DNA of 57,405 bases, taken from contig JARLGV010000001.1 in assembly GCA_031292555.1 (NCBI GenBank), forward strand, positions 1-57,405, in the 5' to 3' direction. The DNA is from Fimbriimonas sp. Its GTDB lineage: Bacteria > Armatimonadota > Fimbriimonadia > Fimbriimonadales > Fimbriimonadaceae. The position numbers were made by a program, and so were the translations under genes. Below, one piece after another: positions 1 through 57,405 of this stretch. Positions within the stretch are counted from its first letter, which is position 1, and every line of letters begins with the position of its first letter. The notes under the pieces are model-generated. The model did not search any database, was not told the origin of the DNA, and saw only the letters and a program-made list of their open reading frames with translations.

Positions 1-1559
1 AGCCGAACCTGGGTGACCACCCGCCCGTTCGTTTCGGTCTTTTCGATTCGGTAGTGGATCGACGCCCGGCTCGCAAGCTGCGGCAAATGGCTGATGACGA
101 CGATCTGATAGTGGGTGGCCAACTCCTCAAGCTTCCGTGCAACCGTGGCTGCGGCACGCCCTCCCAGACCGGTGTCAACTTCGTCGAAGATCAACGTGGG
201 AACGCCGGCCCTTCCAGCAAGTGCAGTTTTGATCGCCAACATAACCCGACTGATTTCGCCCCCACTCGCGATTTTGCTGAGGGGCCGGGGTGGCTCGCCC
301 GCATTTGCCGAAAAGAAGAACTCGATCAGATCGGCGCCGGTCGGGTCGGTCGGCTTCGTTTTAAAGTCGACATGGAAGAGCGCCCGATCCATCGCCAAAT
401 CGCGGAGTTGATTCTGTACGAGCGCACTAAACTCGGCTGCCCGCGACTGCCGCAGCTCAGACAGCCGGCCGGCAACCTCACTGAGCTCCTCTTCGGCGCG
501 AGACACGGCGGCGCGCAGGCTATCCTCGCTCGCCTCCGAATCCTCGAGAGTCGCAAGCTCGGAGCGCGCATTGTCAAGAAACTCGACAATGGCCGACTCG
601 TCCTCGCCGTACTTTCGACGAAGCCTTTTGAGTGCGTCGATTCGCCCGGCGACCTCTTCCAGACGTCCCGGATCGGCATCCAGGTTTTCGGCGTACTCCC
701 GCAAACCATGGAGGCCCTCTTCGATCTGATACAGCGCCTCTCGAAACGGGGCCACTACCGCCTCAAGCGTCGTATCGTACTTCAACGCATCGTCAAGACT
801 CTTCACGGCCGCTCCCAAGAGATCGGTTGCGCAACCTTCACGATCGGAAATCGACTCAAGGGCGCCGAAGCTTGCCGTAGACAGTCGCTCGGCGTATTTC
901 AAACGCGAGATCTGTGCCTCCAATTCAGCCATCTCGCCTGGCCTGGGATCGGTAGCCTCGATTTCATTGATTTGGAAACGAAGGAGATCGAGTCGATGCT
1001 CGCGATCGCGCATCCCTGCCCGCAGGCTCTGTAGCTTTCGGCGTGCCTGCTCGGCGGCCTCGTGTTTCTCCAAGACCTGAACCAACAATTCGAACGCAGG
1101 GCTCCCGATCCAGGAGTCGAGATAGTCGATATGATGAGATCCATCAAGAAGGCTCTGGTGATCGTGCTGCCCGTGAAGATCGACAAGGTGTTGACCGAGT
1201 TGTTTGAGCGCGGATACCGGTACCATCTTTCCGCCAACTCGGCACTGAGAACGGCCCTCGGCAAAGACCTCACGCTGAATATAGAGGAGATTGTCCTCGA
1301 TCGCGAATCCAAGTTCCGTGCACTTCTCTCGGGCAACGGTTGCGTCCGAGAGATCGAGAACGACATTTACGGATGCTCGCGGCGCACCGGCTCTCACTAG
1401 TTCCGCATCGGCTCTCTCACCAAGCGCAAGTTCGAGGGCGTCAACCAGCAGCGACTTTCCCGCACCGGTCTCGCCAGTCAGGACGGTAAAGCCCGGTCCA
1501 AGTGTGATGTGAGCTCGCTCGATGATGGCGAGATTCTCAACGGTAAGTTCGACGATCAT
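1..1559 (-). CDS. recN: DNA repair protein RecN (3' end outside window)
   Basis: SMC-like ATPase of recombinational double-strand-break repair, acting in the cytoplasm. Reading leftward from the ATG at 1559, the protein begins MIVELTVENLAIIERA and carries a Walker A motif GETGAGKS near residue 30. A long helical coiled-coil middle follows, then the signature LSKIASGGEISRVMLAIK, a Walker B FDEVDTG and the SHLPQLAS switch near the window edge. This order is diagnostic of RecN. About 519 codons are visible, and the C-terminus lies beyond base 1. The reading frame is intact, so truncation is only by the window. It is downstream of the rpmG-rpmF pair but separated from it by a strong hairpin. Confidence 0.96.
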   Translation of the reverse strand, partial: MIVELTVENLAIIERAHITLGPGFTVLTGETGAGKSLLVDALELALGERADAELVRAGAPRASVNVVLDLSDATVAREKCTELGFAIEDNLLYIQREVFAEGRSQCRVGGKMVPVSALKQLGQHLVDLHGQHDHQSLLDGSHHIDYLDSWIGSPAFELLVQVLEKHEAAEQARRKLQSLRAGMRDREHRLDLLRFQINEIEATDPRPGEMAELEAQISRLKYAERLSTASFGALESISDREGCATDLLGAAVKSLDDALKYDTTLEAVVAPFREALYQIEEGLHGLREYAENLDADPGRLEEVAGRIDALKRLRRKYGEDESAIVEFLDNARSELATLEDSEASEDSLRAAVSRAEEELSEVAGRLSELRQSRAAEFSALVQNQLRDLAMDRALFHVDFKTKPTDPTGADLIEFFFSANAGEPPRPLSKIASGGEISRVMLAIKTALAGRAGVPTLIFDEVDTGLGGRAAATVARKLEELATHYQIVVISHLPQLASRASIHYRIEKTETNGRVVTQVR

Positions 1560-1603
1560 GCCGTGCGCGTCTTCCCCCAAAAGGCGGCGCGAAACCCAAC
1601 CGC

Positions 1604-1652
1604 AAATGACGAGGGTCGCCTATCCTATTAGGACGGGCGACCCTCGTCATTT
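1604..1652. terminator. Perfect 17-bp stem hairpin between rpmF and recN
   Basis: Arms at 1604-1620 and 1636-1652 are perfect 17-bp inverted repeats with a 15-base loop. There is no clear T-run on either side, so this may be a terminator, an mRNA-end stabiliser or an attenuator separating rpmF from recN. Confidence 0.65.
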
Positions 1653-1670
1653 GTACCTGGGAGTCTAGGA

Positions 1671-1853
1671 TTAGTCTTTAAATCCAGGAAGGCGCCGGCC
1701 CTTGTAGTAGCCGTCCGGAGTGGCGCAACCACGCAGAATATAAGGCTCACCGCCGACCTGCTTGTTGACTTGGATTTCCGGCATGATGGCGACGTAGTTC
1801 GTTCGTCGCAACGCGGTCCTTTGATGGCTGTGTCGTCTTTTTGGATTGGGCAT
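1671..1853 (-). CDS. rpmF: Ribosomal protein bL32, form without zinc ligands
   Basis: Component of the large ribosomal subunit. The 60-residue protein starts [17 protein letters not shown], the classical L32 head (MPxPKRRxSxxRxxxRR), and ends with a YYKGR motif as L32 does. The usual two CxxC pairs of zinc-binding L32 are absent and only one Cys remains (GCATPDGYYKGR), so this is a C-minus type. Its ATG at 1853 overlaps the TAA of rpmG as TAATG, which implies translational coupling. The upstream in-frame extension to 2048 simply reads through rpmG in another frame. Confidence 0.9.
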   Translation of the reverse strand: MPNPKRRHSHQRTALRRTNYVAIMPEIQVNKQVGGEPYILRGCATPDGYYKGRRLPGFKD

Positions 1854-2020
1854 TACTTCTTCTCCCGGTGCAGCGTGTGCTTGCGCAGTCGCGGGTTGTA
1901 CTTCATGATCTCCAAGCGCTCGGTTGTGTTGCGCTTGTTCTTGGTCGTCGTGTAGTAGTTTTTGCCGTCTACGGTACACACAACGCGGATGATTTCTCTG
2001 GCTTCTGCTTTCTTCGCCAT
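1853..2020 (-). CDS. rpmG: Ribosomal protein bL33, form without zinc ligands
   Basis: Component of the large ribosomal subunit, near the E site. Translating from the ATG at 2020 gives 55 residues beginning [16 protein letters not shown], followed by [12 protein letters not shown] and ending [10 protein letters not shown]. These are L33 signatures. Only one Cys is present, so the two CxxC zinc knuckles of C-plus L33 are missing. The stop codon TAA shares bases with the rpmF start. The gene is too short to stand out among longer overlapping frames but is clear by sequence. Confidence 0.9.
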
Positions 2021-2075
2021 TTCTGGTCCTTATATGCCGTCGAAACACGCGCTCACACGCAAGACAGCCTGAAAA

Positions 2076-2300
2076 TTATGACCGAGATAGCGAGTCGTTT
2101 GCAACCTCTGGATCGTCGGCAAATGCGATTCCGGCTTCTTCCATCGCCAAACTCAACCGCCGTATCGCGGACGGACCCATTCCATGGAGCCGGGCGATCT
2201 GGTTCTCGGTGAATGAACTCAGATGAGTCAGTTCGGTGATGCCTGCAGAAGCGAGGGCTCGTTGGGCTGGTTTCGCCAGGAATGTAAAAGGACTGTCCAT
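2076..2300 (-). CDS. Helix-hairpin-helix mini-protein (RpoA C-terminal-domain-like)
   Basis: A 74-residue protein: MDSPFTFLAKPAQRALASAGI, then LTHLSSFTENQIARLHGMGP and a C-terminal helix. The pattern 'ALASAGI..L..L...TE..I..LHGMGPSAIRRL' matches the helix-hairpin-helix fold of the RNA polymerase alpha C-terminal domain. It is typical of short stand-alone proteins that are often annotated as RpoA-like. DNA or protein binding is inferred. It lies 55 bases upstream of rpmG on the same strand and could be the first gene of that transcript. Confidence 0.75.
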   Translation of the reverse strand: MDSPFTFLAKPAQRALASAGITELTHLSSFTENQIARLHGMGPSAIRRLSLAMEEAGIAFADDPEVANDSLSRS

Positions 2301-2310
2301 TCGATTGGCG

Positions 2311-3210
2311 TTAGTTTGTCATCATCACGTTCGCAAGCAAGAACTCGCATTCACGACGGAGCGGTTCGTCCGCACTTTGCTCGGCATAGTCGCTAAGGTA
2401 GACCCAGTGGGTCATCGCGCGGAACCGGGCCCGCCGCCACGCGGCTTCGTCGATCTCGCCATACGCAGATCGGAAATCCGGCCAAGAATGGGCCGGCAGG
2501 AACATCCATGCGATCGCCAAATCCAGCGCCGGATCGCCGACATGAACATCGCCCCAGTCGATTACGCCGCAGACTTCACGGTTGCAATCGGTAATCAGGT
2601 GGCGCGGATAGAGATCGCCATGGACCCAGACTGAGTCGGCTTTATGCGAAGTGGTTGTGGCTAGGTCCGTAAGCAACTCAGCGAATCCAGGAGGCTCGAC
2701 TTTGAGACGTTCTAGAACATGTCCGACTCTATAAGTTAAGTCAGAACGCCGAATCTCGTCCTTCAAGGCGAAAGGCACGTTCGTAGGAACTCGATGAAGC
2801 TCCCTAAGGAACGCGCCAAGCCGGCCGGCGTTACGTGCGCGTTGCTCCGGTAGCCAGATCACGGAATCGGCAGTCACCCCCTCTATGATCGAATACCCGG
2901 CAATCGTATACGGATAGTCGGCACGGGGCTCAGCAACATACTTCGGGATAGGAATGTCGAGCGGGAGGCAAAACTTACTCAGATATCTCAGAACGTCGCA
3001 CTCGGTCCTCATTAGGTTCTCGCCCGATTGCCGATGGGGAATGCGAACAACGATAGACCGGTCCACCAGATAGGCATGGTTGTCCCATCCTCGGCCGATG
3101 AGTTCCACGCTCTTTGCGTCCAAGTCCGCAAATCGCACGCCAATCAGTTGCGCAGCGACGATGTCGTCTAGATCAACGTCGGGAGTCCAAGGGTTGGTTT
3201 GGGATGCCAT
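2311..3210 (-). CDS. Phosphotransferase of the aminoglycoside phosphotransferase (APH) family
   Basis: A 299-residue cytoplasmic kinase-fold protein. An N-lobe with GRGWDNHAYLVD (nucleotide loop) and VVRIPHRQ (ATP-binding region) precedes the C-lobe. The catalytic loop is HGDLYPRHLI near residue 197, and the metal-binding segment is GVIDWGDVHVGDPALDLA. These are the hallmark APH motifs. The substrate is unknown, since the family covers antibiotics, choline, homoserine and macrolides. Nothing nearby indicates a resistance cassette, so a housekeeping small-molecule kinase is as likely as resistance. Its stop is 10 bases from the helix-hairpin-helix gene start, suggesting one transcript. Confidence 0.88.
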   Translation of the reverse strand: MASQTNPWTPDVDLDDIVAAQLIGVRFADLDAKSVELIGRGWDNHAYLVDRSIVVRIPHRQSGENLMRTECDVLRYLSKFCLPLDIPIPKYVAEPRADYPYTIAGYSIIEGVTADSVIWLPEQRARNAGRLGAFLRELHRVPTNVPFALKDEIRRSDLTYRVGHVLERLKVEPPGFAELLTDLATTTSHKADSVWVHGDLYPRHLITDCNREVCGVIDWGDVHVGDPALDLAIAWMFLPAHSWPDFRSAYGEIDEAAWRRARFRAMTHWVYLSDYAEQSADEPLRRECEFLLANVMMTN

Positions 3211-3235
3211 GGGATATTCGCACAGGTAGTCGCGA

Positions 3236-3730
3236 TCAGTTGTCGAGGGTGTCCATCGTGTTCACGTACGTCGTTTGCTCCCAGTGATTCTCAGGAAACT
3301 CGCCTTCGCGGACTCGTCTGCGATCGACTTTGCCGTTCTTGACGACCACCTCGGCGACATAACCAGAAGCTGCATCGCCCCCCTCGATTGAGATCGTGCA
3401 GCCTTTGCCGCTTGATCGGCAAGTCAGGCGGTTGACATTGGTCAGATCGGCATACACCGAGCGTGGTACATCGACAGAAACCCCTGCCTCGTCGATGGCT
3501 AGCTTGCCGACCGCCCAGTTTGGGATCTCGGAAAAAGCGCCCCAAGCATCGCCAACCGCGCCTTTGCGGCTCTCCTTCCACTCGAATGCAGTGACTTTCC
3601 AACGGTGAGATCTGTCTTGTCCCACTACACTCTTGGATAGGATCTGCTTTGTTGTCTTGGACTGACGTCTCGCCGCCACAACCGCACTCAAAAGGAGGGC
3701 AACAACCAAAAACAGCCAGGTTTTTCTCAT
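3236..3730 (-). CDS. Small exported protein of unknown function
   Basis: 164 residues beginning MRKTWLFLVVALLLSAVVA, a clear N-terminal signal peptide or membrane anchor, followed by a charged, mostly beta-predicted domain. There are two Cys residues about ten apart (LTCRSSGKGCTISIEGG), which could form a disulphide outside the cytoplasm. I recognise no family. It is 25 bases upstream of the APH gene on the same strand. Confidence 0.65.
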   Translation of the reverse strand: MRKTWLFLVVALLLSAVVAARRQSKTTKQILSKSVVGQDRSHRWKVTAFEWKESRKGAVGDAWGAFSEIPNWAVGKLAIDEAGVSVDVPRSVYADLTNVNRLTCRSSGKGCTISIEGGDAASGYVAEVVVKNGKVDRRRVREGEFPENHWEQTTYVNTMDTLDN

Positions 3731-3959
3731 AACTTTCTCAAGACTTGCTTACGTTTGCCGAGACCCACTTGATTCCAACGTTGCTGTTCGCGAGTAGCAT
3801 TTACAAAAACGACAATCATCCTTGCTGGCCATCCGGCCAGAGTGGTTCCGTTCATTCGGATCAAACGAGCAATCCGTAAAATCACATCAACAACACTCGT
3901 GAACAATGGCGAATCAAAACAGAGTAGGAGTGGAGAACGGCACTCGGAGGAGGGTGTAG

Positions 3960-4640
3960 ATGCGGCATGCGGCCTTTACACTCATTGAGCTTCTGGTCGT
4001 CATTGCGATCATCGCGGTCCTTGCATCGATTCTGTTTCCGGTATTCGCCCAAACAAAGGCTTCAGCACAAAAAGCGACGTGTCTCTCCAATATTCGCCAG
4101 ATTGTTTCGGCTTCGTTGCTCTACGCGAACGACTACGATGACACAAGCCCGGGCGCGGTCGCGGGGCACGGCAGCGTCGGCTTGGCGGGCGGATGGATCC
4201 TCTTTATCCGGTATCCCGCCGACGACAATGCCGTTCCGCCAGGCTATATTCCGGAGCAGGGCACACTTTTCCCCTATATCCACGACGCTGGGGCGTACAT
4301 GTGCCCGTCCGACCCTCATGCTCGATCCGGGAACACATATGCCATCAATGCGTGCGTCACCAATCGGGCAACGCCGTTGGCCGTTGGCCGCAGCCTGTCA
4401 GTGTTCCAGGCGCCCAGCGACTTGCTCTACTTCGTCGAGGAGGCCGATTCGGAAGGCGACCAAGTCACAGGCGGCACCGATGACGGCTACTACCTGTACA
4501 CTCTGAACAAGCTGAGTGAGCGCCATGCAACGGGTTCAAATGCCGGCTTCGTGGATGGCCACGCGAAATTCATACTGCCCACCGTCGCCCTTTCGCTTGG
4601 CTACGTGTTCGGCGGCCCAAATCTGACGTCCTGCCCCTAG
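3960..4640 (+). CDS. Type II secretion/prepilin-like protein with H-X9-DG C-terminus
   Basis: 226 residues. The N-terminus [31 protein letters not shown] is a class III (prepilin) signal: a short basic leader, a cleavage site before the Phe, a Glu five residues into the mature protein and a hydrophobic helix. The C-terminus has H-ATGSNAGFV-DG, an exact H-X9-DG motif of the large pseudopilin-like family seen in Planctomycetes and Armatimonadota. It should be processed by PilD-type peptidase and anchored in the inner membrane. A strong Shine-Dalgarno (GGAGGAGG) precedes the ATG. It stands alone with no secretion genes nearby, as is usual for this family. Confidence 0.9.
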   Translation: MRHAAFTLIELLVVIAIIAVLASILFPVFAQTKASAQKATCLSNIRQIVSASLLYANDYDDTSPGAVAGHGSVGLAGGWILFIRYPADDNAVPPGYIPEQGTLFPYIHDAGAYMCPSDPHARSGNTYAINACVTNRATPLAVGRSLSVFQAPSDLLYFVEEADSEGDQVTGGTDDGYYLYTLNKLSERHATGSNAGFVDGHAKFILPTVALSLGYVFGGPNLTSCP

Positions 4641-4676
4641 TCGGGATTCCCAACTCTTGCCCATGCACCGAGCCGA

Positions 4677-5096
4677 CTACTCGTCCCGGACCATTTTGAT
4701 GTTCTTGAGGAAATCTAGGTTGGATACCTTGAGCAGTTTTGCGACCTTATCGATATCGGGCGGATGTAGAGTCAGCGTTTTGCCGTCTGCGCTGAATTCA
4801 CCGCTCATCGTTTGAGGCTTCGGCAGTGCCGTCGTGCCCATTTTCGTCGTGTTCATCGTCAACTTACCGTCGTCAAACGTATACGTTCCCGAAGTCATTG
4901 AACCTTCGAAGCTCTTATCCGCCTTGAAGTTGTATTTGAACGTGCCGGCAAAGCCGGTCATGAATCCGGCGGGCACTCCAGCCGGGTTCGAAGACGCGAC
5001 CTCCGGTGCCACTTTCCAACGCCCGACAACCGAGGTCCCCTTACACCCGATCACATACAGTAAACAAGGCAAGGCCAACAGCCACCCTTTTCTCAT
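4677..5096 (-). CDS. Small lipoprotein of unknown function
   Basis: The start chosen at 5096 gives MRKGWLLALPCLLYVIGCKG, a lipoprotein signal with lipobox VIGC. The mature part has about 122 residues and reads like a small beta-barrel: VGRWKV near the start, then repeated SGTYTFDDGKLTMN and MSGEFSADGKTLTLHPP. That pattern resembles lipocalin-like or DUF4923-type 'functional assessment' domains, but I cannot name a family firmly. An in-frame extension to 5150 exists but puts 18 polar residues before the signal, so I reject it. It converges with the pseudopilin gene, 37 bases away. Confidence 0.7.
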   Translation of the reverse strand: MRKGWLLALPCLLYVIGCKGTSVVGRWKVAPEVASSNPAGVPAGFMTGFAGTFKYNFKADKSFEGSMTSGTYTFDDGKLTMNTTKMGTTALPKPQTMSGEFSADGKTLTLHPPDIDKVAKLLKVSNLDFLKNIKMVRDE

Positions 5097-5280
5097 CACA
5101 AACAAGACGGTTCCATTTCGCGTAACGTTCCACCCAACCCGCAATTGCACGTGTAGTGCATCGTTGGTGGTAGCCAGATTCCCCCTTTTGACCCCAGCCG
5201 GCCAGTCCCAAAGACCAAATTGGTTCGGCAGGCGTATTTAGACGAACCGGGCCAAAAGGCCAATAAACGTATTCAACCTC

Positions 5281-6432
5281 TTGCCGAAACGAGGCAGAAG
5301 GTGCAATCGTAGGGACATGCTTCTATTTGGACTTTGCAGCGCGATCCTTACATTGCCGTCCGTTTCGATGCCTCCGAGAGCAGACGACACCGCCTTTCTC
5401 GCCATCCTTGCCGAAACGCATCAGATGCGTATGGCCGGTATGAAGCTTATCAAAATGCCGGCACTTCCTCCCGGCGTCAAGTTGCCGGCAGGGATCTCCA
5501 TTCCTGGCCAAGTCAAGAGAAGCCTCACCGTCCGACTTTGGTCGCCTTCGATTGCGCCGGATTCGGCGACTGCGAGCCTTGCCGTTCCGGCGGGACTCCA
5601 ACTTGGTGACAAGCTGGACCTGGAGTTATATCGGCCGACTGCCCAGGAGAATGCCGGTCAAACTGGTGGGCCAGGCGCCGGCAGCGCCCCCCAAGACTTC
5701 ACGATCAAAATCTACTGGGGGTCGTCGGCAACCGTTCAAGCTGGTCAGCCAAAGATCATCAAGCTTGGCGACCTAACTGCTGATCAAATGATGGAGATGA
5801 GCAAGCGCGCAAAGGAGTCGTCGCCGATGCGAGGTCAGAACAATGGCGGATCGTACTTCTACAAGCCCAATTGGACGACGGGACACTGGCCAGGAGCAAA
5901 TGGCGGAGGAGACATCCAAGAAGGCGCTTCTTTGACCGGCTCGTATAAGCTCTCGACCAACTACACCGGTAACGTCGACATAGACGTACCTAGCAGCGTC
6001 GACTTCCTGCCCCCAATCGATATTTCCAACCCAGACCTATCGAACAAAGTCCCGCTTGACCAGGCGCTCGATTTCAAGTGGAGCTCACTCTCGAACGCTC
6101 TTGGAATCAATGCGTCCATCCTCGGAATGGTCGGGCAAAACACAATGATCGTCTGGAGTTGCTCCGAGTCGTATACCAATTCGCTGATGGCAAATACTGA
6201 TTACATGCAGATGGCCGACGTGAAGCAATCGGTCGCCGACAAGCTGTTCCTCGATCCTTCCGCAACAGGCATGACCGTGCCGGCAGGAATCTTTGCCGAT
6301 GCCGATTTTGTTACGATGACGATGGTTGCGTATGGAACTGGCACCGCTGTGGATAAGGCTCAGCCTATCCCGCGCGTTCAAACCAAGTCGACTCTACAGG
6401 TCGTTCTTGGCGGCAAGAAGATGAAGAAGTAG
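5281..6432 (+). CDS. Secreted protein of unknown function
   Basis: Up to 383 residues. With the TTG at 5281 the N-terminus contains RRCNRRDMLLFGLCSAIL, which looks like a twin-arginine (Tat) signal. With the ATG at 5317 it is an ordinary Sec signal, so the start is uncertain. The mature protein is rich in Pro, Gly and Met, with a low-complexity stretch (GQTGGPGAGSAP) and probable beta domains. I recognise no family. A T-tailed hairpin terminator follows directly, so it is probably monocistronic. Confidence 0.7.
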   Translation: MPKRGRRCNRRDMLLFGLCSAILTLPSVSMPPRADDTAFLAILAETHQMRMAGMKLIKMPALPPGVKLPAGISIPGQVKRSLTVRLWSPSIAPDSATASLAVPAGLQLGDKLDLELYRPTAQENAGQTGGPGAGSAPQDFTIKIYWGSSATVQAGQPKIIKLGDLTADQMMEMSKRAKESSPMRGQNNGGSYFYKPNWTTGHWPGANGGGDIQEGASLTGSYKLSTNYTGNVDIDVPSSVDFLPPIDISNPDLSNKVPLDQALDFKWSSLSNALGINASILGMVGQNTMIVWSCSESYTNSLMANTDYMQMADVKQSVADKLFLDPSATGMTVPAGIFADADFVTMTMVAYGTGTAVDKAQPIPRVQTKSTLQVVLGGKKMKK

Positions 6433-6455
6433 GTTCGCCTACCGGCAACCCAAAG

Positions 6456-6496
6456 GGCTGCTTGGACTTCGATTGCGAGTCCAGACAGCCTTTTTT
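6456..6496 (+). terminator. Rho-independent terminator
   Basis: The stem GGCTGcTTGGAC (6456-6467) pairs with GTCCAgaCAGCC (to 6490) and is followed by six T's at 6491-6496. It ends the transcript of the secreted protein encoded at 5281-6432. Confidence 0.88.
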
Positions 6497-6601
6497 CGTA
6501 CGCCTGGAATCTGATTAACCTCACATTAAGTCTTTGATTCCCTTGCATCTCCTTAACTCATCGTCGGTAGATTCACTCCCGACCACGAAAGGAGGATGAA
6601 C

Positions 6602-6721
6602 ATGGAATATCGACCAACCGACGAAGAGGCAGTTGTGCCAACAGATGAAACGATGATCGACGACATGGCACTAGAGAGCGAAGAGGAAACGGCCGAGGAA
6701 GCCTCCGAAACAGAGGAGTAA
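6602..6721 (+). CDS. 39-residue highly acidic peptide
   Basis: An ATG at 6602 is preceded by a near-perfect Shine-Dalgarno, AAAGGAGGATGAAC. The peptide starts MEYRPTDEEAVVPTDE, and roughly two fifths of its residues are Asp or Glu (ending EEETAEEASETEE). It has no hydrophobic segment and is probably disordered and cytoplasmic. It lies between the terminator at 6456-6496 and a hairpin at 6760-6781, so it would form its own short transcription unit. A weak promoter-like pair lies upstream (TTGCAT near 6544, TAGATT near 6569). Function unknown. Codon-level support is limited by size, but the ribosome binding site is among the best in the window. Confidence 0.62.
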   Translation: MEYRPTDEEAVVPTDETMIDDMALESEEETAEEASETEE

Positions 6722-6759
6722 GCTCGGAGTTAGGAAGGAGAGCCGATCGAAGTAGCGAT

Positions 6760-6781
6760 GGTGGGGAGAACTGTCCCCACC
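6760..6781. terminator. Hairpin between the acidic peptide gene and the HEAT-repeat gene
   Basis: The 8-bp inverted repeat GGTGGGGA...TCCCCACC has a 6-base loop. It sits between the two convergent genes, so it could act on both transcripts. There is no long T-run. Confidence 0.5.
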
Positions 6782-6786
6782 TCGCA

Positions 6787-7884
6787 CTACTTTTGAGCTA
6801 CGCCACTGTTTGAGGCCGGTATAGCCTCTTCTTCCGGGTTCGGATTGCTCACCGAGGTCATGGCCTTGACCGGTTCCGGCGGCGTAGCAACCGAATTCAT
6901 GGTGGCGAGGTTTTTGCGCTTGATCCGCTCCAGTCCGATCGCCACCGCCACACAAACGTCGTAGTCGTAGTCCTTGAGCGCTTGAGTCATTGCCTGCACT
7001 GCGCGCGTATCGCCGATCTCGCCCAAGGTTTTGGCGGCGTTCAACCGAATATTGGCGCTGCCCTCTTTGAGGAACCTGATGAGTGGCTCGACCGCCCTTT
7101 CGTCACCGATCTTCGCCAAGGCGATCGCTGCATGGCCTGCGACTAACGGGTCGGCACCTTCGATAAGAGCAATCAGGGGCTCAGCGCCGCGAGCGTCGCC
7201 TATTCGAGCAAGAGCCTTTGTCGCGTGAATTCGAACGGTGGTGTATTCGTCGTTCAACGCTAGAATCAGATCGTCGACCGCGCCGGACTTTCCGACTCGC
7301 TCAAGGCCGCAGGCCGCACTTTCTCGCACCAGAGAATCGGTATCTCGAAGCGCGGTTGCCAGTGACTCACCGTCATCTTCTGTGGCGAACTTAGAGAGGG
7401 CGCTGGCCGCGTACCGGCGGACACCGACATCGGAATCGCTCAGCGAATGGACCATCGAAGGCACGACACGCGACCCACCATACTTTTCCAAACCCCGCGC
7501 CGCGTTTCGCCTTACGTGCGGGTCGCGGTCACTCAATGCCCTGATAAGCGAATCGATCGCCTGAGCGTCACCGATCTTGGCTAGCGCACTCGACGCCGAG
7601 CGCCGAACGCCAACATCAGTATCTTCGAGTGCCTGGCAAAAACCGGAGAGTGCCCGGGGATCGCCGATCCTCTCAAGAATGGAAACGACACTTCTCCTGA
7701 TACTCGTGTCAGCGTCTGCAACATAGGGGAGAAGCTGTTCCACGACCCGCGCATCGGCGAGGCGTTCCAGAACTCCTACAGCCATCCGTCGCAACTCCGG
7801 ATCATGATCGGCCAGAATTTTTGCCAGCCCAATAATGTTGCCACTTGATTGCAGTTTCTCGATATTAGGTCGGAATAATCTCAT
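6787..7884 (-). CDS. HEAT-repeat (PBS lyase HEAT-like) protein
   Basis: 365 residues made of about ten to eleven repeats of roughly 31 residues. Each has the form 'D..VR..AA.AL..IGD.RAV..L..AL.D' (for example SIRRSVVSILERIGDPRAL and YTTVRIHATKALARIGDARG). This is the EZ/PBS-lyase HEAT class, an alpha-solenoid scaffold for protein-protein contacts. No catalytic domain or signal peptide is present, so it should be cytoplasmic. The C-terminal 45 residues (MNSVATPPEPVKAMTSVSNP) are low-complexity and probably disordered. The partner is unknown, and no phycobiliprotein genes are nearby. Confidence 0.9.
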   Translation of the reverse strand: MRLFRPNIEKLQSSGNIIGLAKILADHDPELRRMAVGVLERLADARVVEQLLPYVADADTSIRRSVVSILERIGDPRALSGFCQALEDTDVGVRRSASSALAKIGDAQAIDSLIRALSDRDPHVRRNAARGLEKYGGSRVVPSMVHSLSDSDVGVRRYAASALSKFATEDDGESLATALRDTDSLVRESAACGLERVGKSGAVDDLILALNDEYTTVRIHATKALARIGDARGAEPLIALIEGADPLVAGHAAIALAKIGDERAVEPLIRFLKEGSANIRLNAAKTLGEIGDTRAVQAMTQALKDYDYDVCVAVAIGLERIKRKNLATMNSVATPPEPVKAMTSVSNPNPEEEAIPASNSGVAQK

Positions 7885-8128
7885 TTACTCGCCTCAGCAC
7901 CTATCCTAACACGATCATTTACTGGGTACCAAGTCCCAAATAGCCCTACGGATCATCGCCTGTCCAATGGCTGAAACGTTGGAGAGGATTCAATCGATGC
8001 AGAATTCCCTTCCCACGACCCAAACCGTGCCGAGCTGACGCACGACTCAAGCGTACAGCTTTTCTTTACGAATTCCAGTACAGAGCAGCAAATGTGGCAC
8101 TACCGTGCGGAAAATTGCAAAATGGAGC

Positions 8129-8653
8129 ATGCCTTTCGAATTGCAGCCAACCTTAACCGGCGACCGCGTGATACTCCGGCCCTTGCAGGAGTCTGATTGG
8201 AATGAGCTCTTTCAAGTGGCGTCCGATCGGCTGATCTGGGAGCAGCATCCCAACAACGACCGATATCAGGAACCGGTGTTTCGCGAGTTCTTTAGTGGCG
8301 CCATGGCCTCGGGCGGAGCGTTTGCCGCCGTCGACCCGGCAAAGGGTGTCATCATCGGCTCGACACGGTACTACGGCTTGAACGAGGAAGACAGTGAGAT
8401 TGAGATCGGCTGGACCTTTTTGGCCAGGGCATATTGGGGCGGCGAAACCAACCGCGAGATGAAGCGCATGATGCTTCAGCACGCGTTCAAGTACGTCCAC
8501 AGCGTGCTTTTCTCGATCGGCCCAACGAACTACCGTTCCCAATTGGCCGTTCTGAAGATCGGTGCGGTGCGTGACGGATCGCGCATCAGCCCAGCGGGCC
8601 AGGAGAGCTTCATCTACCGCATTGGGCCCGACGCTGCGATTCTTTTCGAATAG
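8129..8653 (+). CDS. GNAT family N-acetyltransferase
   Basis: 174 residues from the ATG at 8129 (MPFELQPTLTGDRVILRPL). A GTG at 8105 would add eight residues but loses the family's usual beginning. The motifs ASDRLIWEQHPNNDRYQEPVF, IIGSTRYYGL and EIEIGWTFLARAYWGGETNREMKRMML are typical of the RimJ-like subgroup that acetylates small molecules or protein N-termini. Acetyl-CoA binding is inferred from the fold. It stands alone, and the substrate is unknown. Confidence 0.88.
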   Translation: MPFELQPTLTGDRVILRPLQESDWNELFQVASDRLIWEQHPNNDRYQEPVFREFFSGAMASGGAFAAVDPAKGVIIGSTRYYGLNEEDSEIEIGWTFLARAYWGGETNREMKRMMLQHAFKYVHSVLFSIGPTNYRSQLAVLKIGAVRDGSRISPAGQESFIYRIGPDAAILFE

Positions 8654-8755
8654 TTGCCTCAAGCTTCCGAGTTCCTCCGACGATTCCTTGCTGATCGGAG
8701 CCTAGAGGATGTGCGATCACGGACGAGTGGGCGAATCCTCCTTCATTCTACAGCT

Positions 8756-8765
8756 TGTCTAGACA
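8756..8765. promoter_or_regulatory. Putative GntR/HutC-type operator 1
   Basis: A perfect 10-bp palindrome, TGTCTAGACA, matches the GT-N-TA-N-AC core known for HutC-subfamily GntR regulators. It lies 43 bases before the ATG of a regulator that has the UTRA domain of this subfamily, so autoregulation is likely. Confidence 0.6.
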
Positions 8766-8787
8766 GCATCCTCCATCCCAGGTAGAG

Positions 8788-8797
8788 TGTACGTACA
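8788..8797. promoter_or_regulatory. Putative GntR/HutC-type operator 2
   Basis: A perfect 10-bp palindrome, TGTACGTACA, with its centre 32 bp (about three helical turns) from operator 1. It touches the alternative GTG start at 8787 and lies just before the ATG at 8799, where bound repressor could block both transcription and leader use. Confidence 0.5.
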
Positions 8798-8798
8798 T

Positions 8799-9608
8799 AT
8801 GCTCGACTGGGATGGCTTCTTGCACCAGGGCGGTGAGGCAGTCTCCGGCCCATTGCATTCGAAAGTCGAAAGACTCCTGCGTCGGGCGGCGGAGATTCTC
8901 CCTCCCGGATCTCAGTTACCGGGCGAGATTGAGTGTGCCACCAAAATAGGAGTCAGTCGCGAAACGGTTCGCCGAGCCATTGCCCGGTTGGCAGCCGAAG
9001 GCATTCTTGTCTCACGACGCGGTAAGGGGACGTTTGTTTGCGCCTCGCGTGTCGAGACGCCCCTTAATCGTGTGCAAGGATTCACTGAGGCAGTGGCCCT
9101 TAAGGGGCGTATACCCGGCACGCGAGTGGTCCGCATCGACCGTGAGGTCCCCGATACCGAGACAGGCCAGGCGTTGAGCCTTCCTCCCAGAGCGGACGTT
9201 TGGGCGCTTGAGAGGCTACGGCTTATCGACGGGCATCCGGCAATCGTCGAGACCGCCTATCTCCCGCATTCGTCACTGCCTGGATTCGACAAGCTCGACC
9301 TGGAGCGTTCGCTTTACGCTCACCTCGAGACGTCGTACGACATGGCGCCGGTACGAGGCGAGGAATCGATCTTCGCCGTGAACGCCGATCGCCGGCTCGC
9401 CCGCCAATTGGATGTCCCAATCGCTTCGGCGTTGCTTGCCAGTGTTCGCGTCTGTTATGCCCGCGGCTCGCTCCCCATCGAGCGAACCTTACGATTCGTA
9501 AGGCCCGATCTCTGCTCCTACGTTGTGGCGTTGCAGGGACCGGGTGGTTTCCAGGTTCGGGCACCCGGCCAAATCGACGCGGTGTTCCCGGCCGAAGTCG
9601 TTCCATAG
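8799..9608 (+). CDS. GntR family (HutC/UTRA subfamily) transcriptional regulator
   Basis: 269 residues from the ATG at 8799; the in-frame GTG at 8787 would add four. The N-terminal winged helix-turn-helix (LPPGSQLPGEIECATKIGVSRETVRRAIARLAAEGILVSRRGKGTFV) occupies about residues 15-85. A UTRA effector domain follows, starting NRVQGFTEAVALKGRIPGTRVV. The UTRA domain binds a small molecule, often a sugar phosphate or sugar. The gene is only 8 bases from deoC and begins a six-gene run, so it probably represses its own operon. Two palindromes in front of it are good operator candidates. Confidence 0.9.
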   Translation: MLDWDGFLHQGGEAVSGPLHSKVERLLRRAAEILPPGSQLPGEIECATKIGVSRETVRRAIARLAAEGILVSRRGKGTFVCASRVETPLNRVQGFTEAVALKGRIPGTRVVRIDREVPDTETGQALSLPPRADVWALERLRLIDGHPAIVETAYLPHSSLPGFDKLDLERSLYAHLETSYDMAPVRGEESIFAVNADRRLARQLDVPIASALLASVRVCYARGSLPIERTLRFVRPDLCSYVVALQGPGGFQVRAPGQIDAVFPAEVVP

Positions 9609-9616
9609 GAGCATTC

Positions 9617-10321
9617 ATGAGTTCACTCGACATCAAAACGATCACCAAACATCAACTGGCGAAGACGATCGACCATTCGCTGCTACAGCCCCAACTCACC
9701 GACGACGACGTCAAGGCAGGATGCGCGATCGCTCTTAAGTACGATGTGGCTTCGGTATGCGTCAAGCCGTATCACGTGACGCTGGCGTGCGAGATCCTCC
9801 GGGGTTCCGAAGTCGCCGTGAGTACCGTCATCGGGTTCCCACATGGAGGTTCCACTACCACCACCAAGGTATTCGAGGCATCTGAAGCGGCGTCGCTTGG
9901 TGCTGTCGAGCTGGATATGGTAATCAACATCGGCAAGCTGCGATCTGGCGAGGTCGACTATGTGAGAGAGGAAATCCGACAAATCGTGGAGGCAGGAAAG
10001 GGCGCACTTATTAAAGTGATCCTTGAAAATGCCTATCTCGACCAAGACCAGAAGGTCGCAGGATATCACGCGGTAGAATCGGCTGGAGCGCAATTTGTGA
10101 AGACCTCCACCGGATTCGCTCCCACAGGCGCGACGCTTGAAGACTTGCGTCTCATGCGAGCAACGGTTGGCCCCGAGGTACAGGTCAAGGCTGCCCACGG
10201 CGTGAGAACGCTGGAGGCACTCTTGGATGTGATCGATGCGGGCGCGACTCGAGTCGGCGCGACCGCAACCGCGGCCATGCTGGATGCATTCGAAGCGCGT
10301 CAAGCGAAAGGCGCACTGTGA
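9617..10321 (+). CDS. deoC: Deoxyribose-phosphate aldolase (DeoC family)
   Basis: 234 residues, full length for DeoC. This class I aldolase cleaves 2-deoxyribose 5-phosphate to glyceraldehyde 3-phosphate and acetaldehyde. The Schiff-base Lys162 lies in FVKTSTGF, with partner residues Asp100 ([10 protein letters not shown]) and Lys191 (VQVKAAHGV). The phosphate-binding GFPHG motif is near residue 73. The start is supported by an AGGAGC element before the ATG. It is embedded between a GntR regulator and sugar-oxidation genes rather than with nucleoside phosphorylases. Its true substrate may therefore be a related aldol intermediate of the encoded pathway rather than nucleoside-derived deoxyribose. 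Confidence 0.93.
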
Positions 10322-10340
10322 CAACACAAGGAGGCTGTTA

Positions 10341-11492
10341 ATGGCAGCAGTACGTGCAGGAGTAGTTGGAGCCGGCTTTATTGGACCGGTTCACGTCGAG
10401 GCTTTGCGCCGCATCGGAGTCGACGTCGTAGGATTTGTTGAGGTCTCCGAGAGCTTGGCGCAAGCTCGAAAGAGCGCCATGGGCGATGGGAAGATCTACG
10501 AGAGCCTTGAGGCACTGCTCGCGGATCCGACGATCGATCTCGTCCATATCACGTCTCCGAACCATTTGCATTACGCCCAATGCAAGGCGGTTTTGGAGGC
10601 AGGCAAGAACGTGCTGTGCGAGAAGCCGCTTGCGATGAACATCAAGGAGTCGGCCGAACTCGTTGAGCTCGCCAAGAAGACCGGTTTGGTCGCCGCGGTT
10701 AACTTCAATGTTCGCTACTATCCTCTGGCCCACGAGGCGCAGGCTCGCATCCAGAAGGGCGAGCTTGGAGAGTTGGTTGCCGTTCACGGGAGCTACCTAC
10801 AAGACTGGCTGCTCTACCCAACTGACTGGAGTTGGCGTCTGGAAAGGCAGTTCAGCGGCTCGATGCGGGCAATCGCCGACATCGGTTCTCACTGGCTCGA
10901 CCTGATCACCTTCATCACCGGCCTTCGAATCGAGTCGGTCATGGCCGATTTCAAGACGCTGCATAAGACGCGCAAGAAACCGACTGGCCCGATCGCCACC
11001 TATGCGACCGCCGACCCGAATGCGACCGAAGACTATCCGATTGATACCGAAGACTACGCTTCGGTGCTCATTCGGTTCGAAGGCGGCGCTCGTGGCGTGG
11101 TCACCGCGTCTCAGCTCTGCGCCGGACGCAAGAACCAGTTGACGTTCGAAATCGACGGTTCGGAAGAGGCCCTCGCATGGAACTCGACGGTTCCGAATGA
11201 GCTTTGGATCGGCCACCGCAATCGACCGAACGAGATTCTGATCAAGGACCCCGGCCTTCTGAGTCCGGAAGCGCGCGACATCACGTCCTATCCGGGCGGG
11301 CACAACGAAGGGTTCCCGGATACCTTCAAGCACCTCTATCGGGACGTCGACCATGCGATGAAGAATCCAGGGGCGCCGACTAAATATCCGACGTTCGCGG
11401 ACGGTCACTACGAACTGCTCATCGGTGAGGCGATCTACCTGAGTGCAACGACAGACCGTTGGGTTCGTCTCGATGAGATCAAGGTGGGGTAA
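10341..11492 (+). CDS. Gfo/Idh/MocA family NAD(P)-dependent oxidoreductase
   Basis: 383 residues from the ATG at 10341, preceded by AAGGAGG. A Rossmann fold with [12 protein letters not shown] begins near residue 7, and the conserved EKPLAMN motif carries the catalytic Lys. The C-terminal alpha/beta sheet domain holds [17 protein letters not shown], which supplies the usual D-x-GxH substrate residues. Members oxidise or reduce sugars, inositols and amino sugars at a ring hydroxyl. It is 19 bases after deoC and 3 bases before the epimerase-like gene, so co-translation is likely. The exact substrate is unknown. Confidence 0.92.
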
Positions 11493-11495
11493 CCG

Positions 11496-12410
11496 ATGAA
11501 ACTTGGCTTGATGAGCGCGGCACTGCCGGAGCTATCGTTGACAGAGTTGATCGAATGGACGGCTGCAAACGGTTTCGAGATGTTGGAACTGGCCTGTTGG
11601 CCGGTCGGAAAGTCCGACCGGCGCTACTCGGGCGTCACCCACATCGACGTTGGCGCGCTCACTCAAGCCGAGGCGGATCGCATCAGAAGGGAGATCTCAG
11701 GCGCCGGCTTGGCGATCTCTTCCCTTGCCTACTACCCTAATCCACTCCATCCAGATCCAGCCCATCGCAACGCGGTTTGGGAGCACCTGGAAAAGGTGAT
11801 CCTGGGGGCAGAAATGTTGAGCGTACCGATCGTGGGAACCTTTGTCGGCAGGGACAAGGACAAAAACATCGAGGCGAACTTCGAGACATTTCGCGAAGTT
11901 TGGCCCCCACTCGTTCGATTTGCACGAGAGCATGGGGTGAAGATCGCGATTGAGAATTGCCCGATGATATTCTCGTACGACGAATGGCCCGGCGGGAACA
12001 ACCTGGCGATCAGTCCTGCGATCTGGCGTCGGATGTTCGAGATCATCCCAGACGACAACTTTGGATTGAACCTCGACCCGTCGCACCTCCTCTGGCAGTT
12101 CATCGACGCAGAGCGCGTCGTGCACGACTTCAGGGACCGAATCTTCCATGTCCATGCCAAAGACCTCCGCGTCGACCGCGAAGGCCTCTATCAGAACGGA
12201 ATCCTCTCCGCCGGTATGGGCTGGCAGGTCCCTCGCCTGCCGGGACTCGGGCAGGTCAACTGGGCCGCATTCATAAGCGCGCTATATGAAGTCGGCTACG
12301 ACCACGTCCTCAGCATCGAGCACGAGGATCGCGCTTTCGAAGGAACCGAGGAACTCGTCAAACGCGGTTTCCTAATCGCCCGGGATGTTTTGAAGCCGTA
12401 CCTGCATTAA
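11496..12410 (+). CDS. Sugar phosphate isomerase/epimerase (xylose isomerase-like TIM barrel)
   Basis: 304 residues in the AP endonuclease 2/xylose isomerase-like family. Metal ligands are visible in order along the barrel: Glu in KIAIENCPM, Asp-His in NLDPSHLLWQ, His in FHVHAKDL and Glu in LSIEHEDRAF. The family includes IolE/IolI-like dehydratases and 3-keto-sugar isomerases that commonly partner with Gfo/Idh/MocA oxidoreductases, as here. It follows the oxidoreductase stop by 3 bases and is separated from the aldo/keto reductase by 9. An inosose- or keto-sugar-processing role is inferred from context. Confidence 0.9.
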   Translation: MKLGLMSAALPELSLTELIEWTAANGFEMLELACWPVGKSDRRYSGVTHIDVGALTQAEADRIRREISGAGLAISSLAYYPNPLHPDPAHRNAVWEHLEKVILGAEMLSVPIVGTFVGRDKDKNIEANFETFREVWPPLVRFAREHGVKIAIENCPMIFSYDEWPGGNNLAISPAIWRRMFEIIPDDNFGLNLDPSHLLWQFIDAERVVHDFRDRIFHVHAKDLRVDREGLYQNGILSAGMGWQVPRLPGLGQVNWAAFISALYEVGYDHVLSIEHEDRAFEGTEELVKRGFLIARDVLKPYLH

Positions 12411-12419
12411 GGATTTCGA

Positions 12420-13361
12420 ATGGAATCGACTACAATTCCCGGCACAGATCTCTCGGTCTCACGGCTTTGCTATGGCATGGGCGGGTTCGATCGATCGTTC
12501 CCGATCGCCGATGGCCTGAAGCTTTTAGGCCAGTTCGTCGATGCAGGGGGAAACTTCGTCGATTCCGCCCATTGCTACTGCTTTTGGTCCGATGGCGAAA
12601 GCGGGGCGAGCGAGCAGTTTGTGGGCGCCGCCGTTCGTGAGTTTGGTCGGGACCGGATTGTGATCGCGACCAAAGGCGGCCATATCGGCATGAACGGTTA
12701 CCCACGGCCGGATCGGTTCATGTCACCCGAGCTTGTACGCAAAGACCTGGACGAGAGTTTGCAAAGACTCGGTATCCCCAGCGTCGACATTTATTACCTT
12801 CACCGCGACGACCCCAGGATGGCGGTTTCCGAGATCGTCGACTTTTGCAGCGAGTTCGTCTCATCGGGTCGAGTTCGATTCCTCGGGGCAAGCAATTGGT
12901 CGGTCGACCGCTACCTGGCGGCAAACGCCTATGCCGCCTCCAAGGGAATCCCCCCGTTCGTGGTCTTGCAGAATCAGTGGAGCCTCGCCAGTCCCGGATG
13001 GTCCGACATGACCCAACCCGGAGCCTTGCGCTATGTCCTTGAGAGCGAGCTTTCTTCCTTGACGGCACATCACGTCGCAGTTGCCCCGTTCTCGTCGACG
13101 GCGAATGGCTTCTTCGCGACCGATGGCGCACGCGGTCACGATTACCAAAGCAACAAGAATCGAGCGCGACTTGCCGCTGCCCAAGCGCTGGCAAAAGAGC
13201 GAGGCGCCACTCCCAACCAGATCGCACTGGCCTATCTGCTCAACCAGCTCTTCCCGGTTATCCCGATCGTCGGAACGAAGGACCCGGAGCATCTCGACGA
13301 CGCCGTGCGCGCCACGACCGTCGAACTCTCAACCGCCGACCTCGCAGCCTTACATCTATGA
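12420..13361 (+). CDS. Aldo/keto reductase
   Basis: 313 residues of an (alpha/beta)8 NADPH-dependent oxidoreductase. Catalytic tetrad candidates are Asp and Tyr in NFVDSAHCYCFWSDG, Lys in VIATKGG and His in YYLHRDDP. The C-terminal NADPH-binding segment IPIVGTKDPEHLDD is present. The start has a weak GGATTTCG leader. Its stop overlaps the next start as ATGA, so it is translationally coupled to the AAC(3)-like acetyltransferase. It probably reduces a carbonyl intermediate of the operon's pathway. Confidence 0.92.
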   Translation: MESTTIPGTDLSVSRLCYGMGGFDRSFPIADGLKLLGQFVDAGGNFVDSAHCYCFWSDGESGASEQFVGAAVREFGRDRIVIATKGGHIGMNGYPRPDRFMSPELVRKDLDESLQRLGIPSVDIYYLHRDDPRMAVSEIVDFCSEFVSSGRVRFLGASNWSVDRYLAANAYAASKGIPPFVVLQNQWSLASPGWSDMTQPGALRYVLESELSSLTAHHVAVAPFSSTANGFFATDGARGHDYQSNKNRARLAAAQALAKERGATPNQIALAYLLNQLFPVIPIVGTKDPEHLDDAVRATTVELSTADLAALHL

Positions 13362-14116
13362 GTTGGACGCAGGAATCCCTGGTATCCGATTTGCGCTCGC
13401 TGGGCATCCGGCAAGGCGACTCCGTCCTTACTCACTCCAGCTTCAAATCGCTTGGCCAGGGCGGATCGCCCTCCGACCTTATCGCAGCCATGCTGGATGC
13501 TGTCGGCCCTAACGGGACCGCGCTTTTCCCGGCCCACACGTGGGTGGACGCCAGCCCGGAAACCCCACCGACCTTCGATGTCTGCCATACGCCGAGCGCA
13601 AAAGTAGGGATCGTGCCGGAAACCGCCCGACTTTGGCCGGGCGCGATTCGAAGTGTTCACCCGACTCACAGCGTCACCGCTATCGGGGCGGATGCCCAAT
13701 GGATCACCGAAGGCCATTACGACGACGGAATCTGTGGCATAGGCAGCCCCTACGACCGATTGTGCAGCCCGAGGTCAGGCACCGGGCTTATCCTGTTGTT
13801 GGGCGTCGACCAAGAGCGCAACACCAGCCTTCACATGATTGAGGAGGTTGTGGACGTCCCCGGAGCACTCATCGGACCTGGAATCTGCCGGGTGACGGGC
13901 TACGACGGGATTGAACGGCTGCGAGAGGGGAGGTTCCATTCGTGGAGACCCAGGCGGTTCATGGTGCTCGACGAGGACCTGGACCGGCTCGGCATCCAAA
14001 CGAAGGGAGTAGTCGCCTCGGCTCCTTGCCGCCTCGTTCAAGCCGGTCGGCTACGAGAGTTTGTCAGCGAGCGCCTTCGCGAGAACCCCGATTATCTCTG
14101 GGACACCAGTTCCTGA
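13358..14116 (+). CDS. AAC(3)-family acetyltransferase (antibiotic_NAT/YokD fold)
   Basis: 252 residues. Acetyl-CoA-dependent N-acetyltransferase of the aminoglycoside 3-N-acetyltransferase superfamily. Family landmarks include LTHSSFKSLG near residue 26, LFPAHTW, CHTPSAKVGIVPE, RSVHPTHSVTAIG and NTSLHMIEE, the last two holding the conserved His residues. The ORF is intact, and the ATGA overlap with the aldo/keto reductase shows it belongs to the operon. Such enzymes are usually thought of as resistance genes, but sitting last in a catabolic operon this one more likely acetylates an amino sugar, an aminocyclitol or a toxic intermediate. Confidence 0.9.
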   Translation: MSWTQESLVSDLRSLGIRQGDSVLTHSSFKSLGQGGSPSDLIAAMLDAVGPNGTALFPAHTWVDASPETPPTFDVCHTPSAKVGIVPETARLWPGAIRSVHPTHSVTAIGADAQWITEGHYDDGICGIGSPYDRLCSPRSGTGLILLLGVDQERNTSLHMIEEVVDVPGALIGPGICRVTGYDGIERLREGRFHSWRPRRFMVLDEDLDRLGIQTKGVVASAPCRLVQAGRLREFVSERLRENPDYLWDTSS

Positions 14117-14233
14117 CACTTAGGATAGGGGCCGTTTGACATGGACCTATCGTAGGGCCGCTTCGTCCAAAACTCGAAGCCAGCGATTTGGGCGTATCCG
14201 GCTTTAGCGCTGGCCGATCAGGACGACTGAATT

Positions 14234-15868
14234 TTGGCTGCGGTTGCTCACGGCGGTTCGGAACAAGGAAGGCACGATCATGCGGCCGCCCATCGGGAGT
14301 ACCTCGAAGATGTCGCCCGCAACCGCTGGATCATTCTGCTTGGCCTGATTACGGCCGCGATCATGCAGGTTCTCGACGCGACCATCATCAACGTGGCGCT
14401 TCCCCAGATGGCTGGCAACCTGGGGGCGTCCTACCAGGAAATCGGCTGGGTCTCGACGGGATACATCCTATCCTGCGTTGTCGTCCTGCCGATGACCGCC
14501 TTTCTCGCCGGGCGATTCGGGCGCAAGAACTACCTGACGTTCTCGATCTTCCTGTTCATCCTGTCGTCGTTCATGTGCGGCATGTCGCACTCCTTGCTTG
14601 AGCTTGTGTTCTGGCGAATCGTCCAGGGAGCTGGCGGCGCTGCCCTTATGTCGACGGCCCAGGCGACTCTGCGGCAGATCTTCCCCCTCGAAGAGCAGGG
14701 AATCGTCCAGGCGATATTCATTCTCGGCATCATCGTTGCGCCGACGGTGGGACCAGCCCTAGGAGGCTGGATCACCGACAACTATACGTGGAACTGGTGC
14801 TTCTTCATCAACGTCCCAATCGGCTTGGGATCGATGCTGCTCGTGACATCCTTCCTCCACGACCCTCCCGGCATGCGAAATCCGAAGGCCAAGATCGACT
14901 GGACCGGCGCCGGGCTGCTTGCCGTCGGCCTTGGCTCGCTGCAATACGTGTTGGAGGAGGGACAGCAGAATGACTGGTTCAACGACGCGACGATTCTCCG
15001 CCTCTCGATTCTTTCCGTGGTCAGTCTGTCCACGATGGTCTGGTGGGAACTGACTCCGCTCAACAAGAGTCCGATCGTCGATTTCAACATCCTGAAGAAC
15101 CGGACGCTGAGCTTCTCAATCATGCTGCTCGCGGCTGTCGGGTTTGCTCTGTTTGGAGGGGTCTATCTCTTCCCAATGTTCACCCAGACCATCCTCGGCT
15201 TCACTCCCACCCAGACGGGTCTCGTGCTGGTGCCAGGCGGGATTGCGTCTGGATGCATGGCATTACTTTGCGGCAAACTGCTCAACGGCAAGAAGCCTCT
15301 TGTCGACCCACGGATTCTGATGTTTATCGGCATTCTGGTGTTAATGGAATCGATGTGGCAGTTGGGGCACATGACGATCGCGAGCGGTGAGCCGGATACC
15401 AGGTCGGCCCTCCTTATCCGGGGTATTGCCCTTGGATTCCTTTCGACCCCTTCCAATCAGGTCGCCTACGGTTGCGTCGAGCCTAAGGACGCTCAACAGG
15501 CTTCTGGCCTCATCAATCTATCGCGCCAACTCGGCGGGTCGTTCGGCATCGCTATCTTGGGAACGTACGTCACGAATCAGGCCGCGTTCCACCGCGCCAC
15601 CCTTGTTTCTCATCTGACCTACGGCAATCTGGAGGCGACCCGATGGATGCATATGGTCCAGGGCGGATTGGTGGCGAAGGGCTATCTCCCCGGAGTCGCC
15701 CATCAAGCCGCCGTCGGCGCCCTCGACCGTACCGTGACCCTTCAGTCCCTGGTGATGAGCTACGACGACGCGTTTCTACTCATCCTCCTTCTGTTCCTTG
15801 CTATTATTCCCGCCGTGTTCTTTCTAAAAATGGCGCGTCGCGCAGGGCCAACTCCTGTTGAGGAATGA
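14234..15868 (+). CDS. EmrB/QacA (DHA2, 14-TM) MFS efflux transporter
   Basis: 544 residues. After a 30-residue hydrophilic head, TM1 carries LDATIINVALPQM, the DHA2 motif D1. The A-like loop LAGRFGRKN follows, then motif C-type GIIVAPTVGPALGGW. Fourteen hydrophobic segments can be counted approximately. The start is uncertain: TTG at 14234 is the only usual start after the in-frame stop at 14228, and the first internal ATG lies inside TM1. It follows the GntR operon by 117 bases containing a long-loop inverted repeat (14180-14185/14208-14213), so it may be a separate unit. Substrate unknown; drug or metabolite/proton antiport is inferred. Confidence 0.9.
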   Translation: MAAVAHGGSEQGRHDHAAAHREYLEDVARNRWIILLGLITAAIMQVLDATIINVALPQMAGNLGASYQEIGWVSTGYILSCVVVLPMTAFLAGRFGRKNYLTFSIFLFILSSFMCGMSHSLLELVFWRIVQGAGGAALMSTAQATLRQIFPLEEQGIVQAIFILGIIVAPTVGPALGGWITDNYTWNWCFFINVPIGLGSMLLVTSFLHDPPGMRNPKAKIDWTGAGLLAVGLGSLQYVLEEGQQNDWFNDATILRLSILSVVSLSTMVWWELTPLNKSPIVDFNILKNRTLSFSIMLLAAVGFALFGGVYLFPMFTQTILGFTPTQTGLVLVPGGIASGCMALLCGKLLNGKKPLVDPRILMFIGILVLMESMWQLGHMTIASGEPDTRSALLIRGIALGFLSTPSNQVAYGCVEPKDAQQASGLINLSRQLGGSFGIAILGTYVTNQAAFHRATLVSHLTYGNLEATRWMHMVQGGLVAKGYLPGVAHQAAVGALDRTVTLQSLVMSYDDAFLLILLLFLAIIPAVFFLKMARRAGPTPVEE

Positions 15869-15880
15869 ACTCATCCAGCG

Positions 15881-16909
15881 CTAGCGTCGCTCTACGGGCT
15901 GTAGCGGCGGCGCCAAGGGCCTACGTGGAACACCTCCGCCACCTACCGACTTAGGTCCGTTGTTCGCCACCACACTGAGCGAACCGACGATCCTTATCAA
16001 GTCGCTGAAATAGTCACCCGAATTGACGTCCATCTCGATCCCGAATGCCTTCCGGACTTCCTCACAAACCCCGAATTCGCAACACAGGTCGTAGTGATTC
16101 CAGCCGGCGTCATCCGAAAGGTAGGCGCCATAGTCTTGGAACGCTTGGAATAGCTTTCTACCCAATGGGGTTCTGATCCCCACTCCCTGTGGTGTCAACC
16201 TGGGAGCCAGAGCGAAGAGGCATCCCATAACGATGTTGCGGTCAGTGCCTTGGTAAGACCGCGCCGCCCCGTCGTCGTGACGATCAGCCGGCCATTTGAA
16301 GCCAGCCAGGTCCGACCCAAAGTAGATGTTCTTGCCCCAGAGATTGATCTTCAAGGCATGTCGGATCGGCAATGGCGAGGTCAATTCGCCCAGTCGAATG
16401 GAGCCGCCTATGGCGGATAGCCCCGAACCCCAATGGACGCCCAAGATGCCGTCGCCGAAGAGATCCTCGCCGTACCGAGGATATCCGATGATCGGCATTC
16501 CCTTTTCGGCGCGGCAGGTTGGCTCCAACTGCACCAGCGAATGGCCGTCTGGCAATACAAAAGCACAGCATTCGTTAGGGGTGTATCCCTTCCGAGCATC
16601 GGGGACGATAAGATCGTCGGGAATCGGTATCGTCCCCAATCGTTTGGATGAATCCCCTGGCCACCGCTTCTCCCATCCAGACGGAGGCAAAATCGGTTGA
16701 AGCTTGTCGGCACTGCTGAGGCGGTAGAAGCGCTCATGGTCGATGCCGGCGCCGTCTGCAGTTAGGATATGAACGGGTACCAGTTGAGCCTCACTGCCGA
16801 TAGGCATATTCCAGATCGACGTCGAACGAAATGGCCACTTGAATGGATCGCGGGGCGCCGGTCCAATAATGGCTACCGCCAGAGGCAAGGCCATCAGAAA
16901 TCCAACCAT
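15881..16909 (-). CDS. Secreted protein of unknown function
   Basis: 342 residues beginning MVGFLMALPLAVAIIGPAP, a signal peptide, then WPFRSTSIWNMPIGSEAQLVPV. The Ser-Ile-Trp-Asn/Pro-Ile-Gly block recalls a family of exported proteins I have seen only as hypothetical. The middle has conserved-looking GVHWGSGLSAIGGSIRLGEL and ALKINLWGKNIYF. There are several Cys (NECCAF, YDLCCEFGVCEEV) compatible with disulphides outside the cytoplasm, and a basic Pro-rich tail (VPRRPLAPPLQPVERR). A carbohydrate-related role is possible from the neighbouring esterase and glycosidases, but no catalytic motif is evident. It converges with the transporter gene, 12 bases away. Confidence 0.75.
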   Translation of the reverse strand: MVGFLMALPLAVAIIGPAPRDPFKWPFRSTSIWNMPIGSEAQLVPVHILTADGAGIDHERFYRLSSADKLQPILPPSGWEKRWPGDSSKRLGTIPIPDDLIVPDARKGYTPNECCAFVLPDGHSLVQLEPTCRAEKGMPIIGYPRYGEDLFGDGILGVHWGSGLSAIGGSIRLGELTSPLPIRHALKINLWGKNIYFGSDLAGFKWPADRHDDGAARSYQGTDRNIVMGCLFALAPRLTPQGVGIRTPLGRKLFQAFQDYGAYLSDDAGWNHYDLCCEFGVCEEVRKAFGIEMDVNSGDYFSDLIRIVGSLSVVANNGPKSVGGGGVPRRPLAPPLQPVERR

Positions 16910-17031
16910 TCACGGCCATTATACAGAGGATGAACGACCGATTCCGGCGAAGCTCAAGACGCTTGGCGATGTCGACATGCCCCGCCCCGCATTCGAACCG
17001 GTGATATCCTTCCCGACTCCATAATGGAGTC

Positions 17032-17898
17032 ATGTTTTGCCTCGCGTTCGGCCTATCCTTATGGTGTATGAGCAGTTCCCAGCAGCAGGTGACTCACCCA
17101 CTTCTCACGCTCTGGCCAACCGGAAATCCCGGCGGTTGGACACGTACCGATCAAGAAAGTCAGGAGAAAAGCGCGGATTCCGATTTCCTGATCGTCAAAT
17201 CCGTGTCGAAGCCGACACTCGAGGTTTTTCGCTCGAAGAGTGCCAAGCCAGGGGCCCCGACGGTGTTGATTTGCCCGGGTGGTGGCTATTTCATTGAGGC
17301 GATCGAGCATGAAGGGTGGGAAATCGCAACCCGACTGAACCTCGCGGGCATCCATGCTGCCGTTCTGAAGTACCGCCTCCCCAACCGGGAACAAGACAAG
17401 CCGCTCCACAAGGTCGTGCTCCAAGACACCCAGCGGGCGCTACGACTACTTCGTTCGCACGCCACCGAATACGGGTTGACGCCTAATCGAATTGGCATTA
17501 TGGGGTTTTCCGCCGGAGGCCATGCGGCGGCCGTGACCTCCACAACGGAAGGCGCCACTTACCTCGACGTCGATTCGACCGACAAACTGGATTATCGGCC
17601 TGATTTCACGGTGCTGATTTACCCGGCTTACCTGAACAGGCCCGATACCCTTGACCTGGTTCCGGAATTGAGTGTCACCAGCCATACTCCGTCTGCATTC
17701 ATCGTCCAAGCGATGGACGATCCGATCCCGATCGAAGGGAGCCTCGCCTACACCCATGCTTGTCATGTGGCGAAAGTCCCTGTCGAACTCCACCTCTTTC
17801 CTCACGGAGGACACGGCTATGGATTGCGAACCCACGAACCTGGGCTCCAAACATGGCCCGATTTGCTCATCGCTTGGCTGGATCGATTGTCGAAGTAG
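17032..17898 (+). CDS. Secreted alpha/beta hydrolase, acetylxylan esterase-like
   Basis: 288 residues with a short N-terminal hydrophobic segment (MFCLAFGLSLWCM) suggesting export. The oxyanion-hole motif is CPGGGYFIEAIEHEGWEIA, and the nucleophile elbow is GFSAGGHAA (Ser in GxSxG). The acid is in AMDDPIP and the His in FPHGGHGYGL. This is the BD-FAE/acetylxylan esterase-like family, which removes acetyl or feruloyl groups from xylan. It lies upstream of the GH42-like and GH94 genes on the same strand and would help debranch hemicellulose, in line with the GH10/GH43 pair further along the window. Confidence 0.88.
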   Translation: MFCLAFGLSLWCMSSSQQQVTHPLLTLWPTGNPGGWTRTDQESQEKSADSDFLIVKSVSKPTLEVFRSKSAKPGAPTVLICPGGGYFIEAIEHEGWEIATRLNLAGIHAAVLKYRLPNREQDKPLHKVVLQDTQRALRLLRSHATEYGLTPNRIGIMGFSAGGHAAAVTSTTEGATYLDVDSTDKLDYRPDFTVLIYPAYLNRPDTLDLVPELSVTSHTPSAFIVQAMDDPIPIEGSLAYTHACHVAKVPVELHLFPHGGHGYGLRTHEPGLQTWPDLLIAWLDRLSK

Positions 17899-17974
17899 CA
17901 GAGACGGCTGAAACCTGGCAGCCTGGCGACGACAAATCCCGCCCGATCGCCTCCAATTCCGGTAACGTGATCAC

Positions 17975-20434
17975 ATGTGGCAATGGTGCTCAACCTTGTC
18001 CCCTTGGCTCGTTTCATGCGCATTGCTCGCGCAATCGACGAGCCACTCGAACTCGGATCGGTCGAAACCGTTTCTGATCGGAGCCGAATGGCAACCGGAC
18101 GCATCGCAGGCTGTCAAGAATCTGTTCTGGGAGACCGGATGCAACTTCGCCCGTATCACCGGAGGCGGCTACGGATGGGCGTCCGATGCACACAAGAGGG
18201 CCATCCGGGAACTGAATCTGCATGGCGTTAAGGTGTTGCTGCAACTGGGTAGTCACTACCCCGATTCCCGATTCTTCGAATTCAAAGACGCCTACTTTGT
18301 CGATCAGAACGGCAAGACCGGCGTGCCGAGCAAGCAATCGTGGGCGGTGGAGTACGACGGCCAGGCTTGGCCCCAGTACTCCTATGCCAGCGAGCACTTT
18401 CGAAGTGAGTTGGAGAAGGACTTCTCCTCCTATCTCAAAGCCCTCGGGCCCTTCAACAACGTAGAGGCGCTCTTGCTGCACAATGAGCCCGGGCTCTTTT
18501 GGCTTGACAACCGAATCTTCGATTACAACGCCGATACGATTGCCGCGTTCAGGAAGTGGCTTCCTACTCAGCACCCGTCCATCGCCGACCTGAATCGATG
18601 TTGGGGGACCGCGTTCGATTCGTTCGCAACGGTCGAGCCACCCCGTGACTTCCCTACACCCAAAACCCTCGCGGCGTGGGCCGACTGGCGAAGAGCCAAC
18701 GCCGAAGTTGTCACCGACTTTCTCACCTGGGAAAGGGGTTTTGCTCGTCGAGTCGAGCCGCAATTGCCCGCCACGACCAATCTCTCGGGGCCAATCGATA
18801 ACTGGTATCCGCTACGAGTCGGCGACAACTACCGATTTACCAGAACGATGGATATCGCGACGATCGATATCTATCCCGGATCCGAATGGAGTTCGAAGTC
18901 GTTTCCCGGTTACTCCATGGACATGACGCGGGGAGCGGCCGAAGGCAAACCTGTCTATGTGGCGGAGTGCGAATCATACTCGCCAACTCGATTCCCCAAG
19001 CTGTCCGACCGACAACGAGCCGACCGTCTGGCAAGCGACCTTTGGACCTATATCGGGCACGGCGCGAATGGAGTGCTCGTGTGGACTCTGAACGGCCAAG
19101 ATGAGTTTCGACTCACCAACGGGGAGTTCAACCTCCGGTTGGCGGCGCTCCGAGAAACCGCTGCCACTGCTCAGATGCTTGATCTTGGATCCTTCCGGAA
19201 TCCGACACGCGAGGTTGCGATCGTTGTAGATTCGGATTCGTTTCTCATCCCTCAAAGGGGCCTATCGGCCCGTGACTTTGCATCAGAGGTTGATCGCACG
19301 ATTCAAGGCTACTATGCTTCGTTGGCTCAAGCCCACATTGCCGTCGATATCGTTTCTGCCCAATCGATTCGCCAGGCGAAGAAGGTTAATTACCGAGCAC
19401 TGATCTTGCCCTCGCAGGCGCCAATGGATCAGGCGCTGGCTAGTGCGTTGACGCGCTTTGTCGGCAGCGGCGGCCTCGCCATCGCCGACGCCTCGCTCGG
19501 TATGTCCGACGATTGGGGAAAGGCCCTGGGGACATGTCCGGGGTTCGGACTGGACAGGGTATTCGGCTGCCGGACAATCGCACATACCCAATCACAGCGA
19601 TTGAATGTGACAGTGTCCGGGGGCGATCTTAGTCTTCAGACAACTCGCGGTATCGAACAGAGGGAGGCCGGCACGATCGCATCGTTTGGCGACCAAACCC
19701 CTGCGATCGTGAGCCATCGTTACGGCAAAGGACAGGCGATCATGCTTGCAGGAAATGCCGGACTGCCGTTAGGCGAGACCCTCAAATCCGCTGCGCCAGC
19801 CCTTTTCGCATCATGGATCCGGTCGCTTGCCGGAGTCCTTCCGGTCGCGCAGATCGACAGCCCTGGCTACGTCGATGCTTCGTGCCTAACTGATCTGCGA
19901 GGCAACTCGATCTTGGTAATTGCCAATCCGGCCGACAAATCCAAGCCAATCGATCCGCTCGACAAAGTGGTTCTGAAGTCGTCTACCTCGGCCCCACGCG
20001 AACTATCGTTCTCGCTCGTCCCTGCCCACGAACGGAGCGGCCGGTGGCTTTCAGGCCCGACTACTCTCACCGACACGAGTTGGGCAATTCCGCATGTCGA
20101 CTCCTATGCGCTCATCCTGAGGGCACGAAACCATGGACCGATAATAGCCACCGACTCGCCAATCGAGGCCCAACCGGGTTCAATGATCACGGTCTATACG
20201 ACGGTCTATAATCCGTCGCCGTCGCGGATGCGAGGAGAAGTCTCGATGGGCTTACCGACGGGTTGGGTCACTGACTCATGGCGTACGTTGCAAATTGAGC
20301 CACTCAAGTCGACGACGATCGCCATTCAACTCCGCATTGGCGCATCGTTGGGTAGGGCGACAGTGAAACCAGTCGTCAAGGAGGCCGGATTGAGCGTTTC
20401 CGGCATCCCATTCGACATCCTGGTTACGCGCTGA
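17975..20434 (+). CDS. Beta-galactosidase-like glycoside hydrolase (GH42-type)
   Basis: 819 residues with a signal-like start (WLVSCALLAQSTS). The TIM barrel begins KPFLIGAEWQPDASQ. The acid/base Glu171 is in LLLHNEPGLFW, and the likely nucleophile Glu331 is in VYVAECESYSP. A trimerisation-like domain (ALILPSQAPMDQALASALTRFVGSGGLAIADAS) and a C-terminal beta domain follow, as in GH42. The usual GH42 substrates are beta-galactosides of arabinogalactan or short oligosaccharides. Export would be unusual for a lactase and fits polysaccharide side-chain trimming. It starts 76 bases after the esterase gene. I am sure of a GH-A clan hydrolase, less so of the exact specificity. Confidence 0.82.
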   Translation: MWQWCSTLSPWLVSCALLAQSTSHSNSDRSKPFLIGAEWQPDASQAVKNLFWETGCNFARITGGGYGWASDAHKRAIRELNLHGVKVLLQLGSHYPDSRFFEFKDAYFVDQNGKTGVPSKQSWAVEYDGQAWPQYSYASEHFRSELEKDFSSYLKALGPFNNVEALLLHNEPGLFWLDNRIFDYNADTIAAFRKWLPTQHPSIADLNRCWGTAFDSFATVEPPRDFPTPKTLAAWADWRRANAEVVTDFLTWERGFARRVEPQLPATTNLSGPIDNWYPLRVGDNYRFTRTMDIATIDIYPGSEWSSKSFPGYSMDMTRGAAEGKPVYVAECESYSPTRFPKLSDRQRADRLASDLWTYIGHGANGVLVWTLNGQDEFRLTNGEFNLRLAALRETAATAQMLDLGSFRNPTREVAIVVDSDSFLIPQRGLSARDFASEVDRTIQGYYASLAQAHIAVDIVSAQSIRQAKKVNYRALILPSQAPMDQALASALTRFVGSGGLAIADASLGMSDDWGKALGTCPGFGLDRVFGCRTIAHTQSQRLNVTVSGGDLSLQTTRGIEQREAGTIASFGDQTPAIVSHRYGKGQAIMLAGNAGLPLGETLKSAAPALFASWIRSLAGVLPVAQIDSPGYVDASCLTDLRGNSILVIANPADKSKPIDPLDKVVLKSSTSAPRELSFSLVPAHERSGRWLSGPTTLTDTSWAIPHVDSYALILRARNHGPIIATDSPIEAQPGSMITVYTTVYNPSPSRMRGEVSMGLPTGWVTDSWRTLQIEPLKSTTIAIQLRIGASLGRATVKPVVKEAGLSVSGIPFDILVTR

Positions 20435-20448
20435 CCTGAGCAATCGGA

Positions 20449-20462
20449 TGGAGGCGCCTCCA
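20449..20462. promoter_or_regulatory. Perfect 14-bp palindrome upstream of the GH94 gene
   Basis: TGGAGGCGCCTCCA lies in the 84-base gap between the GH42-like and GH94 genes, 57 bases before the GH94 ATG. It could be a regulator site or an RNA hairpin. No second copy was noticed near other glycosidase genes. Confidence 0.35.
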
Positions 20463-20518
20463 CTCGTGACAAAACGCGTTAACTTGCCGGCTGGACCGGT
20501 AAGATTGAGTCGAGTGTT

Positions 20519-23002
20519 ATGAACGAAGCCCAGCGCACCGATGCGCCCAACAGCTACGGATACTTTGACGATGCGGCTCGCGAGTATGTGATAACTCGAC
20601 CGGACACTCCGCTTCCATGGCTGAACTACCTGGGGCAAGATGAGTTCTTCGGACTATGCACGAACACTGCGGGCGGATATACGTTCTGGAAGGACGCCAA
20701 ACTTCGCCGGTTGACGCGATATCGCTATAACAACGTCCCGTACGATCTCGGCGGGCGATACCTCTATGTAAATGACGGCGGCAACGTCTGGAATCCGGGA
20801 TGGAAGCCCGTAAAGGCGGCAGGTGTGGAATACGAATGCCGGCACGGGCTGGGATACACGCGCATTTCCGGCGAGAAGGACGGTCTGGAAGTCGAATGCC
20901 TATTCTTCGTCCCCCTGGGTGAAAACCTGGAACTGTGGAAGGTGACGGTTCGAAACAAGTCAGCCAGCCGAAAGGCGCCGTCGATCTTCTCCTATCAGGA
21001 GTTCTGCTTCTACGAAGCATTGAACGACATGACGAACTACCAGCGGACGTATTCGATTGGAGAGGTCGAGATTGAAGACTCGGCGATCTACCACAAGACC
21101 GAATACCGCGAGCGGCGAAACCACTACACAGTATTCGCCTGCACGGAGCCGATCGTAGGATTCGACACATCTCGAGATCGCTTTGTGGGCATCCATGAAG
21201 GACTTCACGAAGCCCTCGTCCCATTTTCGGGAGCCTGCACGAATTCCGTCGCTTTCGGATGGAACCCAATCGGCGCACACCAAGTGGTCGTCGATTTGGC
21301 AGCGTATGAGGAAAAGACCTTCACCTTCATCCTTGCTTACGTCGAGCAATCCGAACCCAAATTCACATCGCCGTTTGTAGCTGAGAAGCAAGGGGCTCGT
21401 GACCTGATCGAGAAGTACCGCGACCCGGTCGCGGTCGACGCGGCGTTTGAAGGGCTCACCGCCTACTGGACGGAGTTGCTGAGCCGCTTCCAGACGGAGT
21501 GTCCCAACGAACACGCCAATCGCATGCTGAACGTTTGGAATCAGTATCAGTGCATGGCAACTTTCAATCTGAGCCGGTCGGCTTCAATGTATGAGACCGG
21601 AATCGGCAGAGGAATGGGCTTTCGCGATTCTGCCCAAGACATCCTCGGGTTCGTACACCTGATTCCTGCCCGAGCGCGTCAGAGACTCCTCGATATTGCC
21701 GCCACTCAGCTGAGCAGTGGCCTTTGTTTTCATCAATATCAGCCCCTAACCAAGAAAGGCAATGCGGAAATTGGAGGCGACTTCTACGATGACCACCTCT
21801 GGCTGATCCTCGGAACATGCGCTTACATCAAAGAGACGGGAGACGCTTCGATCCTCGACGAGGCAATAGGGTATGCGGATGGCGTCTATGATGGAGGTTC
21901 CTCAAAGGAGACGCTTCTTCATCATTTGGAGACGTCGATCGCCTATACGATGAAAAAGAGAGGTCCGAACGGCCTGCCACTTATCGGACGTGCCGACTGG
22001 AACGACTGCCTGAACCTGAATTGCTTCTCGACCGAACCAGGCGAACCGTATCAGACGGGCGGACTAACCGACCTTGAGAGTTCCAAGGCAGAGTCGGTTA
22101 TGATTGCTGGGCTCTTTCTCTACGCCGCAAAAGAGATGGCGGATCTATACGCCTACCTGAACCGCCCTGAAGATGCCGACCGAATGTGTGAGATGCGAGA
22201 GACGATGCTCTGCACGGTCGAGGACGTGGCCTGGGACGGCGAATGGTACCGGAGGGCTTACGACCGGAACGGTGATCCGATCGGCAGCAAGCTTTGTACC
22301 GAGGGTCAAATTTTCATCGAGAGTCAAGGCTGGTGCGTGCTCGGTGGGGCGGGCGCCCTGAACGGCCGAGCAGCCAAGGCGATGGCAAGCGTGCACAACC
22401 GGCTCTATACCAAGAACGGGGTCGTACTCCAGCAACCGGCGTACTCCAAATACTATTTGAACCTAGGCGAGGTCTCCTCGTATCCCCCTGGCGTCAAGGA
22501 GAACGCAGGGATCTTTTGCCACAACAACACCTGGATTCACCTGGCCTGGTGCCACCTCGGCGATGGTGATCGGGCACTGGAGTACTACCTGTCCATCTGC
22601 CCAAGCGCCAAACAGGATCAGATCGAGACCTATCGAAGCGAGCCCTACGTATATGCCCAAATGATCGCCGGCAGGGACGCGCCCTGTTATGGCGAGGCAA
22701 AGAACAGCTGGCTTACGGGAACGGCCGCGTGGACGTTCGTGAGCGTCAGCCAGGGCATACTCGGCATCAAGCCGGACTATCATGGAATCCGCATAGATCC
22801 GTGCATCCCTCGTGAGTGGCACGGCTTTACTGCGACTCGCCATTTTCGGGGAGACACGTATCGGATTACGGTTTCCAATCCACACGGCATTTGCCGAGGA
22901 GTTCGGTCGGTTGCGCTCGACGGGATTGATTCCGACCCTGCGTTCCCCTTGCCGATAGTCGGGGATGGCCGTGTCCACGAAGTGTCCATCATCATGGGTT
23001 GA
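20519..23002 (+). CDS. GH94 family disaccharide phosphorylase (cellobiose/chitobiose phosphorylase-like)
   Basis: 827 residues without a signal peptide, so cytoplasmic. It cleaves a beta-linked disaccharide with phosphate to give a sugar 1-phosphate plus free sugar. The N-terminal beta-sandwich begins YGYFDDAAREYVITRPDTPLPWLNYLG. The (alpha/alpha)6 barrel holds GMGFRDSAQDILGF, GGDFYDDHLWL and GRADWNDCLN, where Asp493 corresponds to the family's catalytic acid. The length matches cellobiose and N,N'-diacetylchitobiose phosphorylases, and donor specificity cannot be read by eye. It lies 84 bases after the GH42-like gene and would use imported oligosaccharides economically. Confidence 0.92.
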   Translation: MNEAQRTDAPNSYGYFDDAAREYVITRPDTPLPWLNYLGQDEFFGLCTNTAGGYTFWKDAKLRRLTRYRYNNVPYDLGGRYLYVNDGGNVWNPGWKPVKAAGVEYECRHGLGYTRISGEKDGLEVECLFFVPLGENLELWKVTVRNKSASRKAPSIFSYQEFCFYEALNDMTNYQRTYSIGEVEIEDSAIYHKTEYRERRNHYTVFACTEPIVGFDTSRDRFVGIHEGLHEALVPFSGACTNSVAFGWNPIGAHQVVVDLAAYEEKTFTFILAYVEQSEPKFTSPFVAEKQGARDLIEKYRDPVAVDAAFEGLTAYWTELLSRFQTECPNEHANRMLNVWNQYQCMATFNLSRSASMYETGIGRGMGFRDSAQDILGFVHLIPARARQRLLDIAATQLSSGLCFHQYQPLTKKGNAEIGGDFYDDHLWLILGTCAYIKETGDASILDEAIGYADGVYDGGSSKETLLHHLETSIAYTMKKRGPNGLPLIGRADWNDCLNLNCFSTEPGEPYQTGGLTDLESSKAESVMIAGLFLYAAKEMADLYAYLNRPEDADRMCEMRETMLCTVEDVAWDGEWYRRAYDRNGDPIGSKLCTEGQIFIESQGWCVLGGAGALNGRAAKAMASVHNRLYTKNGVVLQQPAYSKYYLNLGEVSSYPPGVKENAGIFCHNNTWIHLAWCHLGDGDRALEYYLSICPSAKQDQIETYRSEPYVYAQMIAGRDAPCYGEAKNSWLTGTAAWTFVSVSQGILGIKPDYHGIRIDPCIPREWHGFTATRHFRGDTYRITVSNPHGICRGVRSVALDGIDSDPAFPLPIVGDGRVHEVSIIMG

Positions 23003-23094
23003 TCGGCACAGTTACGCGGAAATCGCCCCTCGGCAAACGATTCCTAACAACGGCGGAAACCCTTCGCTGATGCCTCGCCGGTGAAATGCTCCTA

Positions 23095-23112
23095 GATTAG
23101 GGATCTCTAATC
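23095..23112. promoter_or_regulatory. Near-perfect palindrome upstream of the lipoprotein promoter
   Basis: GATTAG-GGATCT-CTAATC is an 18-bp palindrome with one mismatched pair. It ends 14 bases before the -35 box of the promoter at 23127-23155, a typical activator position. Confidence 0.4.
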
Positions 23113-23126
23113 CGCAAAGAATCACC

Positions 23127-23155
23127 TTGACACTCACCTCCTCCTCACCTAGAAT
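23127..23155 (+). promoter_or_regulatory. Strong sigma-70 type promoter
   Basis: TTGACA at 23127-23132 and TAGAAT at 23150-23155 are separated by exactly 17 bases. This is the best -35/-10 pair seen in the window. The predicted transcription start is about 23162, coincident with the GTG of the following lipoprotein gene. Confidence 0.75.
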
Positions 23156-23161
23156 GTTACG

Positions 23162-23380
23162 GTGAATAGTTATCGAGGCGTTAAGACGTTACGTAGCGGC
23201 ATTGCATCGAAAGTTTTACTGCAACGCGGCAGCATCCTATTGATCATGATTCTATCGCTCGTTTCTATTCAGGGATGCGGCAACTCCCCAAAGGCCGAAA
23301 CGCAATCGAAGGCATCATCAGACTTTTACAAGCACACCGACAGCAAGAGCGATCCGTTCCTTCAAAAGAAAGACGATTAG
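23162..23380 (+). CDS. Small lipoprotein, possibly translated from a leaderless mRNA
   Basis: 72 residues from a GTG at 23162. A basic N-region (SYRGVKTLRSGIASKVLLQRG) precedes a hydrophobic core and the lipobox VSIQGC, so the mature lipoprotein is only about 34 residues, ending in a charged tail (SDPFLQKKDD). It should be attached to a membrane. The first base of the start codon lies about 7 bases after the -10 element, leaving no room for a Shine-Dalgarno. Translation may be leaderless, or a downstream non-ATG start may be used. Function unknown. Confidence 0.6.
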   Translation: MNSYRGVKTLRSGIASKVLLQRGSILLIMILSLVSIQGCGNSPKAETQSKASSDFYKHTDSKSDPFLQKKDD

Positions 23381-23450
23381 CCATTGTTACGGTCCCTGAC
23401 AAAAGCTGTCCGGCGGGTGCGACGCGCCCCGCATTCATTGGGTAGATATC

Positions 23451-24368
23451 ATGAAAAAAGGCTTTACGCTTATTGAACTCCTTGTCGTTATCGCAATTAT
23501 TGCGATTTTGGCAGCGATCCTATTCCCAGTCTTCGCTCAGGCAAAGGAAGCGGCAAAGAAGACCGCATGCCTCAGCAACACCAAGCAGATGGGGCTCGCC
23601 CTCACCATGTACTCCGGAGACAACGACGACGGCTATCCGACCTGGTCGGACTTCTATGGCCTGTACACGTCGACGACCAACTTGGCGACCCGCTATAACG
23701 TAGCCGGCACGCTTGCCGCAATGGGCGGGTCCGACGGTCCTCAGTTCTACTGGGACGCACATCTACTTCCTTACGTTAAGGATGGCTCGCCTCCAACAGA
23801 CGGTTACGGCGGCGTTTGGCACTGCCCGTCTGACTCCAAGCCCCAAACGTTGCGAAGCATGGGTCTGAGCCAGTGCTTCACCTATGTCTGTCAGAGTTCG
23901 AGCTCGCTCGCCTATATCTGGCGGAACGCGAACGACGTCGTGCGACCGGCACAGACCGTCTTTGCTGGAGATTCCGGCGAGGCTGGCATGGTCGGACGAC
24001 CGCAGAACTTCTTTAGCTACTACGACACGTATAACCTAAACGGCATTCCTAACAAGAATGCGACGGGTACCAGCGACGGCTACTACGATCGCGAAGAGCC
24101 GAACCGGCACGGCGGTGGTGGTTTGACTGGGTCCGCAAACTACGTGTATTGCGACGGCCATGCCAAGTCTAGCCAGCTTCCGAAGATGTTCTACTGGCCG
24201 ACGGGCACGCCGCACCTCGCCACCGGCGCCGACAAGGGCTGGGCGCGATGCATCACGGGCCAGGTATGGACGGTTACCGACTCCGAAGCAGCCGACCAGT
24301 TCTACTATGCCATTAACGTCTATGGCGTCGCATGTCAGCCGACGAACGGGATCGTTCCCGCCTTCTAG
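23451..24368 (+). CDS. Type II secretion/prepilin-like protein (DUF1559-like)
   Basis: 305 residues. The leader [43 protein letters not shown] is a textbook prepilin-type methylation and cleavage site. The C-terminal part contains a [14 protein letters not shown]...CDGHAKS block related to the H-X9-DG motif but with a longer spacer (His, 14 residues, Asp-Gly). It should sit in the inner membrane with the C-terminal domain in the periplasm. It has its own terminator immediately downstream and no nearby secretion genes. It is a paralogue of the protein encoded at 3960-4640. Confidence 0.9.
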
Positions 24369-24389
24369 TCTGCGCTCATTGAAAGCGCC

Positions 24390-24425
24390 GATCGGGTCGC
24401 TATCCACCTGGATGGCGACCCGATC
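24390..24425 (+). terminator. Terminator hairpin after the second pseudopilin gene
   Basis: An 11-bp perfect stem (GATCGGGTCGC/GCGACCCGATC) with an inner ATCC/GGAT extension is followed by TTCATTTT. Confidence 0.82.
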
Positions 24426-24475
24426 TTCATTTTGAGCCCGTAATGGAAGCCGAACGTGCAGAATATGGAGAGTCG

Positions 24476-25834
24476 ATGAGCGATTCGCCCGTTTCGAAAT
24501 ACTTGCGCACGGGGGAGCAAGCGATGGCAGAGAGCGCGTATGCCCGGGCCGAAGCCAATTTCCGGTGTGCAGTCCAGCTGACCCCCGAGGATGCAGACGC
24601 TCGCTACCGCCTTGCGATTGCGCTGGCCTCACAATCCAAGTCTGATGAGAGCCTCTCCGAGATCCAAGCGGCACTGGACCTAAACCCTCGGATACCGTCG
24701 GCCCACGTCTTTCTGGCCAGCCTGTTCCAGCGGAAAGGCGTATTCGACAAGGCTATCGAAGCGCTTCGGGAGGCCATCAGGCTCGAACCTGGCCTCAGCA
24801 AGGCATATGTCGACCTGGTTCACTCAAAACGAATCGGGCTTGAAGACTCCCAGATCGTAGGCGCCCTTAGGGACATGGCGCTGGATCCCAGCCGGAGTGC
24901 GACAGACAAGATCGCCATCGGATTCGCGCTTGGCAAAGCACTGAATGACTTGGGCGACTTCGCATCGTCGATTGAGCAATTTGACCGGGCCAACGATACG
25001 GCGTGGGCCGCCGTCGGCAGCCGGCTTCAGTACTCGCCTGAAGACGAGCATCGCGCGATCGATCTTGTCATTCGCCACTTCGATTCGGCGTTCTTTGCCC
25101 GACATGCGGGATCAGGAACGGGCTCAGAACTGCCGGTATTGGTAGTCGGCATGATCCGTTCAGGAACCACCTTGCTGGATTCCATCTTGACTGCCCATCC
25201 GCGAATCGCGTCTGCCGGCGAGCAGCTATTCTGGGAATCCGAGTCCCTACGCATGTTAAGGCGCGTCTATCAAGGCAACGTCGACCATGGCTTTCAGGCT
25301 GAAGTCGCCGATCGATATCGCCGACTCCTCAGGTCGTTCGGCCCAACCGCCAAGCGAGTGATCGACAAGATGCCGATGAACTATCTTCATGTCGGGCTCA
25401 TTCATTCGGCCTTCCCCAATGCCCGCTTCATTCACGTTCGTCGCCACCCGATCGATACATGTCTATCCATCTACTCGACGGATTTTGGGCTGGAGCCTCC
25501 TCGGTTCGCGTTCAACAAGGCTCATATCGTACATGCCTACTGGGAGTACTGCAGGCTCATGGATCACTGGAAGTGCGTTTTGCCGGGCAACCGCCTGTTC
25601 GAAGTGCGCTATGAGGATCTTGTGCTGCGGCGCGACGAAGTGCTGCCCGGTCTCGTGGATTACCTTGGCCTGGATTGGGACGATTCCGTTCTCCACCACG
25701 AGCGGCGTTCATCCGAAATTGTCACACCGAGCCGTTGGCAAGCTAGGCAGCCTATCTATACGACGAGCCTAGACCGCTGGAGAAACGTCGAACCGTGGCT
25801 TGGCGAGTTCACATCGCTATCCGATCTCGTGTAG
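24476..25834 (+). CDS. TPR-repeat sulfotransferase
   Basis: About 452 residues from the ATG at 24476, chosen for its GGAGAG ribosome site; an in-frame ATG at 24443 adds 11 residues. The N-terminal third has tetratricopeptide repeats (AEANFRCAVQLTPEDADARYRLAIAL and AIEALREAIRLEPGLSKAYVDL). The C-terminal half is a PAPS-dependent sulfotransferase. Its 5'-phosphosulfate loop is VVGMIRSGTTLLDSIL, its 3'-phosphate site is RFIHVRRHPIDTCLSIY, and a downstream FEVRYEDLV motif is present. It transfers sulfate from PAPS to an unknown acceptor, a glycan or protein. TPR fusions are a common bacterial form related to tyrosylprotein sulfotransferase. Confidence 0.9.
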   Translation: MSDSPVSKYLRTGEQAMAESAYARAEANFRCAVQLTPEDADARYRLAIALASQSKSDESLSEIQAALDLNPRIPSAHVFLASLFQRKGVFDKAIEALREAIRLEPGLSKAYVDLVHSKRIGLEDSQIVGALRDMALDPSRSATDKIAIGFALGKALNDLGDFASSIEQFDRANDTAWAAVGSRLQYSPEDEHRAIDLVIRHFDSAFFARHAGSGTGSELPVLVVGMIRSGTTLLDSILTAHPRIASAGEQLFWESESLRMLRRVYQGNVDHGFQAEVADRYRRLLRSFGPTAKRVIDKMPMNYLHVGLIHSAFPNARFIHVRRHPIDTCLSIYSTDFGLEPPRFAFNKAHIVHAYWEYCRLMDHWKCVLPGNRLFEVRYEDLVLRRDEVLPGLVDYLGLDWDDSVLHHERRSSEIVTPSRWQARQPIYTTSLDRWRNVEPWLGEFTSLSDLV

Positions 25835-25889
25835 AGATCCACGCTCAGCCGAGCTAGTAATGGGATCCCCGGCAAAGAGCGTGGATCTC
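25834..25889. terminator. Bidirectional terminator partly inside pfkB coding sequence
   Basis: Perfect 13-bp arms at 25834-25846 and 25877-25889 flank a 30-base loop. The left arm begins at the last base of the sulfotransferase stop. The right arm encodes the EIHAL residues near the C-terminus of the convergent kinase. Confidence 0.55.
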
Positions 25890-26765
25890 GGCAAGCCCAG
25901 GTGGGTCCGATGCCATCGGGAATCGGGTGCAGACACATGCGGCGGTGGCGGCAGCGAATCCGACAAGCTCTTGGTCCGTCTGTCCGCATGCAACCGCATG
26001 GATGACCGCCGCCTTGAAGGAGTCGCCGGCCCCGAGCGTGCTCTTGACCGGGACCACGTACGCTGGAGTCGACCGTATCGGTTCTTTCCGTCGAGCAAAC
26101 AGAATCTCTTTAGCGCCGAAGGTGAAGATCGTGAGTCCGGCGCCCATGTCGGCGTAGGCCCGCAACAACTCCCGGGGATCGTCGTTTCGATTGTGGTCCC
26201 GTAGGTACTCGGCTGACACGACGGTGACTGCCGATCCCGTGTGCAATGGACTCTCAGGCGGGCAGTCGATGGTCACCCAGGGCCTCCCATGAGCCCGGCA
26301 CATATCGGCGACCTCTTCCGACTCGGCGCCAAAGAAGGGATCGACGCCGACGACCGACGCGTGCATGATCGACTCTTCGTCTGGCCGGGACCAGCGCTTC
26401 TTGGCAGCGCTGAAATACCCACCGAACGAGCCGAAGACCGTGCGAGTCGTCCCCGCGACAAGTACCAGGTCCTCAACGCCGTCAAACTCCGGATCGAACT
26501 CCAACTTCGAGCAGTCGATCCCTCGTTCGCCAAGTAAGCCGAGTATGGGTTCGCGTGTTTCGTTACCTAAAAATGGCCCCCCGACGACGATGCGATTTCC
26601 CCAACTGGCAAGCAACACGGCCGCTGCGCCGGTTTCTCCCCCCGCGAACCGGTGCGTTTCCACAATCTCGCCGTAGCCGTCGACGTCCGGGTAGCGGTCT
26701 TTCAAAAGGTGCGCCGTAGTACGAACGATCATGCCGTACAGATAGATCTCGAACGTTGGTTCCAC
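25854..26765 (-). CDS. PfkB family carbohydrate kinase
   Basis: 303 residues in the ribokinase fold, phosphorylating a sugar or nucleoside with ATP in the cytoplasm. The C-terminal signature STLGAGDSFKAAVIHAVACG holds the catalytic Asp and anion hole. The N-terminal glycine-rich segment HRFAGGETGAAAVLLASWGNRIVVGGPFLG matches PfkB signature 1. The start is a GTG at 26765. The substrate cannot be read. Because the window has a DeoC operon, a 2-deoxyribose or related kinase is one possibility, but ribokinase, fructokinase and keto-deoxygluconate kinase are equally open. Confidence 0.88.
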   Translation of the reverse strand: MEPTFEIYLYGMIVRTTAHLLKDRYPDVDGYGEIVETHRFAGGETGAAAVLLASWGNRIVVGGPFLGNETREPILGLLGERGIDCSKLEFDPEFDGVEDLVLVAGTTRTVFGSFGGYFSAAKKRWSRPDEESIMHASVVGVDPFFGAESEEVADMCRAHGRPWVTIDCPPESPLHTGSAVTVVSAEYLRDHNRNDDPRELLRAYADMGAGLTIFTFGAKEILFARRKEPIRSTPAYVVPVKSTLGAGDSFKAAVIHAVACGQTDQELVGFAAATAACVCTRFPMASDPPGLAEIHALCRGSHY

Positions 26766-26773
26766 GCCTCACC

Positions 26774-27274
26774 TTAGCCGGTTATCCGCCCGTCGCGCAC
26801 CTGGCTGAATCTACAGTCACTCGGCAATGGCAGTTCAGGCGAACCTATCTGGGAAATCGCAAATTGCCTTTCCGCACCTAGCGCTCCGAATGGCTCAGGT
26901 CGAACTCCGCCTCCATCGATTTCGGTGGTCGTCTGGCACTGTCTAGACTTGCGGCAAATTTGGGAGATCGTCGACCCACGCAAATAGGTCCCACGGCCAT
27001 AGATCTCTTGGTTCTCTAGCGCTCGCTGTACTTCGATCGCGACGATGCCCGCAATGAGAAGCTTTGCATCACTTCGTGAGATGCCCCCGTTTACGGTCCG
27101 CTCATACGCAGCCTTTGTTCCCGAATCCTCGGCGAGGCGCGTCTCTTCGGCATCCAAGAATGCCCTCCTTGTTCGGAGCCCTTCCTCACTGACCGCGTGG
27201 TGACCCGGAAACACAGAATCGGCAACTGACCGGTCCATCGCCGTTTGAACCCTTTTCGTCCACCGCTTTCCCAT
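26774..27274 (-). CDS. Hypothetical protein, weak support
   Basis: A 166-residue open frame. The first 100 residues look protein-like and helical (AFLDAEETRLAEDSGTKAAY and SRSDAKLLIAGIVAIEVQRA). The last 60 are low in hydrophobic pattern (CRKSRQCQTTTEIDGGG onward) and may reflect a frameshift past a shorter true gene end. A GAGATGGGA sequence precedes the ATG at 27274. It is 8 bases from the kinase start and could be co-transcribed with it. It contains a GTCTAGAC octamer (26941-26948). I recognise no family, and it may be a decayed gene. Confidence 0.4.
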   Translation of the reverse strand: MGKRWTKRVQTAMDRSVADSVFPGHHAVSEEGLRTRRAFLDAEETRLAEDSGTKAAYERTVNGGISRSDAKLLIAGIVAIEVQRALENQEIYGRGTYLRGSTISQICRKSRQCQTTTEIDGGGVRPEPFGALGAERQFAISQIGSPELPLPSDCRFSQVRDGRITG

Positions 27275-27529
27275 ATGATCCCATCTCAGGTACTGCGCCG
27301 GAAACTACTCGAATCGGTGTCTCCAATGCACGTCGCCTGGCCCAAGCCGTTGGCAGAAGCATATATCTTCTGCAGTCTCGAGATCACATGCATCCGGAAC
27401 TGCGAGTGAATCAACTGACTGATGTTCCTGAACTGATTTAGGCCAGGTGTCTTTCGTCTCTCCGCTAGAAAATGTATCCTCTTGCCTGGTGGTGCGGAAT
27501 GCCAAGCCAATTTGGGAGAGAATGATACG

Positions 27530-28759
27530 ATGGTTCCTTTTTTGATGGTTTCGGCACTAAGTGTGACGGTCACGGCTGGAGCCAGGGCCTACGACTCAAA
27601 CTGGCAGATCGGGACGCCTATTGCGACTTACTGGTCGGGTCCGGCTCTCAAAGATGCGATGGCCCTGCAGTACAAGGCGGGCGGATTCAACCTTGTCTGG
27701 TGCGAGGAAAAGGAACTTGCTACCGCACAGAAGCATGGACTACGGACGATGCTTCAGAGCAGCCTACTGACCCCAGAAACTCTAGATGACCCAGCGAAGA
27801 CGGCCCTCCTGGACGATCAGATTGAACGGGTCAAGAAGAGTCCGGCGATGTACGCCTACTTCCTCAGAGATGAACCAAGCGCGAGCGACTTTCCGGGTCT
27901 AGGCAAGCTCGTTGCCCACCTTCGGGCCAAAGACCCCGCCCACCTCGCCTACATCAACCTCTTTCCAACCTATGCCAACAACCAGCAACTTGGAGTAGCT
28001 GGCGATCTGACAACCGCTTACAAGGGATACCTTGATCAGTTCATCTCGATTGTCAAACCAAGTCTTCTAAGTTACGACCACTATAGCTTTCAGTCGAAGG
28101 GCGATGGCGACCAATACTTTCTCAATCTCGCTATGATACGGCAAGCCGCTATCGACGCCGGCATTCCGTTCCTCAACATCGTCCAGGCTTGCAGCTTTGA
28201 CCCCTCGAGGCGAAAGCCTAACGCCGACGAGCTTCGCTTCCTAAGCACAACTTCCCTTGCCTATGGAGCTCAGGGACTATCCTATTTCGTCTACTACTAC
28301 GGGCCGTACCAGACGAAATTCGGAGACAAGGCAGGCATGATGATGACGATGCCCGGCGCCAAAACCACCGTTCTTTACGATGCTGCGAAGCAGCAATTAC
28401 CAGAATTCGTGGCCTTCGCCACGCAGCTTGCACCACTCAAGTCGATTGGGGCCTATCATGTTGGCAAGATCCCCGTCGGTGGTCAAGCCCTCCCACCCAG
28501 TTCCGCGTTCACAGTAGCCGATGCCTTAGGCAAACCGCACGATTTTGCAATCGGGTTGTTCGGCACGGGCGGATCAACAACAGCCACGTTCGTCGCTAAC
28601 TTGGATTACAACAATACGGTCGCTGCCGTCGTCACCGGCCCTGGCCCCGTCGATGTATTCGATGCAACTACCGGCAAGTGGTCGGAGGCTTCATCAGGTT
28701 CGGTAACCGCGACCCTTCCTCCGGGAGGCGGGATGTTGGTACGGGTTCATCCGCAGTAA
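27530..28759 (+). CDS. Secreted TIM-barrel glycoside-hydrolase-like protein
   Basis: 409 residues from the ATG at 27530 (signal MVPFLMVSALSVTVTAGARA). The in-frame start at 27482 is rejected because it puts 16 polar residues before the signal, and GGGAGAG precedes the chosen ATG. The domain reads like a GH-A clan barrel: FNLVWCEEKELATAQKHGL, SPAMYAYFLRDEPSASDF (Asp-Glu-Pro, plausible catalytic acid) and LLSYDHYSFQSKGDGDQYF. A C-terminal beta domain follows (FVANLDYNNTVAAVV). Similar proteins appear in Planctomycetes and Armatimonadota as beta-galactosidase-like or DUF4434-like proteins. Activity is not certain. Confidence 0.78.
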   Translation: MVPFLMVSALSVTVTAGARAYDSNWQIGTPIATYWSGPALKDAMALQYKAGGFNLVWCEEKELATAQKHGLRTMLQSSLLTPETLDDPAKTALLDDQIERVKKSPAMYAYFLRDEPSASDFPGLGKLVAHLRAKDPAHLAYINLFPTYANNQQLGVAGDLTTAYKGYLDQFISIVKPSLLSYDHYSFQSKGDGDQYFLNLAMIRQAAIDAGIPFLNIVQACSFDPSRRKPNADELRFLSTTSLAYGAQGLSYFVYYYGPYQTKFGDKAGMMMTMPGAKTTVLYDAAKQQLPEFVAFATQLAPLKSIGAYHVGKIPVGGQALPPSSAFTVADALGKPHDFAIGLFGTGGSTTATFVANLDYNNTVAAVVTGPGPVDVFDATTGKWSEASSGSVTATLPPGGGMLVRVHPQ

Positions 28760-28798
28760 CGAGCGAGTTTAAGCGGTCTCACGCCACTGCGTTATCGG

Positions 28799-30430
28799 CT
28801 AGGATCCAAGGATCCAGCCCTGAGCGTACATCGCCTCGAGAACCTCGAGCGTAATAAGCCGCGCCTGCTGATCGTTGTGATCCGGCAAACGGGCCACGAT
28901 CCATCGGCGCATGGCGTCGAGGACTTTGAGCGTCTCGCTCTCTGCTCCGAGCGCCATTATCGCGTGGCGATAGAACGCGTCGATCACGAGTGCGGCATCA
29001 CCCCGGACATAGGAGTCCTTGACTCTGATCCGTCCGTCTCGATACGTGGCAGTGCGTACACGTGGAGCGTTCTCCAGATCGAGCCTTAGCCGATTGAACC
29101 GTAGTATTTGCCACTCCGGTCTCTCCCCGGTGAACTGGCCAATGATCGACTTCACTGCCGATAGCTGGTATGTGCCGAGCGTCGGTTGATCGCTGTAGTC
29201 GTCGGTGAATCCACCGGTCGCAAGCCACTGGAAGGCCGCCTTCGGTTCCAGAGAGAGTCCGGAGTCCTTGGCGATCTCGGCACAGTAATCCTCCAACTCC
29301 GTGAACTTCTTGTTGGCCTGGTACCAATAGTCGGCAAACCGTATGTGGCTCTTAATGTTCGCCCGGTGCGTTCGGTTGTACTCGCTCCGCACCCAGTCTG
29401 AATCCAGTTCTTTGGCCTCCAGTTCCCGAATCGAATAGGCGACCTTGCGGGCGCCCGATACGGCCAAGGTGATTCCTGCCGATAAAATTGGATCGGCAAA
29501 ACCGCAGCTATCGCCAGCCAGAAACCAGTTCTCACCGACCAGGCGGGAAGACAGGTAGTTCCAGTCCTTGTCGGCTTGGAGTTGGTGCTCCCTTGTTGCC
29601 GTGGCGAGAAGCGGCCCGATATTCGGCTCTTCACGTATTGCTCTGGCGTACAACTCCTCCGTCGTCATTCCGGACTTCTTGTAATACTCGGCGGGGGTTA
29701 CCAAACCTACTGACGTACGTGTTTCCCCAATCGTGATGAACCAAAGCCAGCCCCAGTCCAGGCTGAGGATTCGGATGTAAGTCCCTTCGCCTTCGCGGTC
29801 GATCCAAGCTGCGTCTTGCCAGTAGTCCCAGATCGCAATATTCCGCAGACTCGTCGGATATTCGACCTCGACGTCGAATTCCCGCCGGATCATCCCCCGT
29901 GAGCCGGAGGCATCGACGTAGTATCGGGCCTCAACAACATTGTCCGGAATCGCCGCGGATCGAACCTCCAAACCGGTCACCGAATCCGCTTTCTTGTGGA
30001 CGGCAGTCACCGGGGAATCCTCAAATACACGGCATCCCAGCGATGCCGCATGGTCCAGCAGAACCTTGTCGAAGACTCCCCGGTCCACCTGCCATGTCGT
30101 GAATTGTCGCTGCCCGGCGAACTTGCCCGGTCTCTTGCAGTTCTCGAACTTGTCCTGTAGGAAGGTGAAGCGCACGAGATCGGGCGTCTGGCCCCATCGA
30201 TAGAATGCGCCGAGTTTGATCGGGAACTTCTCCTGCTCGATCTTGTCCCAGCATCCCATCTCGGCAAAGATGTCGCACGAAGTCGGAAGCAGGCTTTCGC
30301 CTACATGATCGCGAGGAAACTTGCTGGATTCGAGTACCACGATGTCCAAGTGAGGTTGGAGCAGTTTTAGCAAGGCCGCCACGGTCGCCCCTGAAGGACC
30401 TCCGCCAACAATCGCCACATCGCAATTCAT
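28799..30430 (-). CDS. FAD-dependent monooxygenase, flavin halogenase-like (tryptophan halogenase superfamily)
   Basis: 543 residues. The FAD-binding GGGPSG (residues 9-14) is followed by VVLESSKFPRDHVGESLLP, the hallmark of flavin-dependent halogenases and related group B enzymes. GDSCGFADPILSAGITLAV, the second flavin motif, is also present. In true halogenases a WxWxIP motif blocks monooxygenation; here the matching region is LDWGWLWFITIG, with no Pro. It may thus be a halogenase variant or a hydroxylase/reductase. No flavin reductase, NRPS or PKS gene is adjacent. It is convergent with the gene at 27530-28759 and divergent from the sigma factor gene. Confidence 0.85.
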   Translation of the reverse strand: MNCDVAIVGGGPSGATVAALLKLLQPHLDIVVLESSKFPRDHVGESLLPTSCDIFAEMGCWDKIEQEKFPIKLGAFYRWGQTPDLVRFTFLQDKFENCKRPGKFAGQRQFTTWQVDRGVFDKVLLDHAASLGCRVFEDSPVTAVHKKADSVTGLEVRSAAIPDNVVEARYYVDASGSRGMIRREFDVEVEYPTSLRNIAIWDYWQDAAWIDREGEGTYIRILSLDWGWLWFITIGETRTSVGLVTPAEYYKKSGMTTEELYARAIREEPNIGPLLATATREHQLQADKDWNYLSSRLVGENWFLAGDSCGFADPILSAGITLAVSGARKVAYSIRELEAKELDSDWVRSEYNRTHRANIKSHIRFADYWYQANKKFTELEDYCAEIAKDSGLSLEPKAAFQWLATGGFTDDYSDQPTLGTYQLSAVKSIIGQFTGERPEWQILRFNRLRLDLENAPRVRTATYRDGRIRVKDSYVRGDAALVIDAFYRHAIMALGAESETLKVLDAMRRWIVARLPDHNDQQARLITLEVLEAMYAQGWILGS

Positions 30431-30544
30431 GCGCGGTTTTTACCTGAAGCCGTCATCGGATGAGCAGAGCATGCGCCCCGCGTCCTGCGCAAGAAAACTC
30501 AGTAGCCGTGTAATGTTTGCTCTTCGACCGCGAATCATACAAAC

Positions 30545-31075
30545 GTGAGAACATTCTTCGGTAAGGCTCGACCGGCACAGGCGCAATTCGAAGCGTTATT
30601 GCGCGGTCATGCCGGGATTGTCTTTCGAGTGGCAAACGCCTATAGTCGATCGTCGGAGGACCGCCAGGATCTCGTTCAAGAGATCAAAGTCCAACTTTGG
30701 CGGTCCTTTCCAAAGTACGACGAGAGCAGGAGCTTTTCTACCTGGATGTACCGGATTGCGCTCAACGTGGCGATCTCCTACTTGAGACGGTCCCGGTGGC
30801 AGGAAACTATCGATTTGCAGTTTGAGGACGTCGAGGATCGGGGAGCATCACCCGAGGCACATCTGGAATCCCGCGCTGTATTCGATGCCATCCAGAACCT
30901 CGATCCGGTAAGCCGAGCCGTTCTCCTGCTCTACCTCGACGACCTGAGCCACTCCGAGATCGGAGACGTGCTTGGCATTACGCCGAACAACGTCGCCGTC
31001 AAAGTCTCGCGAATCAAGCAGCGCCTACGAAACGAACTTACCTCCAAGGAGGACAGCCCTAATGGAACTCGATGA
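30545..31075 (+). CDS. ECF-type RNA polymerase sigma factor
   Basis: 176 residues from a GTG. Region 2 contains SEDRQDLVQEIKVQLWRSFPKYDESRSFSTWMYRIALNVAISYLR, the usual ECF core. Region 4 contains LDPVSRAVLLLYLDDLSHSEIGDVLGITPNNVAVKVSRIKQRLR, a helix-turn-helix for -35 recognition. There is no C-terminal extension. The stop overlaps the next gene by 14 bases, and the coupled membrane protein is a candidate regulator, although it lacks a recognisable zinc-finger anti-sigma motif. Confidence 0.93.
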   Translation: MRTFFGKARPAQAQFEALLRGHAGIVFRVANAYSRSSEDRQDLVQEIKVQLWRSFPKYDESRSFSTWMYRIALNVAISYLRRSRWQETIDLQFEDVEDRGASPEAHLESRAVFDAIQNLDPVSRAVLLLYLDDLSHSEIGDVLGITPNNVAVKVSRIKQRLRNELTSKEDSPNGTR

Positions 31076-31721
31076 ACTGAAAACCGCATGGAATCAAATC
31101 AATCTCCGACTCGATCAACTCGAGGGCTCACGGCTCGACTTTAGGGCCTCTCGTGAACGATCTGCATTCACCAGAGTCAAGCTCGAGGCAACAGTCGAAT
31201 TGGCTGCTGGCATGGCAACCATGTTCGCCATGGGCAATCTCATTGGGGATCACATCTCAGCTATCGCTACTACGCCGACTCTCGCTCTTCCGGCAGTACT
31301 GGTCGACTTGCTGGCACTTGTCACGATCATCTTGGCCTCTCGACAGCTTCACATGATCGCGACGTTGGACTACTCGAAGCCGACTTCAGAGGCTCTGCGA
31401 CTGGTGGCCGCACTCCGTAACTTGCGTGCTCGAAGTACCCAATACCTGTTCTTGATTTGCCTGCCGCTCTGGTCGGTATTCCCGATCGTGTTGGGACAAG
31501 CCCTCTTCGGTTTCAACTTCATCCGGTCCGTTAACTGGCCATGGCTCATTTCCAATGTGATGTTTGGCATCGCAGTCGCGATCGCACTTGCCGTCGCTGC
31601 TCGGAAGCTCGCCGATCGGTCGGAGGTTCTTGAGCGAATCGACGATGCGATTGCCGGCGCCGGACTCGCTCGAGCTAGAGAACTGCTACTTCAAGTCAAG
31701 ACTCTCGAATCGGAAGCATGA
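31062..31721 (+). CDS. Membrane protein coupled to the ECF sigma factor
   Basis: 219 residues from the ATG at 31062, set by an AAGGAGGAC ribosome site inside the end of the sigma gene. The N-terminal 45 residues are soluble and helical (MELDELKTAWNQINLRLDQLEG). About four transmembrane helices follow: around VELAAGMATMFAMGNLIG, LPAVLVDLLALVTIILA, YLFLICLPLWSVFPIVLG and NVMFGIAVAIALAVAA. A cytoplasmic helical tail follows these. The layout of a soluble N-terminus plus membrane part, together with translational overlap, suggests an anti-sigma factor or partner. No Cys-His motif is present, and the function is inferred from context only. Confidence 0.75.
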   Translation: MELDELKTAWNQINLRLDQLEGSRLDFRASRERSAFTRVKLEATVELAAGMATMFAMGNLIGDHISAIATTPTLALPAVLVDLLALVTIILASRQLHMIATLDYSKPTSEALRLVAALRNLRARSTQYLFLICLPLWSVFPIVLGQALFGFNFIRSVNWPWLISNVMFGIAVAIALAVAARKLADRSEVLERIDDAIAGAGLARARELLLQVKTLESEA

Positions 31722-32317
31722 ACGCTGGACTATTCTATTTAGGAGACATGACCACCACCTTAGAGACCGAACGCCTTGTATTGCGACCCATCTCCATGGA
31801 CGACGCGCCGGACATTCAGCGCTTGTTCAACGACTGGGAGGTCGTAAAGTGGCTCGCCGATGTAGTGCCGTGGCCATACCCGGACAACGGCGCAGAAGAA
31901 TTCCTTAGCCGGGTTCTCGTCGATGTAGAGAAGGGAACCCGATACAGCTGGGCAATCATGCTCAGGGCGGATCCGGAGCATTGCCTGATCGGCGTTATCG
32001 AGTTGTTCCCAAACGCAGAGGATGACCACCGTGGCTTCTGGCTCGGAAGCGCTTATCACAATCAGGGTCTGATGCGCGAGGCAGTCGCTGTTGTAAACGA
32101 TTTTGCCTTCGAAGTCCTGAACCTCGACGCGCTCCTCCTAAACAACGCGGAACCGAACGTAGCCTCTCACCGCCTAAAGGAGCGATCGGGCGCCGAGATC
32201 CTTCGCATTCAAGAAGACGAACCGTTCGTCAGTGGACGCTATCCATGCGTCCGCTGGCGATTGACTCGCGAGGCTTGGCGGGCCAATCGCCAGCGGTTTG
32301 TCACGATCCACCGATAG
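31718..32317 (+). CDS. GNAT family N-acetyltransferase (RimJ/RimL-like)
   Basis: 199 residues, with an ATGA overlap with the preceding gene. An internal ATG at 31748 (MTTTLETERLVLRPI) matches the common start of this family and may be the real one. Acetyl-CoA region: GFWLGSAYHNQGLMREAVAVVNDFAF. The C-terminal segment LLLNNAEPNVASHRLKERSGAEI matches the conserved 'N..S.rl.EK.G' part. It would acetylate protein N-termini or small amines. Its link to the sigma factor is only positional. Confidence 0.87.
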   Translation: MNAGLFYLGDMTTTLETERLVLRPISMDDAPDIQRLFNDWEVVKWLADVVPWPYPDNGAEEFLSRVLVDVEKGTRYSWAIMLRADPEHCLIGVIELFPNAEDDHRGFWLGSAYHNQGLMREAVAVVNDFAFEVLNLDALLLNNAEPNVASHRLKERSGAEILRIQEDEPFVSGRYPCVRWRLTREAWRANRQRFVTIHR

Positions 32318-32333
32318 AGCAAAGTAGACGCGT

Positions 32334-35033
32334 TCAATTGGAGGCGCCAGTGCCGAGATTGCGCCGAATGGCAGTCGCCAGCCCTTGGGCCGTGATCGGC
32401 TTGGAGACGAAGTCGTCCATGCCTGCCGCCAAGCAGGCCTCCCGGTCGGACACCGAGACGTGAGCGGTCATTGCGATGATCGGGATATGCCGGTCGGATC
32501 CCTTCTCCAGACTCCGAATCTGTGTTGCTGCCGCATATCCGTCGACACCTGGCATCTGACAATCCATCAGTATCAAGTCGAACGGCTCTCTCCGATAGGC
32601 GTCGACTGCTTCACTGCCGTCGCTTGTCACAACCACCAAGATTCCGAGACTACCGAGCAAATGCTGGGCAACCATCCGATTCACATCGTTGTCCTCGGCC
32701 ACCAGGATGCGAAGATCACGCAGAGGCACATGATTTGGGCCTTCCGACGACGCATTCGACGGTGGCTTGAGGTCCAGTACTTCGACCAATTTCCGCCAGA
32801 GCCGGTCCCTTGGAGTCGGCTTGAGCAGCGAAAAGACCTCGCCCTGAATGCATGGTTCGAATACCTGTGGATGCCCGATCATGCTTTGTAGCAGAACCGG
32901 CAGATGAGGGCGAGATTGTCTCGCTCTCATCTGTTCGATGGCTTGCCCTGGATTCTGAAGATCGCTCCAGCGGTCAAGAATGACCAAGTCGGGCACAACG
33001 TCGATCTCCGGCAGGCTCGTATATTCGTCGATCTGAAAACCAAAACCGCTAAGATTCGTCCTTAGGCAGTCGTTATTCGACTGGCATGGCCCGACAACCG
33101 CGATCCGGTGCGTAATGCCTAGCGATTCCCAGGAGTGAGCCGGGGCATTTTGGCGTGTCTCCATATCGACCTCGAACCAGAACGTACTTCCCTGCTGAGG
33201 AGAGCTCTGTAATCCAATTGAACCGTCCATCAGTTCGACCAGCCGTTTGCTGATCGCGAGGCCAAGCCCACTCCCGCCGAATCGGCGGCGTGTCGAACCA
33301 TCCGCTTGAGTAAAACTTTCGAAGATCGCTTCTTGGCGTTCAGGTTGAATTCCGATTCCCGAGTCGACAACTTCTGTGCGGATTCGCGTACGGCCGGCGA
33401 CAGTTGCCGAAGTGGTAGCTGAGACACGGATACATATTTCGCCTTTGTCCGTGAATTTCGCTGCGTTCCCCACGAGATTGATGAGGATCTGTCTCAATCT
33501 CGATTCGTCGCCAACAAAGGTTCGAGGTAGGTCGAATGGGACGGATACCACCATTTCCACGTCCTTCTCGTGAGCCTGGATAGCGAGTGCCGACGCCACG
33601 TCCTCAACCAGCGACCGGTAGTCAAACGTCACCGACTCCAAGTCGATTTTCCCTGCCTCAATCTGCGAAATATCGAGCACATTGCCGATAACGCCGACCA
33701 GTGCGCCGCCTGACACTCGGATGAGATTCGCTAATTCACGCTGTTGGCTATCCAGCTTTGTGTCGAGAAGCATGGCTGCAATCCCAACAACTCCATTGAG
33801 GGGAGTTCGAATTTCATGGCTAACGTTCGCCAGGAACTCGGTCTTCGCTTGACTCGCCCTTTCGGCATGGTCCTTGGCCTCTCGCATAAGGCTGGACTCG
33901 CGTTTGGCAAAGTCAGCCTCTTGCCGCAAAAGTGCGTTCTTGGTCGCGATATCGATATCCTTGCTAAGGGAGTCCTCCACGATCTGGAGCGCCTCCATCA
34001 ACTCAAGGTTGGCTCGTTCGATGTCGCCCTTTAGGCGATAGGCCTTCGCCAAGTGTTTGCAGGTTGTTCGCAATACATGCTGCATCGAGAACTTATGCCC
34101 AACCGCCTTTGCTCGCTCAAGATATGGGATTGCGTTGTTCAGATCGCCCTGCTCAAGATAGGAGGATCCAAGTTCTTCCATGGTCCCCGCCAGAATCATG
34201 CCACGGCCAGCTTGATCGGCGAGGTTCTCGATCTCCTTGACAATCTCATCGACTCCTTTGGAATCTGCCGACCTAGTGAGCACGACCGCCTTGTTCCCTA
34301 ACAGAAACGCCCGTCCTCCGCTTGAGTCGGGCCCCTGCAAGAGGGCCAGTCCGGTATCGATATAGGGAATGGACTCTTTGAATCGGCCCAATTCGATCAA
34401 GTTGCTCGCGATGTTATTGAACGGCACCACCCTCCGCCTCGGATGCAGGTCCTGCAAGTACTCACGTTCGAGAAGCAGCGAGTATTCGAGAGATTGTTCT
34501 GGGGAACGCATCGCCCCATAGACCGCGCTGAAAGCTACGTAGACTTCCGCCAGATCGCTCCGACTGCCATAGGATTTTGCGAGTCCTTCCGCCTCTCCCA
34601 GGTAAGTGAGGGCACTCGGAAAGTCGCCAATCTGGGTCATGCAGTGCGCGAGATTGGTCAGGACGGGGATGCTCTCGACGATCGCATCACAGCTTTGGTA
34701 GAGTTCAAGCGAAGTGTTCGCCTCCGCAAGTGCTTCGCTCGAACGACCTAGATCGCGGAACATACGGCACCGGGCGCAGTGGATGCTTGCCTCGGCAATT
34801 GCATCCCCAGATGAATGGGCCAATTCGAGAGCCCATTCAGATTGATGCACAAGAGCTTCCGGATCGGGACATTCAGGAAATATGCAATGGTAGGTATAGG
34901 CGATGCACTGCTCGCGAACATCGATCCACTCGGCATCCGACGGATTGGATTCAGCGGAGGGAGGATTACCCATCATATCGGCATCTCTACCTTCAGAGTA
35001 GGCTGGGACCTGGGGTTGCGACTTCGGTTCCAT
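32334..35033 (-). CDS. Soluble hybrid sensor histidine kinase with TPR input
   Basis: 899 residues with no transmembrane helix. Residues ~60-360 are tetratricopeptide-like repeats ([30 protein letters not shown] and others) serving as the sensor. HisKA follows with His406 in [14 protein letters not shown]. HATPase motifs are [12 protein letters not shown] (N box), VVDSGIGI (G1) and [10 protein letters not shown] (G2). Next comes a degenerate receiver starting [15 protein letters not shown], which lacks the acidic pair although DLVILD is retained. Last is a full receiver, [13 protein letters not shown], with phospho-acceptor in [13 protein letters not shown]. The output partner is not encoded nearby. 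Confidence 0.93.
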
Positions 35034-35477
35034 CTCTAAGCCAGCCTTTCAGCGAGCGAATCGCCCGCCCATCTGATCCGAGTTCCCCACGATCTCCAAG
35101 CCGATTCAGATCGTTGTTCGAGCTGATGCGCCGCTTGATCTCTACCAAAGTCATCCTACCTATTTCGGCGCTGTGCATCGACCACTATAATTCTTTACTT
35201 GCTCCATCGACGGGCTGCTCAAGTTGGCGGTATTGTGACGTACAGCCTACCGAAAGTCGGCAAATCACGAGTATGGTTGTCAGCGGCGGGCTAAAAACAC
35301 GTGAACAGTATAGGGCAAACGATCGTATTCGCTTTGCCGTCACACGCCTTCCGTCATTGATCGTAGAACGGAAGCGTCGTCCGAGCTTGAGAGCACAATC
35401 CTAGTTCGGCCGGTTCGAAATCACCGTGGGTATGCTGGTGACGTCGTCCGTCTTGAATATCTCGGAGCAATCAACCG
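35034..35477. other. 444-base intergenic region between divergent genes
   Basis: This holds the presumed promoters of the histidine kinase (leftward) and the GH16 gene (rightward). I see no convincing coding frame and no RNA gene. One loose inverted repeat, GCAAA...TTTGC, occurs around 35316-35338. No consensus promoter stands out. Confidence 0.5.
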
Positions 35478-37010
35478 ATGCGACATCCGCTTAAGGCCGG
35501 TCTTCGATGGGGTGGCACAAGCCTCAAGCTCTCTGTCTTGGCCGTCGTACTTGGCCTCGCGTCAACCGGTCGCTCGGTACCTAACGGTTACACCCTGTTT
35601 TGGTCGGACGAGTTCAATATCGGACTGGGCCGCCGGGTCGACCCAGCGAAATGGAGCTACAACCTCGGCGCCACCGGTTGGGGAAACAACGAACTTGAGG
35701 ACTACACAAGTAGCGTCGCCAACGCCCGCATCGTTGCCGATGCTAACGCGACCGATGGACTTGCTCTCCAGATCCAGGCCATCCAGACGTCGCCAGGCGT
35801 ATACACATCGTCACGAATCGTCAGCCAGAACAAAGAATCGTTCAAGTACGGCTACATAGAGGCGCGGTTGCGCATGCCATATGGCCAAGGGATCTGGCCT
35901 GCGTTCTGGATGCTAGGTTCCAATATCAACGGCATGGGTTGGCCGGCATGCGGCGAGGCCGACATCATGGAGAACATCGGAAGCTACCCAAACACGAATT
36001 GGGGAAGTTTGCACGCGTCCGGCTTCGATCCGTCGGTGACCTACTCTCTCAGCGGATCCAACGTCTTTCACACGGATTACCACCTTTTTCAAGCTAGCTG
36101 GACACCCGGGACATTTACGTTTTTGGTGGACGACAGCCCGTACCATTCGCAGACCGTCAATAGCGATGCGAGCTGGCCGTTCAACCAATCTATGTTCTTC
36201 ATCATGAATGTCGCCGTGGGTGGGAACTGGCCGGGAAACCCCAACGCAACTACGACATTTCCTCAGAATCTTCTGATGGACTATGTGCGTGTATATCACC
36301 TGACTGGTCCAACCTCGAACGAAGTCGTCAGCTTTTTCTCCTCGGCGAACAGCAAGTTTGTCAGTGCCGAGAATGCCGGCACGTCGCCGCTCGACTGTAA
36401 TCGAACAACCGCATCGACTTGGGAGCAGTTCCTCGTCGTCGATCTCGGCTCGAACCGCATCGCCCTGCAGTCTCAGGCGAACGGAAAGTTCGTCACCGTA
36501 CCGGACAGCGGCACTCCGAATCTCATCGCCAACGGGGCTTCGGTCACCTCGGCGGCAACGTTCGATTGGATTCCCAACTCGGACGGCACCGTGTATCTGC
36601 GGTCGTTGGCAAACAGAAAATACGTCGTCATCGACGCGACGCAGAACCCGCCGAAAGTTGTGGCTTCGTCCGCCACCTCCGGCATTCAAGCAGCATTTGG
36701 AGTCACGTGCTATGGTCAGCAAGCAGCCCCGAACACACCCTCCACCCCAACGAATCTTGGTGTGAAGCCTGGTCCCGGCTTCCTCAATCTGACATGGAAT
36801 CCAGTCTCGGCAGCCACATCCTACGTCGTCTATCGAAGTTCGCTGCCGGGCGGCGGGGGAATGTATCCGATAGCCACTGTTACGAGCACGAAGTACCTCG
36901 ACCTCCACTTGAACCCCGTCACAACTTACTCCTATTCCGTCACCGCCCTGAACTCGCAGGGCCTGTCGCTCCGATCAAAACCAATAGCCCGCAAGCCCTT
37001 GGCCCGATAG
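35478..37010 (+). CDS. Secreted GH16 beta-glucanase with beta-trefoil and FN3 domains
   Basis: 510 residues with a signal peptide (LKLSVLAVVLGLASTGRSV). The GH16 catalytic domain (residues ~37-280) contains GWGNNELEDYT, typical of laminarinases. Its active site is GEADIMENIG, with nucleophile Glu160, Asp162 and acid/base Glu165 (ExDxxE plus the extra Met of the beta-bulge type). Residues ~285-410 have three related segments ('SKFVSAENAG', 'GKFVTVPDSG', 'RKYVVIDATQ') of a fascin-like beta-trefoil, probably a carbohydrate-binding module. A fibronectin type III domain ends the protein (PTNLGVKPGPGFLNLTWNPV). It likely hydrolyses beta-1,3 or mixed-linkage glucan outside the cell. Confidence 0.93.
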   Translation: MRHPLKAGLRWGGTSLKLSVLAVVLGLASTGRSVPNGYTLFWSDEFNIGLGRRVDPAKWSYNLGATGWGNNELEDYTSSVANARIVADANATDGLALQIQAIQTSPGVYTSSRIVSQNKESFKYGYIEARLRMPYGQGIWPAFWMLGSNINGMGWPACGEADIMENIGSYPNTNWGSLHASGFDPSVTYSLSGSNVFHTDYHLFQASWTPGTFTFLVDDSPYHSQTVNSDASWPFNQSMFFIMNVAVGGNWPGNPNATTTFPQNLLMDYVRVYHLTGPTSNEVVSFFSSANSKFVSAENAGTSPLDCNRTTASTWEQFLVVDLGSNRIALQSQANGKFVTVPDSGTPNLIANGASVTSAATFDWIPNSDGTVYLRSLANRKYVVIDATQNPPKVVASSATSGIQAAFGVTCYGQQAAPNTPSTPTNLGVKPGPGFLNLTWNPVSAATSYVVYRSSLPGGGGMYPIATVTSTKYLDLHLNPVTTYSYSVTALNSQGLSLRSKPIARKPLAR

Positions 37011-37130
37011 ATAGTCCGAAACCATGGCTGCTTGGGCACCGGCAAAAACCCCTGCGGCAAAGCGCGCAATGCCCATCCGTTGCTGACCTTCTAGTCTTCC
37101 GCCCAACCGCTGCACCGCTCTCTCGTCTCG

Positions 37131-37170
37131 TCGCCTTATCGCCTTATCGCCTCAGCGCCTTGTCGCCTCG
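37131..37170. repeat. Short tandem TCGCCTTA-type repeats
   Basis: Four to five imperfect copies of a 9-base unit (TCGCCTTAT, TCGCCTTAT, CGCCTCAG, CGCCTTG, TCGCCTCG) lie in the gap between the GH16 gene and the riboswitch. They are non-coding by context. The rest of 37011-37219 shows no feature. Confidence 0.55.
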
Positions 37171-37219
37171 CTCGAAGGGAGGAACGCCTACCGCTAAGCG
37201 CCCGCAAGCTCATCCCAGG

Positions 37220-37225
37220 TACAAT
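37220..37225 (+). promoter_or_regulatory. Possible -10 element of the riboswitch transcript
   Basis: TACAAT at 37220-37225 would start transcription near 37231, immediately before the riboswitch fold. No good -35 box is present 17 bases upstream, so support is moderate. Confidence 0.4.
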
Positions 37226-37227
37226 TA

Positions 37228-37345
37228 TTAGGTCGAATTCGGTCACATGGCCGGAACGGGGGAACCACCCGAATGGAGCAAATGCGCACTCCGCGCAGAG
37301 GACAGTCTAGGTCCGAGCCCTTCAGCTAACCTCGCAGACAGACAA
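37228..37345 (+). promoter_or_regulatory. Cyclic di-AMP riboswitch (ydaO/yuaA type)
   Basis: The plus strand carries the conserved blocks of the ydaO class in the right order. First comes GTCGAATTCGG (compare the GAAUCCG after P1), then GGCCGGAACGGGGGAACCA (37249-37267; compare CGGRGGAACC). A variable arm follows, then GGTCCGAGCCCTTCAGCTAACCTCG (37310-37334), nearly identical to the class-defining CCGAACCCGUCAGCUAACCUCG. A short P1 (GTC with GAC) closes the fold. The class binds two c-di-AMP molecules and usually turns genes off. It is known from cell-wall hydrolase, potassium and osmolyte transport genes, none of which follow here. The identification rests on recalled consensus, not a covariance search. 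Confidence 0.8.
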
Positions 37346-37353
37346 AGATTGAG

Positions 37354-37440
37354 GAATGTCGGCTTCGGATCGGCGAAGCCGGCCCCTCCCGTGAGATCAC
37401 TCATCGGAGGTGAGTCTGTGATTAATGAATGTCGGCTCCG
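37354..37440 (+). promoter_or_regulatory. Probable riboswitch expression platform with Shine-Dalgarno sequestration
   Basis: An 8-bp hairpin CGGCTTCG/CGAAGCCG (37360-37367, 37374-37381) is followed by CCTCC (37385-37389). CCTCC can pair with the Shine-Dalgarno GGAGG (37406-37410) of the next gene. A competing ACTCA...TGAGT hairpin would put the Shine-Dalgarno in a loop. A 13/14 direct repeat (GAATGTCGGCTYCG at 37354 and 37427) gives CGAAGCCG two alternative partners, the usual design of a switch. Confidence 0.5.
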
Positions 37441-37771
37441 CAGAGAGCTGAACACTCTGCGTGTGGGCGTCGGATCGCCCATGATGAAGGCCAGGTCGTT
37501 TGTTCGCTACGCTCGACGCGTCGAAGATGGCCAAGCCCGTCTCATTTCTCTGAGCGCCGCTTTCTTTCGCGCTGGAGACGAGAGTAAGGGTGCATTTTTT
37601 CTCGAGGCTGCTCGGAGACTGCTCCGAATGGGACGAGAAGCCAGGAACTGCGCTCGAGTGGCGCTCCATGCCCGACCACTGGCATACGGATACGATCAAA
37701 GGCAGCGGCCAGCCGCTAGTTGGACGCTAAACGACTTGAGACTCACGAGTACAGGGGAAGGACGATCATGA
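37418..37771 (+). CDS. Orphan small protein under the riboswitch (gene 1)
   Basis: 117 residues from the GTG at 37418, chosen because ATCGGAGGTGAG lies 5-7 bases before it; ATGs at 37481 and 37484 are alternatives. The sequence is basic and helical: MINECRLRRELNTLRVG, then KARSFVRYARRVEDGQARLI and FFLEAARRLLRMGREARN, with no signal or membrane segment. The open frame runs back through the riboswitch to 37247, but that part is non-coding. Its TGA overlaps the next ATG as ATGA, which supports real translation. No family is recognised. The N-terminal part could be an artefact if the ATG at 37481 is used. Confidence 0.5.
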   Translation: MINECRLRRELNTLRVGVGSPMMKARSFVRYARRVEDGQARLISLSAAFFRAGDESKGAFFLEAARRLLRMGREARNCARVALHARPLAYGYDQRQRPAASWTLNDLRLTSTGEGRS

Positions 37772-38091
37772 ATCCGATAGGACGATTCGAGACGCTGATG
37801 GAGCGAGCCTGCAAGGCCGAGATACCGCTGCAGGAAAAGTCGAGGCAACTTAGGAGCATTGGAAGCGCGATCGATCACTATCTCGAGCGCATCGACGAAG
37901 CGATCCGGATTCCCCACGACAAACATTCTGAGTGGCAGCGGCTAAAGCTTGAGCGAGCAAAGGCATACCTTGCCCAGCTTGCCGAGGATAGCCGCAAGTT
38001 GGCAGAAGGATGCCTCGCCGCGACTGAACTGGCAAGTGTTCTGAAGGCTACGGCCACTGTGCCGGTGAGCCGTGGCCAGTCTCATAGGTAA
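37768..38091 (+). CDS. Orphan small helical protein under the riboswitch (gene 2)
   Basis: 107 residues from the ATG at 37768, preceded by GGGGAAGGAC. The sequence is almost wholly helical and heptad-like (MNPIGRFETLMERACKAEIP, SAIDHYLERIDEAIRIPHDK and LKLERAKAYLAQLAEDSRKL), suggesting a coiled-coil or helical bundle. It has no signal peptide. It is coupled to gene 1 by an ATGA overlap. If the two are co-expressed, both are under the upstream c-di-AMP riboswitch. Family and function are unknown. It is followed by 74 bases and then the convergent PLP decarboxylase gene. Confidence 0.6.
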   Translation: MNPIGRFETLMERACKAEIPLQEKSRQLRSIGSAIDHYLERIDEAIRIPHDKHSEWQRLKLERAKAYLAQLAEDSRKLAEGCLAATELASVLKATATVPVSRGQSHR

Positions 38092-38165
38092 TGGGTCGAG
38101 ATCGTTCACATCCTTCGGAAGCACCGCCTCCGAATATGCGGCGACATTCGACGGTTCGCCGTGGC

Positions 38166-39608
38166 CTACGCGATTGTTACGGTGGAGTGCCGTACCCGTC
38201 GCCAAGCCTGGATAATTGCCTCGGCTGAGAGACGGGCGTCCTCCTCCTGCGTACCGAATCCAATGACGGACAAACGCATGACCCAGACGCCTTTCCACTT
38301 TGCCCCTCCCGCGAACAGCACACCTTCGTCTTGGACGGCCGCAATCGTCTGAAGTGTCAGTTGGTCGCCACGTTCACTCGTTTCGTTGACGCCGAATCTG
38401 ACTGCGACCTGGTTCAATACCACGTCGTTCATGACTGCGATTCCGGGTTCGCCCGCCACGGCTTCGGCTATGGTACGAGCGAGGCGGCAATGACGCTCGA
38501 CCATGTCGGCAATCCCCGTTCTGCCAAGGTGCTTGAGCATCGCCCAAGTCGAGAATCCGCGCGCACGGCGTGACAGCTCCGGCACGTAGTGCGACGGATC
38601 CCGCTCGCCATCAGAAACCGAGGGCAGGTAGCTCGCTGCGATCGTCATGGCCCGTCGGTGCGCGTCCGGATCGCGCACGATGGCGTAGCCGCAGTCGTAG
38701 GGGGTTTGCAGCCACTTGTGACCGTCCGTCGCCCAAGAATCGGCGCCCTCCAGTCCCTCCGCAAGCGAGCTGCGATCAGGGCACGCACGAGCCCAGAGTC
38801 CAAATGCGCCATCAATATGGAGCCAGCAGTTGCGGTGGGTTCGGGACGACGCCACGATCGCAGGAAACGGGTCGAACGCGCCGGTGTTGATCTGGCCCGC
38901 TTGAGCGATCGCTATCACAACTTCGTCGGATTGGGCATCGGCGATCGCTGCTGCGAAGGCATCGGCAAGTATGGCGCCGTTCGAGTCGGTCGGCACGCGA
39001 GTTACCCGGTCCTGGCCGAGACCGAGATATTGAAGAGCAGAGAACACGGTGGAGTGAGCGTCTTCGCCAAGGATCACCCTGATTGGCGGAGCCCCGAAAA
39101 GTCCGTTCCGTTCGACATCCCACCCAACACGCCGCAATACTTCGCCGCGCGCAGCCGCGAGACACACGAAGTTCGCCATCGTGCATCCGGTCACGAGCCC
39201 GATCGAGGCATCGTCGGGCAATCTCAGGATATCGAGCAGCCACCGAGCCGACACGGCTTCCGCTGCCGACGCGGCTGGCGCCGCCGAGTGGTTGCCAGCA
39301 TTTTGCCCCCATGCCGAAGTAAGCCAATCGGCCGCCACTCCGACGTCGTGCGAACTGCCGATGACCCAACCGAAGAAACGGCGGCCGGTCATCGCATGAA
39401 GGCCCGGCTCGGCTAGCCGAACCAGGCCTTCAACCACGTCAGAACCGCCGCATCCGATCTCGGGAGTTGGCTCATCGAAGGTCGCCAAGGCCTCGCCATA
39501 GGTTTGACTCGGGCGTTGCAGGCCAGTATCGATGTCGTGCCTGAAACGAACGGCATGTTCGGTGGCTTGAGTCCAGATTGCTGTAACGTCGTCGGTGCTT
39601 TCACCCAT
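38166..39608 (-). CDS. Pyridoxal-phosphate-dependent decarboxylase (group II, aromatic-L-amino-acid/glutamate type)
   Basis: 480 residues. The PLP lysine is in DSWATDGHKWLQTPYDCGYA. His in EDAHSTVFSAL stacks on the cofactor, and Asp in WLHIDGAFGLWA contacts the pyridine nitrogen. LVTGCTMANFVCLAAARGEVL matches the glycine-rich cofactor region. This places it with the DOPA/tryptophan/glutamate decarboxylase group. The amino acid substrate is not evident, and some members are aldehyde synthases. The length fits the family, and it should be cytoplasmic. It precedes no obvious amine transporter. Confidence 0.93.
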   Translation of the reverse strand: MGESTDDVTAIWTQATEHAVRFRHDIDTGLQRPSQTYGEALATFDEPTPEIGCGGSDVVEGLVRLAEPGLHAMTGRRFFGWVIGSSHDVGVAADWLTSAWGQNAGNHSAAPAASAAEAVSARWLLDILRLPDDASIGLVTGCTMANFVCLAAARGEVLRRVGWDVERNGLFGAPPIRVILGEDAHSTVFSALQYLGLGQDRVTRVPTDSNGAILADAFAAAIADAQSDEVVIAIAQAGQINTGAFDPFPAIVASSRTHRNCWLHIDGAFGLWARACPDRSSLAEGLEGADSWATDGHKWLQTPYDCGYAIVRDPDAHRRAMTIAASYLPSVSDGERDPSHYVPELSRRARGFSTWAMLKHLGRTGIADMVERHCRLARTIAEAVAGEPGIAVMNDVVLNQVAVRFGVNETSERGDQLTLQTIAAVQDEGVLFAGGAKWKGVWVMRLSVIGFGTQEEDARLSAEAIIQAWRRVRHSTVTIA

Positions 39609-39667
39609 AGTGATGACGCCGAGTTTACACTTGTCCCTTCCACTTCTCTAGGCACAGTGGAAGTCGT

Positions 39668-42667
39668 CTAGGTGATAGTCAGTCCGGTACTTTGCGTCAT
39701 CCCGCCGGCAGTAGCGGCGATCGTTACAACCGTCGTAGAACTGACCGACTTAGTGTCGATCGAAAAGGTAGCCGAACTGCTTCCTGCCGCGATCTTGACA
39801 GTCCTTGGGGCGGTCGCGGAGTTCTTGTTGCTGCTTAGCACGACGACAACCCCGCTGGGCCCGGCAGGACCGTTCAACGCAACGATGCCGGTCGCTTTCG
39901 AACCACCCTTAACCGTGGTTGGACTAACAGTAACCGACCTAAGGCTCGGCGGCATCAGCGTAATTTGTGTCGACTTGGTCGTTATGCCGTCCGAAGCAGT
40001 CACCGTGACCTTCATCCTCGCATCCACCGGCTTTGAGGTCATCTCGAATGTGGCGTAAGTCTCACCAGAAAGCAAGAACACATCGGCTGGGACAGAAATG
40101 AATGAACTCCCGCCGACCAGCGTGATTGCCGAACCAACGGGGCCGGCCGGAGCAACGATCGCGACCGTGCCCTTTAGGCTCTGACCTCCTAGGACCGATG
40201 CTGCGTTCAGGCTCACCGCCTTGATACTCGGCGTCAGAATCGTCAACTTGGCAACTTTTGACGAGGGACCGACCGATGCCGTAATTGGAATGACGGTCGG
40301 CGTGTACTCCCATGGAGTCCTGACCGTGAAGCTGACTGACTTCTTGCCGGATGGCACTATGATCGTTGATGGAAGCGTGAGTTGAAATCCGGATTCGAGG
40401 CCAACGGTTACTCCCCCCGAAGGGGCAGCCTTGCTCAATGTCACCGTACAGGTAGTAGATTTTCCTTGCTGAACCCATGCCGGATTGAGCATGAATCCCG
40501 TCAAGACGTCCGAAGTCAAAGGCGGAAGCTGAGCGACCTCAAGACCGGCATCAGGCTTGGAATAGACAACCGACTTGCCATCCTGCGACAGAGCGAAGTA
40601 CCCATATGCCCCGACACTGTAATAGCCAAGCACTTTGAATTGGGCCGCATCGAATACTTGGATCTCGCCTGGTCCGCCCGAACTCGATACAAAGAGCATT
40701 TTGCCGTCAGGCGCGTACGTCACCGAGAAGGCAGCATTGGTGCCGCTTTGCAGTGGTAGGTTGGAGAGCCGCTGCTTGCTCGCGACGCTCCATACTTCCA
40801 GTCCAGCGGAAGATAATGAACCTGCCGAATATGCTTCCTGCCCGGCAACGGCTATCTGCTTACCGTCAGGTGAAAAGGCAATGCCATGAACGTAGCTCTC
40901 CCCGGTTGCCAAATTGGCTAAGAGGTTTCCGCTGGCGACGTCCCAGAGCTCCACTACTCCGTGCGGCAATTGACCAACCACGTCCGGCTCAAGCGAACCG
41001 CCGTCCGCAAGGCTTCTCCCGTCGGCCGAGAATTGAATGCCGGCAAAGCCGACACTAATGGCCGGCGCGAGCTTCTTGACCTGGACGCCAGTTGCCGGAT
41101 CCCAGATCTCGATAGTGCATGCTCCACTCGCGTCGAACCCCCCAATCGCCAACCGCTTCCCGTCCGGCGAGAAAGCAATCAGTCCTTCCGAAACGACGCC
41201 GGTCTTCAACGTTAGGGCCAAACTGTACGACGGAACATTCCAGAGGTCGATAACGCCGTCCGTTCCGTTCACACCGGCAATGGCAAGCGCGTGCCCGTCA
41301 GGAGAAAACGAATTGGCAAACGACGTGCTGCCGACCGAAGTGGGGAGGGCCGCAGCCAAAGTGCCCGTGTCGGCGTTCCATACGTTGAAGTACTTTTTGA
41401 GAACGCCGGTGGATGTCCCAACCTGGTCGATGCCTCCCCCGGCAACAAGCATCCCGCCCGGCGAGAAGGTCGGCGATCCGCCACTGACCGGTCCCCAAAG
41501 GTAGCCCTTTCCTGTAATGTTCGAGGATTGCAGCGATGCGTCCGAAACCCGCCAAATGTCGAAGAACCCAGTCATTGGCTCGTACGACCCATAGGCCCCG
41601 CCATAGTAGCCGTAGTTCGAACCGGCAACCTCAAGGCTCACGCCATCGGGCGAGAATTCAACCGAATTCACGGTCCAGCCAACCGTTTCCAACGGAATTA
41701 CGCTCGGACCGTTCGTAAGATCCCAGAGCTCTACGGCGCCGGAGCTCAGATAGGAGCCTTCATAGGGCGATTGATTTGCTCCCGCAACGACGAGTCGACG
41801 CCCGTCGGGTGAGAACGCGACCGAAGACACAACGGATTTGATGCCGGAGTTCAGCACGTCAAGGACAGCACCCGACGCGACCGTCCACATCTGGAGCATG
41901 CTTCCGGAAGGGCCGCTACCTCCCCCTGCAAGAGAATTGCCGTCTGGAGAGAATGCCACCGAATTGACCGTCGTTGCCTGACCGACTCCAATGTTTTCGA
42001 ACAAAGAACCGGCCGGAGCATTCCACACCTCCAAGACGCCGATCGACGCACTCGTTCCGCCAACCGCAAGTTTCTTCCCGTCAGGCGAAAAGGCGACCGA
42101 ATCCACGATTGAGGCAGTCGTCGCGAGGGAGACAGAACGTACCTCGGTCGACACGTTCCACTCCTCAGCGACTCCGGTAAGTGAATTGGCGTTCAGGTCG
42201 CCGGCAGCCCCGCCAACGGCCAGTATCAGTCCATTCGATGAGAAAGCAACCGAATTCACCAAGACCGCATTCGATGCCAAGCTTGCGACCAGATGCCCCG
42301 ACCTGTAATTCCAAAGTTCGAGAACGCTTCCGCCGTTATACGACCTCCCACCAATCGCAAGCGTGTGTCCATCGGGTGAGAAGGCAACCGAGTTGACGTT
42401 GGCGACTCCGGTTGGCAGACCTCGAAACGGTAACCGGGTCGAAGCAGAGTAGAGGCAAAGGCCGTTGTCCCCGCCGACCGCCAGAAGGGTCTCATCGGGC
42501 GAGTACGCAACGCTCGAAACGTTTACGATCGGCGAAAACGACCATTGGTTCGGCAACCATGCCTGGGCTTCCGCCAAGTGGGAGCCAATCACTATGCAAA
42601 ACATCGCGAAAGAAGTCGCCAAGGCCCTGAACCTCCGAGCGTTGCCTATCAGGGCATTGTTGTGCAT
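39668..42667 (-). CDS. Secreted WD40-repeat protein with C-terminal Ig-like modules
   Basis: 999 residues. The signal peptide is near residues 14-34 (ALATSFAMFCIVIGSHLAEA). Residues ~45-740 hold a long run of WD40-like blades, each with a variant of 'VNSVAFSPDGKKLAVGG' followed by 'EVWN/ELWD', enough for about two propellers. From ~750 on there are three Ig-like modules of about 85 residues, starting near ISVTLSKAAPSGGVTVGLES, IKAVSLNAASVLGGQSLKG and RSVTVSPTTVKGGSKATG. No enzyme domain is seen. It should be extracellular or surface-attached, perhaps for binding or adhesion. Confidence 0.9.
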   Translation of the reverse strand: MHNNALIGNARRFRALATSFAMFCIVIGSHLAEAQAWLPNQWSFSPIVNVSSVAYSPDETLLAVGGDNGLCLYSASTRLPFRGLPTGVANVNSVAFSPDGHTLAIGGRSYNGGSVLELWNYRSGHLVASLASNAVLVNSVAFSSNGLILAVGGAAGDLNANSLTGVAEEWNVSTEVRSVSLATTASIVDSVAFSPDGKKLAVGGTSASIGVLEVWNAPAGSLFENIGVGQATTVNSVAFSPDGNSLAGGGSGPSGSMLQMWTVASGAVLDVLNSGIKSVVSSVAFSPDGRRLVVAGANQSPYEGSYLSSGAVELWDLTNGPSVIPLETVGWTVNSVEFSPDGVSLEVAGSNYGYYGGAYGSYEPMTGFFDIWRVSDASLQSSNITGKGYLWGPVSGGSPTFSPGGMLVAGGGIDQVGTSTGVLKKYFNVWNADTGTLAAALPTSVGSTSFANSFSPDGHALAIAGVNGTDGVIDLWNVPSYSLALTLKTGVVSEGLIAFSPDGKRLAIGGFDASGACTIEIWDPATGVQVKKLAPAISVGFAGIQFSADGRSLADGGSLEPDVVGQLPHGVVELWDVASGNLLANLATGESYVHGIAFSPDGKQIAVAGQEAYSAGSLSSAGLEVWSVASKQRLSNLPLQSGTNAAFSVTYAPDGKMLFVSSSGGPGEIQVFDAAQFKVLGYYSVGAYGYFALSQDGKSVVYSKPDAGLEVAQLPPLTSDVLTGFMLNPAWVQQGKSTTCTVTLSKAAPSGGVTVGLESGFQLTLPSTIIVPSGKKSVSFTVRTPWEYTPTVIPITASVGPSSKVAKLTILTPSIKAVSLNAASVLGGQSLKGTVAIVAPAGPVGSAITLVGGSSFISVPADVFLLSGETYATFEMTSKPVDARMKVTVTASDGITTKSTQITLMPPSLRSVTVSPTTVKGGSKATGIVALNGPAGPSGVVVVLSSNKNSATAPRTVKIAAGSSSATFSIDTKSVSSTTVVTIAATAGGMTQSTGLTIT

Positions 42668-42710
42668 TCACCGTATTCTACGACGACTCGGGCGGCGCCC
42701 GTCGCTCGCC

Positions 42711-43790
42711 CTAGTTCAACCACGGTTCGAGAGTCGCAAGAAACGGCGGCCAAGCTGAGAGCTGAGAGGCGTTAACGGCTCCCCAGGTGGAACTGAGCGC
42801 GCCAACGATCCGCCATTGGTTCATCGTCTGGGCGTCGCTACTGAACGTGCTAGCCGCATTGGCATCGTTCCAAGTGCATGGCCAGACCGAAAACCCGTGG
42901 CTCAGGAAGATACCGAGTGAGGGATAAGAGTCTCGATACTCGTAGTGCCAGTCGCACAACAGAATGCCCTTCGGAACTAAATCGATAGCCGGGTCGGTCC
43001 CGTTTGCCGACGCCTCCCACTCGCCATAGCCTGTCAACGATGCGTTGAGCAAACGGTCCGACCACATCAGCATCTGAACGCGATGGAGAAGCAGATGGTA
43101 GTAAAGGCTCTTCACTTGCTTGGCAAACAGCAAAGCCGGATCGAGGCCATGGCAACGCGTGCAAAATGGCGAGCCGATGATAAACACCTCATCCAACCCG
43201 CAATGGAACGACGACGCCTGAAATGCATCGACCAACTCATCGATCAGCGGGTAGACGATCGTGGGCAGATCCGGGTGTAACGGGCACCAGCTTCGACAGT
43301 ATATGCCCTGGTTATTAGGATACTGTCCTGGCGTCTCATCGAGTTCGGGATGCCTCGTCAAAAGCGCCCCGGTGGCGCTTGCCCAACTCTGGTGCCCCAG
43401 GCAGTCGATCTCCGGAATGACGTTGACTCCGACTCGCCGGCATGTCGCCGAGAACCTACGGGCCCCTGCAAGCGTTACGCCCGACGGGTCGAACATCTCC
43501 GGCCGACGACGGAACTGGTAGTTGTAGTCGACCTCGACGACAATCGTATTCAGTCCTTTGGCTGCGAGCACCGGGATTTGGGCCCTTAGTGCTTCTAGGT
43601 CCTTCTCTCCGCCGATCAGCATGTGGGCGCCTCGAAGGACTTTGCCTTTATGCCGGCCCATCGGCTCGTTCTTAGTCAGGCCCTGTTGCCCACGCCTCGC
43701 TGCGGCCGTCGCCGCCTGGCACAAACCCAGACCAAGGACGCAGATCGCCGTTCCTGCGATGATCGTATTCCGCAAGCTCGAATCCACCAT
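42711..43790 (-). CDS. Secreted GH20-like (beta-N-acetylhexosaminidase-like) protein
   Basis: 359 residues with a signal peptide (IIAGTAICVLGLGLCQAATA). The barrel starts RGAHMLIGGEKDLEALRAQIPVLAAKGLNTIVVEVDYNYQFRRRPE. It includes VNVIPEIDCLGHQSWA (compare the 'P E I D . P G H' of GH20) and FHCGLDEVFIIG, which supplies an Asp-Glu pair like the GH20 catalytic DE. Cysteines in SPFCTRCHGLDP could bind metal or form a disulphide. The preceding beta domain of classical GH20 enzymes is absent and the protein is short, so activity is likely but not certain. Confidence 0.82.
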   Translation of the reverse strand: MVDSSLRNTIIAGTAICVLGLGLCQAATAAARRGQQGLTKNEPMGRHKGKVLRGAHMLIGGEKDLEALRAQIPVLAAKGLNTIVVEVDYNYQFRRRPEMFDPSGVTLAGARRFSATCRRVGVNVIPEIDCLGHQSWASATGALLTRHPELDETPGQYPNNQGIYCRSWCPLHPDLPTIVYPLIDELVDAFQASSFHCGLDEVFIIGSPFCTRCHGLDPALLFAKQVKSLYYHLLLHRVQMLMWSDRLLNASLTGYGEWEASANGTDPAIDLVPKGILLCDWHYEYRDSYPSLGIFLSHGFSVWPCTWNDANAASTFSSDAQTMNQWRIVGALSSTWGAVNASQLSAWPPFLATLEPWLN

Positions 43791-43874
43791 CGTGTCGAGA
43801 TGATATCACCTAGCGCGCTGAGCCACTGAGAGACGGCCCACCAAGGAGTGAACCGCGTCCTATTGCTCGTAGTT

Positions 43875-44423
43875 CTACGGTGTGTCGATGAGCGAGGTCC
43901 GGCGATGCTCGAGGAGTTCGATCATCGCTCCAAAGCGGGCGCGGCCGTCGAAATAGGCGTACTGCCCTTCCCCCATGTCGCCTCTCTGGATCATTGGAAC
44001 CGATTGCATCTCAAGAGCATCCTTGTCCGCCCTCATGTTCTCGGTCCAAAACGCCAGATGGTGGACAGTCTCGCCCCCTTCTCGGAGCCCTTCCGCCCAT
44101 GCCGAGTCGTCCCCGATCGGCTGAATCAACTCCAGTTGGACCCCACCAAGATCGAAGAATGCCAACAATGCTCGGGCGTTACTGGGTGCGCCACGGTAGG
44201 TCATTGCCACTTCGCTTCCTGGCTCGGTCTCGATGATGTTGGGCCTGGGTTGGCCCAGAAGGGCGGAGTAGTGTTCGATAGCGCGTTCGATATCCTGAAC
44301 CGCGATGGCAACTTGGGCGATCTTGTGATTACTCAGGGGCGGCACGGTCACTTCGTTCGTTGAAGCATCCACGATCAAAATTCTACCTACCAGCCCGGTC
44401 GGACGCCGGGCCTCAACATACAT
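43875..44423 (-). CDS. VOC superfamily (glyoxalase-like) protein
   Basis: About 182 residues from an ATG at 44423 (MYVEARRPTG). The frame is open back to 44564, so the start is uncertain; a GTG about 20 codons further in is another option. The core is a vicinal oxygen chelate domain: KIAQVAIAVQDIERAIEHYSALLG, then VQLELIQPIGDDSAW, VHHLAFWTENM and FGAMIELLEH. Likely metal ligands are the His of VHHLAFW and the Glu of IELLEH. The pattern resembles methylmalonyl-CoA epimerase-like VOC proteins. It is divergently placed to the AraC-thioredoxin fusion gene. Confidence 0.82.
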   Translation of the reverse strand: MYVEARRPTGLVGRILIVDASTNEVTVPPLSNHKIAQVAIAVQDIERAIEHYSALLGQPRPNIIETEPGSEVAMTYRGAPSNARALLAFFDLGGVQLELIQPIGDDSAWAEGLREGGETVHHLAFWTENMRADKDALEMQSVPMIQRGDMGEGQYAYFDGRARFGAMIELLEHRRTSLIDTP

Positions 44424-44603
44424 CGCACGGTGGTCGATGCTGCAAAGATCCTGGGCGGGCTCTCGTTCCTCGTTGCCCCGGCGACCCACTATTACTTCGG
44501 CTCGAAAGCCGAGTAACTGTGCTGGATGCCGGTAAGCCATACCGAACCTTTGGCTACCCGTCAAAATGGCCAGTTCTCCGACAGCTGATTCGACAAGGCA
44601 CCA

Positions 44604-44626
44604 GTCCCGCTAAAAATAGCAGGGAC
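44604..44626. promoter_or_regulatory. Hairpin in the leader of the AraC-fusion gene
   Basis: GTCCC-GCTA-AAAA-TAGC-A-GGGAC is an interrupted stem of 9 bp with one bulged A. It ends 40 bases before the ATG at 44667. It could be an operator or a leader-RNA structure. Confidence 0.4.
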
Positions 44627-44666
44627 GATCAAAAGTCGGCACCAGAAACCGCCGTATCATAACCGC

Positions 44667-45851
44667 GTGATGGAGACGAGCCGGACGGAAGGGGAGTACT
44701 TAGCAGCGATTTGCAGCGTGCTAGCGTATGTCCAGATTCATCTGGACGACGACTTGACCCCCCATCGGTTGGCTCAAGTGGCATCGTTTTCGGAGCACCA
44801 CTTCCATCGGATCTTTCGGGCGGTCGTGGGCGAATCGGTCATGGATCATGTCCGTCGGCTACGCCTTGAACGAGCTGCTTTCCATCTCAAGACAAGCCGG
44901 AGATCGGTGGCAAGCATCGCGCTCGACGCCGGCTATGGTGCACAGGAAGCGTTTACCCGCACGTTTCAGGCCTACTTTGGCGTGTCACCTCGAACCTACC
45001 GGCAAGCGCACGCCGCTCATCAACTTCCATCGTCCTCGGGAGTGCACTTCTCTCCCAAGGGCTTTACGCCGTTACGACGATCGGTCGATCCAGAAGCTAT
45101 GGACACAGACCTTCTGTGTGCGGCCCATCGAAACTGGCCGGCTGAATTCGAGCACCGATGGGAGGAGTTCCTGAGCTTCGTCACCGGATTCGCCACTCTC
45201 GTTTACCCACCCCGTATGAACGGAACGCATGACCCAGAAATGGAGGAACGTATGACTGATTCACTCTCCGATGCCGACAAGGAGATCGACGCACTCGAAA
45301 ACGAAGTCGAACTCGCGAAGCAGCGTCTCGTCGATGCCCGAAAGCGCCGGCCGAAGGAGCCCATCCAAGACTATGTCTTCACGGACTTCGACGGAAAGCA
45401 GGTTTGCCTCTCCGATCTGTTCGGCGACAAGGACGACCTGATTCTGGTTCACAACATGGGCACCGGTTGTAGCCATTGCACGATGTGGGCAGACGGCTTC
45501 ACGGGCCTCCTGCCTCATCTGCAAGACCGCGCCGCGTTCGTGGTGTGCTCGCCGGACAAGCCGGAAGTCCAAAAGCGGTTCGCCACCAAGCGGAACTGGA
45601 ACTTCCGGATGGTCTCCGGGCACGACAACTCGTTCATTCGAGACATGGGTTTCTGGGCAGATGCCGGCCCCTATCCCGGACCATGGCCGGGCGTATCGAC
45701 ATTCCATCGCGACCGTGACGGCAGTATCCATCGCGTCGCCAAGACTCACTTCAGCCCCAGCGACGACTTTTGCCCCGTATGGGCATTCCTCGATCTGCTC
45801 CCCGAGGGACAGAACGGCTGGGAGCCCAAATACAGCTATACCCAGGATTGA
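44667..45851 (+). CDS. AraC-type regulator fused to a thioredoxin-like (DUF899-related) domain
   Basis: 394 residues. Residues ~10-118 are an AraC/XylS DNA-binding domain (LTPHRLAQVASFSEHHFHRIF and RRSVASIALDAGYGAQEAFTRTFQAYFGVSPRTYR). A linker follows, and residues ~196-394 form a thioredoxin-like domain of the DUF899 type. The latter has DYVFTDFDGKQVCLSDLFG, a redox-like CxxC in GTGCSHCTMW and DDFCPVWAFLDLLP. A GGAGG five bases before the in-frame ATG at 45252 could also give the thioredoxin domain as a separate product. The next gene starts 2 bases after the stop. This arrangement suggests a redox-sensing activator of its own cluster, which is inference. Confidence 0.85.
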   Translation: MMETSRTEGEYLAAICSVLAYVQIHLDDDLTPHRLAQVASFSEHHFHRIFRAVVGESVMDHVRRLRLERAAFHLKTSRRSVASIALDAGYGAQEAFTRTFQAYFGVSPRTYRQAHAAHQLPSSSGVHFSPKGFTPLRRSVDPEAMDTDLLCAAHRNWPAEFEHRWEEFLSFVTGFATLVYPPRMNGTHDPEMEERMTDSLSDADKEIDALENEVELAKQRLVDARKRRPKEPIQDYVFTDFDGKQVCLSDLFGDKDDLILVHNMGTGCSHCTMWADGFTGLLPHLQDRAAFVVCSPDKPEVQKRFATKRNWNFRMVSGHDNSFIRDMGFWADAGPYPGPWPGVSTFHRDRDGSIHRVAKTHFSPSDDFCPVWAFLDLLPEGQNGWEPKYSYTQD

Positions 45852-45853
45852 CC

Positions 45854-46072
45854 ATGAACCACGCGCTTTACCTTCGTCCCATGGCGCCGATTCGGATCGG
45901 ACCAATGCTCATGCTCCTGATCGCTTTCTGGCTTGCCAGCGCGGTCAGCTTCGCACCTACGTTTGGCCGGGCGGCCACCGTTCCGCGCCACTCCGACTAC
46001 TGCCACTGTCCGCATTGTTCGGGCGGTCCCACATGCTGCTGCCGCTTCGCCGGCAAATGTCCTACCCCCTAG
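45854..46072 (+). CDS. Small Cys-rich exported protein
   Basis: 72 residues from the ATG at 45854, 2 bases after the preceding stop. A hydrophobic signal (IGPMLMLLIAFWLASAVSFA) leads to a short mature part with CHCPHCSGGPTCCCRFAGKC, seven Cys in 20 residues plus His. This could bind metal or form a disulphide knot outside the cytoplasm. The frame is open upstream to 45770, but that part lies within the fusion gene. I recognise no family. It sits between two thioredoxin-like genes, suggesting a common redox or metal role. Confidence 0.62.
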   Translation: MNHALYLRPMAPIRIGPMLMLLIAFWLASAVSFAPTFGRAATVPRHSDYCHCPHCSGGPTCCCRFAGKCPTP

Positions 46073-46120
46073 CACTGGCGTCCCACCTGTGCCCAAAAAC
46101 TGACAGAAAGGAGAAATAAA

Positions 46121-46834
46121 ATGACATCGATTGCACCTCTAAACCACACCGTCGTCTCTCAAGCCGAGTGGCTTGAAGCAGGAAGAGCACTCCTCCAGAA
46201 GGAGAAGGAGTTCACGAGAGCCCGCGATGCGATGAGCGCCGCTCGCAGAGAACTACCCTGGATGAAGGTGGAAACCGACTACGTCTTCGAGGGTCCCGAT
46301 GGACCTGTCAGCCTTTCCGACCTCTTCGACGGACGTAGCCACTTGATCGTTTACCACTACATGTACGGACCGGGCTGGGCAGACGGATGTCCAGGTTGTT
46401 CTTTCGTTTGCGACCACGTCGATTCAGCCCGGCAGCACTTCGAGCACCACGACGTCGCCTACGTTGTGGTCTCCCGCGCACCCGTCGCCGATTTTCAGGC
46501 ATTCAAAGAGCGGATGGGATGGACATTCCGCTGGGTGTCTTCGAGCCAGAACAGCTTCAACTACGACTTCGGAGTGTCCTATCGACGTGAGGACCTGGAC
46601 GCCGGCCCAGTCCTGCACAATTTCGTTCCTCAGAAGCTGAACAGTGAGGAGCAGCCAGGACTCAGCGTGTTTTTGAAGGATGCGGACGGCAGCATCTACC
46701 GCACCTACTCAACCTACGAGCGCGGGCTAGATCTCTTGATTGGAGCCTACAACTACCTCGACCTGATGCCCCTCGGTCGGAACGAAGAGGGCCCCATGAA
46801 CTGGGTGCAATTTCACGACAAGTACGAAGACTAA
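46121..46834 (+). CDS. DUF899 family thioredoxin-like protein
   Basis: 237 residues from an ATG with an AAAGGAG site. The opening VSQAEWLEAGRALLQKEKEFTRARDAMSAARRELPWMKVE is the DUF899 family's N-terminal helix. The fold core follows: YVFEGPDGPVSLSDLFDGRSHLIVYHYMYGPGW, then the CxxC-type DGCPGCSFVCDHVD and FKERMGWTFRWVSS. The tail DLMPLGRNEEGP is also typical. Members are predicted thiol-dependent oxidoreductases with no settled substrate. It lies 48 bases after the Cys-rich gene and is related to the C-terminal half of the AraC fusion. Confidence 0.9.
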   Translation: MTSIAPLNHTVVSQAEWLEAGRALLQKEKEFTRARDAMSAARRELPWMKVETDYVFEGPDGPVSLSDLFDGRSHLIVYHYMYGPGWADGCPGCSFVCDHVDSARQHFEHHDVAYVVVSRAPVADFQAFKERMGWTFRWVSSSQNSFNYDFGVSYRREDLDAGPVLHNFVPQKLNSEEQPGLSVFLKDADGSIYRTYSTYERGLDLLIGAYNYLDLMPLGRNEEGPMNWVQFHDKYED

Positions 46835-46929
46835 GGCGGGCTCTGTCATCGTGAGAGTTCGCCTGTGACCTCAGAAATAGGGACACTGTAACTGCTGCTC
46901 GATCGGCTATATTGGCTCGGATCGTTGAT

Positions 46930-46949
46930 GCCGGGGGCATTTCCCCGGC
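46930..46949. terminator. GC-rich hairpin after the DUF899 gene
   Basis: The stem GCCGGGG/CCCCGGC has a 6-base loop and no T-run. It may help end or protect the DUF899 transcript. The surrounding 190-base gap shows nothing else. Confidence 0.4.
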
Positions 46950-47024
46950 TCCGCGCGGTGTTCTGGTTCGTGCATTCGCATTGCACTCGACCGGCGTATC
47001 GTGCTTTTGCAATAGAGAGCTATT

Positions 47025-48437
47025 ATGTTGCTTGTTTCCCTCCTAGCGTTTGCCGCATTGCAATCAAACCAACCCGATGCGGTTACTGAATTGTTCGTTC
47101 GCACGACGCCGTCAACTCGGATCGAGTCGTTAGCCTCCGCCGTAGCGCCCTTCGGACGCATCGATTGTCGGGCCCGTATGAGCCACGACTATCTGGTCCA
47201 GCTGAAGCCCTGCGTCGATCGAGAATCCGCCAAACGCGCACTGGACCGTGTTCCAGGAGCGAAAGTCCTTTCGCCTGGCGAAGAGCCTGTCGACTTTAGA
47301 TCGCTGCCCTCGATGGAGCGCAAACTCCGCCACCTCAGGCAGGACGGGCAAGAGCCGGATGGCAAAGCCGAATCCGGAGCTGACTACCTTGAGTCGTACT
47401 ACTGGTTCTGCCGAAAGAGGGCAAAAGCGGACGGTACGATGGACTGGCGATACCTCGGAGACGGTCGGGTGCATGCCATGGCGATGCCTGCGATGCACAT
47501 CCGACAGCCGGCAGATGGGTCTCCGCTCCCGCTTGCCTCTCAGTCATGGCGCTTTGTCGGACCAACCAACCTCACGGCCATCGATCCGAATGCGGCATAT
47601 TTCGGTCTCGGCGCCGCTAATGGAAGAGTCAACACGGTCGCCTTTGACCCCAAGGTGAGTTCCACGATCTACGCGGGAGCGGCCCATGGCGGACTGTGGA
47701 AGAGCGTCGATTCGGGAACGACGTGGACTTGGCTCTCCCATCTGAACGTACCGTTCCTGGTAACCCACTTCTCAGTCAATGCGTCTGCCGCACCACAGAT
47801 CGTCGCAACTTGCGGAAGCAGTGTGGTGAACGCAGGCATCCACATCGATCCGTTCATGATCACGGAGATGGCCCTAAACCCGTCTTCCGTCCAGGGGGGC
47901 GCTACATCGGCCGGATCCGTGACATTGAATGCAAAACCGGGCGACAAACTCGGTGCGATCACGGTTGCTTTGAGTTCAGACAATCCGGCGGTTACCGTTC
48001 CTGCAACGGTTTCGGTCACGCCGCACACATCAACGGCGGCGTTCTTGGCTTCGTCGAGTGTCGTTAGCACCCAGGCGACCGCAACCCTGACCGCCACGCT
48101 AGGGTCGAGTTCCAAGTCCACGCAGCTTACGGTCACTGCAGCGGGATTGGCGAATTTCACGATCACGCCGTCAACGGTAAAAGTGTCGTCGGGAAGTCCG
48201 GTGACCGGGACCGTCACCCTAGGTTCGCCGGCGCCCGCAGGCGGAGCGCTGATCGTCTTGTCGAGTTCGCTGCCGCCCTTGGCAACGGTCCCCCTTTCCG
48301 TGACGATTCCCCAAGGCCAAACGACCGCCAACTTCGCGGTTAGTTATGCGTCCACGACAACCATCCAAGCTAACGTGACGATAACGGCAGGATACGCGGG
48401 CCAGCAACTCACCGCTACCCTCACCCTCAAGCCCTAG
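47025..48437 (+). CDS. Secreted protein with truncated BNR propeller and Ig-like modules
   Basis: 470 residues with a short signal peptide (MLLVSLLAFAALQSNQ). The N-terminal domain (~20-170) is unrecognised. A single clear BNR-type blade follows: TVAFDPKVSSTIYAGAAHGGLWKSVDSGTTWTWLSH. The propeller then breaks off around residue 260, and two or three Ig-like modules finish the protein (MALNPSSVQGGATSAGSVTL and ITPSTVKVSSGSPVTGTVTL). A sortilin-type propeller needs six or more blades, so this looks like a shortened version of a larger surface protein. An inverted repeat CAAGCCC/GGGCTTG spans the stop codon (48428-48445). Confidence 0.75.
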   Translation: MLLVSLLAFAALQSNQPDAVTELFVRTTPSTRIESLASAVAPFGRIDCRARMSHDYLVQLKPCVDRESAKRALDRVPGAKVLSPGEEPVDFRSLPSMERKLRHLRQDGQEPDGKAESGADYLESYYWFCRKRAKADGTMDWRYLGDGRVHAMAMPAMHIRQPADGSPLPLASQSWRFVGPTNLTAIDPNAAYFGLGAANGRVNTVAFDPKVSSTIYAGAAHGGLWKSVDSGTTWTWLSHLNVPFLVTHFSVNASAAPQIVATCGSSVVNAGIHIDPFMITEMALNPSSVQGGATSAGSVTLNAKPGDKLGAITVALSSDNPAVTVPATVSVTPHTSTAAFLASSSVVSTQATATLTATLGSSSKSTQLTVTAAGLANFTITPSTVKVSSGSPVTGTVTLGSPAPAGGALIVLSSSLPPLATVPLSVTIPQGQTTANFAVSYASTTTIQANVTITAGYAGQQLTATLTLKP

Positions 48438-48806
48438 CGGGCTTGGGGGCGGTGCCTATCTTGGGCAACTCGGCCGAGTCGCAGGCGGCGAAGAATCGTT
48501 CGGGTAGCCCGGAGATAGCTTAGTCCGGAACCGTCACGTCATAGATGTCCACGAAACATCCTCAGCCCGTGTTTTCTGGCTCCTCGTCGAAGACGTGGCG
48601 CCACCGCTTTAGCCAGCCAGCGACCAAGTCGCGCTCCCCCCGGAGGTTCGACGGAGGCGATTACCGTGACTCGCTTCATTGCCTTCCATATTTGCACCGC
48701 CATGTCTCACTGTGCTTCGCCAATCTCCAATGAAACGGGCCTCAACCGCCTGGAGATCGTGCCATCGAACGTTTGCTGCCCGATCGATTGGCTGAAAACT
48801 GAAGAG
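48438..48806. other. 369-base region without a supported gene
   Basis: Two short open frames exist: 62 codons on the plus strand at 48545 and about 54 on the minus strand, starting MAVQIWKAMKRVTVIAS. Neither has a ribosome site or a recognisable sequence. It is probably the 3' flank of two convergent genes. Confidence 0.45.
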
Positions 48807-50891
48807 CTACTTGACTACGGTCCAAGCGAGGGATGCGCCGTTCTTACGACTAAATTCCGCGCCCGGAGCGTCGGCGCGAATCGAGCCGTCGGGCACTGCG
48901 CGGAGGTACCGATGACTCCGGACAGACAGCAACAGAAGATCGCCGCGCGGCGCTTCAGTCCATTGGAAAACCTGATCGCCTCCGAGCTGCCGCACGTCGA
49001 GGAGGACGACGCCCTCCTTGCCCAGTCCCGAAACGTTCACAAATCGGCCGTCGCATACCTTGATTGCTATCCGGCCCTTCTTGCGATTCAAAACAGTGAA
49101 GAGCGACGCCGGGGAGTTCGCCAATGGGTCCGATGACGGAACCCATTCGAGCCGATCGCCTTTGACCGCAAGGACGCCGCCACCGTCCATGTTCGAGAAC
49201 CGCACTTGCTTCCCGTAGGGGATCGGTCGAGTCAGCGCAGACGGATGGCGTTCATAGACCTCGAAATGCCTGAAATCGGCATGTCCACCACCCGGACCAT
49301 AGGCAAACAAGCCATACCGGATGCCTTGGAACGTACGCAACTGGAAGATCATCGTGAACTCATCTACCAATTCGTGAAAGCTCTTCCCATCCAAGCTATA
49401 GCCGAACGTCGCCTTCTCAGTCAGGAAGTCGCACGCGACCCTAAGCCACACGTGGTCGGAGTTGAGAGGGACCGTAGTCGCGTGCCCGGTCGATTGATCG
49501 AACCGGACGACTTCCAGCCCTCCACCGGTACGTCTCACGCCGATCCATGCAAAGGGGTAGTTAAGCAGGGCCAGCCCGGCGACATCGCCATCCTTGAGTC
49601 CCCTTGCGTCGAGTTCGACTGACGGCCTCGACTCAGGGCCGATTGCCCGCTGAGTTAACGTGTTGCGAGCCCACCAAAGATCGGATGCAGGAAGTGAATG
49701 CAGCCTCAGGTAACCCCGTCGTTCAGTAAGCGACCAGGCGCTATCGACCGGCGCGTGGTTCCACTGCCAGACGTTGGCCAGGCGCGGCCCCTTGAACTCG
49801 TCGTTCCGAGTATAGGGAGACAACGGTTTCGAGTCATGGCCGGTGTCCGGCTTGATCCAGGTTCGTGGCGTTCGGCCGAGGTTGCCCGGCAATCCGAAGT
49901 ACGGCCAGCCATCTTGCCACGTGACCGGGGATAGACACGTGAGCCGCCCGACGGAATTTGAATCCATCATCGAGAAGCCCCACCAGTCCCCCTTCTGGGT
50001 CTGCACAATTCCGCCTTGGTGCATCGCCATCCCCTCGGGGCCGCCGGACGGATTGAGCGGCCACGTCTCGAACGACCCGTCCCGATCGTTGCGGAGCCGA
50101 TAGCCGACGGTGAGCCCGAACGCTTCGTCGGCGCTTACCTCTGGGTTCAACTCATAGGGCCCGAAAACATAATTTGATCTTGCGCATGCCATCCGCATTC
50201 GACCGGCGAACCAAGCGCTCGTGATCACGTACTTACCGTCGATCTTGTAGAAGTGGCTACCCTCCCCGATCAGCGAATCAGGTCCAAAGGGCGCTTGCTC
50301 GGTGCCCGGCACGATGTCGTCGAGGTTGTCGTTGAGTTGGGCGATGCGAAGGTCTCGATAGCCCCAGACCACGTAAGCCTTGCCGTCGTCGTCAAAGAGT
50401 ACGGACAAGTCGTGGAATCCTCGCTTCATCTCGCGATGAGTCCATGGACCGGAGGCGTTCTTGGCAGTGAAGACCTGGGTGCTGCGTCCGTTCACGTTGC
50501 TGAAGATGTAGAACGTGCCGGCGTGATAGCGAAGGCATGGCGCCCAGATGCCTTGGCCGTAAATGCTCTTTCCGTGCTCCAAGCGATACTCCGGTCCGTA
50601 ATCGAGCCGATCAAAGGCGTAGCCCAGGAGTTCCCAGTTGACCAGATCCTTGGAATGGAGAACCGGTAGGCCCGGCATCGTATGCATGGTCGTCCCCGTC
50701 AGATAGAAATCGTCGCCCACCCGGATCAAATCTGGATCAGAGAATTCGTCGAAGAAGAGTGGGTTGCTAAACGTCCCGTTCCCGTTATCTGCGGTCCAAG
50801 TGCGAGAGGCGATCGGCGTGCTTGCCAGATACGGCAACGGGTTGGATGCATCGTCTGGCGGAAAGGCAGCGGACACTAGTGAAAGAAGCAT
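48807..50891 (-). CDS. Secreted GH43 family glycosidase with beta-sandwich and fascin-like domains
   Basis: 694 residues from the ATG at 50891 (MLLSLVSAAFPPDDASNPLP); the frame stays open to 51131, but that part lies in the divergent promoter region. The five-bladed GH43 propeller has the catalytic base Asp in FSDPDLIRVGDDFYL, a pKa-modulating Asp in FHDLSVLFDDDGKAYVVWG and the acid Glu in LIGEGSHFYKIDGKY. A GH43 C2-type beta-sandwich follows (NDEFKGPRLANVWQWNH, VDEFTMIFQLRTFQGIRYGL). A fascin-like trefoil ends the protein (GGGVLAVKGDRLEWVPSSD). It is probably a xylosidase or arabinofuranosidase acting with the divergent GH10 xylanase. Confidence 0.92.
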   Translation of the reverse strand: MLLSLVSAAFPPDDASNPLPYLASTPIASRTWTADNGNGTFSNPLFFDEFSDPDLIRVGDDFYLTGTTMHTMPGLPVLHSKDLVNWELLGYAFDRLDYGPEYRLEHGKSIYGQGIWAPCLRYHAGTFYIFSNVNGRSTQVFTAKNASGPWTHREMKRGFHDLSVLFDDDGKAYVVWGYRDLRIAQLNDNLDDIVPGTEQAPFGPDSLIGEGSHFYKIDGKYVITSAWFAGRMRMACARSNYVFGPYELNPEVSADEAFGLTVGYRLRNDRDGSFETWPLNPSGGPEGMAMHQGGIVQTQKGDWWGFSMMDSNSVGRLTCLSPVTWQDGWPYFGLPGNLGRTPRTWIKPDTGHDSKPLSPYTRNDEFKGPRLANVWQWNHAPVDSAWSLTERRGYLRLHSLPASDLWWARNTLTQRAIGPESRPSVELDARGLKDGDVAGLALLNYPFAWIGVRRTGGGLEVVRFDQSTGHATTVPLNSDHVWLRVACDFLTEKATFGYSLDGKSFHELVDEFTMIFQLRTFQGIRYGLFAYGPGGGHADFRHFEVYERHPSALTRPIPYGKQVRFSNMDGGGVLAVKGDRLEWVPSSDPLANSPASLFTVLNRKKGRIAIKVCDGRFVNVSGLGKEGVVLLDVRQLGGDQVFQWTEAPRGDLLLLSVRSHRYLRAVPDGSIRADAPGAEFSRKNGASLAWTVVK

Positions 50892-51074
50892 TATCAACTC
50901 GGTTTGCCGCCTTTGAGCGTACACCCATTGGAATTCTAGCTTCGATACCGTTCGGAATGGCAGGACGGTCAAGCCATGCTGGGTTGATCGAGTCAATGTC
51001 GTGCAACCATCTCGCGGCATCCGGGCAAGAACTTTTTTGCCAACTCGCGGCCTCCATAACCGGATATATTGCCC

Positions 51075-51098
51075 TTGCAGGGCAAGTTGCAGCGCAAG
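51075..51098. promoter_or_regulatory. Tandem 12-bp repeat, TTGCNNNGCAAG, between GH43 and GH10 genes
   Basis: TTGCAGGGCAAG (51075-51086) is immediately followed by TTGCAGCGCAAG (51087-51098). Each is a palindrome, TTGC-N3-GCAA. They lie 52 bases before the GH10 ATG in the 258-base divergent region and look like paired operator half-turn sites. Looser GGCAA/TTGCC elements occur at 51027-51042. Confidence 0.5.
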
Positions 51099-51149
51099 TT
51101 CCAACAAAGCCGTGCGGCCTCGGAACCACATAAAGGGACTTTCTCCAAG

Positions 51150-52301
51150 ATGATCACAATCTGCTCGCTCCTGTTGGCTTTGTCAGCGGTGGGTCGGACC
51201 CCGCCGTTTGCCCAAGTTGGGGTTACTCCACCGACACGTACTCAACCTGGGTTGCGCGCACTCGCCAAGCGTCATCACCTGAACATCGGTTCGGCGATGC
51301 CGGTCGCGTCCTTGCGCAACGACATCGACAGTGGCCAATACTCGGCAGCCGCCATCTACACGTTCAATATGCTGGAGCCTGAAAATGACTTCAAGCCACC
51401 TGCCGTCTGGACCGGCCCACGCGAATACCGCTTCACGGAAGGCGACTTCCTGCTCGGAGAACCCGGAAAGACGGGTTGGGCGCAGGCCCACGGGTTCAAA
51501 GTGCGAGGGCACGTATTGGTCTACGCCCAGGATTTCGGCTACACGTTGCCCCAATGGCTGAGAAAGAGCGAGTCAAGTCTGTCGAAGGAGGATGCGTCTG
51601 CGCTGCTTCATGACTACATATTTGCTTTGGCAGGGCGCTACCGGGGCAAGGTCGCGATGTGGGACGTCGCGAATGAGGCGATCGACGATCGACCGAACCA
51701 GAATCCATACAACCTAAGGAACAGCTTCTGGTTTCGCAAGCTCGGGCCTGAGTTTCTCGTGCTCGCGTTCAAGTGGGCGCATGAAGCCGACCCCAGGGCC
51801 GAACTCTACTACAACGAGTACGGCATCGAAGGTGGCGGCCAGAAGGCCCAACATCTTCTAGATCTGGTTAAGTGGCTCAAGGAGCAGGGCGCCCCAATCA
51901 AGGGTGTCGGGCTTCAGTACCACATCGATTGCCATACGTCGATCAGCCCTGGCGACGGTCATTACAAACTGATCGATGACCTGCAACGGTTGCGCCTCGC
52001 CTATATGATCACGGAGTTGGACGTCGCGGTCAGATTGCGCCTCCCGTCCGCCAACACGAACCGTGACCAACTGCCCAACGACCCGAACGACATCGACGCC
52101 CAAGCAAGAGTTTACGCCTCGGTTTTCCAGATGGCGCTGTCGTCGCGGAACTGTCACGGCGTGCAAATCTGGGGGCTGAATGACCGATATTCGTGGATTC
52201 CCGGTGTGAGTCAGGGCAGAAATGGCCTGGCCACGATTCTCGACCGGGACTACAAACCGAAACCGGCCTACGCCGCTATCGAGGATCTACTGAGGAAGTA
52301 G
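51150..52301 (+). CDS. Secreted GH10 endo-beta-1,4-xylanase
   Basis: 383 residues from the ATG at 51150 with a signal peptide (MITICSLLLALSAVGR); the in-frame ATG at 51069 would add 27 polar residues and is rejected. The TIM barrel has NMLEPENDFKPP (compare TENEMKW) and VRGHVLVYAQDF. The acid/base is Glu176 in MWDVANEAIDD and the nucleophile Glu289 in YMITELDVAV. QIWGLNDRYSWIPG is the conserved C-terminal Trp segment. The usual VWH of the -1 subsite is replaced by VYA. It would cut xylan outside the cell. It is divergent from the GH43 gene, and the two probably share regulation. Confidence 0.94.
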   Translation: MITICSLLLALSAVGRTPPFAQVGVTPPTRTQPGLRALAKRHHLNIGSAMPVASLRNDIDSGQYSAAAIYTFNMLEPENDFKPPAVWTGPREYRFTEGDFLLGEPGKTGWAQAHGFKVRGHVLVYAQDFGYTLPQWLRKSESSLSKEDASALLHDYIFALAGRYRGKVAMWDVANEAIDDRPNQNPYNLRNSFWFRKLGPEFLVLAFKWAHEADPRAELYYNEYGIEGGGQKAQHLLDLVKWLKEQGAPIKGVGLQYHIDCHTSISPGDGHYKLIDDLQRLRLAYMITELDVAVRLRLPSANTNRDQLPNDPNDIDAQARVYASVFQMALSSRNCHGVQIWGLNDRYSWIPGVSQGRNGLATILDRDYKPKPAYAAIEDLLRK

Positions 52302-52520
52302 ATTCACCTGGCATTAGGCGTGTAAGGTGAGAACGGAGCCTCTACGCGTTTGGAGTCTCAGCCCGCATGACTTGCAGTAGGCTCCTTCCGGTCCCTTCGC
52401 CTGGCCGATTGTCCCGTATCCCACTAAGGGCGTGCCAGGAGACGTGGGATCACTCTGCGACAACTGGAGTTCAGAGCTGCAGCCGTCAATTCAAGACCAC
52501 TCAGCAGCATTTTTCTGAAA

Positions 52521-53393
52521 CTACCTAAACCGACAGGTGCGAAGCCACTTTGCGAAGTAGTCCCGTTTGCTGATCACATCGTTATGCTCCAGGGTCGTCG
52601 TCAGAACGATGAGGGGACCACGCTTGGCGACCTCTTCGTCGGTCAGATCCTCCTCGAAGAGCACACGCGGCTGGACGTGGCGCTTCAAAAGTAGGGCGAT
52701 CAGGCGTGCGTTTTCGTGGCCGAGGTGCTCGGTGCAGATCGAGATCAGGCGGTGATTTTTGTCGGCTGCGCAGTAGTCTGCGAACGCAGGAAGGCCACCA
52801 TAGGTGGCGTCAAACAGGATCACGTCTGTGATTTTGTCAGCGAGTTCCTTGCGGTCGACGATGTAGGTCGTCACCAAATAGCCACCGCTGTGAGCGGTCA
52901 AGGCGACGTGCCCCAAGGTTGACTTGGGCGGGACACGCCCCTCTTTCACAAGGAACCCAATCGCCTCGCTCAGTAGCGCAGTCAGCGAACCCTTGTCATA
53001 CTGCAGCTTTCCATCCGTCGAGTCCGGCGCGTCCCGCGGACCTTGCGGCACCAACAGGACCGCATTCAGGCCGGTCATCTCCATCTGGCGGGCGAGATCG
53101 TATTGCTCAAAGACCTGCTCGACATGATTGTTCCAACCATGGAAATGAACCACGAAGTTAACGCTCTTCGTCGGCTTGAAGTTCTTTGGCACGAAGACTC
53201 CCACCGTTGAGTCCGAATAGTGGGGGTCGCGCGCATAGAACGTCGCCCCCGACTGGAATCCGTTGTCCCGACTGGAGTGAGGAAACGGCGCACTTTGGAA
53301 TGGCACGAGCGCGAGGTCGCCGTCCTTCGAAGTCTTCCAAACCGTCGCTTGAAACGCGAGCGCCGCTAGTCCGATCATGCAGAGCCAGTTCAT
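52521..53393 (-). CDS. Secreted alpha/beta hydrolase-like protein
   Basis: 290 residues with a signal peptide (MNWLCMIGLAALAFQATV). VNFVVHFHGWNNHVEQVFEQY gives an oxyanion-type strand. VALTAHSGGYLVTTYIVD has the nucleophile elbow in the form H-S-G-G. DVILFDATYGGLPAF, followed by a final His (LEHNDVISKRDYF), completes a plausible triad. It is probably an esterase or polysaccharide deacetylase-like enzyme. The substrate is unknown, but proximity to GH10 hints at a hemicellulose ester. Confidence 0.8.
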   Translation of the reverse strand: MNWLCMIGLAALAFQATVWKTSKDGDLALVPFQSAPFPHSSRDNGFQSGATFYARDPHYSDSTVGVFVPKNFKPTKSVNFVVHFHGWNNHVEQVFEQYDLARQMEMTGLNAVLLVPQGPRDAPDSTDGKLQYDKGSLTALLSEAIGFLVKEGRVPPKSTLGHVALTAHSGGYLVTTYIVDRKELADKITDVILFDATYGGLPAFADYCAADKNHRLISICTEHLGHENARLIALLLKRHVQPRVLFEEDLTDEEVAKRGPLIVLTTTLEHNDVISKRDYFAKWLRTCRFR

Positions 53394-53531
53394 GAGTATT
53401 TCAGGACCTTACCAGGATAGAGCCTAGCGTCCGCCTAAGTAGGTAGGAGCCCGACTATCTTCTCCGGCACGAAGGTGAGCTGTCATGTTGGAGTTCCCAT
53501 GTGATCTGAGTCAGGATCGCGAACCATGCGG

Positions 53532-53978
53532 CTACTCAGGCAAAGACGACCAAGTCACGAAATCACCTTTCAGACTCGCACACGAAGGACCACCCTTCGC
53601 ATCGGTGCAACGAACCCTTGCCATCAACCGATTGGAGTCGATGTCTTCCCAATTCAGGCCCGAGAGTGAGATCTTGGCGCGCCGAAAGCCGGCCCACAGA
53701 CCAAAGTGCCGACGTCCCCAGCACAGATAAAGGAATCGATCTTGCGCGGATCCCTGGGCATACGGCCCCAGGAAGTTCGGCCGACCGTGTGCTGGGTCCC
53801 CATCCACTCGTAACTCAGCCTCAAAGACGACGTCTTGGGTGGGAAGCTTTACCTCCTGAACCACTTCCTTTCCACACTGAATCCCGAGCCAAATCTCGGT
53901 ATGTCCTCCCCAGTCGTGGGGCGGGAGGTCGAAACACTCGATTCTGAGTTTGATGACGCGCTGCTCGATGCTTGCCAT
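53532..53978 (-). CDS. DUF5990 family protein
   Basis: 148 residues, cytoplasmic by the lack of a signal. The pattern LRIECFDLPPHDWGGHTEIWLGIQCGKEVVQEV, then PNFLGPYAQGSAQDRFLYLCWG, matches my memory of DUF5990 (an N-terminal 'I.IE...PPG.....LG.Q.G' and 'F.GP.VQGP..DRFLY'). No catalytic residues are assigned in this family. It stands alone between gaps with no clear operon. Confidence 0.68.
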   Translation of the reverse strand: MASIEQRVIKLRIECFDLPPHDWGGHTEIWLGIQCGKEVVQEVKLPTQDVVFEAELRVDGDPAHGRPNFLGPYAQGSAQDRFLYLCWGRRHFGLWAGFRRAKISLSGLNWEDIDSNRLMARVRCTDAKGGPSCASLKGDFVTWSSLPE

Positions 53979-54038
53979 GACTGGGTTATCCCTCTCTTTA
54001 GTTGGAGTGAATCAACGTACCACGGACGGCAGGGAAAC

Positions 54039-54077
54039 CAAAAAGAAAAGTGGCCCGAACAACAAAGTCCAGGCCAC
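54039..54077 (-). terminator. Rho-independent terminator for the leftward transcript
   Basis: Read on the minus strand, GTGGCC/GGCCAC (54072-54077 with 54050-54055) forms a stem with a 16-base loop. It is followed by TTTTCTTTTT, a good terminator for the broken propeller gene. Confidence 0.75.
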
Positions 54078-54100
54078 CCTCACCTACCGCACACTGATGT

Positions 54101-54800
54101 TTACTTCACCGCGTACATCGTCTTGTCGTTCGATCCGAAGTACACCGTACCGTCCGATCCGATGACGGGAGTCGTCACAACCTCCGCGCCGGTGCCATAA
54201 CTCCACTTCTTGCTTCCATCCGCGCCGTTCACTGCGTAGACATTGTGGTCCGCACATCCGAAGATGACAGTCCCGTCGTTGGCCAAGGCGGCGCCACTAG
54301 AGACATAGGAGTTGATCGTGAAAAACCACTTGAGCTTGCCCTTGGAGTCGAGGGCACAGAAGCTCCCGTCCCAACTGCCGAAATACACCGAACCGTCGGC
54401 GCAAACGGTAGGAGACGCGTTCACTATGCTGTTGGTCGTGCATTTCCACTTTACGGCGCCAGCAGACCCGTCAACCGCATAGAAGTTGCTGTCATCGGCT
54501 CCGAAATAGACGGTTCCATCCGGACCGATCGCCACGTAGGCGTTCACCTTGCGCAACCACGACCGTTGCCTCGGATTTTCCTCCGGGAATCGTAAGCGTG
54601 GTAGGAATCGTAGTGAGTCCGCTCGTAACGACGAGGTTCACGGTGAGGCCCGTGCCGGTAGCCTTTGCCGTCAGCGCCACTGTGCCGACGACCTTGTCCC
54701 CGCCTGTAACCGACGACGAGGAGAGCGTAACGGAGGCTATTTTCTGCCCAAAGCAAAAGGCGGCCAAAAACGTGAGCAGCAGAACCGCGATAGGCCGTAT
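54101..54800 (-). pseudogene. Degraded secreted Ig-like/PQQ-propeller protein gene
   Basis: Two overlapping frames make one protein. The first (to 54492) begins at an ATA at 54800 where ATG would be expected (RPIAVLLLTFLAAFCFGQK signal peptide), followed by one Ig-like module (IASVTLSSSSVTGGDKVVGT). The second (54556-54101) holds four or so PQQ-type blades (GPDGTVYFGADDSNFYAVDG, CADGSVYFGSWDGSFCALDS and similar). They join near 54545 in a different frame (EATVVVAQ, then VNAYVAIG). The missing start and the frameshift suggest a pseudogene or a deletion. The only alternative start is a TTG at 54767. Confidence 0.72.
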
Positions 54801-55042
54801 TGGGCGAGATCCAAACCCACTTCCTCTAGAATCTCCCTTTCAATTTATAAACCTTCGCATCGATGAGCTCCAGGCAACGCCCTACCTGGCCATTGAGTCC
54901 TAACCTGGAGATTGTCGGTCGGCGCGCGTCAGCTGCTCGTCATCAGAGATGACAAGCAGACGAATCGTTCCCCCAAAGTCATGGCGAGGATCGGCCGATA
55001 CCAGCGGTAAGTGCGATTCCAAACCGGGTGTATGGGCGACGG

Positions 55043-55465
55043 TCAGTCCGCGTAGTTGAACGGCAAGCCCGGCGGGACTTGGGCCCCGTCTTCGCTCCAA
55101 GCTCGCTGCCTCTCGGTCGCTAGCCGGAAGTAGCTCGATGCCTTCAACGCTGGTTCGCCCATGATTCCTACGTCGGTAAGGGCTTTGTCGAAGGCTGCCA
55201 AACACGCCTCGTCGAGTTCGATGTGTACTCCGTTACAGGCGTGAAGCTGCTGGACATACGATTCGTCACCGTAGCCCGCTGAGTAGAGCTTCGGTCCGCC
55301 GAACGCCTCCGCCAAATAGGCCGAGAGCCGCTCGTCGTGATAGGGATGCAGATCATGCTCGAACGGGTGAGCCGCCTCGGGATCCTGAAGACAAAGCTCG
55401 TGCCACCGTCGAGTGAGGACGAGGATCCGATCAAAACCACCCAAGGCTTCGTAGAGCGAGGACAT
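55043..55465 (-). CDS. Truncated haemoglobin (group II-like) globin
   Basis: 140 residues from the ATG at 55465; an in-frame ATG at 55504 is less likely because it adds 13 residues before the globin start. SLYEALGGFDRILVLTRRWHE matches the truncated-globin A/B region. FGGPKLYSAGYGDESYVQQLHACNG holds a GGP motif and the likely proximal His75. The fold binds haem with O2/NO-related roles in the cytoplasm. A polar C-terminal tail is present (AWSEDGAQVPPGLPFNYAD). It has no operon partner, being 108 bases from the next leftward gene start on this strand. Confidence 0.85.
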   Translation of the reverse strand: MSSLYEALGGFDRILVLTRRWHELCLQDPEAAHPFEHDLHPYHDERLSAYLAEAFGGPKLYSAGYGDESYVQQLHACNGVHIELDEACLAAFDKALTDVGIMGEPALKASSYFRLATERQRAWSEDGAQVPPGLPFNYAD

Positions 55466-55572
55466 AATCGCCACTCTACCTTGCCTGGCGAAACACAGTT
55501 CCACGGGATCGAGATGCGGGATCGGTCTCGCAAGATTGATGCTTATCCCGCGCCGCCGCTCCCCGCACCCCG

Positions 55573-56274
55573 CTATTGCGTAATCAGTTGAGTGCTGATC
55601 GCACCTTGATCCTCGTTCCCGAAGGCGATGCTGCCCCCCAAGCCTAGACCGCTTTGCACGAGACTTCCGGTGACCGTGTTGATGGTCGTTCCGTTTTGAG
55701 CCTCGGTAAGCTGAATGCCCCCACCGGAGTCCATGGTGCCGGTGACGTTGGCAAACCCCATTGAGTTGTTCACGTTGACCTCAACAGTTCCACTCAAATT
55801 CCCCTTTGAATCGATGGCGAACGCAATAGGTACGAGCGACTTCTTGGTCGTGTCCGACTGGTAACCCATATAGCCTGCCGTGCTCGACGATGGACTCACG
55901 AGCAGAATGACGTAGACCGTCGAATGGGTCGTTGAGTTTGTCATCTTGGCGTAGATTGTGGTGCCCGTTGGAGCGCTGAATGACCCTGTCAGAGTGCCCC
56001 CTTGTGTGATTAGTGTCGCGGTTCCGTTTCGTCTGAAGGTTCCGCTGACCGTGAAGCCGATGCTCGAACCGGTGACAGTGCCGTCGGGTGCGACCGTAAT
56101 GTTGATGGACTGGAGGCCACCTGATCGGTCGTCGATTTCACCCGTGAACGTTCTTGCGAAGGCGCCTGAACCGCTTGCGACGCCGGTGACGTTTCCGCCG
56201 CAGCCGGCAAGAACAGGGACGAGCGATACGAGCGGAAGCGCGATCGCAACTGGGAATATGTGTTTGACTCTCAT
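55573..56274 (-). CDS. Lipoprotein of unknown function
   Basis: 233 residues from the ATG at 56274 (MRVKHIFPVAIALPLVSLVPVLAGCGGNV) with lipobox VLAGC. The upstream in-frame ATG at 56337 is rejected because it puts 21 polar residues before the signal. The mature part is a beta-rich repeat-like domain with FTGEIDDRSGGLQSINITVAPDGTVTGSSIG, TGSFSAPTG and KGNLSGTVEVNVNNS, resembling bacterial 'Tg-rich' beta-barrel lipoproteins of unknown role. It is followed on the left by the haemoglobin gene and preceded by a strong hairpin. Confidence 0.72.
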   Translation of the reverse strand: MRVKHIFPVAIALPLVSLVPVLAGCGGNVTGVASGSGAFARTFTGEIDDRSGGLQSINITVAPDGTVTGSSIGFTVSGTFRRNGTATLITQGGTLTGSFSAPTGTTIYAKMTNSTTHSTVYVILLVSPSSSTAGYMGYQSDTTKKSLVPIAFAIDSKGNLSGTVEVNVNNSMGFANVTGTMDSGGGIQLTEAQNGTTINTVTGSLVQSGLGLGGSIAFGNEDQGAISTQLITQ

Positions 56275-56401
56275 TTCTGTTACACCTGATTTCAGGGTTG
56301 AGTCTGTATGCCGATCGTCACATAAGCGTGACAGCACCGTAACATTTCCAGGTCCGGGGATTTCGACCTACCGACCATGACTCTATGAGCTCTCGAAGAC
56401 G

Positions 56402-56430
56402 GCTAAGCCCCTCGATTTGAGGGGCTTAGC
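56402..56430. terminator. Perfect 12-bp stem hairpin
   Basis: GCTAAGCCCCTC (56402-56413) and GAGGGGCTTAGC (56419-56430) enclose a 5-base loop. It lies between the leftward gene ending at 56472 and the lipoprotein gene, and probably terminates the former. Confidence 0.8.
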
Positions 56431-56471
56431 GTTATTCGGCATATTGGGGACTGCAGGCGATGCTCGCGGCG

Positions 56472-57405
56472 TCAGCCGCCGATCTTGAACAGTAGGGGTC
56501 GGCACACTTCGTTTCCGCGCAGCCGCAGTTCAGTCACTTTGACGTTTTGAGGAACCTGCAAGATAACGCGTACCGTGTAGTCTTGACCACCATCAAGCTG
56601 CATATCGACACCCTCGTTCCGCGCGGTCTTGAAGATGTCCGGATGGGCCCAACCGGTCTTTTCGCCGTCGTCAGTTTTGATGCTGGAAGGGATCGAGAAC
56701 CCGTTGAGAACCCAATTGTGAAGGCCGCTGTTGTGAACAATCACCTTGGCGACAAAGAAGCGGTTTCCGGTCTGAGGCTTAACTACGCCGATCGTGTCCT
56801 CATAGTCGGAGGAGTCGAGCTTAACATCGAAGAATGGGCTCAATGCACCGGATTCCCCAGGGGCAACCAAAATCTCTTTACGAACAGTAGCTCCAAGCGG
56901 ATCGGCTGGATCGGCAAGGGTGGGAGCTAGCGGTTTGATTTCGCCCTTCTTGAAATAGAGCCGGAGCACCTTGGCCCCTTCTCCACGCTGGATGATCAGT
57001 TTGGGAATAGACACGTCGGAAGGAATCTTGATCGCACTGACGTACGCCAGTTTCTGACCGGGCTTGATGTTGATCTGGTCAGTCTTTTGCGTGCCTTCCT
57101 TTTGGAACGTCGCCAGACCGTCGTGATTGACGTCACCTGAGTCGATCGCCGTCCACTTCAGTGTCCAAAAGTTGGCGGTGAGATTTGTCGGATTCGGATT
57201 CTGCAAGGTGTAGTGAAGGACGAGGAACTTCTCCGTGTTCTGTGGCCAAACGATGTCGTTGCCGTCAAGTATGCGCGCAGTGCTGTATTCGGCGGAGAGC
57301 AAAGTGAAGTTGATGGCCCAGGCACCCTTTCCAATGGTGTAGGTTACGCCGACCTTGCCATTGTCTCCCGCAATTTGGGGAGTTCCCTTGACGTACTGCT
57401 TCTGA
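56472..57405 (-). CDS. Exported beta-rich protein of unknown function (5' end outside window)
   Basis: The frame is open to the right edge, so about 311 codons are visible and the N-terminus is missing; a TTG at 57302 is only an internal codon. Two related segments resemble DUF4352-type Ig-like domains: EKFLVLHYTLQNPNPTNLTANFWTLKWTAID and NRFFVAKVIVHNSGLHNWVLNGFSIPSSI. Each has the usual 'F....V.N......' pattern and is followed by charged strands (KTDQINIKPGQKLAYVSAIKIPSD). A telokin-like extracellular or periplasmic domain protein is likely. The gene ends with LRLRGNEVCRPLLFKIGG. Confidence 0.7.
   Translation of the reverse strand, partial: QKQYVKGTPQIAGDNGKVGVTYTIGKGAWAINFTLLSAEYSTARILDGNDIVWPQNTEKFLVLHYTLQNPNPTNLTANFWTLKWTAIDSGDVNHDGLATFQKEGTQKTDQINIKPGQKLAYVSAIKIPSDVSIPKLIIQRGEGAKVLRLYFKKGEIKPLAPTLADPADPLGATVRKEILVAPGESGALSPFFDVKLDSSDYEDTIGVVKPQTGNRFFVAKVIVHNSGLHNWVLNGFSIPSSIKTDDGEKTGWAHPDIFKTARNEGVDMQLDGGQDYTVRVILQVPQNVKVTELRLRGNEVCRPLLFKIGG

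Follow-up and report, generated by a model that had tools for sequence, protein, structure and literature searches.

The question raised by this locus of Fimbriimonas sp., a soil bacterium, is whether an AraC-type DNA-binding domain and a cysteine-bearing DUF899 domain form one protein and, if so, what the second domain does there. The window, i.e., the whole stretch of DNA that was analysed, comprises 57,405 nucleotides.

Domain composition of the fusion gene

The frame 44667-45851 (forward strand; 394 residues when counted from GTG 44667) is free of stops between the two domains. ATG 44670 is a more likely start than GTG 44667, because it is aligned with the ATG of the Fimbriimonas ginsengisoli homologue. 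PF12833 (HTH_18) is matched at residues 35-113 with 72.7 bits (cut-off 33.6, E 3e-20) and PF05988 (DUF899) at residues 203-384 with 76.6 bits (gathering score 27, E 2.7e-21), i.e., both domains that the initial annotation had proposed are above cut-off in one frame. AhpC-TSA is also matched (42.2 bits, cut-off 26, E 9e-11). By its HTH_18 score, which exceeds the curated cut-off, the protein belongs to the AraC/XylS family and is predicted to bind DNA. RclR is also among the NCBIfam matches of this part, and its helices in the AlphaFold2 model match AdpA, SoxS and AraC-type structures. No GyrI domain was matched in the fusion by the domain search; DUF899 is found there instead.

The same fusion is present in the finished single-contig genome of F. 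ginsengisoli (G008; 63% identity over 4-392), and a third, more distant one (45% identity) in another genus of the same family (G036 hereafter). The fusion is one real protein with a rare domain architecture: it occurs in only 3 of the 291 genomes of the phylum that were searched, about 50 of which have the DUF899 domain unfused.

Table 1. Position of the features of the locus in the window.
Feature	Coordinates	Strand	Remarks
Divergent VOC/glyoxalase-like gene	43875..44564	-	longest frame; start uncertain, possibly 44372
AraC-DUF899 fusion gene	44670..45851	+	single ORF; homologous fusions 63% (F. ginsengisoli) and 45% (G036) identical
HTH_18 / AraC-type DNA-binding domain	44769..45005	+	aa 35-113; nearest in NCBIfam are SoxS, Rob and MarA
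Linker	45006..45251	+	aa 114-195, 82 residues, partly helical
Conserved linker module with LCAxHR	45114..45212	+	aa 150-182
GGAGG, ribosome-binding-site-like	45242..45246	+	5 nt upstream of the in-frame ATG 45252
Internal ATG	45252..45254	+	aa 196; the F. ginsengisoli stand-alone paralogue starts at the aligned position
DUF899-like domain, predicted peroxiredoxin fold	45273..45818	+	aa 203-384
CSHC motif (C268, C271)	45468..45479	+	aa 268-271
Third conserved Cys, C369	45771..45773	+	found in 98% of stand-alone copies
Cys-rich peptide	45854..46072	+	72 aa, N-terminal hydrophobic segment, CxCxHCxGGxxCCC...CP
Full-length DUF899 protein (CPGC)	46121..46834	+	237 aa; 308 bits, E 4e-92

Predicted fold and cysteines of the fused domain

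The AlphaFold2 model of the fusion (59-sequence alignment) has a mean pLDDT of 84, with high values in the DUF899 part; the arrangement of the two domains is not fixed by the model, because its pTM is only 0.54. In this model the DUF899 part (residues 229-382) resembles AhpE (VIA-align Z 16.8, rmsd 2.8, 146 residues), and the C-terminal part also matches PrxQ/BCP and Tpx (Z about 15-17). BcpB and PrxQ in the PDB are matched by a profile made from sequences of the short DUF899 clade. The fused domain is predicted from these matches to have a peroxiredoxin fold (AhpE/PrxQ) bearing a thioredoxin-style CxxC. The initial annotation had described an AraC fusion to a CSHC-containing thioredoxin-like domain; the single frame and the CSHC are as described, while the predicted fold is that of peroxiredoxins and not plain thioredoxin.

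In the profile alignment C271 falls on the peroxidatic Cys of PrxQ/BCP and C268 on the Thr of TxxC; the Thr of the peroxidatic motif PxxxTxxC is thus replaced by Cys (GTGCSHC against STPGC). In the same alignment a gap stands opposite the «er» of erSTF in PrxQ, where the catalytic Arg precedes the S/T-F strand. Peroxidase chemistry is doubtful, since this canonical Arg is unmatched; the conserved R309 and R356 might substitute for it. The three fused copies retain 32 of the 39 positions with a conservation of 85% or more among 44 stand-alone copies, including C268, C271, C369, W274, D276, R309 and W311. The CxxC is also kept in the two full-length DUF899 proteins compared, where C369 is absent. 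The retained cysteines and the peroxiredoxin-type fold predicted by the model are compatible with thiol or oxidant sensing; it must be noticed that retention of the active site would be expected equally from a bifunctional enzyme.

Proposed mechanism

The best-supported mechanism is that of an AraC one-component regulator whose redox-active effector, of peroxiredoxin fold, would control its own small thiol operon; the chances of this proposal are put at about even. Redox sensing, autoregulation and the substrate are what we infer for it. The regulator has its HTH at the N-terminus, and its C-terminal effector would be a DUF899 protein of the short type with a peroxiredoxin fold. A thiol, peroxide or electrophile signal would most likely change the redox state of the CxxC (C268/C271, with C369 as a possible partner). 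The two domains would then be positioned differently, and the HTH would become more or less active at the promoter of its own gene, from which the fusion, the exported Cys-rich peptide and the second DUF899 protein would be expressed. Free enzyme may in addition be supplied by a shorter product from an internal start. That all the parts hold jointly, i.e., a single-chain bacterial peroxidase-relay regulator, a free enzyme from the internal start and an exported Cys-rich partner peptide, is improbable, at something over one chance in five.

Possible internal start and the linker

The main rival is a bifunctional or two-product gene. In the latter form the HTH regulates and the DUF899 domain is an ordinary, non-sensing enzyme, translated both at the end of the regulator and on its own from ATG 45252. 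Such a gene would have originated when an AraC gene lost the stop that separated it from a DUF899 gene downstream. Besides the kept active site, several observations speak for it: (i) the GGAGG of the window and its counterpart in the F. ginsengisoli fusion, AGGAG, are well spaced (5-6 nt over both genomes) though the encoded peptide differs (EMEER vs. PQEII); (ii) only 40 of 1665 internal in-frame ATGs of other long frames (2.4%) have such a site; (iii) a stand-alone paralogue of F. ginsengisoli (199 residues, about 70% identical to the domain of the window), which lies within the fused clade and has GGAG before its start, begins at the aligned Met; (iv) the full-length starts of both fusions are without a Shine-Dalgarno-like site. 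On the contrary, the GGAGG of G036 is 14 nt away, i.e., too far for a typical site. It is plausible, from these sequence features, that the internal ATG yields a second, shorter product or that the motif before it is left over from the unfused gene.

The linker weighs against this rival. That it is open is by itself weak evidence, a random stretch staying open with a probability of 0.13-0.24 per genome. Between the window and F. ginsengisoli, identity is just 28% over residues 114-149 and 52% over residues 150-182, where the mismatches by codon position are 0.33/0.24/0.52; this pattern indicates that residues 150-182 are translated and constrained at the protein level. LCAxHR is common to all three fusions, with C151 and H154 invariant, and the linker of G036 is shorter. 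No convincing unfused AraC protein with the same linker tail was found in the 291 genomes of the phylum. Since the module is conserved as protein and found only in fusions, the long form is translated and selected. The two-product gene is rated unlikely, at somewhat under one chance in three.

Neighbouring genes and upstream DNA

The ATG of the Cys-rich peptide begins 2 bases past the TGA of the fusion, as first annotated, and its tail reads CHCPHCSGGPTCCCRFAGKCP; the N-terminus is hydrophobic. The related CPGC-containing DUF899 gene does follow. No solved structure was found by sequence for this full-length protein, which is about 32% identical to the fused DUF899 domain. The idea that the regulator senses through the same fold that it regulates is thus acceptable at the level of the fold and not beyond. 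In F. ginsengisoli a homologue of the peptide (41% identical) stands at the same place, with a GTG start that overlaps the stop TGA of the fusion, and is accompanied by a full-length DUF899 gene, also at the same place (80% identical), i.e., a three-gene block is conserved. As architecture, peptide and second DUF899 are conserved as a block, it is fair to describe the fusion as a regulator that carries a divergent relative of another product of its operon.

The peptide is also relevant to another reading, in which the DUF899 domain is an ordinary sensor of a non-redox ligand or a metal, bound through the CxxC, C369 or C151/H154 of the linker. The last two residues are invariant in the three fusions, and the Cys/His-rich, predicted exported product of the next gene could bind metal. 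However, the cysteines and their surroundings are as in the stand-alone family, whose members are presumably enzymes, and no metal-handling gene was recognised beside the fusion, either in the window or in F. ginsengisoli. A sensor of this kind is quite improbable, clearly more so than the two-product gene.

The divergent VOC gene of the initial annotation is borne out in the window by domain search. At the F. ginsengisoli locus a gene for an NmrA-like oxidoreductase is divergent instead, and the VOC gene is excluded from the unit because this other gene takes its place in the relative. Both kinds may be presumed to be often linked to the handling of electrophiles or quinones. A comparison of the DNA upstream of the two fusions, in the window and in F. 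ginsengisoli, revealed no common operator, the best common 16-mer being at the level of shuffled sequences. A similar 16-mer (14/16) occurs upstream of the F. ginsengisoli stand-alone copy (L062 2984 (-)) and at 44645-44660 of the window; the pair GAATCAGCCGTATCAT / GAAACCGCCGTATCAT is possibly a -10-like element.

Weak relatives of the Cys-rich peptide, sharing the motif C-x-C-x-x-C-x-G-G-x-x-CCC (E 2e-7 to 4e-4), are found across the phylum (L094, L096-L106). They look exported and have about 120-160 aa; the four tested have no Pfam match. At about ten of these loci (L094, L096-L102, L104, L106) a type IV pilin-like gene is adjacent (DUF1559 in the two tested), and at L102 and L106 an AhpC-TSA redoxin adjoins the locus of the Cys-rich protein. 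The gene order suggests an undescribed cluster of Cys-rich exported protein, pilin and redoxin.

Elsewhere in the window, the frame 39668-42667 (-) encodes a secreted-looking protein of 999 residues with many WD40-type repeats (domain search), then repeated Ig-like stretches (read by eye), which resemble by eye those of the gene 47025-48437.

Distribution and history

The published chromosome of F. ginsengisoli Gsoil 348T has 5,231,762 bp (PMC4072686). The initial annotation had feared a sequencing error or assembly join at about 45240 and a lack of the fusion in relatives; an artefact joining two genes there has practically no chance of being true, as the same fusion and gene order occur in this independent single-contig genome, the fusion recurs in another genus (G036) and the linker is constrained in frame.

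No fusion was found among 398 sampled genomes of Pseudomonadota, and no plasmid record covered 80% of the query. A tree built from 50 DUF899 domains unites the fused copies, three in number, and one stand-alone copy of F. ginsengisoli in a clade (support 98/96), the stand-alone copy branching within it. This topology fits either one fusion with later loss of the HTH or two fusions, and the HTH tree does not separate the two histories. No remnant of an HTH was detected upstream of that stand-alone copy. Around the stand-alone copies examined in relatives, no pre-fusion state, i.e., an unfused AraC gene beside DUF899, was found at a distance of up to 1.5 kb. The neighbours of stand-alone DUF899 genes, inspected by eye, are mixed and include no constant partner.

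At one alphaproteobacterial locus (L087 1480-2504 (-)) a gene of ArsR-type HTH overlaps the start of a short-clade DUF899 gene, a hint that a regulator came to lie beside a short-clade DUF899 enzyme more than once.

Comparison with known systems

Rob and STM3175 have an N-terminal HTH_18 and a C-terminal effector domain. The fusion has the same HTH subfamily and the same order, with the DNA-binding domain first and the effector last; it differs in the effector, which is GyrI-like in these proteins and DUF899, of predicted peroxiredoxin fold, in the fusion. An AraC paralogue in the same genome (contig C135) is, as read from its sequence, of the usual GyrI-like type.

RclR is a Cys-based redox regulator of the AraC family, whose sensor domain is N-terminal and of another kind. 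An AraC HTH with a cysteine switch is the logic proposed for the fusion, where, unlike in RclR, a whole enzyme domain of putative peroxiredoxin fold is C-terminal. In yeast, peroxidase-relay sensing is carried out by Orp1/Tsa1 with Yap1. Here also a protein of thiol-peroxidase fold would relay the redox state to a transcription factor; the fusion is on the contrary one polypeptide, bacterial, with a putative peroxidase activity.

With respect to stand-alone DUF899 proteins (PF05988), the fused domain is a divergent member above the Pfam cut-off, to which a DNA-binding domain is added; C369 is present in the short clade and absent from the two full-length proteins compared. The literature search returned no description of a comparable fusion, either of AraC or of peroxiredoxin.

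There is almost no literature on DUF899, and fusion to a DNA-binding domain ties this family to regulation. One of the hosts, F. ginsengisoli, is cultured and strictly aerobic, so that the idea can be tested. If it is true that the fold senses redox in cis, the fusion would be a compact bacterial counterpart of the yeast peroxidase-relay sensors.
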